Shown: positions 1 through 45,515 of the stretch, piece by piece
Layout: each line of letters begins with the position of its first letter
Numbering within the stretch: position 1 is the first letter of the stretch
Virus record (IMG/VR): IMGVR_UViG_3300047552_000557
Coordinates: 1 to 45,515 of that record
Direction: 5' to 3' (one strand)
From: a virus
DNA: 45,515 nt
The notes under the pieces: generated by a model
The model's database searches: none
The model's input: only the letters and a program-made list of their open reading frames with translations
Told to the model about the DNA's origin: nothing
Made by a program: the position numbers and the translations under genes

Positions 1-340
1 ACATGCAGTACACATACCCAAGCCCCCGCACTCCCGCCACCACATCCATAAGCTCGCCAGCAGGAATATTGTCCAAATCCAAAGTCACCAAAGACCTAAA
101 AAGCAAATTTTTGGTCTTCCTTATTCCCCCCTCAAACCAACCCCCAACAAAACCCCCAACGTCCTTTAAACGGTCTTGTGTATCTTTGGGCAGTGTGATA
201 TACTCGGAGTACGTTTCCACGCCTCTTAAAGGCACGGTCAGTGACTCCACAAACTCTGACCAATTTACCTCTTTACTAGTCCACAGCCGAGCTGTACGTA
301 CAGCGGCTGTGGATATTTTAACGCCCTTATCCTGTGTCAT
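1..340 (-). CDS. Primase-polymerase/VapE helicase, N-terminal part (gene continues at 45369-43322)
   Basis: This is the first 113 codons of the primase-helicase whose remainder lies at the other end of the window. The minus-strand ATG is at 340-338, preceded by a GGAG ribosome binding site 9 nt upstream. The nearer ATG at 348 meets a stop after three codons and is excluded. The frame runs MTQDKGVKISTA, then through a Gly-rich segment, to the LVTLDLDN motif at about residues 84-91. That motif is the DxD metal-binding signature of archaeo-eukaryotic primases. The frame then leaves the window at base 1. Because bases 1-126 recur at 45370-45495, the frame continues without a break into the right-hand part, and the joined protein is 795 residues. 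The break is therefore an artefact of where the circle was opened. Its own promoter and a 5' hairpin lie at 371-427. Confidence 0.9.
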   Translation of the reverse strand, partial: MTQDKGVKISTAAVRTARLWTSKEVNWSEFVESLTVPLRGVETYSEYITLPKDTQDRLKDVGGFVGGWFEGGIRKTKNLLFRSLVTLDLDNIPAGELMDVVAGVRGLGYVYCM

Positions 341-370
341 AGAACCATTCTCCTTTGTTGTAAATTATAG

Positions 371-398
371 TAAACACCACCCAAAAGGGCAGTGTTTA
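371..398 (-). other. Stem-loop at the predicted 5' end of the primase mRNA
   Basis: The 28 bases form a continuous 12-bp hairpin with a four-base loop: a TAAACAC/GTGTTTA stem extended by TGCCC/GGGTG with two G-U pairs. It begins at or next to the start site expected from the promoter at 399-427. There is no U-run, so it is not an intrinsic terminator. A 5' stabilising hairpin, or an operator-like inverted repeat, is the likelier role (inference). Confidence 0.5.
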
Positions 399-427
399 AT
401 TTTATCCTTATTCAATTTATCTGACAA
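399..427 (-). promoter_or_regulatory. Sigma-A type promoter for the primase-helicase gene
   Basis: On the minus strand, TTGTCA (427-422) and TAAAAT (404-399) are separated by 17 bp. Each hexamer matches 5 of 6 consensus bases. The -35 overlaps the last codons of the preceding gene. The primase could therefore be expressed independently of the long upstream operon. Confidence 0.6.
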
Positions 428-854
428 CTTTTTTACCTTTAATCCCTACCATAAATATTTTTTCCCCACACTTGACATATTGTAAAACTCCACTCATATT
501 GCTCTCATATGCACCTTTGCCTTCTGCATTCTCTACCTTGTGCGATTCCCCACAGTTAGGACACTCGCAAAACTCCCCTAGCACGTCCCAATCCCTGGTC
601 TCACAATTACCATAAGCCCCGAAAGGTATGTCTACGGCATCCTCTTTCCGCCTGAACTCTAACCCTAGTAGAAATATCCTCTTGTGCCAGTCAGTGAATA
701 CCTTACCTTTCCCTTCCCACCACCTTTTTACAGACACCACGGACTGCGCCGTCAAGACTTCGGGGTCTAAATCACTAAACACCTTGAACCCATCGCCTGC
801 TATATACCCGTATCCGAACATATCAGCCGCTTCTATGCTCATCCTGTCGTCCAT
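417..854 (-). CDS. Hypothetical protein with a zinc-ribbon-like Cys pair
   Basis: I do not recognise this 145-residue family. The middle is rich in aromatic and charged residues (KRWWEGKGKVFTDWHKR). A CECPNCGESH segment in the C-terminal third, followed by a single Cys, suggests a partial metal-binding knuckle. A strong GGAGG sits upstream of the ATG at 854. The start lies inside the end of the preceding small Cys-rich gene (32-nt overlap), which suggests translational coupling. It lies between small unknown genes and the primase in the replication operon. A role in nucleotide or DNA metabolism would be guilt by association only. Confidence 0.6.
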   Translation of the reverse strand: MDDRMSIEAADMFGYGYIAGDGFKVFSDLDPEVLTAQSVVSVKRWWEGKGKVFTDWHKRIFLLGLEFRRKEDAVDIPFGAYGNCETRDWDVLGEFCECPNCGESHKVENAEGKGAYESNMSGVLQYVKCGEKIFMVGIKGKKVVR

Positions 855-1011
855 TCTTCCTTACCTCCATAAAATTAGTACAGTCCCACGCCGCACACTC
901 TAGCCAATAGTTATCCCACGATTGCCGCTCGGAAGGTATTGCAACATTCCTATAACAAAAACTCTTTCTGAGGCAACCCTCTGCATCCGCACACATATTT
1001 ATATCTGGCAT
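823..1011 (-). CDS. Small Cys-rich hypothetical protein
   Basis: The product has 62 residues with five cysteines spread across its length (CADAEGC, SFCY, LECAAWDC) and several tryptophans. This could be a small zinc-binding fold, but no family is recognised. An excellent GGAGG lies 5 nt before the ATG at 1011. It directly follows the 1012-1437 gene and overlaps the next gene by 32 nt, so it is a tightly packed operon member. The ribosome binding site and packing are the main evidence that it is real. Confidence 0.6.
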   Translation of the reverse strand: MPDINMCADAEGCLRKSFCYRNVAIPSERQSWDNYWLECAAWDCTNFMEVRKNGRQDEHRSG

Positions 1012-1437
1012 TTATTCCTCCTTCAAAGTATCTCTGATGAAGGAACGGTCCGCCGCAAATAATATAGTGCGTTCTGCTTTATTTATTAGGCATTTAATTT
1101 GTTTTAGTGTTTCCTTTACTAACAAACTTTCTCCGAACAACTTCGCATGTGTGCTGTGCTTTATAGTCGGCTCGCCATCGTCGATAACATAGGTGTCTTC
1201 CAATTCAACTGTTAACAGTTCTAACCCTTTAACAAAAACCTCTTTCGCCTGCTCCACACGCATAACTTTTTGCGCATCTTTGAATATCAAATCGCTTATC
1301 TCGTTTATGTATGCGGTGACTTCTTTTTCTTCGGTTAGCGTCATGCCCCGCTTAAAATGGCGCACTTCCGTTGCTACATCACTCTCGCCTATGCCTGTGA
1401 TACTAAATTCATTAATTTTAATGCCTATTAGTTCCAT
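1012..1437 (-). CDS. Hypothetical protein of the replication operon
   Basis: The 141-residue product is mostly helical by composition, with many Glu and Lys residues (MTLTEEKEVTAYINEIS, AKEVFVKGLELLTVELED). A short N-terminal beta-like stretch opens it (MELIGIKINEFSITGIG). No family is recognised. GGAGG lies 7 nt before the ATG. The start overlaps the stop region of the upstream MPTWYFTFG-type gene by one base and its stop abuts the next start. No membrane segment or signal peptide is seen. Confidence 0.6.
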   Translation of the reverse strand: MELIGIKINEFSITGIGESDVATEVRHFKRGMTLTEEKEVTAYINEISDLIFKDAQKVMRVEQAKEVFVKGLELLTVELEDTYVIDDGEPTIKHSTHAKLFGESLLVKETLKQIKCLINKAERTILFAADRSFIRDTLKEE

Positions 1438-1652
1438 TATTCATCCTCCACTATTATAGTCGGCAATTCTTTTTCTGCACGTCCACCTTTAACAATATCC
1501 TTCCATTCGCTTTCCGAATACTGAAACGCCCACTTAGTTCCATGTTCTTTAAACATCTTCTCTCTGGCCTCGCTAAATGTACTCGCCGTTATAGGTTGGC
1601 AATACCCTTCGTGCTTTTGCCCTGCTCCAAAAGTAAAATACCATGTAGGCAT
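1437..1652 (-). CDS. MPTWYFTFG-family small protein, copy A
   Basis: The 71-residue product begins MPTWYFTFGAGQKHEGYCQ and ends in an acidic tail. It is clearly paralogous to the gene at 41386-41601: both share the WYFTFG.GQKHEGYCQPI block, a following AR(E)xM helix and a QYSES(E/V)W motif. Proteins of this shape recur in Firmicutes phage replication operons, but I know of no assigned function. It follows the DNA polymerase gene directly, whereas copy B precedes the SNF2 helicase, so each copy neighbours a replication enzyme. A role in replication or recombination is inference only. Confidence 0.7.
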   Translation of the reverse strand: MPTWYFTFGAGQKHEGYCQPITASTFSEAREKMFKEHGTKWAFQYSESEWKDIVKGGRAEKELPTIIVEDE

Positions 1653-1656
1653 TTAA

Positions 1657-3630
1657 TCACTCCTTCTTATAATATTCCCCAACAAATCCCGATGCCGTCA
1701 ATAGCAACCCATCAGCCCACCCGATAGGCTCCGACATTATGTTGCATATCCTATTCAAATCGGCTTCACCACCCACAACTTCACAACAAATCTCGTCATG
1801 TACGTGGAAAACAATCTTGTACCCTGCCTCGTGTACCTTCCGAAGTGCAACCGCTAAACAGTCTCTAGCAATTGCTTGGATAATATTTTCCACCAATTTC
1901 GACCCCCACGTCTCCGTAAGTTGCCATTTCTTTGTAGTTTGGTTCATACCCATAAACGCTATAGACTCCCCTCCCCACCTATTCATTCCCAACCGAGGAT
2001 AAGCATAAAACAACTTACGCACTGATGGTAACTCGATAGTCAGGAAGTCAACCCCTGCCTTATAGTCCATTTCACGCCTAAAGGTTATACCTCTGAACGT
2101 ATTAGGTTTGCAAGTCTTGATAGTAGCTATTGCAGCATTATCAATCCCGTACCACAGTTGGACTATGTTAGGGTTGGTAGCTCTCCACTTATCAACTATG
2201 TCTTGTTGCTCTTCGTCAGATAATCCCATCTCATCAGCGCCCATGTTTTTAAGAGCTCCAATTGACCCGCCGTAGCCGCAGCCAAGAGAAGCTAGTTTAC
2301 CTTTGGCCCTAAGCTCGTAATTCAACCCACCTTTTACGATGGTCTCAATTGGCACCTTAAACATAGACGCCGCTTGGGCTTCATATATTTTGCCATCCCC
2401 AGCAAATACATCTATGACCCACTTCTCGTTAGCTATCCACGCCAACACCCTCGCCTCTATAGCGGAGAAATCCGCAACGGCTAGAAGTTTACCCCGCTCT
2501 GGAATAAAAACCGTTCTTATGAGCTGTGAGAGAGTGTCAGGTACATTGCCATATAACAGCTCGATGGCTTCAATATCTCCGTTCTTAACATACTCCCTAG
2601 CATCATCCAAAGTCTCAAGGTAGTTGCGAGGGAGGTTCTGAAGTTGAATTAAACGGCCCGCAAATCTGCCTGTACGATTAGCTGCATAGTATTGCACTAT
2701 CCCCCTTACCCTTCCATCCTCACACAAGGCCCTCTCGATAGCCGCATATTTGGCAACAGAGGTCTTTGCTAACTCTTGCCTTATCCTTAATACCCTTTCA
2801 GCCACCGAGTCGAGTGTGCCTCGACCCAATAACTGCTTAACCGAGTCTTTGGTAAGGGTATTAATCTCTTCCCCAATTTCCCGAGAGAGCCACAACAGCA
2901 ACTGCGACCTAGAGCGTGGGTTGTTAACACCCGTTATCTCGACAGCCTTTTCAACCAAAGCATCGGAACTCACCTTGTCACAATGCAAAGCCCCCTCAAG
3001 CAATTCTTGGTCAACCAGCACGCCATTTGAGTTAATAGCGTGGTCGATTTGTACGAGCTCCCTCTCCCACACGGGTACCTGAAAAAACTTAATTTTGTCA
3101 TAGGCTAACATTTCGGCCACGACGTCCTGTTTGCAATATTCCTTGAACGTTTTCCACTTTTCGGGCTCGTCCTTAGCCCGTATTCTGTCCTTCATACCGT
3201 TGGCACGGCTGGGTTTGACAGGACAACAAAAAGTCCTTATTAACGCCCCGCCTACTCCCATTTTCCGCTTGTCCTCTGGCATATTAAGTGCCTGACACAC
3301 AGCGAAAAGGGCAGTAGGCAACCCACAATACAAGGCGTGGTTCATAGTGCAGTACCATTGGTTGAAGGGCGTGTACCAAAATTTATTTAAGCATGTATAT
3401 TCAAATTGTGCGTTAAAGGCAAACTTAATTATAGAAGGGTCTTTGAGTGCGTCTATTAACCATTCTGGCATAGGCTCACAGGTCAAGTCAATAATCTCAA
3501 CAGGCTCACCATCTATGGAATACGCTAGTAGTAGTATCTCGAAGTCCGAGGACTGCACATATCTGTGCAGTCCTTGCTTCTTTAAGTCTATGGAGCTAAA
3601 AGTTTCTAAGTCGACACTAAGCCTGTTCAT
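1657..3630 (-). CDS. Family A DNA polymerase with 3'-5' exonuclease domain
   Basis: This is the replicative polymerase of the phage, 657 residues, a usual size for Firmicutes phage PolA-type enzymes that lack the 5'-3' exonuclease. The N-terminal exonuclease shows the DxE motif at residues 7-9 (VDLETFS). Polymerase motif A is at about 380-392 (VADFSAIEARVLA, catalytic Asp). Motif B is at about 441-455 (RAKGKLASLGCGYGG, with Arg, Lys and Gly-Tyr-Gly). Motif C is at about 608-613 (VHDEI, second catalytic Asp). All key residues are present, so it should be active. The ATG follows a purine-rich AGAGGGGG site. It sits between an 80-residue unknown gene and MPTWYFTFG copy A, within the operon that also makes the SSB-like protein. 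Confidence 0.95.
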   Translation of the reverse strand: MNRLSVDLETFSSIDLKKQGLHRYVQSSDFEILLLAYSIDGEPVEIIDLTCEPMPEWLIDALKDPSIIKFAFNAQFEYTCLNKFWYTPFNQWYCTMNHALYCGLPTALFAVCQALNMPEDKRKMGVGGALIRTFCCPVKPSRANGMKDRIRAKDEPEKWKTFKEYCKQDVVAEMLAYDKIKFFQVPVWERELVQIDHAINSNGVLVDQELLEGALHCDKVSSDALVEKAVEITGVNNPRSRSQLLLWLSREIGEEINTLTKDSVKQLLGRGTLDSVAERVLRIRQELAKTSVAKYAAIERALCEDGRVRGIVQYYAANRTGRFAGRLIQLQNLPRNYLETLDDAREYVKNGDIEAIELLYGNVPDTLSQLIRTVFIPERGKLLAVADFSAIEARVLAWIANEKWVIDVFAGDGKIYEAQAASMFKVPIETIVKGGLNYELRAKGKLASLGCGYGGSIGALKNMGADEMGLSDEEQQDIVDKWRATNPNIVQLWYGIDNAAIATIKTCKPNTFRGITFRREMDYKAGVDFLTIELPSVRKLFYAYPRLGMNRWGGESIAFMGMNQTTKKWQLTETWGSKLVENIIQAIARDCLAVALRKVHEAGYKIVFHVHDEICCEVVGGEADLNRICNIMSEPIGWADGLLLTASGFVGEYYKKE

Positions 3631-3866
3631 CGCCCCCTCTTTTCCGCTATATCCTTAAGCAATTCAGCCAAACAGTTTGGGTTTGCCAAAACTTCGGCTA
3701 ACTTTTTATTAATTTCATCTTCGGACGGCATGGTTATCCAATTAACCGCCTCTTTAATTAATTTTACCGCTTTGTCTTTGTGCTCTTTAGTCACTTCTTT
3801 GTGTACATGCAATTCTATCTCCCACTCGCCCACGCCGTCGCCTTTCGTTACTTTGATTAAATCCAT
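3627..3866 (-). CDS. Hypothetical small protein upstream of DNA polymerase
   Basis: The product is about 79 residues from the ATG at 3866. It is charged, with a beta-like start (MDLIKVTKGDGVGEWEIELHV) followed by Lys/Glu-rich helices. I chose this ATG because it lies immediately after the DUF2815 stop codon (TAATATG). A longer reading would need a TTG at 3884 inside the upstream gene with no better ribosome binding site. It overlaps the polymerase start by 4 nt, so translation of SSB, this gene and polymerase is probably coupled. Function unknown. Confidence 0.55.
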   Translation of the reverse strand: MDLIKVTKGDGVGEWEIELHVHKEVTKEHKDKAVKLIKEAVNWITMPSEDEINKKLAEVLANPNCLAELLKDIAEKRGR

Positions 3867-3867
3867 A

Positions 3868-4551
3868 TTACACCGCACCCCCAAACTTAACAGGTTGCCC
3901 TGTTATTGGGTCGTACTGTACTGGCACAGGCACAGGTGACCTATACTGCACCGTCTGCGGTACCGCTTGTTGTGGCATGAACTCGGGATTTGGGGCGTAT
4001 TGTGCGGCAAAATCCCCCGCCTCGGCAAACTCCGCAAAATCAGAAGCCGCAGAACCTCTACCACTTAGCGACTCGCCTTCTTCGGTCTTCATAACGTTAT
4101 TAAGCCCACACCCTATTCCTTTTTTGCCTGACTTGTAATACGGGTAGAAACTTACCGAAACGTTGCCATACATCCCTGAATATATGTCAGAATCATTTAG
4201 TATTGGCATAACTCTTGCGTCAACTACTTGAGGTTTGTCTTTTGTCGATGCCGAAAACACCCAACACCCCTTGCACTCGTCACCGTAGGGCATACCATCA
4301 GAAGGTCTAGCGCCGTCACCGTCATGTATAGGTACAGCAAGGGTTGGTGGTCTTACTCCACCCCACTTACTTTTTACTCCTTCTTCGATTGCATCAGCGA
4401 TGCACTTATCAATTAGTTGCTTCATGGCTACATTGCTTTTTGGTAACAGTAAAGTTGTCTGATACTTTGGATCTCCCCCGCTAAGTGGTACTTTCGGCGT
4501 TGTCAAATTGCAATATGAAAATCTTACCCCTTTAACTAATATTTTACTCAT
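3868..4551 (-). CDS. DUF2815 family single-stranded DNA-binding-like protein
   Basis: The product has about 227 residues from MSKILVKGVRFSY. This N-terminus, followed by a segment for an OB-like fold (YQTTLLLPKSN, then an aromatic-rich VSVSFYPYYKSGKKG), is the DUF2815 signature. The family is related to phage Enc34-type ssDNA-binding proteins. It coats single strands and helps the polymerase. After about residue 165 the tail becomes low-complexity, Ala/Gln/Pro-rich (AAQYAPNPEFMPQQAVP), with acidic residues before it, reminiscent of SSB tails that recruit partners. The ATG at 4551 follows GAGG elements; an in-frame ATG lies 18 nt upstream. Its neighbours (DUF2800, polymerase) match the usual Clostridia phage order. 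Confidence 0.85.
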   Translation of the reverse strand: MSKILVKGVRFSYCNLTTPKVPLSGGDPKYQTTLLLPKSNVAMKQLIDKCIADAIEEGVKSKWGGVRPPTLAVPIHDGDGARPSDGMPYGDECKGCWVFSASTKDKPQVVDARVMPILNDSDIYSGMYGNVSVSFYPYYKSGKKGIGCGLNNVMKTEEGESLSGRGSAASDFAEFAEAGDFAAQYAPNPEFMPQQAVPQTVQYRSPVPVPVQYDPITGQPVKFGGAV

Positions 4552-4555
4552 ATCC

Positions 4556-4765
4556 TCACGTCTCCTCATTTTTTATTAGTTCAATTTTAACTTCTATTTC
4601 TTCTGTCAAAATGCTGTAGTTGTCTTCCATGTCTTCTTTGATCGCTTGTATCAACTCTTCTTTCGTTGATTCTCTATTCGTAACAAATTTCTTAATAGCA
4701 CCGCTTACAAGCTCTTCCGGAACTTCGGTAAATCCCTTGATGCTAATATCTAATACAACTCTCAT
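4556..4765 (-). CDS. Small acidic hypothetical protein
   Basis: The 69-residue product is Glu/Lys-rich and probably helical (TKEELIQAIKEDMEDNYS). No family is recognised. Its ATG overlaps the DUF2800 stop in an ATGA arrangement and no strong ribosome binding site is seen, so it is probably translated by coupling from DUF2800. It ends just after the start of the DUF2815 gene. A gene of this size often separates DUF2800 and DUF2815 in related phages, but that does not give a function. Confidence 0.55.
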   Translation of the reverse strand: MRVVLDISIKGFTEVPEELVSGAIKKFVTNRESTKEELIQAIKEDMEDNYSILTEEIEVKIELIKNEET

Positions 4766-5925
4766 TCTGCAACCCCCAATCCTGCAAAGTCTGACGCAGC
4801 CCCTCCAAACTCTTCTCGGCTATCCGAGTCTTTGACAAGGGTTGGCTTGCCTTCTGGCTTGATAACAAGCCCTGCATCCGTTAGCAATTCCTTAAATACC
4901 TTCTTACCGACTAGCTTCTCGGTGGCTCCCATAGCCAAAGGCTCACGAGTATATAACATGCTCTCGTCAATTCCCGAGTCTACAAGCACCCTGAAAGCCG
5001 TATCCACATCAGCAAACTTCCTGTTACTTCTACCTTCAACAACTTTCCAACCTCTGACACTTTCCCCTCTAAGTACCGCCCCTAGAGCGTATTCTTGCAA
5101 GTCCTTGACCCACGCTAACAACCCTTCTGCTACCTCTAATATGTCCCCTACTTGGTCATTAGACAGAAGCGGCGGTATCGCATTATTGAACTTGGTTAGT
5201 ATTTGGTAGTGTTCGGCTCTTGTCCTGCACTTAGCCCTTACCCTGCACCAACGGCAATGTTCCCCTGCCTTGAAATCCCCCATACCATCAAAGGCTTTTT
5301 GAGCTATGCCCTTTATTGATTCCCCCCACGCTAAGAGGTCTTTTGTGCCTATCGTCCATCTTGAAATATTATCAAGGCGTGGCTGTACAATAACCAATTC
5401 AACTTCTTGGAAACCATACAACAAAGCATAACTGTAATAAGCCCCTAGTGCATATAACATTAATTGGCTATTCTCGACAGCCGACACAGGAATACCCGCA
5501 CCATATTTGAAATCCACCACTACAAATTTATGCTCTGCTAATATGAGTGCATCACAAGTCCCGAATCCCTCTGGTGCATACACCCCAAAGTCAACCTTGA
5601 CCTCGGCAAAACATTTCACCCCTTTGAGTTCGCACATTATACCTGTGATTACATCGATATAGGCGTCGGTGTGTTCCAACATTTCAGGTTGATATAATTC
5701 GTGTGCTTGGAGCTTTTTAATCCTTCCTGCGAAGGTACTTCTAGGCATACCTTCAACCACGGCTTTTCGCAATTTAAGTTCAGCTATTGCATGAGCCAAA
5801 GTCCCTTCTTCGGCATATGGACTTGTGGCTTCTGGCTCTGCATCACAGAGTCTAGCCGACGGTGGGCAGTTAAGCCACATTTCACTACCACTTGCGCTTA
5901 AGAGGGCATGTTCCCTATCGCTCAT
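4762..5925 (-). CDS. DUF2800 family PD-(D/E)XK nuclease
   Basis: The product has about 387 residues from MSDREHALLSASGSEMWLNC, a start like that of the RecB/Cas4-like DUF2800 family (SAS....WL.C PPSA). A conserved EEGTLAHA element follows. The nuclease core is visible around residues 115-150: EVKVDFGV, GFGTCDALI and VVVDFKYG supply the acidic residues and the Lys. A C-terminal cysteine cluster (HCRWCRVRAKC) resembles the iron-sulphur staple of AddB/Cas4-type nucleases. The likely role is DNA end processing in phage recombination or replication. GGAGG lies 9 nt before the ATG at 5925. The next gene starts within its stop codon. Confidence 0.85.
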   Translation of the reverse strand: MSDREHALLSASGSEMWLNCPPSARLCDAEPEATSPYAEEGTLAHAIAELKLRKAVVEGMPRSTFAGRIKKLQAHELYQPEMLEHTDAYIDVITGIMCELKGVKCFAEVKVDFGVYAPEGFGTCDALILAEHKFVVVDFKYGAGIPVSAVENSQLMLYALGAYYSYALLYGFQEVELVIVQPRLDNISRWTIGTKDLLAWGESIKGIAQKAFDGMGDFKAGEHCRWCRVRAKCRTRAEHYQILTKFNNAIPPLLSNDQVGDILEVAEGLLAWVKDLQEYALGAVLRGESVRGWKVVEGRSNRKFADVDTAFRVLVDSGIDESMLYTREPLAMGATEKLVGKKVFKELLTDAGLVIKPEGKPTLVKDSDSREEFGGAASDFAGLGVAE

Positions 5926-6145
5926 ACCAATCAACCTCCTCCAAGAAAAGCCTCAATAGGAAGTCAGCAGTATTCTGGTCCAGTTTATACGGAGAGCCAA
6001 CGTAGTATTCCCCCAACGTCGCCGATATGCGTTCCCGTGTTCGGAGTTTACGCTCCTCTTCGTGTTCTTCTAATGCTTTTGCTATCATACTTTTACATTG
6101 GCCTTCGGTCATATGTTGTACTACTTCACCTTCGAATCTACTCAT
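5915..6145 (-). CDS. Small charged hypothetical protein
   Basis: The product has 76 residues from the ATG at 6145 (MSRFEGEVVQHMTEG). It is rich in Glu and Arg (EEHEEERKLRTRERIS), so a helical, possibly coiled segment is likely. The start overlaps the previous gene's stop as ATGA, with AGGG 8 nt upstream. A GTG nine bases further upstream is the alternative. It overlaps the start of DUF2800 by 11 nt. No function is recognised. Confidence 0.55.
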   Translation of the reverse strand: MSRFEGEVVQHMTEGQCKSMIAKALEEHEEERKLRTRERISATLGEYYVGSPYKLDQNTADFLLRLFLEEVDWYER

Positions 6146-6651
6146 ATGTTGCACCCTTTAGCCCTCAAGTGTTGTGCATACGCCCCGTACTTATCAGGCG
6201 TCAACTCTGCCAAAGATGCTATGCCGAACGTTCCTAATAGTGCAATAAGCTCTTCTCTTCTGCCTGCATCAACAAGAGCTATCGACGCTGACATTATTTC
6301 TTGTTGGGTATATACGTGGTTCACAGGAGCAGTGCTATCGACATTAATGTCGTTGGCAACTGTAGTCGGAACTACGACAGGAGTAGGAATCGCAACAGGA
6401 GCAGGAGCAACGACAGGGCTTGGAGCAGGAGCCACAGGCGGAGCCACCACGGGAGCCACAACCAAAGGCCCTTGAAAAGGCGGTCTAGGTTGGCCGTAGC
6501 CCTCTATAACTTTCACAGGGTTGACTACCTTCGACAGTGGCGCTGTAGGTACCTCCGCCTCAATCTTCTTCTTTGTCTTTTCATCAATAATAAACTTCTC
6601 CATAAATCCTGTTGCTTCTTTCGTGCTTTCAAATTCAATCGTTATTTTCAT
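6142..6651 (-). CDS. Two-domain protein with Pro/Ala/Val-rich linker
   Basis: The 169-residue product has three parts. A short N-terminal alpha/beta piece (MKITIEFESTKEATGFMEKF) is followed by an extended linker of repeated VAP/PVV units at about residues 65-100. A compact helical C-terminal domain (IMSASIALVDAGRREELIAL, then LTPDKYGAYAQHLRAKG) closes it. This C-terminal pattern occurs in Firmicutes phage proteins encoded beside AbrB and DUF2800 genes, but I know of no established activity. AGGAGG lies 8 nt before the ATG. The flexible linker suggests a tether between two binding surfaces (inference). Confidence 0.65.
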   Translation of the reverse strand: MKITIEFESTKEATGFMEKFIIDEKTKKKIEAEVPTAPLSKVVNPVKVIEGYGQPRPPFQGPLVVAPVVAPPVAPAPSPVVAPAPVAIPTPVVVPTTVANDINVDSTAPVNHVYTQQEIMSASIALVDAGRREELIALLGTFGIASLAELTPDKYGAYAQHLRAKGCNI

Positions 6652-6655
6652 ATTG

Positions 6656-6844
6656 TTACCCTCCTATAATTTTCGAACAATGCGGACATATCCTATCGGT
6701 TGATTTTTTGAGTGTTATGCTATCCCCACTCACACTAATGTCTAGCCCATCCCCTGTGTATACCCCTAACGAATCCCTAATTTCTTTGGGGATGACAATT
6801 CTTCCAAGATCATCAATCCTTCTTACTATTCCTGTCTGTTTCAA
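6656..6844 (-). CDS. AbrB/SpoVT-type transcription regulator with C-terminal zinc knuckle
   Basis: The 62-residue product carries the swapped-hairpin AbrB motif GIVRRIDDLGRIVIPKEIR, then LGVYTGDGLDI and SITLKK, the whole N-terminal DNA-binding fold of AbrB/SpoVT. A short CPHC tail may bind zinc or mediate contacts. The start codon is TTG at 6844, with AAGGAGG 9 nt upstream; there is no ATG that would keep the domain. It overlaps the upstream gene by 32 nt. It is one of very few recognisable regulators in the genome, so it is a candidate for binding the operators near 7160 or elsewhere (inference). Such proteins act as dimers or tetramers on A+T-rich DNA. Confidence 0.85.
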   Translation of the reverse strand: MKQTGIVRRIDDLGRIVIPKEIRDSLGVYTGDGLDISVSGDSITLKKSTDRICPHCSKIIGG

Positions 6845-7127
6845 TTTTTTCCACCTCCTTAAAATATTTGAATAACTTGTTAATCGTGTACCTCTTACTT
6901 ATCACCTCCCCCGCTAAATAATCGGCTTCCAATCCCATCACTTCGGCAAAATTCGACTCTGCAATAAAGTGACTGTTAATCAGCGAGGTGTAACATTCCG
7001 AGCAAAACTCTCGGCGTGTTAACACCCCTAACGCCTTTCGTATTCGGTAAGCCTTCTCAAAGTCCCCCGCATTGATGCAACTTAACATCCACCTTCTTAG
7101 TGCAGTAATGCAATGTACATTCACCAT
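6813..7127 (-). CDS. First gene of the replication operon, hypothetical
   Basis: About 104 residues from the ATG at 7127 (MVNVHCITALRRWMLSCINA); a GTG directly after it at 7124 is 7 nt from AGGAG and equally likely. A TTG at 7160 in the same frame is rejected because it overlaps the -10 element and would lie upstream of the predicted transcription start near 7144. The protein is helical and basic, with a Cys pair (FCSECY) and a final Lys/Asp-rich tail. No family is recognised. As the first gene behind the operator-containing promoter it could be an early regulator or host-takeover factor, but this is inference from position only. Confidence 0.6.
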   Translation of the reverse strand: MVNVHCITALRRWMLSCINAGDFEKAYRIRKALGVLTRREFCSECYTSLINSHFIAESNFAEVMGLEADYLAGEVISKRYTINKLFKYFKEVEKIETDRNSKKD

Positions 7128-7150
7128 ACCACTCCTTCCGTTACCAAAAA

Positions 7151-7179
7151 AGATTACCAATTAAATTGGTAAATGTCAA
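7151..7179 (-). promoter_or_regulatory. Early promoter of the replication operon
   Basis: On the minus strand, a perfect TTGACA (7179-7174) and a weaker TAATCT (7156-7151) are 17 bp apart. Transcription would start near 7144, about 17-20 nt before the first start codon and just past the terminator at 7192-7222. It is the only promoter seen for the replication block until the primase promoter at 399-427. The spacer is filled by a palindrome, so it is probably repressible. Confidence 0.65.
7154..7172. promoter_or_regulatory. Perfect 19-bp palindromic operator in the early promoter
   Basis: TTACCAATT-A-AATTGGTAA is a perfect inverted repeat with 9-bp arms, lying between the -35 and -10 hexamers. 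A third GGTAA half-site follows at about 7139-7143. This is the normal position for a dimeric repressor to block RNA polymerase. The binding protein is unknown. The phage's AbrB-like protein, either RHH protein or a host factor are candidates. Confidence 0.6.
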
Positions 7180-7191
7180 CACCCAAAAGCA

Positions 7192-7222
7192 TAAAAAAAT
7201 AAGCGAGGTTTATTCGCTTATT
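7192..7222 (-). terminator. Intrinsic terminator ahead of the replication operon
   Basis: A perfect 9-bp stem (AATAAGCGA at 7198-7206 with TCGCTTATT at 7214-7222) is followed on the minus strand by a run of seven T. It ends transcripts coming from the lysis genes or from the promoter at 7366-7395. It separates them from the early promoter only about 15 bp downstream. Confidence 0.8.
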
Positions 7223-7361
7223 GGGGAGTATTGTATAAACATTCGACGCCGCTATTGTTTGGGGAGCAATAAACGGCACCAAATAATTAATAGGAAATAA
7301 AATGCAAAAGCCTCCGAAATTAATATCCCGAAGAATAGTTAATCAACGCTGACTTTTGCAC
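7192..7361 (-). ncRNA. Candidate phage small RNA (promoter, three hairpins, terminator, no ORF)
   Basis: A promoter at 7366-7395 and the terminator at 7192-7222 bracket about 170 nt with no plausible reading frame. Hairpin 1 pairs TGCAAAAG (7360-7353) with CTTTTGCA (7310-7303). Inside it a stem of about 10 bp is capped by a cUUCGg tetraloop (7332-7329). Hairpin 2 pairs 7277-7267 (GCCG..TATTG) with 7257-7248 (CAATAGCGGC). Its loop shows CTCCCCAA, and the same octamer recurs just before the terminator. Exposed C-rich patches are typical of Gram-positive small RNAs that pair with ribosome binding sites (family knowledge). Targets and function are unknown. A leader that is terminated early, or a structured 3' UTR of the lysis operon, is the alternative. 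Confidence 0.5.
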
Positions 7362-7365
7362 TGAC

Positions 7366-7395
7366 ATCGTATCATCAACAGGTAATCCGTGTCAA
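7366..7395 (-). promoter_or_regulatory. Promoter of the candidate small RNA
   Basis: On the minus strand, TTGACA (7395-7390) and TACGAT (7371-7366) are separated by 18 bp. The expected start, near 7360, coincides with the first base of hairpin 1. There is no ribosome binding site or start codon before the terminator. Confidence 0.5.
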
Positions 7396-7417
7396 GGGTA
7401 AATTTGTATAATGTACT

Positions 7418-7600
7418 TTAGTATTTTATACTGTTGCATGGGTTGTTGTAAATACCATATGCCACAACACATGCAAGTATGAGGTCTATGAGTTCATCCA
7501 CTTTAGGTATCTCGACCCCGAAATAGTTCTTCAACACAAACACAACCAAAGCAAGAGTCGCCCCGAATGCAGTTACGCTTTTCCATCTTTCCTGATACAT
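7418..7600 (-). CDS. Phage holin, phi-LC3-like
   Basis: The product has 60 residues from MYQERWKSVTAFG at 7600. Two hydrophobic stretches (FGATLALVVFVLKNYFG and IDLILACVVAYGIY) are joined by a short polar segment, and it ends near YNNPCN. Size, topology and the closing Y(G/A)IxxNP-type motif fit small phi-LC3-type holins, which form membrane holes that release the amidase. A purine-rich GGGGTGGGGG precedes this ATG; starts further upstream would add a non-holin leader overlapping the amidase stop. It is the last gene of the late operon and directly follows the amidase. Confidence 0.7.
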   Translation of the reverse strand: MYQERWKSVTAFGATLALVVFVLKNYFGVEIPKVDELIDLILACVVAYGIYNNPCNSIKY

Positions 7601-7653
7601 ACCCCCACCCCTTTCATATATAAAAGCCACACAAGGTAAAGTTACAATCATAT

Positions 7654-8247
7654 TCACCCCTTAATATAATTGGCCATGTTAATCATAAGCTGACCTAAAT
7701 ATTGGGTATTCTTAATCGCCACTTCCCAATGCAAAGGGTTGTTAATGATGCCGTGCTTGTGTAGTTTCGTTATAGCCTCCATAACGTCAACTGTGTTTGT
7801 TGGGTCTTGCAACCCTTGAATTATAACTTGCATGTCAAAGTTTTTCCCGGGGCAATCTGTCTTCCCAACATCCCTGTGGCACAGTACCTTCCTAACACTT
7901 GGATACTGCCCCCTTAAAAATCTTATCAATTCACTACCAGTGTTAATCTGTGCTTTGGCCATAAACTCAATATTAAAATTGCCCTCAAAAACTATTGATA
8001 ACGAATCGAAGTTGTGTCCCATCGAGTCAGAGTCAGCCGCCCATATCGGACGACCCTCCCACACACCCCCAACCTTTGGTATGTAGAAATTATAAGCAAA
8101 GCCATTCCAACCCTTATCTAAGTGCCATTGGTGTATCTCTTGCATACTCGCCTTAACCGCCGCCGCATGATGCACTATAATTGAATCGGTACTCGTCCTT
8201 CTGCCAAACGCTCTTGGAAATTTCAAATTATTCTTATTAATTATCAT
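7654..8247 (-). CDS. N-acetylmuramoyl-L-alanine amidase (Amidase_2/PGRP fold) endolysin
   Basis: The 197-residue protein cleaves the bond between muramic acid and the peptide stem at lysis. The zinc site is visible: His26/His27 in SIIVHHAA, His124 in CHRDVGKTDCPG, and Cys132 in the same motif, as in T7 lysozyme. A Tyr/Asn-rich YNFYIP segment and an EGNFN element match the family. After about residue 145 a short helical C-terminal region (VMEAITKLHKHG, LGQLMINMANYIKG) could bind the wall, but I do not recognise the domain. There is no signal peptide, so it needs the holin. It sits between the XhlA-like gene and the holin. Confidence 0.92.
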   Translation of the reverse strand: MIINKNNLKFPRAFGRRTSTDSIIVHHAAAVKASMQEIHQWHLDKGWNGFAYNFYIPKVGGVWEGRPIWAADSDSMGHNFDSLSIVFEGNFNIEFMAKAQINTGSELIRFLRGQYPSVRKVLCHRDVGKTDCPGKNFDMQVIIQGLQDPTNTVDVMEAITKLHKHGIINNPLHWEVAIKNTQYLGQLMINMANYIKG

Positions 8248-8250
8248 ATT

Positions 8251-8433
8251 TCACCATCCTAATTTCGCCTTAAGTAGAAACGTTACCAAACTAAACAACC
8301 CTCCTGCTCCTATCCTGACGAGCCATTTGATTTCTGAAACGTCTCGCATCATTGCCGTGTGTTTAGTGTCCATAACTGCAAGTTCTTTCTTAATGTCTGC
8401 TATAACTCCTTCTTGTATACATTGATGTGACAT
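8251..8433 (-). CDS. XhlA-like small membrane lysis protein
   Basis: The product has 60 residues: an N-terminal amphipathic helical part (IADIKKELAVMDTKHTAMMR, with SEIKWL after it) and one C-terminal membrane segment (IGAGGLFSLVTFLLKAKLG). This is the layout of haemolysin XhlA family proteins, which act with a holin and amidase in Gram-positive phages. The start overlaps the stop of the giant gene as TAATG, so translation is probably coupled. It heads the lysis cassette: XhlA-like, amidase, holin. Confidence 0.7.
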   Translation of the reverse strand: MSHQCIQEGVIADIKKELAVMDTKHTAMMRDVSEIKWLVRIGAGGLFSLVTFLLKAKLGW

Positions 8434-11400
8434 TAGTCCTCGCCCTCTTCATCTTCTGACATCATTCTTCCACTGATAACATCATTGTAGTATTCTACGG
8501 CTTGCCTTAATTTATCTCGGTCTTCACTATTCAAAGAGCGTACAAATTCCCCCCAACGCCCTTTGGGTACTTGATATGCAGGAGACAAGGAAGCTAGAGA
8601 TATTTTGAGTCCCTTTCTCGTGCCTCCCAACTCGGCGTATCTGCCTATCCAATAATCAGCAAGGTCTCTGTCTCCGTATTTAATCGCTTTTTTGTAATTG
8701 TACAAGGCATTAGACTTATCACTATAAGTTAGAGTCTTGCCCGCTCCAGTCTCTAGTTTGTTGTTCTCTAAAAACCTGTACTTCTCGGAAATAATGTCAT
8801 TATACGCCGCTTCTCTTTCGTCAATAGTGTAAACGAAGAGTTCAAGGAATGAGCCTACGTAGCCTTTGGATGGTATTTTATTGAGTAGGTCATATTCTGG
8901 ACCGAGTGCAAAACTCCTCGCTAAATACTGCCCCCTGTCTCGGATAGTTTTTCGCTCGAAAACATCAGGAAAGAATGTAACCCCTGCCGCCGCTTCTCCT
9001 GCTGTCTTAAGTATCGGAAATGACATTCCCACTGCTTTATTTACTGGGCTTTTAAGTGCTTCTGTGGTCTTTTCTTTGATGGTACGACGACCCGATATTA
9101 AGTCTCTAATATCTCCTAATACATTACCCAACCCAAACCATTCTAAAAATTCCGATAGCGCCCCGAGTCTTGAGAAATACATAATTCTACCGTCAGGCGT
9201 TCTCCCTAGCATAATATGGCTCCTAGATTTAATACTCTCAGGTAACTTGTCCTCATCATCTTTGAAGAGTAGGGTGTTCCACAGGTCAAAAAGTACGGTC
9301 AAAGCAAAAGCACCGAATACAGCTTTACCTAAGTTAACCGCCAACCCAAACCCTAGCTTTTTACCGCCTAAAAGAGTTGACCTTCCAACTGCCGCCATGA
9401 ATCCTGTGTCATTCATGGTGTTCCTGAAAGCACGTATGTAGAATCTTGCGTTAGTCTCGACAAACCTGTAGAAATATGCCACTCTATCCGCTAAATACTG
9501 CCCTTGTAATGATACATCATCATAAGCCCCTAGTAATTCATTAGCTAACTTGTAAGCTTTATCATCGACGTTCTTGATTGCATCTACCTCGCTCTTGATT
9601 GACCCTCCGTAGTTCCTAAGTGTTCCTGCTAAAATCTGTTCCTTAAAACTCAAAAAATTAGCGTATCGAAGTATTGCCTCTCGGTAATCTGTACTTAGTC
9701 TAACACCCCTCCAGTAGCCTTGTATAATCCGTAGCGGCAGGGTTGATAGCCGTTTATCCGCTGTGAACTTATCAGCAAACATTTTGAGTCGGTTAATGTC
9801 GCCCATTTCTTGAACCTGGAGAAATGATTGCATCCCTCCACGTTCAAAGAAGGCTAGAATATCACCGTCCATTTGCTTGTTTTTGTACATAACGTCTCTA
9901 AGTTCTATTACTGCTTGGGGTACCTTTATAAAACCTTTTGGATTTCCGAAAAACACATGGTCTGCATCTCCGCTCAAGTTTCGGATGTTATACTTTAGAT
10001 ATCTTCTCGGGCTTAACAATTGATACACTTTCCAATATCTTATCGAACCTCTTAAGATTTTCTCTATCCCCTCTTGGTTGTTCGGCGGTATAAGACTCTC
10101 AAGGGTTGCAACTAGTTCTTTTGGAAGCACTAAACTTTTGTACTCTTTACCTACCACCGTTTCTTTTTTAAGTTGTGATTTGTTAATGTTGAGGGTTGTC
10201 AACAACTCGTTAATCAGGTCTTGCGCCAATCTATCGGGTATTGAATATACCGCATACATGGCGTTACCTTTTCGTGGTTGCCAATCAATGTGAGTTGAAG
10301 GGATCAAATTCTCCCATGTTTTATATTTCTTACCCAGTTTTTGTTTAATAAACTCCCTTTTTAAAGAAGTGTATTTTAAGACAGTTCTAGCCTCCCTGAC
10401 TCCAAGTTCGGCATTGCCTTGTTTGGATAGTTCCCCTAAATATTCGTACATTCTATTAACGTTATCGGTATCAACGTCGGTATTATTTCTACTCCTTAAT
10501 GCACGGTGCACGTCTGGATATTCGTGTTTACCCCACAATTCACCTCTTTGGGCAAAGGTAGCTAGTCTACTAAAAGACATTGCTAGCAGTTGGTTGTACT
10601 TTTTGACAACAAGTTCTGTTTCGCTTATAGGACGCCCTAGCTCGTCTACAGGTGCTTTCGGGTCGGCTAATTCGGATTCTATGATAGCGTTAAAATTACT
10701 TTTATTTTCTGACTTAGCCTGTGCTTTTAACTCGTCTAAAATATTGTGTTCCGAAGAGTCTAAATACTTAATCATCTTGGCTTTTTCAATGTCATTTCGC
10801 ATTTGAACCATTACTTCACCCTCAACAACTAGATAGTCTCTTGAAATATCTAGTTGCGAACCCGACCTTTGTTTAAGAAAAGATGCTCCAGTAGGCGTCT
10901 TTAATTTCTGGCCGAGATTTGCCCCGCCATATTTTACATTGTAGTAATCAATGACTACGTGTCGATAATAGTTCTTGCGTGTGAGTCTATCCTCTACCTT
11001 AAAACCCACACTGTGCATAGCGTCAGTATACTCACGTTTCAATTTGTTCCACATAATAGCTCTGTCAAACAGGGCCCCTCTAATTGCTGTTGTAAGGTGC
11101 GGCTCTAAAAGGTCAAGTTCTGCTTGTATCTCTTCGGCTGTCTCGTAGCCATAAGGCACAGCTTTACCCTCTTTAGCTGTCTCAAGCAGGTCATCGAATA
11201 TGACCTTACGTACAAATATATCGAACTCTTCAGTTTTTAAATCCTTAAGGACGTAACTCATATCCTCTATCGTAAGCCCTAACGCTATGTTTCTACTCTT
11301 TAAAAGGGCCTGAAGTTTTTCGCGCACTTCAGAATATACCGATCCCCGTTCTAGCTTATCAAAACGCCCTCTCTCAAAGGATGTTTTAGTATGTTTAAGA

Positions 11401-14400
11401 GCCGCAATTAACTTATCAAACAAGGTTTGATTCCGCACATAGGCGTCCCCATAGCGTTGTTCGGCACCTTCCTTTGCGAGTCCTTCGTATTTGTCAACCG
11501 AGAAACTTACATTTTCGCCATCTGTGCGAGGGTTGTCTGCTTGTGCTGTCTTAGTGATTTTATTTCGGAAGTCGTTAGCATTTCTGACTTGTCTAAGGAG
11601 GCTTCTCCCTTCGGCTTCTGTGAGTTCTCCGACGTCTTTTGCGATGCCGTACTCATTGAGAAGATTGTTAATTTGTCCATCAAATTTTACCTCCAACTTA
11701 TTTTTAGTCTCTGGCGTAAGTGAAAGTTGAAGAGGAGCCGCATAGCCTGGAGCTATTGCCACTACCGCCACAACGTTACCGCCGTTTTCTAGTATATGGT
11801 TTCTTAATCCTTTGATTGTACCACCTTGAGTTACAACGTCGTCTATTATTATGTAATTATAACCACTTTTTACCTCTCCGTCAAATGCAACTTTTTGAAT
11901 AAGTCTCTCAAGTTTTGACTTGTCGGTGCGGTGCGCTCTATTGCTCTGTACAATATCATTGTCTATTTCTTGACCTGTTATCCTAGCAATTCTACTCGCA
12001 AAAGCAAGAGGTAGTACATTCCTACCCGCAACCTCTTCGGCATGGACTGGCACTAATATGGCATCAGGATACTGTTTACCTAACTCTCTTATTTTGTCCG
12101 TCTTTATGACCTTATCTATCAGAGTTACGGCTGCTCTAACATCCCCTCGCTTTGCCTTATACCACAGTTCATAATTTCCATTGGTCTTATCTTTGAAGCG
12201 GCTAAGATTTATCATTATCTCCATTTTGGGGAAATTAGCAGGCCAAACTTTGTCAACCGAGAATAAGGGTTGCCCGTTTTCAGGAAGACTCTTTTTCATA
12301 TTTGGTGTTATGTCTATGCCCTGTTGGGTTAAAACTACTTCATCAAATCTCACCTTTGCACCTAAATAGTGTATGAAGTCTGATTTACGTGCAAAACTAT
12401 TATTATTTTTTAATTCCGATTCCAACCTGTTATATGCCACTTCCAAGCCCACATCTTCTATGTCGTATATTAAAGCGTTCACTTCATCAAGTAAATACTC
12501 TTCATACTCTAAAATGTCTAAATCGGTTTTAAATTTGTTTTCTTCCCAAAACTTAAAGGACTGCGCCTGTAGTAGTTCTTTATCTTTTAACTTTTCCAGT
12601 TGTTCAATATCTAATTTTGTGCCTTCATATCTGCGGGTACCAAGTTCATACGTGGGCAACTCAACAACCCCCACGCCATTGTCCTTATCCCACTGCTTGA
12701 CATATTTATCTAAAAAGTTCTTTAGCTTCTGGTCGTAGAATACCCTCATACCATGACCGCCAATTTTAAGGTCGTCGCCTTTAAACTCTTCCTGCCCTGC
12801 TAACACCTTTTTGGTTATGTCAGCTCCTACATATTTTTTGAGTTTTTTTATGCTGTCAATGTCCATATCACTAAATACTTTTACCCCATCTTTGTATGCT
12901 ATTAGGCGGTATCTATCTGGTGTATCGGTTGCTGCTACGTGTATATTATCAACATCCTTTGAAAGATTATACCTTTGGCTCTGTTGCTCTCCTGTAGTCC
13001 ACGCCATTTTATCAAAGTTGTTATCCGCGGCATACTTAATCAACCTTTTAAGCGCTAACTCGTGCCAAGTAGCTTTAAAAGGCGCGTCGGGTACGGCACT
13101 AGTACTCGGTCCCGATATAAACGTTGACATGAAACGGTTTGCCAGTTCTTCACTACCCCCCGCAGCTCTTATAGTCGCACCTGATGTTGACGACATAGCA
13201 AGTCCTAGAGCTTCAACCTCTTTTGCTATCTTTCTAAAGTCTTCTGTGTCCCTATACCCCTCTTCCAGTCCCTTTTGGTGCCAGTCTGACTGTATTTCTT
13301 CGATGAAAAGAACCTTCTTTCCGTCCTTGTCAATCCTTGTGTCAAACCTTGCGTGCGCCAATATATTGGAGCTTTCCCAATGTGAGTGTCTGTATGTGTC
13401 CCTTCCTGGAACTGCTGGTGCATCCTCTAACTGTAAGAGTACGGTCTGATAGTCTGTGTAGTCACCTTCCCTTAGTGTTTCATCTTCATATCTACCTGAT
13501 GTGTCGTAGTTTTCTCCTCCAGGCTCCTCTCGACCGTAAGTGACTGATGATTCAAAAGCCGATTTCACCCAATAATCTATACTTTCTTCGGCGCCCTCAA
13601 CTAACTCTTCCCAAGTTTTATAGTAATTGCGGGCAAAAGATGCGTAATCTGATACTAGGTAGTATCCGCTAGGGTCAAGACCGTAGTCGGTTTCCTGATC
13701 GGCGTAGTATTTATAGTGGACGGAGCTGTAATCTTCTGGCCAAATAACTTTTAGGTATTTGCCCTCTTCGCTGTCTATGGTATAAGCGTCACGATATTTT
13801 CTTTTGACGTCTTCTAGTGCGTCTAACATTTCTTCTTCGGTTTTAAAAAATTGCGAGTCTTCACGGTACTCGTTTATCACCCACGAATACTGTACTTCAT
13901 TATCGGAACCGTAAGAAGCGATCTCTTTAATCTTAATCTCGTTGGCTTTTAGCCAATCTAAAAGCTCTTGCTTATCAACTTTTACCTTGTCTTTCAAATA
14001 CTGCTCAATGCCGCTCCAGTATATTTCTTCCTTCTTCGCCCCACTATTGACTATGCCCATTACTGTCTTCCAATCGGATGTTTTCGACATTTTATCAGTA
14101 ATGACTTGTTGCATTTTGGAATAGAAAATAGGAGATTGCTTAGACACCGAATACTTAATATCCGAGTCCGAGAGTTTCATTATAGCGGCATCTTTTCTAA
14201 GGGCTTTGAACAACTCTCCAAAACGCATGTTAATGACTCCACGCTCCCCACCTTCGGGGTAAGGTTTGAACATATCACTAAAACCGTTTTTGTGTGAGTG
14301 GACTAAATAATCACTTTTTTTAGTACCTAATTTATCTTGTACATATGCCCCAAATGCCCTTGCCGCTAGTTCTACATCTTCGGCCCAATACTTTTTATTC

Positions 14401-17400
14401 GGATTAAATATTGTGTCAATATTTTTGGCTTCCGTTACATAGTTCGTTATTTTAGTACGCTTTTTGGAATTAAACGCCTCCTCTGTTAACTCCTGCCTTG
14501 AATCGTTGGCCCATTCTTTGTACATGCCCATCCATTTAAACTCTTCGGCGTCCATATCCTTTTCTCTGACCTCTTTGTATATCTTGGCTATCTTTTCTAG
14601 GTCTAGTATTTTCCTGGCATCCTTAAAGTCTTGTAGCTGTTTATCAGTTGCCATAGGAATGGGTTGTTCAACCCTCTCTTTGAGTTTTCTGTCATACACC
14701 CATCTTGTACCACCCCTAAGAAGTGTTTTTTCGGCGTTATCTAGGGCAAGGTCTAATTTCTTTTCATAAGATGTTATTCGTTCTTTGGTGCTATCAAAAT
14801 ATTCTTCTTTGGTCATAGGTCTTTCATACATGGTATTTGTCAAATTCTTAAGAAGTTCTACAATATTCGGGGCTAGCTTAGTATTTTTAGTCACGCCTGT
14901 AGTAACGTAAGGCATAGCTGATGACTTGTCTCCTGATATACGCCCTAAGTAATCATCTAAGGCGTGGTACCACTCGTGAGCTAGTGAGCCTGCACCCTTT
15001 ATTTTGGTTAAATTAATAACAACTTTAGAAGGTTCGTAATGCGCCACAGCGGCGTCTTTGCCACCGTGTCCACGCGCTCCAAAAGCAATACCTAGTTCGC
15101 CGTTTAACGACATGTTTATAGGGTCTAGTTCTAACACTGCGGCCAAATCTCTAAAAGCGTCATAGGCATAATTAAGTGATGCTTGGCGTTCAGCTTGGTT
15201 ATTCCAATTGCCAAATTCTCCGCCTCGGAATCCAAAATCAGCTAAAAACTTTTCAGGAGTTATGTCTTTACCGTTTCTATAGTCTATACCATCACGCTTT
15301 ATGCTCTTAAGTTGCGGGATGTTAGGCACTTCTGGTTTCTCTACGGCTTTAACAAGGGTTGGTCTTAGTGTATTTTCTAAATAGGTTTCGGCCTCAACTT
15401 TATCTGCAAACCCATCGACAAGTATTTTATAACTTTTCCGTATTTCCCAAAGTCCAGTTTTAGTATTCTCGGCTATCACTATATCTTTTTTCCAAAGTTC
15501 CTGTTTTGCTGGCCATCCTGTTTTTTCAATTTTCGATTCAGCTCTTGACACGTCATATACGCTTGGACGCATAGCAGCTATGGTCTTGTTCTCTATAAAA
15601 TGTCGGACTTTCATGTCGCCTTTCCACTCACCCATGCCGTATTGTGTGGTGGGTTTGACATAATACCCATTGGCAACATATATATTGTCGAATAGATTTT
15701 TAATGTCACCCATATCCTTAACTTTTGACACAGCATCCCTTACTTGCCCTATGTAGGTTATATATGCCTCTCGATAGGCTCTGTTCTCTTCAGGTGAAGC
15801 TACAATAGGAATCTTTGCAGGCAAACTGTCTCGTACGAGTTTTACAAAATATGCTGTGGTTTTGTGCATACCATCTTCTATTAATTTTTCATAGTCTATT
15901 TTCGGCCAAATATTATCCTTCGTGACATACTTTGCCGCTTCTCTATCCGTCATATTGTTTAAGTCTTCTATGACCATTGCCTTATTAGCCCAGGTATCTT
16001 TCCTTGCCCCGCCTATCTTTTCCCCAAAATCTTTTATTTCTGTTTTAGGTTTAGTAACTTTAGGTTTAGCAACCTCTACCTTCTCCTCTATCTTCTCCTC
16101 TAACTTCTCCCCCTTAACCTCTGACTTAACCCCCAACTTAACCCCTGCTGTATCGGCTACTATTTTCTCCACAATATCAGTAAAGGCAATGTTGGCTCTT
16201 TTTATTTGTTCCGACGTCAAAAGGTTTCCTGAATAGTATTTTTTTAAACTCGAGAACAAATTCTTTACTATATCAGAAAGTTTTTGGAATAGAGTTCTAT
16301 TTTTCTTTTCTAACCCTTCCCAAAATGTTTTGTCTGTGAACTTTTCCCCGAAAGCATCGGCTACCATTTCATCTACTACCATTTCTTTGGTTAAATTGTC
16401 TGTGTAAGTTTTGCCACCTGTTAGCATAGAGGTATAAGTAGCAAGGTTTTTATCCGATACCGTGCTTATCATGTACTCTGTAAGCTCTTGTGTCAGGTCA
16501 GGATAAGAGTGTTTAAAACTATGCCACGCCTCGTGACCAACAGTAAAAACTAAGTGGGATTTTGCATCGCTAGTCTCCCCCCTTCTCGTATTTACAAATA
16601 TGGTTTTGTCTAGCTCTTTGCTGTACCAACCCCCGACAACCCCCTCCCCCTCGAAGAACACAACTTTAGTTCCGAGAGCTTTCATCATATCAGCGAGTCC
16701 CATTTGAAAAGGAGTTTTGGCATCAACCAATATTGAGGTACCCATATTTATATTAAAGTTTTTCATGTATTTAAAGGCGTTATTAAACTCGTCTTGTACC
16801 TCTTTGCTGTATCCCGCGGTTGGTTCAGGTTCTACCTTTGGAGGTTCAAGAGTTTTTGGCTCTCTTTCCAACACTGGCGGTTTTGTCTGGTCTGCTATTT
16901 TGATACTTAGTTTTTTAAATATTTCGGCCACTGCCTCAGCATTATTTCTAACTTCTAGTTTGCCTACTCGTGAGTAGTCTACTTTTAAGTATTCTCTTGT
17001 ATTGTTCTTGGCTAAAGTCGCCTGCTGTGCCCTTATATCACTGTCAATATCGGCTATGACTCTTTCTTTTTTTGCTTTTGTCTCATATTTCGTATCAGAC
17101 ATTTTATTTCTGCGAATTTTTAATCTCTCTATTTCCTTCTCGAGTTCGTACTTCTGCTCTTTTGTCAGGGGTTCTGACTCTTCCCCAAGTTGCGTTATAA
17201 GTTCTCTTGCTATTTTCTGCCTCTGGTCATAACTATATCCATGAACTGTTAAACCCTTATAGTCTAATAAGTCTAGGAGTTCTTCAGGTTTAAGTTGCTT
17301 ACTTTCTACTTGTCGTAAATATTCTGTTAATCCTAGCGTTTGGTTTCCGGCGTTAAAGTAATCGAAAGAGGCGTCATACCACTTCTTAAAATTCTCATCC

Positions 17401-20400
17401 CTAAACATTTCAGCGAACGCCATCTCCGTATCAGGTATTTCTACGTTATCCACTATGTAACGTATAAAACGCTGTGCGTTTATTTTATTGGTAAATGTTT
17501 TCCCCGCGTATAGTCCTGACGGAGCGTGTAATATCTGTATACGCTTAGAATCGGTCTTTATCTTATCTTGAGGGGTTCCTTTTGCATGTCCACCTGTTAC
17601 AGTAGGACTCGCCGCTAGATTGCCGTATGTACTACCCAAAACTTTTATTTTATAGGGTTGTCCTGTTGCACTGTCCATGAACACGTGTTCTACATAACCG
17701 CTTTTCATTTTTGTGACAGGTTTCTTTTTTGTGGTATCCTTCTTAGGCTCGGAAACAGCAGGCTTTGGTTCTTCAACCAAAACATCGGGCTTTTTCGTGA
17801 CCAAATCATCATCATACTCGTCGGGAAAAACGTCTTTGACTTTTCCCACTAACTCGGGGAACGTCTCGTCAACTATTGAATTTAATTTTTCTCTCTCATC
17901 CTCCAATTCTGGATTATCCGCTATATAATCGCTTACTAAAATCTCTTTGGCTCTGTCATAGCCCTTTTGCTTGGTATCGCTTATCAGCTCTTCTCTTCCC
18001 CCCGGTGAGGACAGATATTTTTTAAACTCTTTAAAAGTATTGGACTTTTTCGTGACCTTAGCTAATTCAGGGTAATCTCTAAGCACTTCTTCTGGAATTA
18101 CCTTACCTTCTTTTAGCGCTTTTTCTATAACTCTTTTGTGACTTTCGGCAACCAACTTTTCCGGGAGTGCGCTTCTTTCAATGTATATATCCTTCGGAAC
18201 CTGCCAGTCCTCTTTTCCATACGAGTCATTGACTATTTTTGCTCTTTTATTGGCTTCTATTTCTTCGTAGTATTTATTTTTTATGTTTTCTATAAACTTT
18301 TTATCATTTAGTAATTTGTTTTTATATTTTTCTTCCCAGTACCTAAACTCTTCTCCTTGATGTGTAAACATAGGTTTTGATACTTTTTTATTGGTTTTAT
18401 TTCTATCCTTGTCCTCTAATGTGTCATAACCCATTTTAGTCATAGCTTTTTCAAACGCAGTGCTTTCAATAGCCCGCTTTATTTTATAAGTTAATTGCGG
18501 GTCTTTAACGTCTTCAATTTTACTTTTTTCTAATACAGGTTGTTTTTGTATTCTTTCAGGAACAAAAGGCTTTACTATCTTTGGTCCTTCGGTCTTCGGT
18601 ATGGGTTGCTCTCCTAATAATTCTTTGGCTCTCTTCAAATCAGCTTCAGTATATTCCCTAGTAGCGGGTTGCTTCGGTTGCTTAAGTGCCTGCTTCTCTG
18701 CTTTAGTAAGAGGATTATAATAATCTTGTATCTTTTTCACGGGTTGAGTTCTGCCGTCCACAATCTCTTGTGCATACTTCCTAGCAATCTCGTCGGCTAT
18801 GGGTTGGGCATCGGTTTTAGAAGTTCCACTAGCTACTATTTTTTTATATTCGGATCTTCTTAGATCAATGACTTTTTGTCTCTCTTCAAAAGTCAGTTCA
18901 AATTCTTGACCGTATAAAGTGTATTTCTGCGGTGCTTGTAGTTTTGCTAAGTCTTCTGAAATTTCTTTCGTCTCTTCGGTCTCAATCGGCATTTCTTCAA
19001 GGGGTGTTTCTCCAGTTCTAATTACATTCTCGGTCTGTATGTCCTTATCTAACTGGTTGACAAAATCTTGATACATTTCAGGGTCTATAGCGTCAGGATT
19101 GGTAACTATCGCTTGCGCCATTTCTTTTGAGGCGTGACCATCAGGCATGTTAGATGCTACTAGTAAATCATTTTGTATGTTTTGTGCGATGTGTTGGGCG
19201 GTTGGTATTTGTGACACAACTCCAGTTGCACTGAACATTCCTCCAATAATGAAACCATAGACCCCCGCCTCGGTCATGTCCTTAACGTTAAATAGTCCTC
19301 CCTCTCCGAGTTTTCCATCTCGCCAATAACCTATCCATTCAGGATCGGGTTTATATGTTATCCTTCGGGAAATCTCACCAATAGGCTCCATTACAACTTC
19401 TTCTACTGCTTCACCGGAAGCCCTTTTAAGACCCCACTTCCCAAGTTCTTTTAGCGACTTTTTATATTCGGTCGAAAGTAAAGGCATATCCTCAAAGAAT
19501 TTACCACCTGGTATGAACCCAAACATTTTCTCGGTTAATGCTTCGGCGGTTCCCATTATTATCCCGTATACCGCCGCATCTTCTGGCGTTGCCCCTTCTT
19601 TTTCAGCCTGATACATGTAATTACCTGCGGCTGTGACGCCCATTACTGTTAAATTAGCGCTGACGGTAGCGGCGCCCACAGGGCCCCCAATCAGCATACC
19701 AGTTGTAGTACTCCCTATGGCACTCGATAAGTCTTGCGCTTTTTGACCCCACCAACCCTTTTTTTGATACAGTTCTGACTCCCTGTCTTCGATACCTCTT
19801 TCATATGCCATATCGAATATATCAGCGTTCTCGTCTCCATATGGTCTAAGCCTTCCAGCCGTATTTGCAATTTTCATGGCAGGAGTTACCACGTCAGGTA
19901 ATATTCTATCAAAATTTGTACGTTCGCTACCCTCTTCTAATCCCTGTTCGTATGACCTCGGCATTAATATTTTTTTGTACCAGGGTTGTCTTTCTAAATA
20001 GGTATCGTACTTTTCTAGCGTCCCCCCTGGGTATAGTGGCTTGTTTTCAACTTTTGGCGTTTTTACATACGTAGGCGTTGGTGCCTTTGTATCAGTAAAC
20101 CACTCTCTACTTTCAAGGACTGTGGGTTCTGGTTTTGGAATATTAGTAATCGGTTGTTGTATTAAGCCGGCTAAGTCTAAAGGACTCTCTGTTTCGGGTA
20201 TATTTGCGTAAGGCACAGGTGCCACCGGTAAAGGGTTGGTGTACGGCGGCGTGTTTAAAGGAGGGGGCGGTTCTTCTGGTAAGAATTTTTTCATATCATT
20301 ATAAAAGTTTTCAGGTAACAGCAAAGGCCCTCTTCCACCCTTTGGTTGATTACCCACCTTGACATCATAATTGTATAAAAAATCCTGTTCTTCTGGCGTT

Positions 20401-20435
20401 AACCCTGCTTTACGAGAACCTTTTTTATTAATCAT
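8433..20435 (-). CDS. Giant 4000-residue polyvalent virion protein with two HExxH peptidase-like motifs and a phosphoribosyltransferase domain
   Basis: One gene fills about a quarter of the genome. In order it shows: a Pro-rich N-terminus; hydrophobic Gly/Ala stretches near residues 240-400; long charged regions; a zinc-peptidase-like HEAWH near 1299; an LPD1-type region (DFGFRGGEFGNW, then LNGELGIAFGARGHGG, then LAHEWYHALDDYLG near 1818); an EIQSDWHQKG / MAWTTGEQQSQRYNLSK module near 2380-2490; a PRPP-binding motif IIIDDVVTQGGT near 2863 typical of phosphoribosyltransferases; a conserved helical region; and a membrane-like segment near 3700. Such polyvalent proteins are packaged and injected with phage DNA (family knowledge). 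Injection, and action on host defence or metabolism, is inferred here. Start and stop both overlap neighbouring genes (ATGA, TAATG). Confidence 0.85.
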   Translation of the reverse strand: MINKKGSRKAGLTPEEQDFLYNYDVKVGNQPKGGRGPLLLPENFYNDMKKFLPEEPPPPLNTPPYTNPLPVAPVPYANIPETESPLDLAGLIQQPITNIPKPEPTVLESREWFTDTKAPTPTYVKTPKVENKPLYPGGTLEKYDTYLERQPWYKKILMPRSYEQGLEEGSERTNFDRILPDVVTPAMKIANTAGRLRPYGDENADIFDMAYERGIEDRESELYQKKGWWGQKAQDLSSAIGSTTTGMLIGGPVGAATVSANLTVMGVTAAGNYMYQAEKEGATPEDAAVYGIIMGTAEALTEKMFGFIPGGKFFEDMPLLSTEYKKSLKELGKWGLKRASGEAVEEVVMEPIGEISRRITYKPDPEWIGYWRDGKLGEGGLFNVKDMTEAGVYGFIIGGMFSATGVVSQIPTAQHIAQNIQNDLLVASNMPDGHASKEMAQAIVTNPDAIDPEMYQDFVNQLDKDIQTENVIRTGETPLEEMPIETEETKEISEDLAKLQAPQKYTLYGQEFELTFEERQKVIDLRRSEYKKIVASGTSKTDAQPIADEIARKYAQEIVDGRTQPVKKIQDYYNPLTKAEKQALKQPKQPATREYTEADLKRAKELLGEQPIPKTEGPKIVKPFVPERIQKQPVLEKSKIEDVKDPQLTYKIKRAIESTAFEKAMTKMGYDTLEDKDRNKTNKKVSKPMFTHQGEEFRYWEEKYKNKLLNDKKFIENIKNKYYEEIEANKRAKIVNDSYGKEDWQVPKDIYIERSALPEKLVAESHKRVIEKALKEGKVIPEEVLRDYPELAKVTKKSNTFKEFKKYLSSPGGREELISDTKQKGYDRAKEILVSDYIADNPELEDEREKLNSIVDETFPELVGKVKDVFPDEYDDDLVTKKPDVLVEEPKPAVSEPKKDTTKKKPVTKMKSGYVEHVFMDSATGQPYKIKVLGSTYGNLAASPTVTGGHAKGTPQDKIKTDSKRIQILHAPSGLYAGKTFTNKINAQRFIRYIVDNVEIPDTEMAFAEMFRDENFKKWYDASFDYFNAGNQTLGLTEYLRQVESKQLKPEELLDLLDYKGLTVHGYSYDQRQKIARELITQLGEESEPLTKEQKYELEKEIERLKIRRNKMSDTKYETKAKKERVIADIDSDIRAQQATLAKNNTREYLKVDYSRVGKLEVRNNAEAVAEIFKKLSIKIADQTKPPVLEREPKTLEPPKVEPEPTAGYSKEVQDEFNNAFKYMKNFNINMGTSILVDAKTPFQMGLADMMKALGTKVVFFEGEGVVGGWYSKELDKTIFVNTRRGETSDAKSHLVFTVGHEAWHSFKHSYPDLTQELTEYMISTVSDKNLATYTSMLTGGKTYTDNLTKEMVVDEMVADAFGEKFTDKTFWEGLEKKNRTLFQKLSDIVKNLFSSLKKYYSGNLLTSEQIKRANIAFTDIVEKIVADTAGVKLGVKSEVKGEKLEEKIEEKVEVAKPKVTKPKTEIKDFGEKIGGARKDTWANKAMVIEDLNNMTDREAAKYVTKDNIWPKIDYEKLIEDGMHKTTAYFVKLVRDSLPAKIPIVASPEENRAYREAYITYIGQVRDAVSKVKDMGDIKNLFDNIYVANGYYVKPTTQYGMGEWKGDMKVRHFIENKTIAAMRPSVYDVSRAESKIEKTGWPAKQELWKKDIVIAENTKTGLWEIRKSYKILVDGFADKVEAETYLENTLRPTLVKAVEKPEVPNIPQLKSIKRDGIDYRNGKDITPEKFLADFGFRGGEFGNWNNQAERQASLNYAYDAFRDLAAVLELDPINMSLNGELGIAFGARGHGGKDAAVAHYEPSKVVINLTKIKGAGSLAHEWYHALDDYLGRISGDKSSAMPYVTTGVTKNTKLAPNIVELLKNLTNTMYERPMTKEEYFDSTKERITSYEKKLDLALDNAEKTLLRGGTRWVYDRKLKERVEQPIPMATDKQLQDFKDARKILDLEKIAKIYKEVREKDMDAEEFKWMGMYKEWANDSRQELTEEAFNSKKRTKITNYVTEAKNIDTIFNPNKKYWAEDVELAARAFGAYVQDKLGTKKSDYLVHSHKNGFSDMFKPYPEGGERGVINMRFGELFKALRKDAAIMKLSDSDIKYSVSKQSPIFYSKMQQVITDKMSKTSDWKTVMGIVNSGAKKEEIYWSGIEQYLKDKVKVDKQELLDWLKANEIKIKEIASYGSDNEVQYSWVINEYREDSQFFKTEEEMLDALEDVKRKYRDAYTIDSEEGKYLKVIWPEDYSSVHYKYYADQETDYGLDPSGYYLVSDYASFARNYYKTWEELVEGAEESIDYWVKSAFESSVTYGREEPGGENYDTSGRYEDETLREGDYTDYQTVLLQLEDAPAVPGRDTYRHSHWESSNILAHARFDTRIDKDGKKVLFIEEIQSDWHQKGLEEGYRDTEDFRKIAKEVEALGLAMSSTSGATIRAAGGSEELANRFMSTFISGPSTSAVPDAPFKATWHELALKRLIKYAADNNFDKMAWTTGEQQSQRYNLSKDVDNIHVAATDTPDRYRLIAYKDGVKVFSDMDIDSIKKLKKYVGADITKKVLAGQEEFKGDDLKIGGHGMRVFYDQKLKNFLDKYVKQWDKDNGVGVVELPTYELGTRRYEGTKLDIEQLEKLKDKELLQAQSFKFWEENKFKTDLDILEYEEYLLDEVNALIYDIEDVGLEVAYNRLESELKNNNSFARKSDFIHYLGAKVRFDEVVLTQQGIDITPNMKKSLPENGQPLFSVDKVWPANFPKMEIMINLSRFKDKTNGNYELWYKAKRGDVRAAVTLIDKVIKTDKIRELGKQYPDAILVPVHAEEVAGRNVLPLAFASRIARITGQEIDNDIVQSNRAHRTDKSKLERLIQKVAFDGEVKSGYNYIIIDDVVTQGGTIKGLRNHILENGGNVVAVVAIAPGYAAPLQLSLTPETKNKLEVKFDGQINNLLNEYGIAKDVGELTEAEGRSLLRQVRNANDFRNKITKTAQADNPRTDGENVSFSVDKYEGLAKEGAEQRYGDAYVRNQTLFDKLIAALKHTKTSFERGRFDKLERGSVYSEVREKLQALLKSRNIALGLTIEDMSYVLKDLKTEEFDIFVRKVIFDDLLETAKEGKAVPYGYETAEEIQAELDLLEPHLTTAIRGALFDRAIMWNKLKREYTDAMHSVGFKVEDRLTRKNYYRHVVIDYYNVKYGGANLGQKLKTPTGASFLKQRSGSQLDISRDYLVVEGEVMVQMRNDIEKAKMIKYLDSSEHNILDELKAQAKSENKSNFNAIIESELADPKAPVDELGRPISETELVVKKYNQLLAMSFSRLATFAQRGELWGKHEYPDVHRALRSRNNTDVDTDNVNRMYEYLGELSKQGNAELGVREARTVLKYTSLKREFIKQKLGKKYKTWENLIPSTHIDWQPRKGNAMYAVYSIPDRLAQDLINELLTTLNINKSQLKKETVVGKEYKSLVLPKELVATLESLIPPNNQEGIEKILRGSIRYWKVYQLLSPRRYLKYNIRNLSGDADHVFFGNPKGFIKVPQAVIELRDVMYKNKQMDGDILAFFERGGMQSFLQVQEMGDINRLKMFADKFTADKRLSTLPLRIIQGYWRGVRLSTDYREAILRYANFLSFKEQILAGTLRNYGGSIKSEVDAIKNVDDKAYKLANELLGAYDDVSLQGQYLADRVAYFYRFVETNARFYIRAFRNTMNDTGFMAAVGRSTLLGGKKLGFGLAVNLGKAVFGAFALTVLFDLWNTLLFKDDEDKLPESIKSRSHIMLGRTPDGRIMYFSRLGALSEFLEWFGLGNVLGDIRDLISGRRTIKEKTTEALKSPVNKAVGMSFPILKTAGEAAAGVTFFPDVFERKTIRDRGQYLARSFALGPEYDLLNKIPSKGYVGSFLELFVYTIDEREAAYNDIISEKYRFLENNKLETGAGKTLTYSDKSNALYNYKKAIKYGDRDLADYWIGRYAELGGTRKGLKISLASLSPAYQVPKGRWGEFVRSLNSEDRDKLRQAVEYYNDVISGRMMSEDEEGED

Positions 20436-21949
20436 TTAAGAACCTCCTTCTTGCCTCCCACTACCTCATTTATAGGGTACTTGGCCATAAGAGCCGCTAC
20501 TACATCTTGATCCACATCTGGATTCTCTTTGAGTCTCAATAGATAAGAGGCAAGGGCTGCATGTGCTCCTTTTTTAATGAATTTAGTTTTAGAAGTCACA
20601 TCTGCGCCGGGTTTACTTACAAGACCCGTTTTTTCGGCACCCTCAATAACTTCTGAGCCTAACAAATCCTCACCTGTAGAAGTCTTGGTTGTTACCTCTT
20701 CCATATATTGATCTTGTATAAACTTATCAAATCTATCAAAAGCCTTGTAGTCAAAACTTTCTTTGTCTATCTTTTTGGATTCCAAAAATTTTTTTAACTG
20801 TTCGGCTTTTTCAGTGTTCATCTTTTCAGCGTTAAGGTTTGCCGAAGATAGATTCTCTAAAGCGGCGGTATTTCTCTCATACGCTTGCATGTTCTTATAT
20901 AGATTATCCGCTATTTTGCTATTTAGTTCAGCTTTCAATTTAGCAGGAAGATTAGCCGCCTCAACCTTCTTCATGGCTGCCTCTGTTGCCGCTTTATCAC
21001 CTTTTGCAACCGCCTCTTTAAGTTCTGCAATTTCTTTGCTCTCTGCATATTGAACTGTTATTTTGTCTAGTTCATTCTTAAGTACCATAGAGTCATATGT
21101 GAGGGCTTTTTCTGCTATTCCTGGCGCGCTTATACTTATATCCTGTGAATATTTACCCATCAAGGCAGGACTGCCCATAATCTTCATAGCCCTTGCCGCA
21201 TATAGGTATGGCAACAGTGGATCATTCCTATCAATCTTTTCTCTTCTCATTATTTCTGCCGCATAGTCTTGTCTATATGCCCTAACGGTATTAAGCATTT
21301 CAGGAGGCATCGACTCATAAACAGTTTTATACTGTCTAGCAACAGGAGATAGCGCTACTCCATATTGTGCTATTTCTTGATTCCTTAGTCTGTCCTCTGC
21401 TCCTGCGAAGGTATTTATTCTGTTCCTAGATTCACCCTGATTCATTTGGTATTCATTATAAGCCTGCTGTCTAAATGGCAATGACACATTAAGAGCCGCT
21501 TGTGTCATAAGTTCATCTGACCTATTACTATATAGTCTTCCAGCGTTAACCATTTGATTTTTAACTCCAGTAATTGCTGATTGCCTAGCCGCTTTATACC
21601 CAGGGTCATTCTCATAGTCGAAGTTAAAAGGTTTAATGTTGTCATAGGCAGTTAAGGCGGTGTTTGTTCTTTGCTCATTTATGTTTGTGAGTGGAGGTTG
21701 CAACCCTGTCTGTGATTGAGTGCCTTGCATAACTCCTTGTGGTGGCGGAATCTTTCCGACGGGTAAACCAGGCAGTTGGTTTACTTGCTGTGGAGTTCCG
21801 ACAATTTGTTGTGATTTAAGTCCCGCAAATGCTTGCGGCCCGATTGTTCCCGAAGGCAAGGGTTGCGTCTGGATGCTACTGTTCAACGCTTGTTGCTTCT
21901 GCTCTAGTGTTGCAATTGGTGATTTCTTTAATTTGTCAATTACTGACAT
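20432..21949 (-). CDS. Internal virion / ejection protein
   Basis: The 505-residue product is Gln/Pro-rich in its first 100 residues (PLPSGTIGPQAFAG, LPGLPVGKIPPPQG). It is then helical with many Gln, Ala and Arg (NDPGYKAARQSAITGVKNQM, LYSNRSDELMTQAALNV). The pattern of small residues and the statement-like 'DPGYKAAR...SNR..ELM.QAALN' block resemble podovirus inner-core or ejection proteins. A second half rich in Ala/Glu/Lys suggests long coiled helices. Its gene lies between the tail propeller and the giant polyvalent protein, the usual place for proteins ejected ahead of DNA. It overlaps the giant gene's start by 4 nt. I do not assign a precise family. Confidence 0.65.
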   Translation of the reverse strand: MSVIDKLKKSPIATLEQKQQALNSSIQTQPLPSGTIGPQAFAGLKSQQIVGTPQQVNQLPGLPVGKIPPPQGVMQGTQSQTGLQPPLTNINEQRTNTALTAYDNIKPFNFDYENDPGYKAARQSAITGVKNQMVNAGRLYSNRSDELMTQAALNVSLPFRQQAYNEYQMNQGESRNRINTFAGAEDRLRNQEIAQYGVALSPVARQYKTVYESMPPEMLNTVRAYRQDYAAEIMRREKIDRNDPLLPYLYAARAMKIMGSPALMGKYSQDISISAPGIAEKALTYDSMVLKNELDKITVQYAESKEIAELKEAVAKGDKAATEAAMKKVEAANLPAKLKAELNSKIADNLYKNMQAYERNTAALENLSSANLNAEKMNTEKAEQLKKFLESKKIDKESFDYKAFDRFDKFIQDQYMEEVTTKTSTGEDLLGSEVIEGAEKTGLVSKPGADVTSKTKFIKKGAHAALASYLLRLKENPDVDQDVVAALMAKYPINEVVGGKKEVLK

Positions 21950-21961
21950 ATGATCGCCTCC

Positions 21962-23356
21962 TTATCTTGATTTTACTCTAACGTGAGGTTCTAGATAGTG
22001 GATTGTACACGGGCCAACCCCACTAAATTTGAGTCTGTGACCATCCACTTCTTGCAAAATATCGGTAGGTATCATAACTACATCGTGCTGTGTGTCTGCA
22101 CTCGCAGTTAAATCATACAGATTTGCAAAGTCATTGCCATAAGACGTAACACTATACTCTACTTTTAACGTGCTATTTGCAGGGAGGTCAACACTAAGCC
22201 AATACTCCTTAATTGTTTTTCTAGCTTTTATCGGAATGGGATTCCGTATTCCCGTTATATGGTACCAACTAATTGGTGCAGTGTTGTTTACGGTTCCGTC
22301 TTCTAGTTTTTCTATTTTTCCATCTTTGGTAAAGCCATATATGTTATTTCCAATATTAACAAATTGCAAATACCCTTTATCGTGTGAAGGATACCAGGTC
22401 TTTTTTCCTACGTCATATCTTATTACCATGTTATTAGTTGTGGCACTCTGTCCATATGGTATTGACAAATAGATGTAATCGTCTTTTGCCCCCGCACAAA
22501 TTAAACTTCTTAAGTTATAGTTTATATTTGTCAAATACCCCTTTATTTTATCGGATATATCGTACGGCATCCCCCCCGTGAACACTTTGAATTTGTTGTA
22601 GTCCATGAAGTATAAGCTACCTCCATGCTCTACGACGCTATTGTTAGAAATGCAACCCGCTCTTATCGGATTGGATGTTTGATAATTTTCTGTAGTTCTA
22701 CCATATACCAAGTGCATTGTTGCCTCTGACCAAGCTATAACTATATCATTATACGCAAAAAGAGCCGTTCCGTCCCCTTCCATACCTACCAATATTTCTT
22801 CCCCTGCGTCTCCTACTGTAGTCCAGTCTGTGGGATCTCCACTTGCACAAAATGATAATGTCTTTCCATTTAGTATGAAAAGTCTCGTGTCATCAACAGC
22901 TATTAGCTTACCTATCGGAGCATCTGTTAAATCTATAACGTCAACTCCGTCATAGGCGTATCTATCCAACCCTGTAACAAATACCGTATACTGTCTAGCC
23001 TGTGTAGATAATTCAGCTATGTCCACAGTATCCCCACTTAAAGCGGTTATAACCACTTGAAAATGTGAACCATTCCAACGTTTAAGTGTTGTATCGTCAA
23101 CTATATACAAATGTTCGTTATTTCTTACTCCTGCCCCCTTAAATACTTGCAGTGGGTTTGTATCAGTGCCAAATTGTAGAGTGTTTCCCTTCCTAGTTGA
23201 GAGTGCAGGGAAATTATCACTTCCAGTATTAGAACTGTCAACAGCCTCGTTACCTTTTATCTCGAAAGGCGTCAATTCCGTATTGACGCCTCCCCCTAAC
23301 CTTACTATTTCTTCTGCTTTATTCGTATACCTTAAGGTCTTACCCCAATATGCCAT
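21962..23356 (-). CDS. Beta-propeller tail hub/stabilisation protein, P22 gp10-like
   Basis: The 464-residue protein is beta-rich with repeated short strands of propeller type: LYIVDDTTLKRWNGSHF, TRLFILNGKTLSFCASG, GSLYFMDYNKFKVFTGGM, NNIYGFTKDGKIEKL. It begins with a Gly-rich region (LGGGVNTELTPFEIKGNEAV) typical of phage head-closure propellers. Such proteins cap the short tail and stabilise packaged DNA (P22 gp10 and relatives). It follows directly after the gp4-like adaptor gene, matching the P22 order. No enzymatic motif is seen. The call rests on fold pattern and neighbours rather than on a unique motif. Confidence 0.7.
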   Translation of the reverse strand: MAYWGKTLRYTNKAEEIVRLGGGVNTELTPFEIKGNEAVDSSNTGSDNFPALSTRKGNTLQFGTDTNPLQVFKGAGVRNNEHLYIVDDTTLKRWNGSHFQVVITALSGDTVDIAELSTQARQYTVFVTGLDRYAYDGVDVIDLTDAPIGKLIAVDDTRLFILNGKTLSFCASGDPTDWTTVGDAGEEILVGMEGDGTALFAYNDIVIAWSEATMHLVYGRTTENYQTSNPIRAGCISNNSVVEHGGSLYFMDYNKFKVFTGGMPYDISDKIKGYLTNINYNLRSLICAGAKDDYIYLSIPYGQSATTNNMVIRYDVGKKTWYPSHDKGYLQFVNIGNNIYGFTKDGKIEKLEDGTVNNTAPISWYHITGIRNPIPIKARKTIKEYWLSVDLPANSTLKVEYSVTSYGNDFANLYDLTASADTQHDVVMIPTDILQEVDGHRLKFSGVGPCTIHYLEPHVRVKSR

Positions 23357-23359
23357 TGT

Positions 23360-24019
23360 CTACCACCTTTCTTCACATTCTCGGGTTGTTAGTGGTGCGT
23401 TATCGTTCCTATCGGAGAGGGACTGTACAACAGTCTTTAACAGTTCGTCATATTTTGCCTGCCAGTAATCCGCAATTTCGGTGTCAGGATGATGTCCCTG
23501 ATTTGCTAACTCGACTATCAACCCATACTTAAGTAAGTTATGGTAATCAGGTTCGAGTTCTGGCTCTTCTGATAGTGAACTGACCGACAACGCTTTTGGT
23601 CTTTTATAATAGTAAATTATTATTTTCCTATCCGCAGCCTCGACCGCTCTCTCGTCGTCGAGTAGCCAATAGGTACCCTGTTCAGTAGCTCCGAAATACT
23701 GACCAAATGTTATGTCGTCTTCTATTCCTGCGTATTTGTATTCCTCAAATTCTGTTGCTAAATCATCTTTGGCTACCATTATTTTTGTTATGTCACTAAT
23801 TTTAGCATAAGGCGGCAACGAATAAAATACGTTTACCTCTCCTGATAGTATGTTTGATGTAGTTATATCCTCGTATACGGCTAGCTCTAGTCTTACTCGT
23901 TTCATTTTTATATAGGTTTCGGTTAACACGTTGTTGAGGTCTGCAACCTTATCTGCCGTACTGACAGAATTTTTGATCTTGCGACTGGCATAGTCTATAA
24001 TCTCTTGTACTGTAGACAT
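23360..24019 (-). CDS. Head-to-tail adaptor, P22 gp4-like
   Basis: The 219-residue product starts with a helix-rich segment (MSTVQEIIDYASRKI, LNNVLTETYIKMKRVRLELA). This precedes a beta section (YEDITTSNILSGEVNVFYSL) and ends in helical residues, including a YHNLLKYGLIVELANQG stretch. Phage adaptor proteins that bind the portal ring and extend the neck have this pattern. Position just before the propeller gene supports the call. A good ribosome binding site precedes the ATG. The three-gene order adaptor, propeller, ejection protein implies a short-tailed particle. Confidence 0.7.
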   Translation of the reverse strand: MSTVQEIIDYASRKIKNSVSTADKVADLNNVLTETYIKMKRVRLELAVYEDITTSNILSGEVNVFYSLPPYAKISDITKIMVAKDDLATEFEEYKYAGIEDDITFGQYFGATEQGTYWLLDDERAVEAADRKIIIYYYKRPKALSVSSLSEEPELEPDYHNLLKYGLIVELANQGHHPDTEIADYWQAKYDELLKTVVQSLSDRNDNAPLTTRECEERW

Positions 24020-24032
24020 AGTTAGCCTCCTT

Positions 24033-25121
24033 CTATTTGAGGGTTGAGGTGCCTAGATATGCAGAGGTTATCTCTTCGGTACCCTTATATATGTTAATTA
24101 TTTGGCTTTCACCTAGAAAAATATTAAATCCTGGTTTTGGAGTTGTGAATATATCTACGTCAATATTGTTTCCACTATCTATGGAACTATAAGCTGTTAT
24201 AGAACCTGTTCCCACTTTCTCCATGTATGTTATGTCGCAATAAGTTAACTCAATGTCTTGCATTGTGGTTATTTTGTAGGTTGTTGCTCCTAAGTAATTT
24301 TTGATAAGTAGATTATAACTTAGGTTACCGTACATCTGTATATCATCACAGGTGAAACCGCTTAAAGTTAAAACCGTTTCTTTGGAATTTGAACCGACTA
24401 CCTTAACACTGTTGAAACTTGTATCATAGCATATTATATCGCAGGTGTTATCACCCACAATCTCTAAGTCATAGTAGGTATTTGGATAAGCACCCACGCT
24501 AAAAGACGAGTCATATGAGTTCAATATTATCTTAGAGGTGCCTGCATTTACATTCGAAGTCCAACCCCAACCATCAGCGTTTATTACGGAACTCCCTAGA
24601 TATAAAGTCGGATAATTAGACCCTCTAGATACATTACCGCAGTTAATAGTATAATCATTTGTGTATATAGCGCCTCCGGTATTACAATCAAACTCTATAA
24701 TTCCAGTAACTGTAATGTCACTTAAAATATTAAAAACTACTCCGCTTGAAATTGTATTTACTGTGAGTTGTGAGAAGGTTTTATCAGGTGCTGTAAAATT
24801 AACTGTAGCTAGTGCAGGAATGTTATCCCAGTATATGTATTTAGTAGGGTTGGTAGTCATATCACTAATAAACATTACATCGCCTTTAGTCGTTATATTC
24901 CCATTAAAGTATGGGGCATCAGTTACCCCAGTCCAATCCACAGATTTGCACGTTAAATCCCCCGATACCGTTTGTCCTGAAATCGAAAAACTGTTAGCAG
25001 TGAAAAACACATCGTCTGTATTGCCAGGAACACTCTCCCCGCCCGCTCCTCCATCCGTAGCTGACCAATGCACTATTGATGATACTGACCCGCCATCGCC
25101 TACCCAAAATCTGTCACCCAT
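24033..25121 (-). CDS. Beta-rich surface/tail protein of the RFWVGDGG type
   Basis: The 362-residue protein opens with MGDRFWVGDGGSVSS..HWSATDGG.G...P..DDVFF, a recognisable start of secreted or virion surface proteins (RFWVGG.G.W...HWS..SGG). Later strands are regular and Asn/Ser/Thr-rich (YDLEIVGDNTCDIICYDTSF), so a beta-helix-like solenoid is likely. No lyase residues are seen. It lies between a tailspike-like gene and the adaptor. Host-surface contact is inferred from fold type and place. Confidence 0.6.
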   Translation of the reverse strand: MGDRFWVGDGGSVSSIVHWSATDGGAGGESVPGNTDDVFFTANSFSISGQTVSGDLTCKSVDWTGVTDAPYFNGNITTKGDVMFISDMTTNPTKYIYWDNIPALATVNFTAPDKTFSQLTVNTISSGVVFNILSDITVTGIIEFDCNTGGAIYTNDYTINCGNVSRGSNYPTLYLGSSVINADGWGWTSNVNAGTSKIILNSYDSSFSVGAYPNTYYDLEIVGDNTCDIICYDTSFNSVKVVGSNSKETVLTLSGFTCDDIQMYGNLSYNLLIKNYLGATTYKITTMQDIELTYCDITYMEKVGTGSITAYSSIDSGNNIDVDIFTTPKPGFNIFLGESQIINIYKGTEEITSAYLGTSTLK

Positions 25122-25143
25122 CTAATGTATACCCCCCTTAATC

Positions 25144-26208
25144 CTATGTCCACTGTGCATACAGTGTTAAATCAGCGGCCGCCATTTGGAAAGTGTCACT
25201 TGGATACCATGTTGTGCCTCCGCCATTAGCTTGTGTATTCCAGGAGTCGAAAGTGTGTCCTGTTTTTGTAAAGGTATTAGCTTCTACATCGACATACTCG
25301 TCCTCTACTCGGTAGGTATAGTCGGGAGCTCTTCCACCATCAGCAGTATTGGCATCATATGTCAATAGGTACTGTCCGCCTGTTGCAGTGCAGAAATACA
25401 AGGTCTTAGCATCCTTTGATACTAGAGCATTGTAAGCTACAAGTGGCATCCTCAAAATCTTAGTATCAAGTAGTGTGTCAACCTGCCTCCACTGTGGCAA
25501 CCCTCCCGTAGCTTTCATGGCTAGAACATAGTCCGAGAAACTTTTAGGTAGTCGAACAAAGGTTCCGCCCGCATCAATGTATCCAATGTCTCCCGGAATA
25601 GTAAGCACGGCTTTTATACCATCCGCCCATTCTGGTCCCGTCTCATCATCTTTCATGGTCATAACTTGACCGGTAGTCCCTTTTGGAAGAGCCGCTTGGT
25701 CTCCGTTCTCGTCGGTGTATAAAATGTCCCCAGGGTTGGCCATTACCGATTGTGTGCTATCAATCCATTCTGGCGCAGTAGCTCCACTATTGACCGCTAG
25801 TATTTGTCCTGCTGTCCCTATCGGTAATTTTGTATCCGCGGCAGGGCCCCTATAAAGCGTATCACCTTCGGTACTTAACACCGATAATGCTGACTCTCCG
25901 AATTGGTTAATGGTTAACGATATACCTGTAAAGCTAGAGTTATCACCCCACAAAAACAACCCATTAAAAGAGGATGCTGTCACAGTTACGTTGTCAACCT
26001 TATATACGCCTGTTGGAAAATAAAGACTTTTACCCCCCGCTGTGGAAAGTGCTGCAAGTGCGGCGGTTATCGCTACTGAATCGTCGGTATGCCCATCCCC
26101 TAAAGCACCATAACTTTTAACTGAAATTATCCCCAAAACTGAAACAAAGTAGGTCTCTAATTGAGCCTGACTTGCATATCTTGACAATACTTCTCGTGCT
26201 GTGGTCAT
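25144..26208 (-). CDS. Tailspike/fibre protein: pectate-lyase-like head, three repeats, C-terminal InlB B-type repeat
   Basis: The 354-residue protein is mosaic. Residues about 28-100 match the start of pectate-lyase-3 beta-helices (SVKSYGALGDGHTDDSVAI, then YFPTGVYKV), but the helix is cut short. Three units of about 45 residues follow, each of form GD(T/I)..Y....LP.G..GQ(I/V)......P(E/Q)W. The last 60 residues form a Listeria-Bacteroides/InlB B-type repeat (HTFDSWNTQANGGGTTWYPS, then LTLYAQWT). InlB repeats occur on bacterial surfaces, and having one at a fibre tip suggests capture from a host adhesin and a binding role (inference). Catalytic lyase residues are not visible. Confidence 0.75.
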   Translation of the reverse strand: MTTAREVLSRYASQAQLETYFVSVLGIISVKSYGALGDGHTDDSVAITAALAALSTAGGKSLYFPTGVYKVDNVTVTASSFNGLFLWGDNSSFTGISLTINQFGESALSVLSTEGDTLYRGPAADTKLPIGTAGQILAVNSGATAPEWIDSTQSVMANPGDILYTDENGDQAALPKGTTGQVMTMKDDETGPEWADGIKAVLTIPGDIGYIDAGGTFVRLPKSFSDYVLAMKATGGLPQWRQVDTLLDTKILRMPLVAYNALVSKDAKTLYFCTATGGQYLLTYDANTADGGRAPDYTYRVEDEYVDVEANTFTKTGHTFDSWNTQANGGGTTWYPSDTFQMAAADLTLYAQWT

Positions 26209-26220
26209 AGGTTCGCCTCC

Positions 26221-26568
26221 TTACACAGATATTAATTGATATGCAACTGATACTGTAGCCCCGTTGACGTCCTCGGTTGCTACAACTTTAAACTGTTCTG
26301 GCAATCCTGCAATAAATTTAGCTTTGGATGCCGCGGCTCCTGAAATGCCCATAAGAATATTATTAATGTCATACATATCAATATAGGTGTCTGTCTCCGG
26401 AACCCTACCTTGTATTTTGATAGTCCAAGTTCCCGCTCCTGCTGTAAGGTTAAGGAATAGTATCATAGCATTGTGACCCTTTATTTCTTGCATAGGACTT
26501 GTCGCAGATGCTGTTATTCCTGAAAATAAAACTTTCGGATTGCCTCTTGGCAATTGTACAAATTCCAT
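26221..26568 (-). CDS. Small virion-associated beta protein
   Basis: The 115-residue protein is almost all beta by composition, with Gly/Ala turns (LNLTAGAGTWTIKIQGRV, GATVSVAYQLISV). It lacks Cys and charged helices. It resembles small Ig-like or jelly-roll virion decorations but no family can be named. It has its own strong ribosome binding site and sits among fibre-type genes. A parallel TWTIKIQGR-like motif recurs in the neighbouring 245-residue protein (GTWIIQLYKG), so both may fold alike. Confidence 0.5.
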   Translation of the reverse strand: MEFVQLPRGNPKVLFSGITASATSPMQEIKGHNAMILFLNLTAGAGTWTIKIQGRVPETDTYIDMYDINNILMGISGAAASKAKFIAGLPEQFKVVATEDVNGATVSVAYQLISV

Positions 26569-26574
26569 AATAAA

Positions 26575-26757
26575 TCACTTCTCCTTTTTCTTAAATTTTT
26601 TAGCGCAATTAAGCTCTTGACCTTTGTTCTCGTGGGTATTTCCACAATACAAACACAATTTACTGCTTAATTCAGGTGTGGTTTTTTGTAACCTTAGTTC
26701 TTCTAGTATATCGTATAAAAGCCGTTGGGTTGTATCAAATCTTGTTATGTCGTACAT
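26575..26757 (-). CDS. Small zinc-ribbon-like hypothetical protein
   Basis: About 60 residues from MYDITRFDTTQRLLYDILEE at 26757. A helix (RLLYDILEELRLQK) precedes a CLYCGNTH....C cluster and a basic tail (KKFKKKEK). The upstream ATG-like start at 26799 is rejected because a purine run (GGGGG) sits just before 26757 and the longer form would overlap the previous gene more. A Cys-bearing intracellular-type protein inside the fibre block is odd. It may be a chaperone or assembly factor. Confidence 0.5.
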   Translation of the reverse strand: MYDITRFDTTQRLLYDILEELRLQKTTPELSSKLCLYCGNTHENKGQELNCAKKFKKKEK

Positions 26758-26785
26758 TTTAAACCCCCTACTTAGTATGTATATT

Positions 26786-27517
26786 TTAGTACAAACCATA
26801 CCCGACAGACATTACAACTGTACCTCCAGCACTACCACTGTTGGCAACTGCGGCACTTATCCTGGCCCCACTACCAATTATAGGAGTAATAATTGGTATA
26901 ATACCGCCTATTGCTCCATCAGTCGCAGTTGTAACTTTTTCTGTTACTATAACTTCTTCCGTGCCTGTAGCACCCTTATATAATTGTATTATCCAAGTAC
27001 CAGCTTTGCTAATTGCACCGAGTTGTATATTTCGGATGCTAAAGTCACTGCCGATACCAGCCCCCGTAGTTGTTTTTACGAAAGAACCTGTAACAGCAGT
27101 TGAACCTGCGCTTTGAAGAACTCCTGTTGTAGCAAGACCAACCTTCGTAAATATAATATCATTACCCGAACCAGTAACAACCCAGCGACCACTTTTCCCC
27201 CTACATTGTATGTAGGCGTAATAATCTCTTATCTGCGCTGCAACACTGGCAATATTACCAGTAACCAATGGTATTGTATATCTTTCTCCATCAAGATTAA
27301 TTGATATATTACCTACAACATCACAACTATGCGTTATTGTTAAGGTGTTCACTTCATTAGTACCAGTTGGTACTATCTCCGAGATAGAACCAAGCGTATA
27401 AGCAGAACCGCTAGACGTTACTGTCACCCCCGCCGCCAGGAAGGGGTAGACTCTTTGGACGTTATGATGATTGTCCTGCATTTCTTTTATGAATCCCGCT
27501 ACATATGGACTATCCAT
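26786..27517 (-). CDS. Virion surface/tail protein
   Basis: About 243 residues from MDSPYVAGFIKEMQDNHHN, with AAAGGAGA 8 nt upstream of the ATG at 27517. The N-terminus is helical and polar. The rest is Gly/Ser/Thr-rich beta sequence (TVTSSGSAYTLGSISEIVPT, GSARISAAVANSGSAGGTVVM-like end). The composition fits a fibre or baseplate-like decoration. No family is recognised; it is called structural from composition and from its place between other such genes. Confidence 0.5.
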   Translation of the reverse strand: MDSPYVAGFIKEMQDNHHNVQRVYPFLAAGVTVTSSGSAYTLGSISEIVPTGTNEVNTLTITHSCDVVGNISINLDGERYTIPLVTGNIASVAAQIRDYYAYIQCRGKSGRWVVTGSGNDIIFTKVGLATTGVLQSAGSTAVTGSFVKTTTGAGIGSDFSIRNIQLGAISKAGTWIIQLYKGATGTEEVIVTEKVTTATDGAIGGIIPIITPIIGSGARISAAVANSGSAGGTVVMSVGYGLY

Positions 27518-27725
27518 TATCACTGTCTCCTTTCACTATTGCAGTTGGAAGAGTGATAGCCTCACCATGTACAGCAATCAATTCTTCTATTGTATCGTAG
27601 ACATCCATGTAAGGCTGTCCTGTAGATACAGTTTGGCCTTCCACAGCTACTATATAAGCTTTAAAGCCTTCATCATTTCTAACAATAACGTGTTCTTGTT
27701 TTGTTGCCACATAGTCAATACTCAT
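27510..27725 (-). CDS. Small hypothetical protein in the fibre block
   Basis: 71 residues from MSIDYVATKQEHVIVRNDEG at 27725, with GGAGG 6 nt upstream. It is beta-rich and acidic at its C-terminus (VHGEAITLPTAIVKGDSDNG). Its start overlaps the stop of the BspA-like gene and its end overlaps the next start. It may be a chaperone or small clasp protein for the preceding fibre, but this is only inference from its location. Confidence 0.5.
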   Translation of the reverse strand: MSIDYVATKQEHVIVRNDEGFKAYIVAVEGQTVSTGQPYMDVYDTIEELIAVHGEAITLPTAIVKGDSDNG

Positions 27726-28711
27726 ATGATACCTCCATCGGTTATTGTCCATCCCTTTGTTCCTGTAAGGTATGCTCTTGCCGCAGTAGCGTCTGAGGTG
27801 TACCTAGAAGTAGAGAAACCAACAACTGCACCAGATTGTACTGGCAATGTAGCCCAGTAAATAAGCGCCGCAGTATAAATAGCTGTACTCAACGGACTAG
27901 TTACGAAGTTCGCCATTGTTGTCATACTCCGAACATCCCATTTCGAAATATCGAGCATACTCGCAAGTGCCGCTGGACAGCCATAAAAAGCCTTGCCCAT
28001 GTCAACTTGCCCTGACACATCCCACTCAGACACGTCTATATAAGTTAACGACGTACACCCTTCGAAATTACTTACTAACGCATATGTCAAAGGACCTAAA
28101 ATTGGAACACTGTAGCTATTTATTGTGGTTAAATTTACGCAGTCTTTAAAGATGGCACCAGATATAAACCCTTTGGCGCTACTTCCCCAATTTAAAATAC
28201 TTGTAATTGCTGGTTTCCAAGTACTGTAAAATGTATCCATGAGTAAGTTTACCCCGTAATACTTAATGGTGTATTTGGTCTTAGACGCATATCGGTGCAT
28301 CTGCCCCTTATCTTCCCAGCGAGCTACTGCAGAGTAAGAACCGTCTCCCCAGTCAATTATAGCTTCTTCTCCATATCCATTCCAATGCCGAAATCCAAAC
28401 AAAAACAAATCTGATAGGGTTAGGTCTATAGTCATACAAAAACCTAGTGTTTCTCCTGTAACAATATTTATTGCCTCTGTATTATTATACATACTGTATT
28501 TACCCCCTATAGCGACCCATCTTGTGTCCCCACCGTTGCCGGTGATTAGATAGGTCTCGTCGTCTGTGGTATATATACTACCCGATTCTACATATTTATA
28601 GGTTGTGTCATTCTCGAGACAGGTGCAAATCTCGCCTTCCCGTCCCACAGTTGCTTTTATTTCAGCGAGGGTTGCATACATGTGATTTCTGATTGATCTT
28701 TGATTAATCAT
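27722..28711 (-). CDS. BspA-like (DUF285) surface/fibre protein, copy 2
   Basis: The 329-residue product has a WGDGS motif (EAIIDWGDGSYSAVARW) as in PKD-like or surface beta domains. Leucine-rich DUF285/BspA-type units follow (FKDCVNLTTINSYS; FEGCTSLTYIDVSEWDVS; DISKWDVRSMTTMANF). It closes with YTSDATAARAYLTGTKGW.ITDGG. The 30379-31281 gene has the same three-part plan and the same W.ITDGG end, so the two are paralogues. BspA units mediate binding in host bacteria. The first residues (MINQRSI) match those of the 28752-29636 protein. The role is probably host recognition. Confidence 0.7.
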   Translation of the reverse strand: MINQRSIRNHMYATLAEIKATVGREGEICTCLENDTTYKYVESGSIYTTDDETYLITGNGGDTRWVAIGGKYSMYNNTEAINIVTGETLGFCMTIDLTLSDLFLFGFRHWNGYGEEAIIDWGDGSYSAVARWEDKGQMHRYASKTKYTIKYYGVNLLMDTFYSTWKPAITSILNWGSSAKGFISGAIFKDCVNLTTINSYSVPILGPLTYALVSNFEGCTSLTYIDVSEWDVSGQVDMGKAFYGCPAALASMLDISKWDVRSMTTMANFVTSPLSTAIYTAALIYWATLPVQSGAVVGFSTSRYTSDATAARAYLTGTKGWTITDGGII

Positions 28712-28751
28712 TTTACCCTATCCTTTCGGAATATGGACTGTGTCCAATAGA

Positions 28752-29636
28752 TTATGATTGTACTATTTTTTCTATTTCAAAATAATCGTTAACATCTAAT
28801 ATGTGTGTAAAATGTCCTGTTGTTGTTGAGTCCCATACAAAGTCATTACCTGAACCTTTCCTTTCCTGAACTCCATTGTATCTAATCCTACAGGTGTTAT
28901 CGGCAACCATTGCCACATCCGAGGCGGGAAGAGTAATTGTGTCACCCGAAGGCGTACTGGCACCTGATGATGCTCCTGCTCCTGTCGATAAGGTTATGAC
29001 CTCGTTGGCAACGAAAGCCGTTGTCACTATAAACTTTCTGGTGATTGGTGTTGTATCTTTTGCCATGATGTCAGGAACAACACTCCCAGTGTCCATTTCT
29101 ATAGTTGGCACATTTCTTTGTTTGTACAACTTGTTGGCTTGAAATTGGATTGTTTGGTTTAGGGTTGTAAGCGTTATCGTTCCTGCATTATAATATACAA
29201 AGGATATTTGAAGATTTTCGGAACCAACCCCTCCAATTGCTGCACCGTCCGCAACACCGGAACTGCATTGTATAAGTCCGTATATTGTTTTTGCCGAAGC
29301 TCCACTACCGACAAATAAAGGATCGCCGTTAGTATCTCTTATCTGTACTAGGTTTAAAATGTTGCCATGTGAGTCTGAAATACTTGTAGTTGCCGCTGTT
29401 CCTACTGCCCCAGCGAGTGCCGCCGCAATATAACTGCCATTGGTCAATGCCGCTGTGCCAACCCCTATTGTACCCGTAAGTATAGTAGATGGTATCAACC
29501 CAAACTGTGCCGAAGAAATGGCTAACTCCTGTGTTATTACAAACGGTATGCTCTTAACAATACGCCTGTCTAAAAAATCATCGAGGTTCGTAAAAGAACC
29601 CCCTTTTCTAAGTGCTATAGACCTTTCATTAATCAT
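28752..29636 (-). CDS. Virion structural protein, unknown family
   Basis: The 294-residue product begins MINERSIALRKGGSFTNLDD, sharing the first seven residues (MIN.RSI) with the next fibre gene. Most of the protein is small-residue, beta-rich sequence (TGTIGVGTAALTNGSYIAAA, ISFVYYNAGTITLTTLN). The last third is Thr/Ala/Gly-rich, ending in a charged VNDYFEIEKIVQS. It lies between a GGTG-type fibre and a BspA-like protein. No known catalytic or binding motif is seen; a structural role is inferred. Confidence 0.55.
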   Translation of the reverse strand: MINERSIALRKGGSFTNLDDFLDRRIVKSIPFVITQELAISSAQFGLIPSTILTGTIGVGTAALTNGSYIAAALAGAVGTAATTSISDSHGNILNLVQIRDTNGDPLFVGSGASAKTIYGLIQCSSGVADGAAIGGVGSENLQISFVYYNAGTITLTTLNQTIQFQANKLYKQRNVPTIEMDTGSVVPDIMAKDTTPITRKFIVTTAFVANEVITLSTGAGASSGASTPSGDTITLPASDVAMVADNTCRIRYNGVQERKGSGNDFVWDSTTTGHFTHILDVNDYFEIEKIVQS

Positions 29637-30355
29637 GCGTTCCCTCCTTTAATTACTAATGTATCCCCACTATCAAATGTTATGTTTGGAAAACTTAAGG
29701 AGTGGTCGGTAACGTATACAACGTCCACGTTCTTGATTAGTTCAACTCCATTATATAAAACAACTGTATTAATATTGCCATTAAATGTGGTTATGTCTAT
29801 TCCTAAATACACCACACCCCCTGACACGGTATAATTTGTACCATTAGAAAGTATGTTAAACACGGTTCCCGCAGTTATTATCCCCGATATATCTACTTGG
29901 CGTCGCTCCGTAGCGATACTTAGTAAGTCAGAAAGCAATATTGTATCTATAATAACTCCGTTGTTATAAATGGTTATATTGATTCCGTCTATATATGCGT
30001 ACTCCCCAACTGTTTCACCTGTTGTGATACCCGCAAAAATAGGTGTAGAATTAACGCCTATATCTTGTATAGTATCGAGTACGCCTGAATCTATATTTAT
30101 ATTACTGCCTGGATATAACCATGCTACCGCCGAAGAAAGTAAGTCATAAAATAGTATAGCATTAGCTGTAAGAGTGCCTAAATTTTGGCCTGTACCGCCT
30201 TTAGAAAGAGGTAATATTCCGCTAAAATCTGGCAACCCACCATTAATCTGATTAGGATCAATGCTGCTAAAAATCTGTCTTAACTTTCTATTCAGTTCAA
30301 ACTCAACTTGCTTTAAATCTCGATTTGCAATTTGTACATCCTGCCAAATGGACAT
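29633..30355 (-). CDS. Tail-fibre protein with GGTG repeat
   Basis: The 240-residue protein has a helical start (IANRDLKQVEFELNRKLRQI) and the fibre signature LPLSKGGTGQNLGTL, common where phage fibres form triple-stranded shafts. Regular beta strands follow (GTVFNILSNGTNYTVSGGVV, VVLYNGVELIKNVDVVYVTD). The helix could attach to the particle. It overlaps the next gene by 4 nt. Confidence 0.65.
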   Translation of the reverse strand: MSIWQDVQIANRDLKQVEFELNRKLRQIFSSIDPNQINGGLPDFSGILPLSKGGTGQNLGTLTANAILFYDLLSSAVAWLYPGSNINIDSGVLDTIQDIGVNSTPIFAGITTGETVGEYAYIDGINITIYNNGVIIDTILLSDLLSIATERRQVDISGIITAGTVFNILSNGTNYTVSGGVVYLGIDITTFNGNINTVVLYNGVELIKNVDVVYVTDHSLSFPNITFDSGDTLVIKGGNA

Positions 30356-30378
30356 TATGTACCCTCCTTACAGTGTTA

Positions 30379-31281
30379 TTACTCTTCATACAACCCACCA
30401 TCTGTAATTAACCAGTGACTTGTATCGGTCAATACTTCTCTCGCATCCTTTGGTGCACCAATACTGTATTGTGCATTGCCGGCGTGGAAATCGACATCCA
30501 ATTTTTCTACCTGCGATTCCCATGCTGCTAGGAGTAAATCATAATTAGCTCTAGAAAAGGCTGTATTCTTTAGCATATCTGTTGCATCGACCAAAACCTT
30601 AATGTCAAATGCTGATATATCTTGGTCAAATAGTAGACAACCATTAAGCATACGAGTCATGAATATAACCTTGCCCGTATCTAAAGACAGAGGTTGGTTA
30701 AACACTCTGCAATCCTCTAGCATTGCATACATAGTCGTTGCTTTTGAGGTATTAATATTGAGTGGTTGGTTAAAGAGTCTACAACTTAGTAACATATAAT
30801 TAAGGTCAGTGAAGTTGCTAGTATCAAGCCAGGTTAGAGGACTGTTAAAGGCGTAACAGTTATAAAACATAGACGCCCCGTTCGTCATGCCTACTACATT
30901 TAACATATCGGTTGCACTAATTACTAAATAAGTACAACCTTTAAAATAACTACCGGCGTTACCCAACTTAAAATCTAAACCCCACTGCCTAATATCTATA
31001 AGTTTAAGTCTATCACCACCATTATTGAATCTGAAACCCGTAAATGTACCAGTTATTCTAACTTCGTGTTCTCCAGGTATCTCATAAGTATGAGTTAGTT
31101 TAGGATCATCCCAAGTTGTTATGTGGTCAACGTTATTGTCACCCCAATCTATATAACAATCGTAGGTACCAATGTTCGTGGTCGGTATCTTTATTTGGTT
31201 AGATAACGACGTCCCGGCCTTAGTTGTATTCCAAAGCATACGATTGCTATTATTGTTATACCCGAATATCGAAAAATACAT
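30379..31281 (-). CDS. BspA-like (DUF285) surface/fibre protein, copy 1
   Basis: The 300-residue protein begins with a PKD-like sheet (YDCYIDWGDNNVDHITTW; LTHTYEIPGEHEVRITG). At least four BspA/DUF285 units follow with the pattern M...C..FNQPL (MLLSCRLFNQPLNINTS; MLEDCRVFNQPLSLDTG; MLNGCLLFDQDISAF). It ends in a segment closing with DTSHWLITDGGLYEE. The family is best known from surface proteins of Mycoplasma, Bacteroides and gut Firmicutes, and also occurs in phage fibres. Host binding is inferred. Its paralogue is at 27722-28711. Confidence 0.75.
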   Translation of the reverse strand: MYFSIFGYNNNSNRMLWNTTKAGTSLSNQIKIPTTNIGTYDCYIDWGDNNVDHITTWDDPKLTHTYEIPGEHEVRITGTFTGFRFNNGGDRLKLIDIRQWGLDFKLGNAGSYFKGCTYLVISATDMLNVVGMTNGASMFYNCYAFNSPLTWLDTSNFTDLNYMLLSCRLFNQPLNINTSKATTMYAMLEDCRVFNQPLSLDTGKVIFMTRMLNGCLLFDQDISAFDIKVLVDATDMLKNTAFSRANYDLLLAAWESQVEKLDVDFHAGNAQYSIGAPKDAREVLTDTSHWLITDGGLYEE

Positions 31282-31285
31282 TTTC

Positions 31286-31468
31286 TCACCTCTTCTCGAG
31301 TTCTTTAAGCATGTCGATTCTGCCTCGTAGATATGTACAATGATAAGATACCTCTTTACCTTTATTGTTCAGACCTTCTATTTGGTTATGATAATTTCGT
31401 ATTGTATCCTTGATGTTTTCGGCAACCTTTAAGTTTTCGGCTAGTTCTTTTTCGAGTTCATCCAACAT
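31286..31468 (-). CDS. Small coiled-coil protein
   Basis: The 60-residue product consists almost entirely of charged heptad-like sequence (LDELEKELAENLKVAENIKD, RGRIDMLKELEKR), typical of a short coiled coil. GAGG lies 9 nt before the ATG. It is the first gene after the terminator at 31513-31538, so it must be read either by readthrough or from a weak promoter nearby (TATACT at about 31493-31498). Its role is unknown; a trimerisation or assembly helper for the next fibre genes is possible. Confidence 0.55.
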   Translation of the reverse strand: MLDELEKELAENLKVAENIKDTIRNYHNQIEGLNNKGKEVSYHCTYLRGRIDMLKELEKR

Positions 31469-31512
31469 TTAGTTGCACCTCTTTTCGTATTTAGTATACA
31501 CTTTTTCGTACC

Positions 31513-31538
31513 AAAAAAGAGGGTTTTTACACCCTCTT
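31513..31538 (-). terminator. Intrinsic terminator inside the late operon
   Basis: An AAGAGGGT/ACCCTCTT stem with a six-base loop is followed on the minus strand by TTTTTT. It lies directly behind the repeat protein at 31548-32291. It would lower expression of the fibre block relative to coat and scaffold genes. A TATACT -10-like hexamer without a clear -35 lies downstream. Confidence 0.75.
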
Positions 31539-31547
31539 CTTTATGTA

Positions 31548-32291
31548 TTAACTACAAGCAGTTACAATTCCTTTTACTACCGTTATACTCGTGACCGCCC
31601 CTGGCCCAAAATCCGCACCCGAGGCTCCACCTACGGTATAGGCGTTAGCCTCGCAAGAGTCTCCTAGATCGGCACTACCGACTATTATGAGTTTATCCGC
31701 TGACTCATCCCACAACATGTATTTTCCTGTTGTAGCTCCAAAGAATTGTACGTCATGTCCTGTGTCATTAATACCCACTGTTACAGCACCTGTGAATTGT
31801 GATGCACCTGTAATGTCAAATGCTCCTGCAATTATGACCTTATCTGCTGATTCATCCCACAAGAAATATTTACTAGCTGTATCCCCGAAGAATTTAACGT
31901 CGTGACCTGTGCCATCTACTCCAACTGTTACCGCGCCTGTGAATTGTGATGCACCTGTAATGTCAAATGCTCCTGCAATTATGACCTTATCTGCTGACTC
32001 ATCCCACAAGAAATATTTACTAGTTGTATCCCCGAAGAATTTGACATCATAACCCGTGCCATTGACTCCGACACTGACTGTACCCGTGAACTGCGTATCC
32101 CCTGTAAACGTAGGGTTGCCTGCATACGACAACGTACCTGATATAATGAGTGTATCCGCCGAGGCATCCCACATTATATATTTGCCTGTTGTGTCTCCGA
32201 AAGCCTTAAGGTCGTGTCCTGCTTTATCTGACCCAAAGTGTGAAAATTTCAATCCGAATTGGCGTTTGTACTTGGTTAATGCTTCTGACAT
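31548..32291 (-). CDS. Repeat-containing head or tail fibre/decoration protein
   Basis: The 247-residue product contains four tandem copies of a 49-residue unit of form GHDVKFFGDT.SKYFLWDESADK.II.G, with insert ITGASQFTGAVTVG. It ends with a Gly/Ala C-terminus (GASGADFGPGAVTSITVVKG). GGGAGG lies 9 nt before the ATG. The repeat type occurs in phage fibres and capsid fibres. It is bracketed by hairpins and directly follows the coat protein gene, so high expression and a role as capsid fibre or decoration are plausible. Adjacent repeats are nearly identical at DNA level. Confidence 0.65.
   Translation of the reverse strand: MSEALTKYKRQFGLKFSHFGSDKAGHDLKAFGDTTGKYIMWDASADTLIISGTLSYAGNPTFTGDTQFTGTVSVGVNGTGYDVKFFGDTTSKYFLWDESADKVIIAGAFDITGASQFTGAVTVGVDGTGHDVKFFGDTASKYFLWDESADKVIIAGAFDITGASQFTGAVTVGINDTGHDVQFFGATTGKYMLWDESADKLIIVGSADLGDSCEANAYTVGGASGADFGPGAVTSITVVKGIVTACS
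31791..32085 (-). repeat. 147-bp tandem coding repeats
   Basis: The phase marker TGTGAATTGT occurs at 31791 and 31938, and its variant CGTGAACTGC at 32085, a constant period of 147 bp (49 codons). The first two units are almost the same over long stretches, with only scattered third-position changes. This points to recent duplication, and repeat number may vary. Confidence 0.8.
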
Positions 32292-32315
32292 AATATTCTA
32301 CCTCCCTTTAAATTT

Positions 32316-32342
32316 AAGGGGTCGTAGTAGGTCGGACCCCTT
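32316..32342 (-). other. Stem-loop behind the coat gene
   Basis: AAGGGGTC and GACCCCTT form an 8-bp stem with an 11-base loop. On the minus strand it is followed by only AAATTT, so it is a poor terminator. It may be a weak attenuator, or a barrier that protects coat mRNA from 3' decay. Confidence 0.45.
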
Positions 32343-32378
32343 ATTATAATTACAATTATACTGATTACGATATACTAA

Positions 32379-33293
32379 TTATGCCGGGTTGTTTCCGTAC
32401 GCCCACCACCAATTTGTAAATCCGTAATCATATCTAGCAATAGACTTCCAAGACAAAATTTCGGTGTTGAAGTCGCCTGCTGCTGTGGATCCATCTCTCT
32501 CGATGTTTGAGCGTGGATCTTTTCTCATCACGAAATTAGCTCCTGTTCCATTGCGCATAGCCATTTCTGATACATAGAACCACTTCTTACCTTCGATAAG
32601 AGGATGAATAAAATACTTATGATCTTTGTAAATGTTTTTGTTGTTGTCGGCTGTAAATGCTTCTTTGTCCGAACCAAACAGTTTTTTGCAAGTGTCTTCC
32701 CAATAGTCGCCTGCAATTACAAGGTTTGGTACAATCAACATTCTGTCGCCTTTGTCGTTTTTCCAACGACTCATAATGCGTCTGATTGTCTCAAGACTCT
32801 CATAGTAAAGTGAAAGAGTACCTGTGTTAGACTGTACGTCTGCTTCACTAGGGATTGTCTTATGGCTTGCCGAGAATAAAGGCTGTCCATCAGGGCCAAG
32901 CACTAAAGTTCCTGCAAATCCATCATTGTACATTGCAACACTCTCATATTGCATATGAGTAAATACGCCCTGTGCAATGTTTGACACTTTAGTTTTGATT
33001 TGTTGGTAATCTCCATCTTCCCAAAGGTCTCTATCAACCTGGATACCTGTCGAATACTTTTCAACCCTATATTGCTTTTCGAAACCTTTTGCGACGTCGT
33101 CATAATGCACGGTACCAGTCCACTTAGCCATGCGTGAAGGCGCGCCCATTGTATAGTCCGTCATTTGGCGGTTTGTTGTTTTAATAACATTGAACATTTT
33201 TGGTAAATAGTCAATTGTGTCTTTGTGAAAAGCATCGTACACCTTATTGATATTACCTTCTAGTTCTATAAACTGTTGTTCTGTCATTGCCAT
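32379..33293 (-). CDS. Major capsid protein (HK97-fold, Mu gpT-like pattern)
   Basis: The 304-residue product lies behind scaffold and a minor head gene, the canonical coat position. Sequence features fit an HK97-type coat distantly like Mu gpT: an N-arm with FIELEGNINKVYDAF, an E-loop-like segment (GFEKQYRVEKYSTGIQVDRD), the SASHKT segment, the DRMLIVPNLVIAGDYWEDT domain and a C-terminal IARYDYGFTNWW. No protease gene or cleavable delta domain is seen, so an uncleaved coat assembling on the separate scaffold is likely. A strong ribosome binding site precedes it. Confidence 0.85.
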   Translation of the reverse strand: MAMTEQQFIELEGNINKVYDAFHKDTIDYLPKMFNVIKTTNRQMTDYTMGAPSRMAKWTGTVHYDDVAKGFEKQYRVEKYSTGIQVDRDLWEDGDYQQIKTKVSNIAQGVFTHMQYESVAMYNDGFAGTLVLGPDGQPLFSASHKTIPSEADVQSNTGTLSLYYESLETIRRIMSRWKNDKGDRMLIVPNLVIAGDYWEDTCKKLFGSDKEAFTADNNKNIYKDHKYFIHPLIEGKKWFYVSEMAMRNGTGANFVMRKDPRSNIERDGSTAAGDFNTEILSWKSIARYDYGFTNWWWAYGNNPA

Positions 33294-33312
33294 ATAAAAT
33301 CACTCCTCTCTA

Positions 33313-33975
33313 TTAAGATACAATTACGAATCGCTCAAACGTGAAGTACATAGTCATTATTTCAGGGTCGCTACCGTGGTACTTAAGGACGTTTCCACCG
33401 TCTGCATCAAAGTCTGGATGCATTGCGTCTGCTGTTAGGTCATAGCCTAACAACCCTTCTGCGTAGTTTCCGAGGCATAGGCGTGCTGTGTCTCCTGCTG
33501 CAAGGGCTGACGGCAAGGTCTCTGCTAAAGTGAGGGTGCCTGTGCCTCCTGTGCTACCTGAAATCTTAACTCTTCTACCGTTAAGCTCTGAGTTGGATGC
33601 ACACGAAATTATCTCGATAGCCCCGCCCTTCCACAAGTCGTTAGTCTGCGGCATTAAAGAAGAGTCAACAAACGTATTAACTGATCCGCCTGTTGCTGTG
33701 TAAGTCTTTGCTGCTTTGTAAGAGTATACCGCTGTTGGCGATATGCTTACTTCTAACTCTGTCAACCCATCATTAGCGGCTTTCTCATTGAGAGATACCC
33801 CATATATAGGGTCGTCTAAATCGGTTGGGCCTGCTAATACAACTATTCCAGTACCGATCGTGAAATTAACTGGCTCTCCGTTCTCGATTGCTGTTGCGTC
33901 GGGAATTGGAAGTTTCTTTATGATTGGATTTTTCTGGCCGTTAAGGTCGTATGCCCATTTAAAACCTTTACCCAT
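33313..33975 (-). CDS. Head decoration or capsid accessory protein
   Basis: The 220-residue product is beta-rich and Gly/Thr-rich (IGTGIVVLAGPTDLDDPIYG, STGGTGTLTLAETLPSALAA) and starts MGKGFKWAYDLNGQ. The gene sits between scaffold and coat, where DUF2190-like decoration or cement proteins are often found. I cannot name the family with certainty. A head role is inferred from location and composition. Confidence 0.6.
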   Translation of the reverse strand: MGKGFKWAYDLNGQKNPIIKKLPIPDATAIENGEPVNFTIGTGIVVLAGPTDLDDPIYGVSLNEKAANDGLTELEVSISPTAVYSYKAAKTYTATGGSVNTFVDSSLMPQTNDLWKGGAIEIISCASNSELNGRRVKISGSTGGTGTLTLAETLPSALAAGDTARLCLGNYAEGLLGYDLTADAMHPDFDADGGNVLKYHGSDPEIMTMYFTFERFVIVS

Positions 33976-33981
33976 GCGAAA

Positions 33982-34800
33982 TCACTCCTTCTTTTTAATT
34001 TTTTTCTGCACATAGGCTGCTATCTCTCGAGGGTCAAAGCCAAATGCGTTTGACATTTCCATGCCCTTTCGAGTAAGAACTGCCGACGCTACTAGATTGC
34101 TGTCCCCTGAACCTTCGCTTGTACCTACACGCCGTCTTGACCTGTCTTGTATGTTTGCAACTGTTTTCTTTTCTACTTTTGTTGATAGCTGCTTGTCAAG
34201 TTCTTCACTGCGGTACCCTTTTTGGTGATAATAGACGGTTTGGAAGTCTAAGTGCGGGTTGTCCTTAAGCACTGCTTCTACTTCGGGTTCAAGTAGTGCG
34301 TAGTGCTTGTCATTCTTCAAAAGTTTTTTTTGTGCGTCTATCAGCTCATATCGGGCTCTTAGTTTGGCTTTCTCTCCGTCTATGTACTTTTCTGCTTCAA
34401 GGCGTAGAAGTTTTTTGGCTGTCTCTTCCGACACCCCTTCTTCATCCGCTTTGGCATATACCCGTTCGTCTGACAAGTAGCTATCCATAACTCTTTTTTC
34501 TTGCTCTCGCTCTTCAATGTCCCTGGCTTTTTGGTCAAGAGCTGCCTGGCGTTCGCCAAATTCTGCTTCTACCTTAAGTCGGGCCTGCTCCTCTGCCTTG
34601 AGTCTCATCTTTTTGAATTGCGCGTTCTCTTCTGGTGTTTGCCCTGTTCCGCCCTCGTCTTGGTCAACGACCTCCAAGTCTATGTCTGTGTCTACGTCTT
34701 CGAGTTCAGCGTCGTCAAACTGTTCTTGATCCACGACATCAAGATCGGTATCCGAATCGGGTTCTGCGCCCTCTAATACTTCATCAGCGTACATATTCAT
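33982..34800 (-). CDS. Capsid scaffolding protein
   Basis: The 272-residue product has a very acidic N-terminus (residues 1-60, Asp/Glu-rich), a long charged helical middle ([20 protein letters not shown]) and a basic C-terminal end ([10 protein letters not shown]). This is the classical scaffold layout, in which the C-terminus binds coat. It lies between portal-linked genes and the coat genes. It directs coat assembly and leaves before maturation (family knowledge). Its start overlaps the preceding short gene by 4 nt. Confidence 0.85.
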
Positions 34801-34967
34801 TGTGTGTCCTTTCCTTTCGCCATTTTACGCTTTCGGCTTGCGGATTTTTTCTTGCCTGCGGTACTTAAAGCTATTGCAATTGCTTGTTTTTGGGGTCTTC
34901 CTTCGTGCATAAGTTTGGATATGTTTTCTCCTATAGCCTTTTTAGACTTGCCCTTTTTGAGTGGCAT
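34797..34967 (-). CDS. Small basic phage protein (DUF6496-like)
   Basis: The product has 56 residues from [21 protein letters not shown] conserved middle ([20 protein letters not shown]) is followed by a Lys/Arg-rich tail. This short protein is widespread in phages near portal and capsid genes and has no settled function; the basic charge suggests nucleic-acid contact. I chose the ATG at 34967, with a GGGGGTGGG site upstream, over a longer start inside the portal gene. Confidence 0.7.
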
Positions 34968-36954
34968 TTTGCCCACCCCCTTTTGGTGGTATCGCATACT
35001 GCATGAATGGTTGCATACTGCCTTGCATTGTTTGTAGTGCTTGTTGTTGTAGCTCTGGCGGTAACTGTTGCACCTGATTGACTATTGCCATTGTTGCATT
35101 TTGCTCTCTTAGGTTTTGTAGTATGTCCTCTGTTGGTGGCAACTTGCCCTCGTCTAGCGTATATAGTAAGTCCTCTGGTGTGAGCAATTGCATACCGTAT
35201 AGCTCCATTGCCAACGACGTGTAGTAATTGCGGTCGGTTGGCTTTTCGCTTAGGATTGTTACCTTGACGTCAAATTCTGGTATGTATTTTTCCATCCTCT
35301 GCACTGGTTCTTGGTATATCTCTCCTGTAGTTGGGTCTGTCTGGTCAACTTGGACTGTTTCACGAGGCCACTCTTGCTCCATGTTTTGACGATTGAATGT
35401 ACCCTCTTTGATTTTTCCATCGTTGCCAGTAATGCGGTAATACCTGTCCTCGGTGTAGAATTGATCTATACGATTAATGCGTAACTTTGTAATGTTGATT
35501 AAGAAGTCCTTGAGCTTATCCGCTGCTTGCTCCATTCTTATATCAGTTCTATTTCCTAATTCCTGGATAGCCTTAAACGGCATGTTAGAACCTGGCGACA
35601 TGCCTTGCTGTATTGGTGTAATTTGCGTTAGTGTCTCAATCATGCGTTGTTTGTGTTCTTTGTAATTTGTTATAGAGGTAGGCACTTTAACACCCGTTCT
35701 GTCCTTCATTCCGTTGACGTCGTCTACGGGAAACCACATGCCACCCTTACCCGAGTTGGTAATAATGTTGTCTAATTGGCGTGGGCTGATAGTCCCATTC
35801 TGAAAGTAGCCGCCTCCCAACCCTTCTTTTGCCATTGCCTCCATCTCAATTTCATCTGCTTTGTTGTGCATTATTTGAGGTATCTTGACATTGCGAATCT
35901 CTCCAAATCCCCAGGGACTCTTGTCATCCGTGAATCTTGTTGTGAATACAAACGGATACAACCCATCCTCAAACTCGTAAGGGCAATACTCTAGCAATAT
36001 GCCATCCGACATATAAGCGACGTGTACGCCTTCTAAATCACCTTTTGCTGCATCGTAATAGTCCTGGGCTTTGTAGAAGTCTCCTTCGCTCTCTAGTCTT
36101 GCTGCTTTCTCCCGTAGCTTTTTCGCCCTCTCCTTCGGCATGTAATGGGGGAATCCCCTATGCCAATGCTCTATAACGTAGGCTTGTTCAGGGTTGCTCC
36201 CCTCGTCTATGTGGTCGTCCTCGTTGGTCTGCTCGGCAACGTATTTACCACGCTCGGGAAATATGCTCCTTATATCTCTTAGTTTTTTGCGGGGCCTCCT
36301 GATAATGTATGAGCAGTCTTGCAGTCTGGTCTCAAGGTCTGTAATAGCAGGGTCAAAGTACATGTCCCACTTATCACACCGCTCAACTCGGATGTCACCA
36401 ACCCACCGATTAGGACCTCTGCCACCCATCCACTCATTATCCCAGGTGACCATCGCTATAGTCGGGCCTGACGTGATAAAGTCATATACCCAACGCTTCC
36501 AAGTTTTACCAAACTCATTCCTGGTGTCATTGAGTCTAATTAGGCAAGTAAGCTCTGTTGCTACGTCCTCGTCCGATGCCTCCTGACCTGTGATTGTGAC
36601 CTCGGGAATACTAGCTGTGATATTGGCATGTTGTATGGTAACCGAATTGAATATGAAGTTGTCTTCCGAGTTCGGTCGTATCTGGCGTAGACGCTTTGAG
36701 CGGTATGCAAAGTTAGTGAGCCACTGCAACCCACCCCCTTTGTACATATAGTAGTCGTCTTCCCAGCTGTCCTCGATTGAATAGCCTGTGTCGTCCAACT
36801 CCGCCATCCTGCACGACTGTGAGTCTTGAAAGTCATTCTCGATTTTGGACGACAACTTAAGCTCGTCCTGTGATAGGTCTGGTCGCTCTTTCGGGTTTGT
36901 GTACAGCTCTGTATCGTCTATGGTCTTGTCCTTGTCCTTTGTCCATCCGAACAT
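34942..36954 (-). CDS. Portal protein, P22-like
   Basis: The 670-residue protein has a beta/alpha wing ([40 protein letters not shown]), a stem segment with [20 protein letters not shown], and a Gln-rich C-terminal barrel ([20 protein letters not shown]). Size and the Gln-rich helical tail agree with P22-type portals of podoviruses. The portal forms the dodecameric packaging ring that binds the terminase and gp4-like adaptor. It lies right after terL and a short membrane gene, in the standard order. Confidence 0.88.
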
Positions 36955-36965
36955 CTAGGCACCCC

Positions 36966-37163
36966 TCATTCGTAGAAATAGTTTGTCTTTTGCTCCTCTT
37001 TGATCGTCTGCGACATTGGTTCTGCTTTATACGGCGCTCCTGAATCTACTATCGTTTCTTGCGGCTCTCTCAGGCGTTCTATGTCCTCTTGCAGATCAAT
37101 GACCTTGTTCCCGAGTACTACCACTACACCTGTTGCTATTATCGCCCATATCAATATACCCAA
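36966..37163 (-). CDS. Small single-pass membrane protein between terL and portal
   Basis: The 65-residue product has one hydrophobic segment at its start (ILIWAIIATGVVVVLG) followed by a charged cytoplasmic or periplasmic part (EDIERLREPQETIVDSG). It could be a small lysis or superinfection factor (for example spanin-like), but the Gram-positive context argues against spanin. No family is recognised. Gene packing on both sides supports it being real. Confidence 0.5.
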   Translation of the reverse strand: MGILIWAIIATGVVVVLGNKVIDLQEDIERLREPQETIVDSGAPYKAEPMSQTIKEEQKTNYFYE

Positions 37164-37176
37164 GTCCTTATCCCTC

Positions 37177-38538
37177 CTATGCTATGTAGCTCTCGCAGTT
37201 ACCATCCTCGTCGTCCTCATCGTCCTCCACAGCCACGTCTGGGTCTGTAGCTACTGGTCTATTCGCAAAAAGGTATCTGATTGCATCGGGTCCGTGGGTC
37301 AACTCGTGAGGCTCTAATGCTACGTCGTTCGGGTCTTTTTCATCTATTTGTAGTTGCGGTAGTGTACGTATAAGGTTCTTGCAGTTTTTGAATATTCGAA
37401 GCCTCGATGTCCTGATAGGCGCTCCTGTCTGCTCGTCAACCGTCTCTATGACTCGTAGCCACTCTTTGACGTTGTACCAACCCATTACACGTTTGTTTGA
37501 TGCTTGTAAGAGAGGCAGTTTGTTTTCAGTGAATATGTCTGCCGCGCTCTTGCCCGTGTCCTGTCTGCGATTCCACAAGTCAGGCGGTGCATATCTAAGC
37601 GGTATTGTGTCCCCACCACACTTGATAATCTCCTTTGCCGCCGCTGATATGATCAGGTTGGGCTTGTATATCTCGTTGTACACATATGCGTTGTACTGTA
37701 GGTCTACCGCTACAAAGTAACACGCCAACATGTCCAACCCATAATCTAGCGTTATATAACGATTCCAGTTTTTTGGTATCTCGAAAGCCTTGATAACATG
37801 CACGTTGTGGTCAAACTCTTCAAAGTATTGTCCCTCGAATATGTCCCAGTTGCCAAACAGAAACGCCTGACGTTGGTTCTCGGGTAGGTTCTCAAGCCTG
37901 CGTATGTATGCAGGGTCATTGAGCATTAATATAGTGTTGTCATACACGGTTGCAGGTATAAATACACGCCTGTTCCCTGATACCTTGTCTCTGTAGGTCT
38001 TTGCGCCGTAACCTGTAGCTTGTATGTAGTCCTCTTTGACATATGTATGACCGACCCCTCCTGGGTTGCCCGTTGCCCTAAAGCGTGGTGGATAGCCCTT
38101 TGGTGACCGTAGGCACGATAGCAATACTTGTACAGCCTCTCTGGTGTGTTTGGTCAATTCGTCTATGCCTACAAAGTCCATGCTGCGTCCCTGATAACCG
38201 TCGGCGTCCTCTTTGTTGCGAATGTACCTAAACTTAATCACAGAACCGTTCACAAGGGTTGCATAGTGACCCGACTTGTTGTATGGGTGCCGTTGTGCCG
38301 CCCTCGGAACCTTCTCTTGCCACTCCCTTATAAGGTTTGCCTCTAAGTCGTCGTACGTCTCCCTGAAAAGGTATATAACCGCTCCTGGGTATTGCAACCC
38401 ATACGCAAACGCCTCCATGACTAATGCACAGGACTTGCCCCCGCCCTTTGCACCCCCGTAGAAACACTCTTCCGCGGGACACTCATGAAACTTCTGTTGC
38501 TGTAGATTAGGTGCGTATGCGACATTAATCGTCAGCAT
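37177..38538 (-). CDS. Terminase large subunit
   Basis: The 453-residue ATPase and nuclease drives DNA packaging. The Walker A motif (YGGAKGGGKS) is at residues 25-34, Walker B (DFVGIDELT) follows, and the coupling motif TGNPGG is further on. The nuclease domain starts near ITLDYGLDMLACYFVAVD, with the Asp of the RNase H-like fold. I chose the ATG at 38538 (MLTINVAYAP), overlapping the terS stop by 14 nt. The longer reading starting at 38616 would run far into terS and lacks a ribosome binding site. The C-terminus is acidic (VAVEDDEDDEDGNCE). Confidence 0.93.
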   Translation of the reverse strand: MLTINVAYAPNLQQQKFHECPAEECFYGGAKGGGKSCALVMEAFAYGLQYPGAVIYLFRETYDDLEANLIREWQEKVPRAAQRHPYNKSGHYATLVNGSVIKFRYIRNKEDADGYQGRSMDFVGIDELTKHTREAVQVLLSCLRSPKGYPPRFRATGNPGGVGHTYVKEDYIQATGYGAKTYRDKVSGNRRVFIPATVYDNTILMLNDPAYIRRLENLPENQRQAFLFGNWDIFEGQYFEEFDHNVHVIKAFEIPKNWNRYITLDYGLDMLACYFVAVDLQYNAYVYNEIYKPNLIISAAAKEIIKCGGDTIPLRYAPPDLWNRRQDTGKSAADIFTENKLPLLQASNKRVMGWYNVKEWLRVIETVDEQTGAPIRTSRLRIFKNCKNLIRTLPQLQIDEKDPNDVALEPHELTHGPDAIRYLFANRPVATDPDVAVEDDEDDEDGNCESYIA

Positions 38539-39037
38539 CAGGCAACAACCCCTTATTTCTGTCCCTCTCGAGCTGTAAGTCTTTGACACTCGGTCTAGGT
38601 ATATTGAAGTTGACAACTATGCCTGTATCTCCCATCATTTCCAACTCGGAGCGGTCTGTCCATAACGCTTTTTGCCTATTCTTAAGCCAAAATTGAGCGG
38701 CCCCAACGTCGGCGGGTACATGCTCTATGACCTCTACGCTGTCCATAAACTTTCCCATGTGCGTAGCATGTTTGGTAGCTGTCCTATCGTAGCCTAAAGC
38801 TCTCTGGTACAAGGACGCCGCCACTTTTGTATCTGCGATAGTGCGTCCTGACTCGATGGCGGCTTTAAATTCAGGTCGGGTCTGCATCCAATCTGTTATA
38901 GTAGACGGTGCTACGCCAAAGGCAGTTGCTAAGTCAGAGTTGTTAAGTCCGAGAAGTGCTAATTTGTAGCCCCGATCGATATGACTCGATTCGTAGCGTT
39001 TCTCAATTGTATTATTATGTATCTTTTTTTCGTCCAT
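38525..39037 (-). CDS. Terminase small subunit
   Basis: The product has 170 residues from MDEKKIHNNTIEKRYESSH. The N-terminal helix-turn-helix is visible (GLNNSDLATAFGVAPSTITD, then WMQ), followed by the conserved block ADTKVAASLYQRALGYDR. It recognises packaging DNA and feeds TerL. I chose the ATG at 39037 because AAAGGTGA sits just before it. An upstream ATG at 39103 would fall at or before the predicted transcription start. It is the first gene of the late operon. Confidence 0.88.
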   Translation of the reverse strand: MDEKKIHNNTIEKRYESSHIDRGYKLALLGLNNSDLATAFGVAPSTITDWMQTRPEFKAAIESGRTIADTKVAASLYQRALGYDRTATKHATHMGKFMDSVEVIEHVPADVGAAQFWLKNRQKALWTDRSELEMMGDTGIVVNFNIPRPSVKDLQLERDRNKGLLPDADD

Positions 39038-39056
39038 CTTCACCTTTTCTCTCACA

Positions 39057-39077
39057 GATTGTATACAATGTACAATC
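39057..39077. promoter_or_regulatory. Inverted repeat in the terS leader
   Basis: GATTGTA-tacaatg-TACAATC has 7-bp arms, and inside it ATTGTATACAAT is a perfect 12-bp palindrome. It lies about 20 bp downstream of the expected terS transcription start. The core TACAATGTA also occurs in the palindrome at 39765-39781, so one regulator may read both sites (inference). Confidence 0.5.
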
Positions 39078-39104
39078 TTGTATCCATGTAAGTGTTTGTA
39101 CATA

Positions 39105-39134
39105 AGGATATTGTTATAAATATATAATTGTCAA
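39105..39134 (-). promoter_or_regulatory. Late promoter driving terS and the structural operon
   Basis: On the minus strand, TTGACA (39134-39129) and TATCCT (39110-39105) have an 18-bp spacer. The start would be near 39098, leaving a leader of about 60 nt. Its -35 overlaps the -35 of the oppositely directed promoter at 39128-39156 almost completely, so only one can be used at a time. Confidence 0.6.
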
Positions 39135-39144
39135 ATTATATATT
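39119..39144. promoter_or_regulatory. 26-bp inverted repeat centred on the shared -35 region
   Basis: AATATATAATT and AATTATATATT are perfect 11-bp arms around GTCA, exactly over the shared -35 elements. Its A+T-rich arms could be an operator for a dimeric regulator or simply flexible promoter DNA. Confidence 0.45.
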
Positions 39145-39156
39145 ACCTGATATTAT
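39128..39156 (+). promoter_or_regulatory. Plus-strand promoter for the hidden RHH gene
   Basis: TTGTCA (39128-39133) and TATTAT (39151-39156) are 17 bp apart, each with 5 of 6 consensus bases. It points away from terS toward the gene at 39234-39395. It is the best promoter-like pair noticed on the plus strand. Confidence 0.6.
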
Positions 39157-39168
39157 GACCTGGTCATA
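39154..39168. promoter_or_regulatory. 15-bp palindrome over the -10/start of the RHH promoter
   Basis: TATGACC-T-GGTCATA is a perfect inverted repeat with 7-bp arms, overlapping the -10 and the likely start near 39163. This position suits autorepression by the RHH protein (inference). Confidence 0.5.
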
Positions 39169-39181
39169 TATATAAAATGGT

Positions 39182-39203
39182 AAAAAAAAAAAAAAAAAAA
39201 AAA
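39182..39203. repeat. A22 homopolymer in the RHH leader
   Basis: There are twenty-two consecutive A on the plus strand between promoter and gene. Lengths of such tracts often vary by slippage, and the assembled length may be inexact. It may bend DNA or keep the leader unstructured. Confidence 0.8.
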
Positions 39204-39240
39204 TTGTCGAAAATTGTCGAAAAAGGGTGAAAAATGTCGA
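39201..39240. repeat. Four phased decamer repeats
   Basis: AAATTGTCGA (39201), AAATTGTCGA (39211), AAAAGGGTGA (39221) and AAAATGTCGA (39231) follow each other at exactly 10 bp, one helical turn. The third copy forms the ribosome binding site and the fourth contains the start codon of the RHH gene. Copies on one face of the helix suggest cooperative protein binding. Confidence 0.65.
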
Positions 39241-39395
39241 AAAATATAATAAGAAAAAAAGCAATGCACGTATACATATCCGAGTTCGTCAAACAGGAGT
39301 TCGACGATTTTTGCAAAAAAAATGGACTAAAGCATGGCTTAGTCCTGGAACGCCTTATTATTTTATTATTGAAAAAAAATAAGGACGCTAAGTAG
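39234..39395 (+). CDS. Hidden ribbon-helix-helix regulator, apparently the only plus-strand gene
   Basis: The 53-residue product begins MSKNIIRKKAMHVYISE. The pattern fits an RHH (CopG/Arc-type) fold: a beta strand (AMHVYISE), helix 1 (FVKQEFDDFCKKNG) and helix 2 (LKHGLVLERLIILLLKKNK). RHH dimers insert the strand in the major groove and commonly autorepress. Start evidence is AAAGGGTGA 6 nt before the ATG; a second ATG at 39264 gives a 43-residue form lacking part of the N-terminus. A near-consensus plus-strand promoter and a palindromic site lie upstream. The gene runs head-on toward the replication operon, and that operon's two terminators lie within or at the end of it on the other strand, so the two sequences are constrained together. 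It is short enough for gene finders to skip. Confidence 0.6.
   Translation: MSKNIIRKKAMHVYISEFVKQEFDDFCKKNGLKHGLVLERLIILLLKKNKDAK
39315..39345 (-). terminator. Second of two tandem intrinsic terminators
   Basis: GGACTAAGC/GC(T)TTAGTCC forms a stem of about 9 bp with one bulge and a three-base loop. On the minus strand it is followed by ATTTTTTTT. It acts after the terminator at 39371-39400 and stops readthrough from the replication operon into the late promoter region. It overlaps the RHH coding region. Confidence 0.6.
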
Positions 39396-39400
39396 CGTCC
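39371..39400 (-). terminator. First of two tandem intrinsic terminators, end of the replication operon
   Basis: GGACGCT-ACTT-AGCGTCC (39383-39400) has a 7-bp G+C-rich stem, followed on the minus strand by TTATTTTTTTT. It lies 13 bp past the last gene of the operon. Confidence 0.8.
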
Positions 39401-39412
39401 ACTATCTGCCTT

Positions 39413-39706
39413 CTAATATTCAAACCAAATGATTATTGATGTTTTGTAGCTTTCAGGATTAGGTGAATTGGTCGTACAATCCGTCGCCAACAACCCTGCA
39501 CAACCCTCATCATTCTTGAACACTACCAGCAAACTTTCATCGTATGCCCCTCGCCCACAGACGCTCACGCCCATAGGTGCGTTGAACACATCTCCTACCT
39601 TGCTTTTCTTTAGTTCGTCCCACGATACCGTCCTGTCGTAGTTCGACTCCCAGTCCCCGCAACTCACATTTATTGCGGACTCTTGCTTTATTACTTTCGT
39701 ATCCAT
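39413..39706 (-). CDS. Hypothetical protein, last gene of the helicase block
   Basis: About 97 residues from MDTKVIKQESAINVSCGDWE at 39706, with GGAGG 5 nt upstream. The ATG at 39718 has none. The sequence is alpha/beta with several Cys (NVSCGDWE, VSVCGRGAY, EGCAG, ATDC) and a hydrophobic SIIIWFEY end. No family is known. It has its own promoter (39755-39784) with a perfect palindromic operator, so it may be regulated separately from the helicase. Confidence 0.6.
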   Translation of the reverse strand: MDTKVIKQESAINVSCGDWESNYDRTVSWDELKKSKVGDVFNAPMGVSVCGRGAYDESLLVVFKNDEGCAGLLATDCTTNSPNPESYKTSIIIWFEY

Positions 39707-39754
39707 ACATTCCTCCACATTTTTTGTCGTACCCTTAAAAGGCTACGCAAGTAT

Positions 39755-39784
39755 ACAATAGCATACAATGTAATACATTGTCAA
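39755..39784 (-). promoter_or_regulatory. Promoter of the 39413-39706 gene
   Basis: On the minus strand, TTGACA (39784-39779) and TATTGT (39760-39755) have an 18-bp spacer. The same -10 (TATTGT) is used at 42972-43000. The spacer contains the palindrome at 39765-39781. Confidence 0.55.
39765..39781. promoter_or_regulatory. Perfect 17-bp palindromic operator
   Basis: ACAATGTA-A-TACATTGT has 8-bp arms and no mismatch, lying in the spacer and touching the -35. Its TACAATGTA core recurs at the terS leader (39057-39077). It differs from the early operator TTACCAATT, so at least two DNA-binding specificities are implied. Confidence 0.6.
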
Positions 39785-40017
39785 CTGTTAATGTCAACGC
39801 CAAGTCTCTTAAGCTCCAAATCAAGTTGTGCAAATGTTAGCTCCATTTTGTCTATCTTAATAAGCATATCCCTGGCGCTCTCTACTATCCTACTAAGCCT
39901 GTCGGCCCCAAACTTGTACTCTTTTCTGCACGCCGACAAAAACACAACTGACATAAGCTCACAAGCGTTTTTGTACGCTGCCATCTTGACGTGTTGCATT
40001 TGTTTGTAATCTTCCAT
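39781..40017 (-). CDS. Small helical hypothetical protein after the helicase
   Basis: About 78 residues from MEDYKQMQHVKMAAYKNACE at 40017. It is wholly helical by composition (MELTFAQLDLELKRLGVDIN), with one Cys pair spread across helices. Its start lies 58 nt inside the 3' end of the helicase gene. GAGG is about 9 nt upstream. No family is recognised. Confidence 0.55.
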   Translation of the reverse strand: MEDYKQMQHVKMAAYKNACELMSVVFLSACRKEYKFGADRLSRIVESARDMLIKIDKMELTFAQLDLELKRLGVDINS

Positions 40018-41389
40018 TATGTGCATACCTCTCAACCCTCCCCTTAAGCGCCTCCATCAACGCATCTTGCACGTTGCCCTTGCTCTCTAATGCTTTTGCC
40101 ACGTCCTCGTCCAACCCACCCCGCACAACCAACCTATGTACTATCACCCTCGATAGTTGACCTTGTCTGTGCAATCGCTTATTAGCCTGTTGGTACAGCT
40201 CCAGAGACCAATTAAGACCAAACCATATTATGTGGTGTCCGCCGTCCTGCAAGTTCAATCCATATGCCGCCGAGGCAGGATGCGCCAACAGAATGTCTAT
40301 CTCTCCATTATCCCAATCAAGCTGGTCCTGATTAGTCTTCAAAACCCGAACCCTCAACCCTGCCCCATCTAAAACCCTCCAAAGCCTAGCTAAGTCATGT
40401 TGATAGTTGTAAAAAACTATAGCCGATGCTCCTCCTAGACCCTCTACAAGCTCCATAAATACATCTAACTTGCTACTGTGTACATCAATGATGTTTCTAT
40501 CCTCGTCATAGACGGCACCGTTGCACAATTGCAATAACTTGTTAGATAGAGTTGCCGCCGTCGAAGCATCCACTGTCCCCTCTTCAAATTCCAAAATCAT
40601 ATCAGCCTCAAGCTCCTTATATAGCTTAAGTCCTCGCCCTTCCAACGCCACAGGCACATCAACTACCAAACATTCTGGCAACTCCAAATAATCTTCTGCC
40701 TTCATACTTATACAAATATCAGATATTTTCTGCTGAATCGACTCCTCGGCTCCCGCTTTCGGTTTGTAGTTGTACACCACATAGCCGTTAGTCATTCCTG
40801 GCACAAAGTATCTGTCTCTGTACCCTCCGATAGTCTTACCGAGTCGCTCCCCACCATCTAACAGAAACAACTCGGCCCATAAATCCATAAGTCCGTTAGG
40901 CGAAGGCGTACCGGTCAATCCAACTATCCTATTGATGTACTTTCGCACGTGGCAAAGCGCCTTGAATCGCTTAGCCTGATGGTTCTTAAATGACGACAGC
41001 TCGTCTATGACGACCATATCAAACGGCCATTCCGCACTATACTTTCCAACTATCCAAGCTACATTTTCCCTGTTAATCACATACACATCCGCAGTCCTAC
41101 ACAAAGCCTCTTGTCGCTGTGTGGCTGTACCCATAACCGATACTACCCGTAGCCCCGACGTATGCTCCCACTTCTTCGCCTCTTGTAGCCAGGTCGATTC
41201 TGCAACCTTCTTTGGCGCAATCACAAGCACATTTTCGATAGCAAATCTGTAATACTTAAGCTCCAAAATGGCACTTAAAGCTATGGCGGTCTTCCCGAGT
41301 CCCATATCGAGGAATAGCCCAACTTGCATGTCGTTAACAACCCTCTCTATGCAGGCTTGCTGATACTTGTGGGGAATAAATCTGTTCAT
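39959..41389 (-). CDS. SNF2-type DEAD-like helicase
   Basis: The product has about 476 residues from MNRFIPHKYQQACIERVVND at 41389. SF2/SNF2 motifs are clear: motif I GLGKT (DMGLGKTAIALSAI), motif II VVIDELSSFKN, motif III LTGTPSPNGLMDLWAELF, motif V AHPASAAYGLNLQ, and motif VI YQQANKRLHRQGQ. It probably remodels or unwinds DNA during phage replication or recombination. I chose this ATG because it overlaps the stop of the MPTWYFTFG copy B gene as ATGA. The longer reading upstream would have no ribosome binding site or conserved sequence. Location next to VRR-NUC fits the recurring Clostridia phage pair. Confidence 0.92.
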   Translation of the reverse strand: MNRFIPHKYQQACIERVVNDMQVGLFLDMGLGKTAIALSAILELKYYRFAIENVLVIAPKKVAESTWLQEAKKWEHTSGLRVVSVMGTATQRQEALCRTADVYVINRENVAWIVGKYSAEWPFDMVVIDELSSFKNHQAKRFKALCHVRKYINRIVGLTGTPSPNGLMDLWAELFLLDGGERLGKTIGGYRDRYFVPGMTNGYVVYNYKPKAGAEESIQQKISDICISMKAEDYLELPECLVVDVPVALEGRGLKLYKELEADMILEFEEGTVDASTAATLSNKLLQLCNGAVYDEDRNIIDVHSSKLDVFMELVEGLGGASAIVFYNYQHDLARLWRVLDGAGLRVRVLKTNQDQLDWDNGEIDILLAHPASAAYGLNLQDGGHHIIWFGLNWSLELYQQANKRLHRQGQLSRVIVHRLVVRGGLDEDVAKALESKGNVQDALMEALKGRVERYAHNGRLQTNATRQDGSVQKRL

Positions 41390-41601
41390 TTTTTCAATAA
41401 TAACAAAGTTGCTAGCTCTTCTGCACCCTTCCCATTGTCTACTACATCTTCCCAAACGCTTTCCGAATACTGGGACTCCCATACGTTACCGTGTATGCGG
41501 CACATAGCTTCTCTCGCCTTGCGTCTACCTGTTGCTATTATGGGTTGACAATACCCTTCGTGTTTTTGCCCTTCCCCAAAAGTAAAATACCATGTTGGCA
41601 T
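41386..41601 (-). CDS. MPTWYFTFG-family small protein, copy B
   Basis: About 71 residues from MPTWYFTFGEGQKHEGYCQP at 41601, with AGGAGG 9 nt upstream. It is a paralogue of the gene at 1437-1652: identical first nine residues and a matching QKHEGYCQPI block, then AREAM and a QYSESVWEDVV tail. The end overlaps the helicase ATG, so the helicase is probably translated by coupling. Function is unknown. Confidence 0.7.
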   Translation of the reverse strand: MPTWYFTFGEGQKHEGYCQPIIATGRRKAREAMCRIHGNVWESQYSESVWEDVVDNGKGAEELATLLLLKK

Positions 41602-41602
41602 T

Positions 41603-41767
41603 TTAATGCACCTCCTTTCTAACCCCCTCAATCCTTCTCACCTCAAACCTCCACTTGAAAGCATCCGTCCCAATCTTCGCAAACAGCTTAGTCTTAGCCG
41701 CTCTCTGTGTAGCTTCACGGATCCCAAACTGCCACTCTTTTTTTAGACTGTTCCAAATTCCCCACAT
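41603..41767 (-). CDS. Small basic protein (54 residues)
   Basis: The product begins MWGIWNSLKKEWQFGIREAT and is rich in Lys, Arg and aromatic residues (KIGTDAFKWRFEVRRIEG). GGGAGG lies 8 nt before the ATG and the frame fills an otherwise empty gap between two genes. A family of small phage proteins with a FGIREAT...GTDAFKWR-like core comes to mind, without function. The basic character suggests nucleic-acid binding (inference). Confidence 0.6.
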   Translation of the reverse strand: MWGIWNSLKKEWQFGIREATQRAAKTKLFAKIGTDAFKWRFEVRRIEGVRKEVH

Positions 41768-41974
41768 TTACCCAACCTCCCTCAGAAACAGTTCTCTAGT
41801 AGCCTTATCGGTGGTTTCCATATCCCAAGACGGGAACAGGTCGTCTTGCTCCACACCTAGTAAATTGCAGGTATTACCTTCGGCATCCAAAAACCTTCCA
41901 ACCCATCTACCCTGACAGTACGCACTTTGGTACACTTTATAGGTACACACATCATCACTCCACCCCTTTATCAC
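41768..41974 (-). CDS. Small hypothetical protein with GTG start
   Basis: The 68-residue product is Cys- and aromatic-rich (VCTYKVYQSAYCQGRWVGRF, DNTC-like cluster). The start codon is GTG at 41974, with AGGAGG 7 nt upstream. It overlaps the VRR-NUC stop by 20 nt and ends right before the 54-residue gene. No family is recognised. Confidence 0.55.
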   Translation of the reverse strand: MIKGWSDDVCTYKVYQSAYCQGRWVGRFLDAEGNTCNLLGVEQDDLFPSWDMETTDKATRELFLREVG

Positions 41975-42311
41975 TTTGCAACCTCCTCAAAAACTCGTCT
42001 ACCTCTTCCCGACCATACAAAACCCAAACTCCAACTCCCAATTTCTCCATATATGCGATTTTCTTTTTTTGTGTCTTAGATAACTCTCCTTCGTCAGCCT
42101 TAAGCTCCACAAAGTACACCTCGCCACGAATTATAACTATCCTGTCCGGCACCCCCGGATTACCCGGACTCACCCACTTAAAAGCCTTGCCTCCTAACTT
42201 CTTAACCCCGTCACGAAATCTAGCTTCAACTTCTGATTCTTCAGCGCTCAAATGCCATATCTCGGTTTCTTTCGTGGCCCTAACTATCTTGCTCGGTACT
42301 GTTCTCCACAT
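41955..42311 (-). CDS. VRR-NUC nuclease
   Basis: The 118-residue protein carries the complete VRR-NUC core of the PD-(D/E)XK superfamily: Glu in EVEARFRDG, then KWVSPGNPGVPDRIVI (catalytic Asp) and VYFVELKADEGELSKTQKK (Glu and Lys). Such stand-alone domains cut branched DNA, as in FAN1-like nucleases, and commonly lie next to SNF2-type helicases in Firmicutes phages. The ATG at 42311 has a strong GGAGGGAG site. The first 25 residues (MWRTVPSKIVRATK) are an unusual extension that resembles the start of the neighbouring 42280-42531 protein. Confidence 0.88.
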   Translation of the reverse strand: MWRTVPSKIVRATKETEIWHLSAEESEVEARFRDGVKKLGGKAFKWVSPGNPGVPDRIVIIRGEVYFVELKADEGELSKTQKKKIAYMEKLGVGVWVLYGREEVDEFLRRLQSDKGVE

Positions 42312-42531
42312 ATTCTCCCTCCTCGAGCGCTTTCACTAGATTGCAAGCCTCATCACCTACTACTAGCCCCTGCACAATACGTTCTTCGCAAAATACTTTT
42401 AAATCCTCGGGCAACCCAACCAACTCGGTCTTAGCGTCTATGGTCAAGTCCCACTTTGCGCCCTCCGGGTCTTCATCCCAATGCAACTCTTTTTCAATCT
42501 TGACTATTCTATTCGGTAATATTATCCACAT
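42280..42531 (-). CDS. Hypothetical protein with MW..P.(R/K)IV N-terminus
   Basis: The 83-residue product is acidic (EDPEGAKWDLTIDAKTELVG; LVKALEEGEYVEN). Its first residues MWIILPNRIVKIEKE align with the N-terminus of VRR-NUC (MWRTVPSKIVRATKE). AGGAGG is 10 nt upstream and the end overlaps the nuclease start by 32 nt. It may be a partner of the nuclease; this is only inference from the shared tag. Confidence 0.55.
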   Translation of the reverse strand: MWIILPNRIVKIEKELHWDEDPEGAKWDLTIDAKTELVGLPEDLKVFCEERIVQGLVVGDEACNLVKALEEGEYVENSTEQDS

Positions 42532-42536
42532 AATGT

Positions 42537-42821
42537 TTACGCCTCCTTCTCTAATTTTTCTAATCGCTCAAACACCCGTATCAACCCTAGTAGTGTGCTA
42601 GACGTTACTCTGCGAACGTGGGTGTCTATCATCTCACTATTCGGGTAGTCACACACACCGCCCTCGCCGACTTCCACGCCTAATAAATCTCTCACAAACA
42701 ACCCGAACTTAAACTTCCCTACTTGAAGGGTCATAAATTTTGTAGTCTTTCCGTCAGAGTGTAATTGCTCTATGCAGTCCCACTCTCTCCCCAAATACTC
42801 TACTTTACTTTTTATTTCCAT
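42537..42821 (-). CDS. Hypothetical protein
   Basis: The 94-residue product starts MEIKSKVEYLGREWDCIEQ, with a beta-rich middle (FMTLQVGKFKFGLFVRDLLG) and an Arg-rich helical end (THVRRVTSSTLLGLIRVFER). The start lies within the end of the RHH gene (17-nt overlap). No family recognised. It is the second gene of the helicase block. Confidence 0.55.
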   Translation of the reverse strand: MEIKSKVEYLGREWDCIEQLHSDGKTTKFMTLQVGKFKFGLFVRDLLGVEVGEGGVCDYPNSEMIDTHVRRVTSSTLLGLIRVFERLEKLEKEA

Positions 42822-42951
42822 TCTCCAACTCCCCCAATTCTTTTAGTACCAATAGTCTTATCCACTGAGAAACATTGCCTTCGACCGCAACCCTCTCAAT
42901 AAACTCGACATCACCCTCTTCTAGTCTAACTGTTATAGGTATTTTTGCCAT
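42805..42951 (-). CDS. Ribbon-helix-helix DNA-binding protein
   Basis: The 48-residue product begins MAKIPITVRLEEGDVEFIER. The RHH pattern is complete: a strand (IPITVRL), helix 1 (EEGDVEFIERVAVEG), then N-V-S-Q-W-I-R-L-L helix 2 with the N-cap typical of CopG/Arc folds. GGAGG is 7 nt upstream of the ATG. It is the first gene behind its own promoter (42972-43000), next to the repeat-rich non-coding region. It may autorepress or bind the repeats (inference). Confidence 0.75.
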   Translation of the reverse strand: MAKIPITVRLEEGDVEFIERVAVEGNVSQWIRLLVLKELGELENGNKK

Positions 42952-42971
42952 TCAATCACCTCCCACAACAT

Positions 42972-43000
42972 ACAATAACACACTAAATATCTCGGGTCAA
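42972..43000 (-). promoter_or_regulatory. Promoter of the RHH/VRR-NUC/helicase block
   Basis: On the minus strand, TTGACC (43000-42995) and TATTGT (42977-42972) have a 17-bp spacer. The start is near 42965, about 14 nt before the RHH start codon, so the leader is very short but keeps the ribosome binding site. Confidence 0.65.
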
Positions 43001-43043
43001 CCCTTCAAAAATGGAAAAAGAAACATAATATTTCCGTAACTGT

Positions 43044-43062
43044 AACGGGGGTAACACCCGTT
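43044..43062. repeat. Small inverted repeat around a GTAAC word
   Basis: AACGGG-ggtaaca-CCCGTT has 6-bp arms and a seven-base centre containing GTAAC. It lies at the left end of the candidate origin. Confidence 0.5.
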
Positions 43063-43086
43063 TTCAAACTTTTAAAAAACAGGCGA

Positions 43087-43140
43087 ATTAGGTGAATTAG
43101 GCTGCGTGACAAATATTGGAATTTGCCTAATTTGCCTAAT
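43087..43140. repeat. Long inverted repeat of paired GAATTAGG/GCCTAAT units
   Basis: Left arm 43087-43102 holds ATTAGGTGAATTAGGC and right arm 43125-43140 holds GCCTAATTTGCCTAAT. They pair at 14 of 16 positions around 22 bases. Each arm is itself a direct repeat at 9 bp. A cruciform or paired protein sites are possible. Confidence 0.65.
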
Positions 43141-43274
43141 ATCATTATTATTAAAATATACACGTTTATATGGTTACATTAGTTACTATATATATATAAT
43201 ATAATATAGGTAAGGATTATAGGGGTAACCGTAGTAGTAACTTTGCGGTAACCGAACATATGTTTGGGGTTACT

Positions 43275-43309
43275 GAAAAAAGAGGCGCGTAACCAAAAGT
43301 TACGCGCCT
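43275..43309 (-). terminator. Strong intrinsic terminator after the primase-helicase
   Basis: A perfect 11-bp stem AGGCGCGTAAC/GTTACGCGCCT with a five-base loop is followed on the minus strand by CTTTTTT. It lies 13 bp past the stop codon. Confidence 0.85.
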
Positions 43310-43321
43310 TAACTGGAAATT

Positions 43322-45495
43322 CTATGTTTTGACGTAGCCTTTAATAATTCCTAAATATTTAACTCTTATCGCTTGTTTTTTCCAACCCTTCAAGCTCCCT
43401 ATAATGTTGTTTATTTCCCTGATAGTTCTTTGGTCTAACCTATTAACTTCGCCACCCATAGCCTCTAGCCAAATCTCAAGCGCACATATGCGGTCTCGCT
43501 CCACTAGGTCGCTTTCAGGTAGAGGGTTGCCCCCCATCCAAAAATTACGTCTGTCGTGCAACTCCTTAGTATTCCAATCACGTGGCACTTTACGGCTTAT
43601 GAACTCTTTTACTATCGGCTCATACACACTCTCTTCTCTGTGTTCTTCTTGCATATCTGTTATGATTTGAAAGTCTGGATCGTTTTTATCGTAGTAAGCC
43701 TTCTCGCCTGCTCGGTACCAACAGACTACCTCCGCCCATATCTGGTCTATTTCTTCTTTTACCTTTGTAAAATCTTTAGTGGTGGGTTGCTCCTCGGTTT
43801 GAATCGGAAGATACCTACGATTCCCCGTTATATCTCTTAGAATCATAGGTAGGTTTGAAGTGCCTATAAAGGCACACATGCGAGGTTTAGTTCCTGACCT
43901 TCTAGCATAAGGGAATCTTATAGTGTCCCCTCTGATTGAGATAAAGTTTTTAGCTTCTTCGACCGTAGCCTCTCGCATAGCACTCATTTCGCTGACTTCG
44001 ATAAGCCAACTGCCTTGTATGTTTTCGACAGGCTTCGTACCCTTAAAACTTTTCATGTCCTCGACACACCATCCATTACTTAAATCATATATAAAATTTG
44101 ATTTTCCTGCCCCCTGTGAGCCTATTAATATGACCATTAAGTCAAATTTACACCCGGGAGAAAAAGCTCTTGCTACGCACCCAATAAGCCACATTCTCGT
44201 CGCTTTGCGAACATACCTATTGTCTAAAGCGCCAAAATAATCTATGAACAGACTTTCCGCTCGGCTCCCCCCGTCCCACACAACCCTGTCTAAATAATCT
44301 TGGAGAGGGTTGTGTTTGCTATTTAACCAGTATAGCGACAGTGCTTCTTTTACCGATTGGCGGTCTTTGAATTTGTGGCCAAGTAGATAAACGTTGAGTC
44401 CCGCTTCATCAGAGTCGTCGAACTCACGTTCGATGAATTTTGCAGTTTGCCACGGCGGGCATCTTAACACCACACATTTGTTGGCGAACTCGTCATAGGC
44501 TATTACACCTTTAAGCCTCGGGTCGTTATCTAAAAAATAAAGCACCGTCCTAGAATCCTTTAATATTTTACCCTCTGAATTTCGGGGTATACCCTCCAAG
44601 AACGGAGCCATATCCTCTTCGCTAAATTCCTCCCCGAAATCTGCCAAAAGCTCTTCGTTTCTTATGGCTCTTAGCTCTTCCATTACTGCCGAGTCCCCTT
44701 CTGCAAAAGCCTTCATGGCCAAATATGAAGGCAGTCTATTGTTAGGGGTGTCTTTTTTTGCGGTCGCATCCAAATGGCCAAACAAGTGTATCCTCGCCAA
44801 ATCAAAAGAATTTCGTATAGTGCCGCTAGCTGGGTCGGTTGAATGGTGGGAATTGATGAATACGTAATCATCCAAAAATTGTACCCCGTTTTGGGTCGAA
44901 CCACTTATGAATGTATATCTTCCGTTATCACTAGACACATATACCTCAGCTAACAGACTGTCCATAACGTCACGTGTGTCATATACCCTGGTCCAAGCCC
45001 CTATTATGTTTTTCTTCTCCCTCGGGTCGGCTTGTCGGTTGTCCACAGACCTTACGACAACCGCAGGACTTCCCATAGGCACAGCCCACTCTGACACATC
45101 GTTCCAGTCGTTATACATTGCTAACACTTTATCCACAGGCAACCAACCGTCAAGTTCTCCCGAACCAAAAAAGTATTGCCCATCCGAACATACGGACGGC
45201 ATGTACATGAGCCTTGCGGCTTGGAAGGTTGTAGGGTCGCAGTAATTAATACCTATAAACTCCCCTATCTTTCGGGCCAACGGCTCGTACTCAACCGCTG
45301 TACATTCTCTGTCCAAAGGAAATATAACTCTTAGTCTAGGACGCTCTTCGCAATGCTTACGGGTTGAGTACATGCAGTACACATACCCAAGCCCCCGCAC
45401 TCCCGCCACCACATCCATAAGCTCGCCAGCAGGAATATTGTCCAAATCCAAAGTCACCAAAGACCTAAAAAGCAAATTTTTGGTCTTCCTTATTC
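43322..45495 (-). CDS. Primase-polymerase fused to VapE-type helicase, main part
   Basis: This region completes the 795-residue protein begun at 340. The N-terminal primase-polymerase continues with motifs STRKHCEERPRLRVIFPL and DPTTFQAARLMYMPS, as in phage Prim-Pol domains that make RNA or DNA primers. The C-terminal VapE/SF3-like helicase has Walker A GSQGAGKSNF (about residue 527 of the full protein), Walker B SWLIEVSEM, and a sensor stretch (CAFIGTSNLPMILRDITGNR, then RYLPI). It probably unwinds the origin and primes replication. The in-window frame is open to the repeat end at 45495; the first 78 residues come from bases 1-340. The terminator at 43275-43309 follows. Confidence 0.93.
45370..45495. 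repeat. 126-bp copy of the window start (circular assembly overlap)
   Basis: 45370-45495 is identical to 1-126. Because an intact gene reads through the join, it is most simply the overlap left by assembling a circular or permuted genome, not a physical end. True terminal repeats or cos sites cannot be judged from it. Confidence 0.9.
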
Positions 45496-45515
45496 GGCGG
45501 GCTCGGCGGGCCGCG
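45496..45515. other. Foreign 20-base G+C tail
   Basis: The last 20 bases are G and C except one T, and diverge abruptly from the sequence expected at 127-146. A library or assembly artefact is the simplest reading. Confidence 0.75.

Follow-up and report, generated by a model that had tools for sequence, protein, structure and literature searches.

Genome organization of the phage

The sequence studied is an IMG/VR virus record of 45.5 kb with a G+C content of 42%, analysed over its whole length and referred to below as the window. A survey of its open reading frames and genes bears out the statement of an earlier note on this DNA that nearly all genes lie on the minus strand. In minus-strand order, the early/replication operon comprises the genes of an AbrB-type protein, a PolA-like polymerase, a VirE-type primase, a VRR nuclease and an SNF2 helicase; it spans the ends of the record, and its final gene is that at 39413-39718. 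The late operon starts with terS and runs through to the lysis genes near 7.4 kb. Profile and sequence searches returned phage terminase matches for TerL and matches of its own type for the VirE-type primase. The terS start is most likely 39037, since the predicted start of the late RNA (about 39098) falls within the longer reading of the gene; this ATG is preceded by the Shine-Dalgarno sequence AAAGGTG in the context AAAGGTGAAG-ATG. Searches of the record found no tyrosine integrase, RNA families or tRNAs.

A single protein of 4000 codons, encoded on the minus strand at 8433-20435, takes up a quarter of the genome. At 7154-7179, on the same strand, an early promoter-like TTGACA is followed by the palindrome TTACCAATT-T-AATTGGTAA, and just before this site stands a terminator-like sequence, AAGCGA...TCGCTTATTTTTTT, which would close the late operon. 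A 48-aa protein encoded at 42805-42951 on the minus strand has an RHH-like pattern (MAKIPITVRLEEGDVEFIERVAVEGNVSQWIRLLVLKELGEL) and only a weak match to Pfam DUF6290; it is a candidate regulator.

Table 1. Features of the replication/late junction and related sites in the window.
Feature	Position	Strand	Basis or remark
AbrB/SpoVT-type DNA-binding protein, second early-operon gene	6656..6844	-	62 aa, TTG start; TIGR01439, PF04014
terS, terminase small subunit, first late gene	38525..39037	-	PHROG 309, E 2.3e-30
Palindrome GATTGTA-TACAATG-TACAATC in the terS leader	39058..39078	.	sequence
Putative late promoter, TTGACA-18-TATCCT	39105..39134	-	promoter scan
Perfect inverted repeat, 4-bp spacer	39119..39144	.	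11-bp arms 39119-39129/39134-39144; covers both -35 hexamers
Putative promoter of the RHH frame, TTGTCA-17-TATTAT	39128..39156	+	promoter scan; TG before the -10
Palindrome TATGACC-T-GGTCATA (TATGACCTGGTCATA)	39154..39168	.	7-bp arms and central base; candidate autoregulatory operator
Run of 22 A	39182..39203	+	no other homopolymer in the window reaches 10
10-bp repeat array TTGTCGAAAA TTGTCGAAAA AGGGTGAAAA ATGTCGAAAA	39204..39243	+	sequence
SD-like GGTGA, third repeat unit	39226..39230	+	sequence
53-codon frame, probable small RHH protein	39234..39395	+	ATG start; ORF list and weak family matches
Intrinsic terminator within the RHH frame, opposite strand	39324..39345	-	-10.0 kcal/mol, z -3.1
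Intrinsic terminator closing the replication operon, overlapping the RHH stop codon	39383..39400	-	-13.8 kcal/mol, z -4.4
Last replication-operon gene	39413..39718	-	101 aa by longest reading; family searches without match
Promoter-like TTGACA-18-TATTGT of the 39413-39718 gene	39755..39784	-	palindrome ACAATGTA-A-TACATTGT at 39765-39781

The junction between the replication and late operons

The region between the two operons is well supported as a divergent, operator-rich junction (Table 1). Both minus-strand terminators fold far better than their shuffled counterparts. The 53-codon plus-strand frame had been placed exactly between the replication terminators and terS, which is not so: one terminator sits inside the frame and the other over its stop codon, so that any transcription of the frame would oppose that of the end of the replication operon.

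Two divergent promoter-like sites with overlapping -35 hexamers are present as claimed, at 39128-39156 on the plus strand and 39134-39105 on the minus strand; sites of this kind are not above chance in so AT-rich a stretch, where seven were found against 4.0 +/- 2.4 expected. The inverted repeat over the -35 overlap is also there, is matched by 0.2% of local Markov shuffles (P about 0.002), and has no second copy within the window. As for the 15-bp palindrome, it is perfect, and a palindrome like it is reached by 0.1% of local Markov shuffles (P about 0.001), but it does not cover the start codon of the frame, as had been supposed; it spans the end of the -10 element and the position at which RNA from the plus promoter is predicted to begin. 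With divergent promoters and symmetric sites over their shared region, the layout does resemble that of a divergent repressor/operator switch.

The palindrome in the terS leader has GTATACAAT/ACAATGTA in common with the operator-like site at 39765, and within the window GTATACAAT occurs only in this leader (39058-39078) and at 39751. Judging by these shared sequences, the GTATACAAT and ACAATGTA/TACATTGT palindromes may constitute a second candidate set of operators, or a second control, connecting the final gene of the replication operon to the late operon.

Coding potential of the 53-codon frame

The frame is indeed present on the plus strand of this otherwise minus-strand genome (39234-39395), and we consider it likely to be a gene. 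Scored by the phage's own codon usage it is the best of the six frames, as is the case for genuine genes, and the GGTGA stands 3 bases before its ATG. The RHH pattern ascribed to it was partly upheld by a profile search, which gave weak but specific matches to RHH families, both under the curated cut-offs: NCBIfam NF010256 (RepA2/CopB) at 1.5e-4 and 21.7 bits (cut-off 87) and Pfam PF10723 (RepB-RCR_reg) at 0.0012 and 19.1 bits (cut-off 21). These matches cover residues 7-47 of the 53-aa product, and 10 spurious ORFs of comparable length were all without an NCBIfam match. The frame probably encodes a small RHH protein.

AlphaFold2, run on the single sequence as a monomer, predicted two helices and no strand (pLDDT 77). 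Under the same conditions the second RHH-like protein of the window (42805-42951) was likewise strandless, so the single-sequence prediction decides nothing on the RHH fold and was discarded as proof of it. Among the hits of a Foldseek search with the model were an entry that contains MatP and the DNA-binding domain of the antitoxin CopASO (TM 0.72 by target, E 8.5), neither of them significant. The earlier note had proposed conservation in related phages as a check; the IMG/VR scan yielded no relative of the frame, and a phmmer search with the product gave no match among ORFs from all six frames of 294 fetched loci.

The frame could, alternatively, be no gene at all, its 53 codons being an accident of an AT-rich spacer that holds the late promoter and two terminators in tandem, with the AAA codons arising where the terminator T-tracts are read in reverse. 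The overlap of both terminators with the frame fits such an accident, as do the lack of a homologue, the chance level of the promoter-like matches and the absence of a predicted strand. It is countered by the codon-usage score, which is that of genuine genes, by the SD-like GGTGA before the ATG, by the agreement of two libraries on RepA/RepB-type replication regulators where spurious ORFs give none, and by the palindrome at the predicted RNA start; we regard it as unlikely.

The repeat array in the leader

From the plus promoter to the ATG, the leader of the frame contains the run of 22 A and then four 10-bp units, neither of which the earlier note mentions. Units 1, 2 and 4 hold exact Spo0A-box cores, TGTCGAA, at 39205-39211, 39215-39221 and 39235-39241, two of which form a 10-bp tandem; the GGTGA belongs to unit 3, and unit 4 overlaps with the ATG. 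Three cores within 37 bp compare with 0.02-0.05 expected per 308 bp, the copies not being independent evidence, because the 10-bp units may come from slippage or tandem duplication of one box. No other pair of cores on the same strand within 45 bp occurs in 2.4 Mb of loci chosen independently of the motif.

This stretch can also be read as a replication or bending element, possibly an origin, in which AT-rich palindromes, the A22 run and A-tracts phased at 10 bp would be the working parts and the RHH protein a CopB-like regulator of copy number or replication. A-tracts phased in this manner imply curved DNA, and the best family matches of the product are plasmid replication regulators. However, there is no DnaA box nearby, the two of the window lying at 42522 and 45129, and the stretch lies between two operons, a place at which one expects promoters and terminators. 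CopB/RepA2 proteins are themselves transcription repressors. An origin at this place seems to us very unlikely.

The 10-bp spacing of the array is that of tandem 0A boxes, and its sequence suggests that the leader cores may be binding boxes of Spo0A, the master regulator of sporulation. The core 0A box TGTCGAA is common to Spo0A of B. subtilis and C. difficile (PMC3485338). At B. subtilis spo0A Pv and abrB, 0A boxes downstream of the promoter repress by roadblock (PMC12090719). Lying upstream of the late start by about 110-145 bp, the cores are too far away for ordinary activation of the late promoter.

Tandem boxes in other phages and genomes

In IMG/VR, the 10-bp tandem TTGTCGAANNTTGTCGAA has 61 distinct occurrences, 35 of them intergenic, whereas the same boxes at 11-bp spacing were intergenic in 9 of 45 cases (Fisher p 1.3e-4) and the reversed motif in 6 of 31 (p 7e-4). 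Several of the tandems are followed, at much the same distance each time, by a TATAAT-like -10 and an AGGAGG start. The 10-bp tandem thus looks, from its placement, like a functional element in some phages. Truncated genes for the Spo0A effector domain occur in gut phages (PMC10294663). A phage-encoded effector domain of this type was considered as the reader of the boxes and rejected, being absent from this record and from 34 others with intergenic tandems. The junctions of loci L002 and L003 hold no comparable element.

In the phages L170, L182, L195, L197, L199 and other low-G+C phages of IMG/VR, two or three TTCGACAA boxes at 10-bp spacing are located upstream of both a TATAAT-like -10 and an AGGAGG start, at a distance that hardly varies, and the genes behind these tandems include those of small membrane or zinc-ribbon proteins. 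Such sites look like an activator-type class of phage promoters.

Among 350 genomes of the Sporomusaceae class, the perfect tandem was found in four and the reversed control in three, which is no enrichment, and only one of the four carries Spo0A. As a signature of Spo0A-bearing genomes the perfect tandem was accordingly dropped: since it is not enriched in this class, it is no proven Spo0A signature there.

The junction may alternatively be a switch internal to the phage, in which the RHH protein, or the AbrB-type protein of the phage, would read the 10-bp repeats and the palindromes, and the match to Spo0A boxes would be a coincidence. Cooperative binding of RHH proteins to short direct repeats is common; omega and MetJ, for example, recognise short repeats in tandem. 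The array is situated in the RHH leader in register with the ribosome-binding site and the start codon, as expected of an autoregulatory array, and the perfect tandem does not track Spo0A in the 350 genomes. Yet the repeat unit matches the 7-bp 0A core exactly, its spacing is that of tandem 0A boxes, and similar 10-bp tandems stand between genes in unrelated phages. We rate a purely internal switch as rather doubtful.

Relatives and probable host

The protein encoded at 6656-6844 matches TIGR01439 at 1.6e-11 (43.7 bits, above the cut-off of 28.3) and PF04014 at 4.8e-9 (36.5 bits, cut-off 24.7), as well as SpoVT/AbrB structures at 1e-12 to 1e-10; its phage relatives are mostly in Paenibacillus phages (Paenibacillus larvae). 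The relatives of the helicase, with up to 65% identity, are almost all in Bacillota, and of 25 tested genomes that have a relative of the helicase, 18 contain Spo0A. The nearest relatives of the VirE-type primase are those of phages of Paenibacillus, Staphylococcus, Fusobacterium and Clostridioides. This affinity of the replication genes suggests a phage of Bacillota. Taken together, the Spo0A-box-like array and the AbrB-type gene point to an input from host signals rather than to a closed phage switch.

No close relatives were found by searches with terS and the portal, and the TerL matches in IMG/VR reach only 29-43%. The closest syntenic relative is contig G015:C7, from a Sporomusaceae genome with Spo0A, in which the genes from PolA to TerL stand in the same order, with identities of 40-61% (54% for the PolA-like polymerase). 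An AbrB equivalent was sought at the edge of this contig and rejected, as nothing aligned.

Proposed regulation of the junction

As a tentative reading of the sequence, to which we give somewhat less than an even chance, the 39.0-39.4 kb region can be considered an early/late junction with an autoregulated RHH repressor, tuned by a roadblock of host Spo0A. The two minus-strand terminators would end the replication operon and, about 200 bp on, the minus promoter would start the late operon, with the plus promoter, back to back with it, reading the short probable RHH repressor. The late and RHH promoters would compete through their overlapping -35 elements under the symmetric site. We infer that a dimer of the expressed RHH protein binds the inverted repeat (39119-39144), the palindrome at its own start (39154-39168), or both, and so may hold down its own and the late promoter until its level drops; the palindrome would probably serve to repress its own promoter and the inverted repeat to repress the late one. 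The array of 0A cores would stand at about +42 to +79 of the RHH leader, with the last core over the start codon; Spo0A~P, if present in the host, might block elongation through the leader, giving less repressor and shifting the balance of late transcription according to the sporulation decision of the host. The net effect on the late genes could be reversed if the RHH protein activates the late promoter. The absence of relatives of the RHH frame counts against this Spo0A-tuned repressor, as does the syntenic Sporomusaceae phage, which lacks the 0A tandem and has an XRE regulator instead. The lack of enrichment of the perfect tandem in the Sporomusaceae class, the chance level of the promoter matches and the distance of the boxes from the late start also weigh against it.

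Phages of spore-formers face hosts that may go dormant in the middle of an infection, and the phi29-like phages are the one documented case found of host Spo0A controlling phage promoters. If true, the Spo0A-tuned junction would add a case independent of these, in a phage that replicates by another system and at the point where its early genes give way to the late ones. The control of phage promoters by host Spo0A is known from the phi29 family; its combination with a divergent RHH repressor switch, in a phage with a different set of replication and packaging genes, would be new. Together with the spacing data on intergenic tandems, phage reading of the sporulation decision through tandem 0A boxes would become a general, testable hypothesis. 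The wider proposal, that a tailed phage with no relation to phi29 ties its early/late switch to host Spo0A by perfect tandem boxes over the leader and start codon of the RHH gene and has an AbrB-type protein of its own, and that this is one instance of a wider habit of Bacillota phages whose promoters are marked by precise 10-bp tandems of 0A boxes, we hold to be doubtful. If the RHH protein reads the array instead, the locus would be a compact, one-gene autoregulated junction of ordinary interest.

Comparison with known systems

Phage phi29, the nearest known parallel, replicates by protein priming, and Spo0A affects, among other sites, its divergent early/late promoter region A2c-A2b-A3. The present phage resembles it in having Spo0A-box sequences at promoters, to which binding has been shown in phi29 and is only predicted here. 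In place of the protein-primed replication and gp16-type packaging of the phi29 type it has TerS/TerL packaging (with a PHROG 309 terS), a VirE-type primase and a PolA-type polymerase, and so does not belong to that type; a short RHH frame, moreover, stands as regulator instead of p4/p6, and the boxes are located in the leader of the regulator gene. PMC9437464, citing Meijer 2005 and Castilla-Llorente 2009, reports that the lytic cycle of the phi29 family is suspended during host sporulation through sites for host Spo0A at the phage promoters.

With B. subtilis spo0A Pv and abrB the leader shares the core and the position of the boxes downstream of a promoter; here, however, the cores are perfect, keep a 10-bp register from about +42 to +79, and lie in a phage leader, reaching the start codon. 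The likeness to RepA2/CopB and RepB-RCR_reg proteins is a weak sequence match over residues 7-47, whereas the product has 53 aa against 81-85 and is encoded at a phage early/late junction with no plasmid replication genes.

Both divergent repressor switches and phage repressors of the RHH type are well known from textbooks, P22 Arc and Mnt being RHH repressors. The CI/Cro and Arc/Mnt switches likewise have divergent promoters with operators in the shared region, but here there is one regulator, no CI or Cro was recognised, no tyrosine integrase was found, and the opposing operon is the late operon. The Sporomusaceae phage G015:C7 is similar in its PolA-to-TerL order, its opposite-strand genes and the presence of a regulator at the same junction, that regulator being the product of an XRE gene (L279:12675-12917) and not an RHH protein, with no 0A tandem. 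It is also worth mentioning that the replication/late junction of this relative (L279:10932-12917) contains an opposite-strand gene block, the divergent XRE gene and TTTGCA-type repeats.
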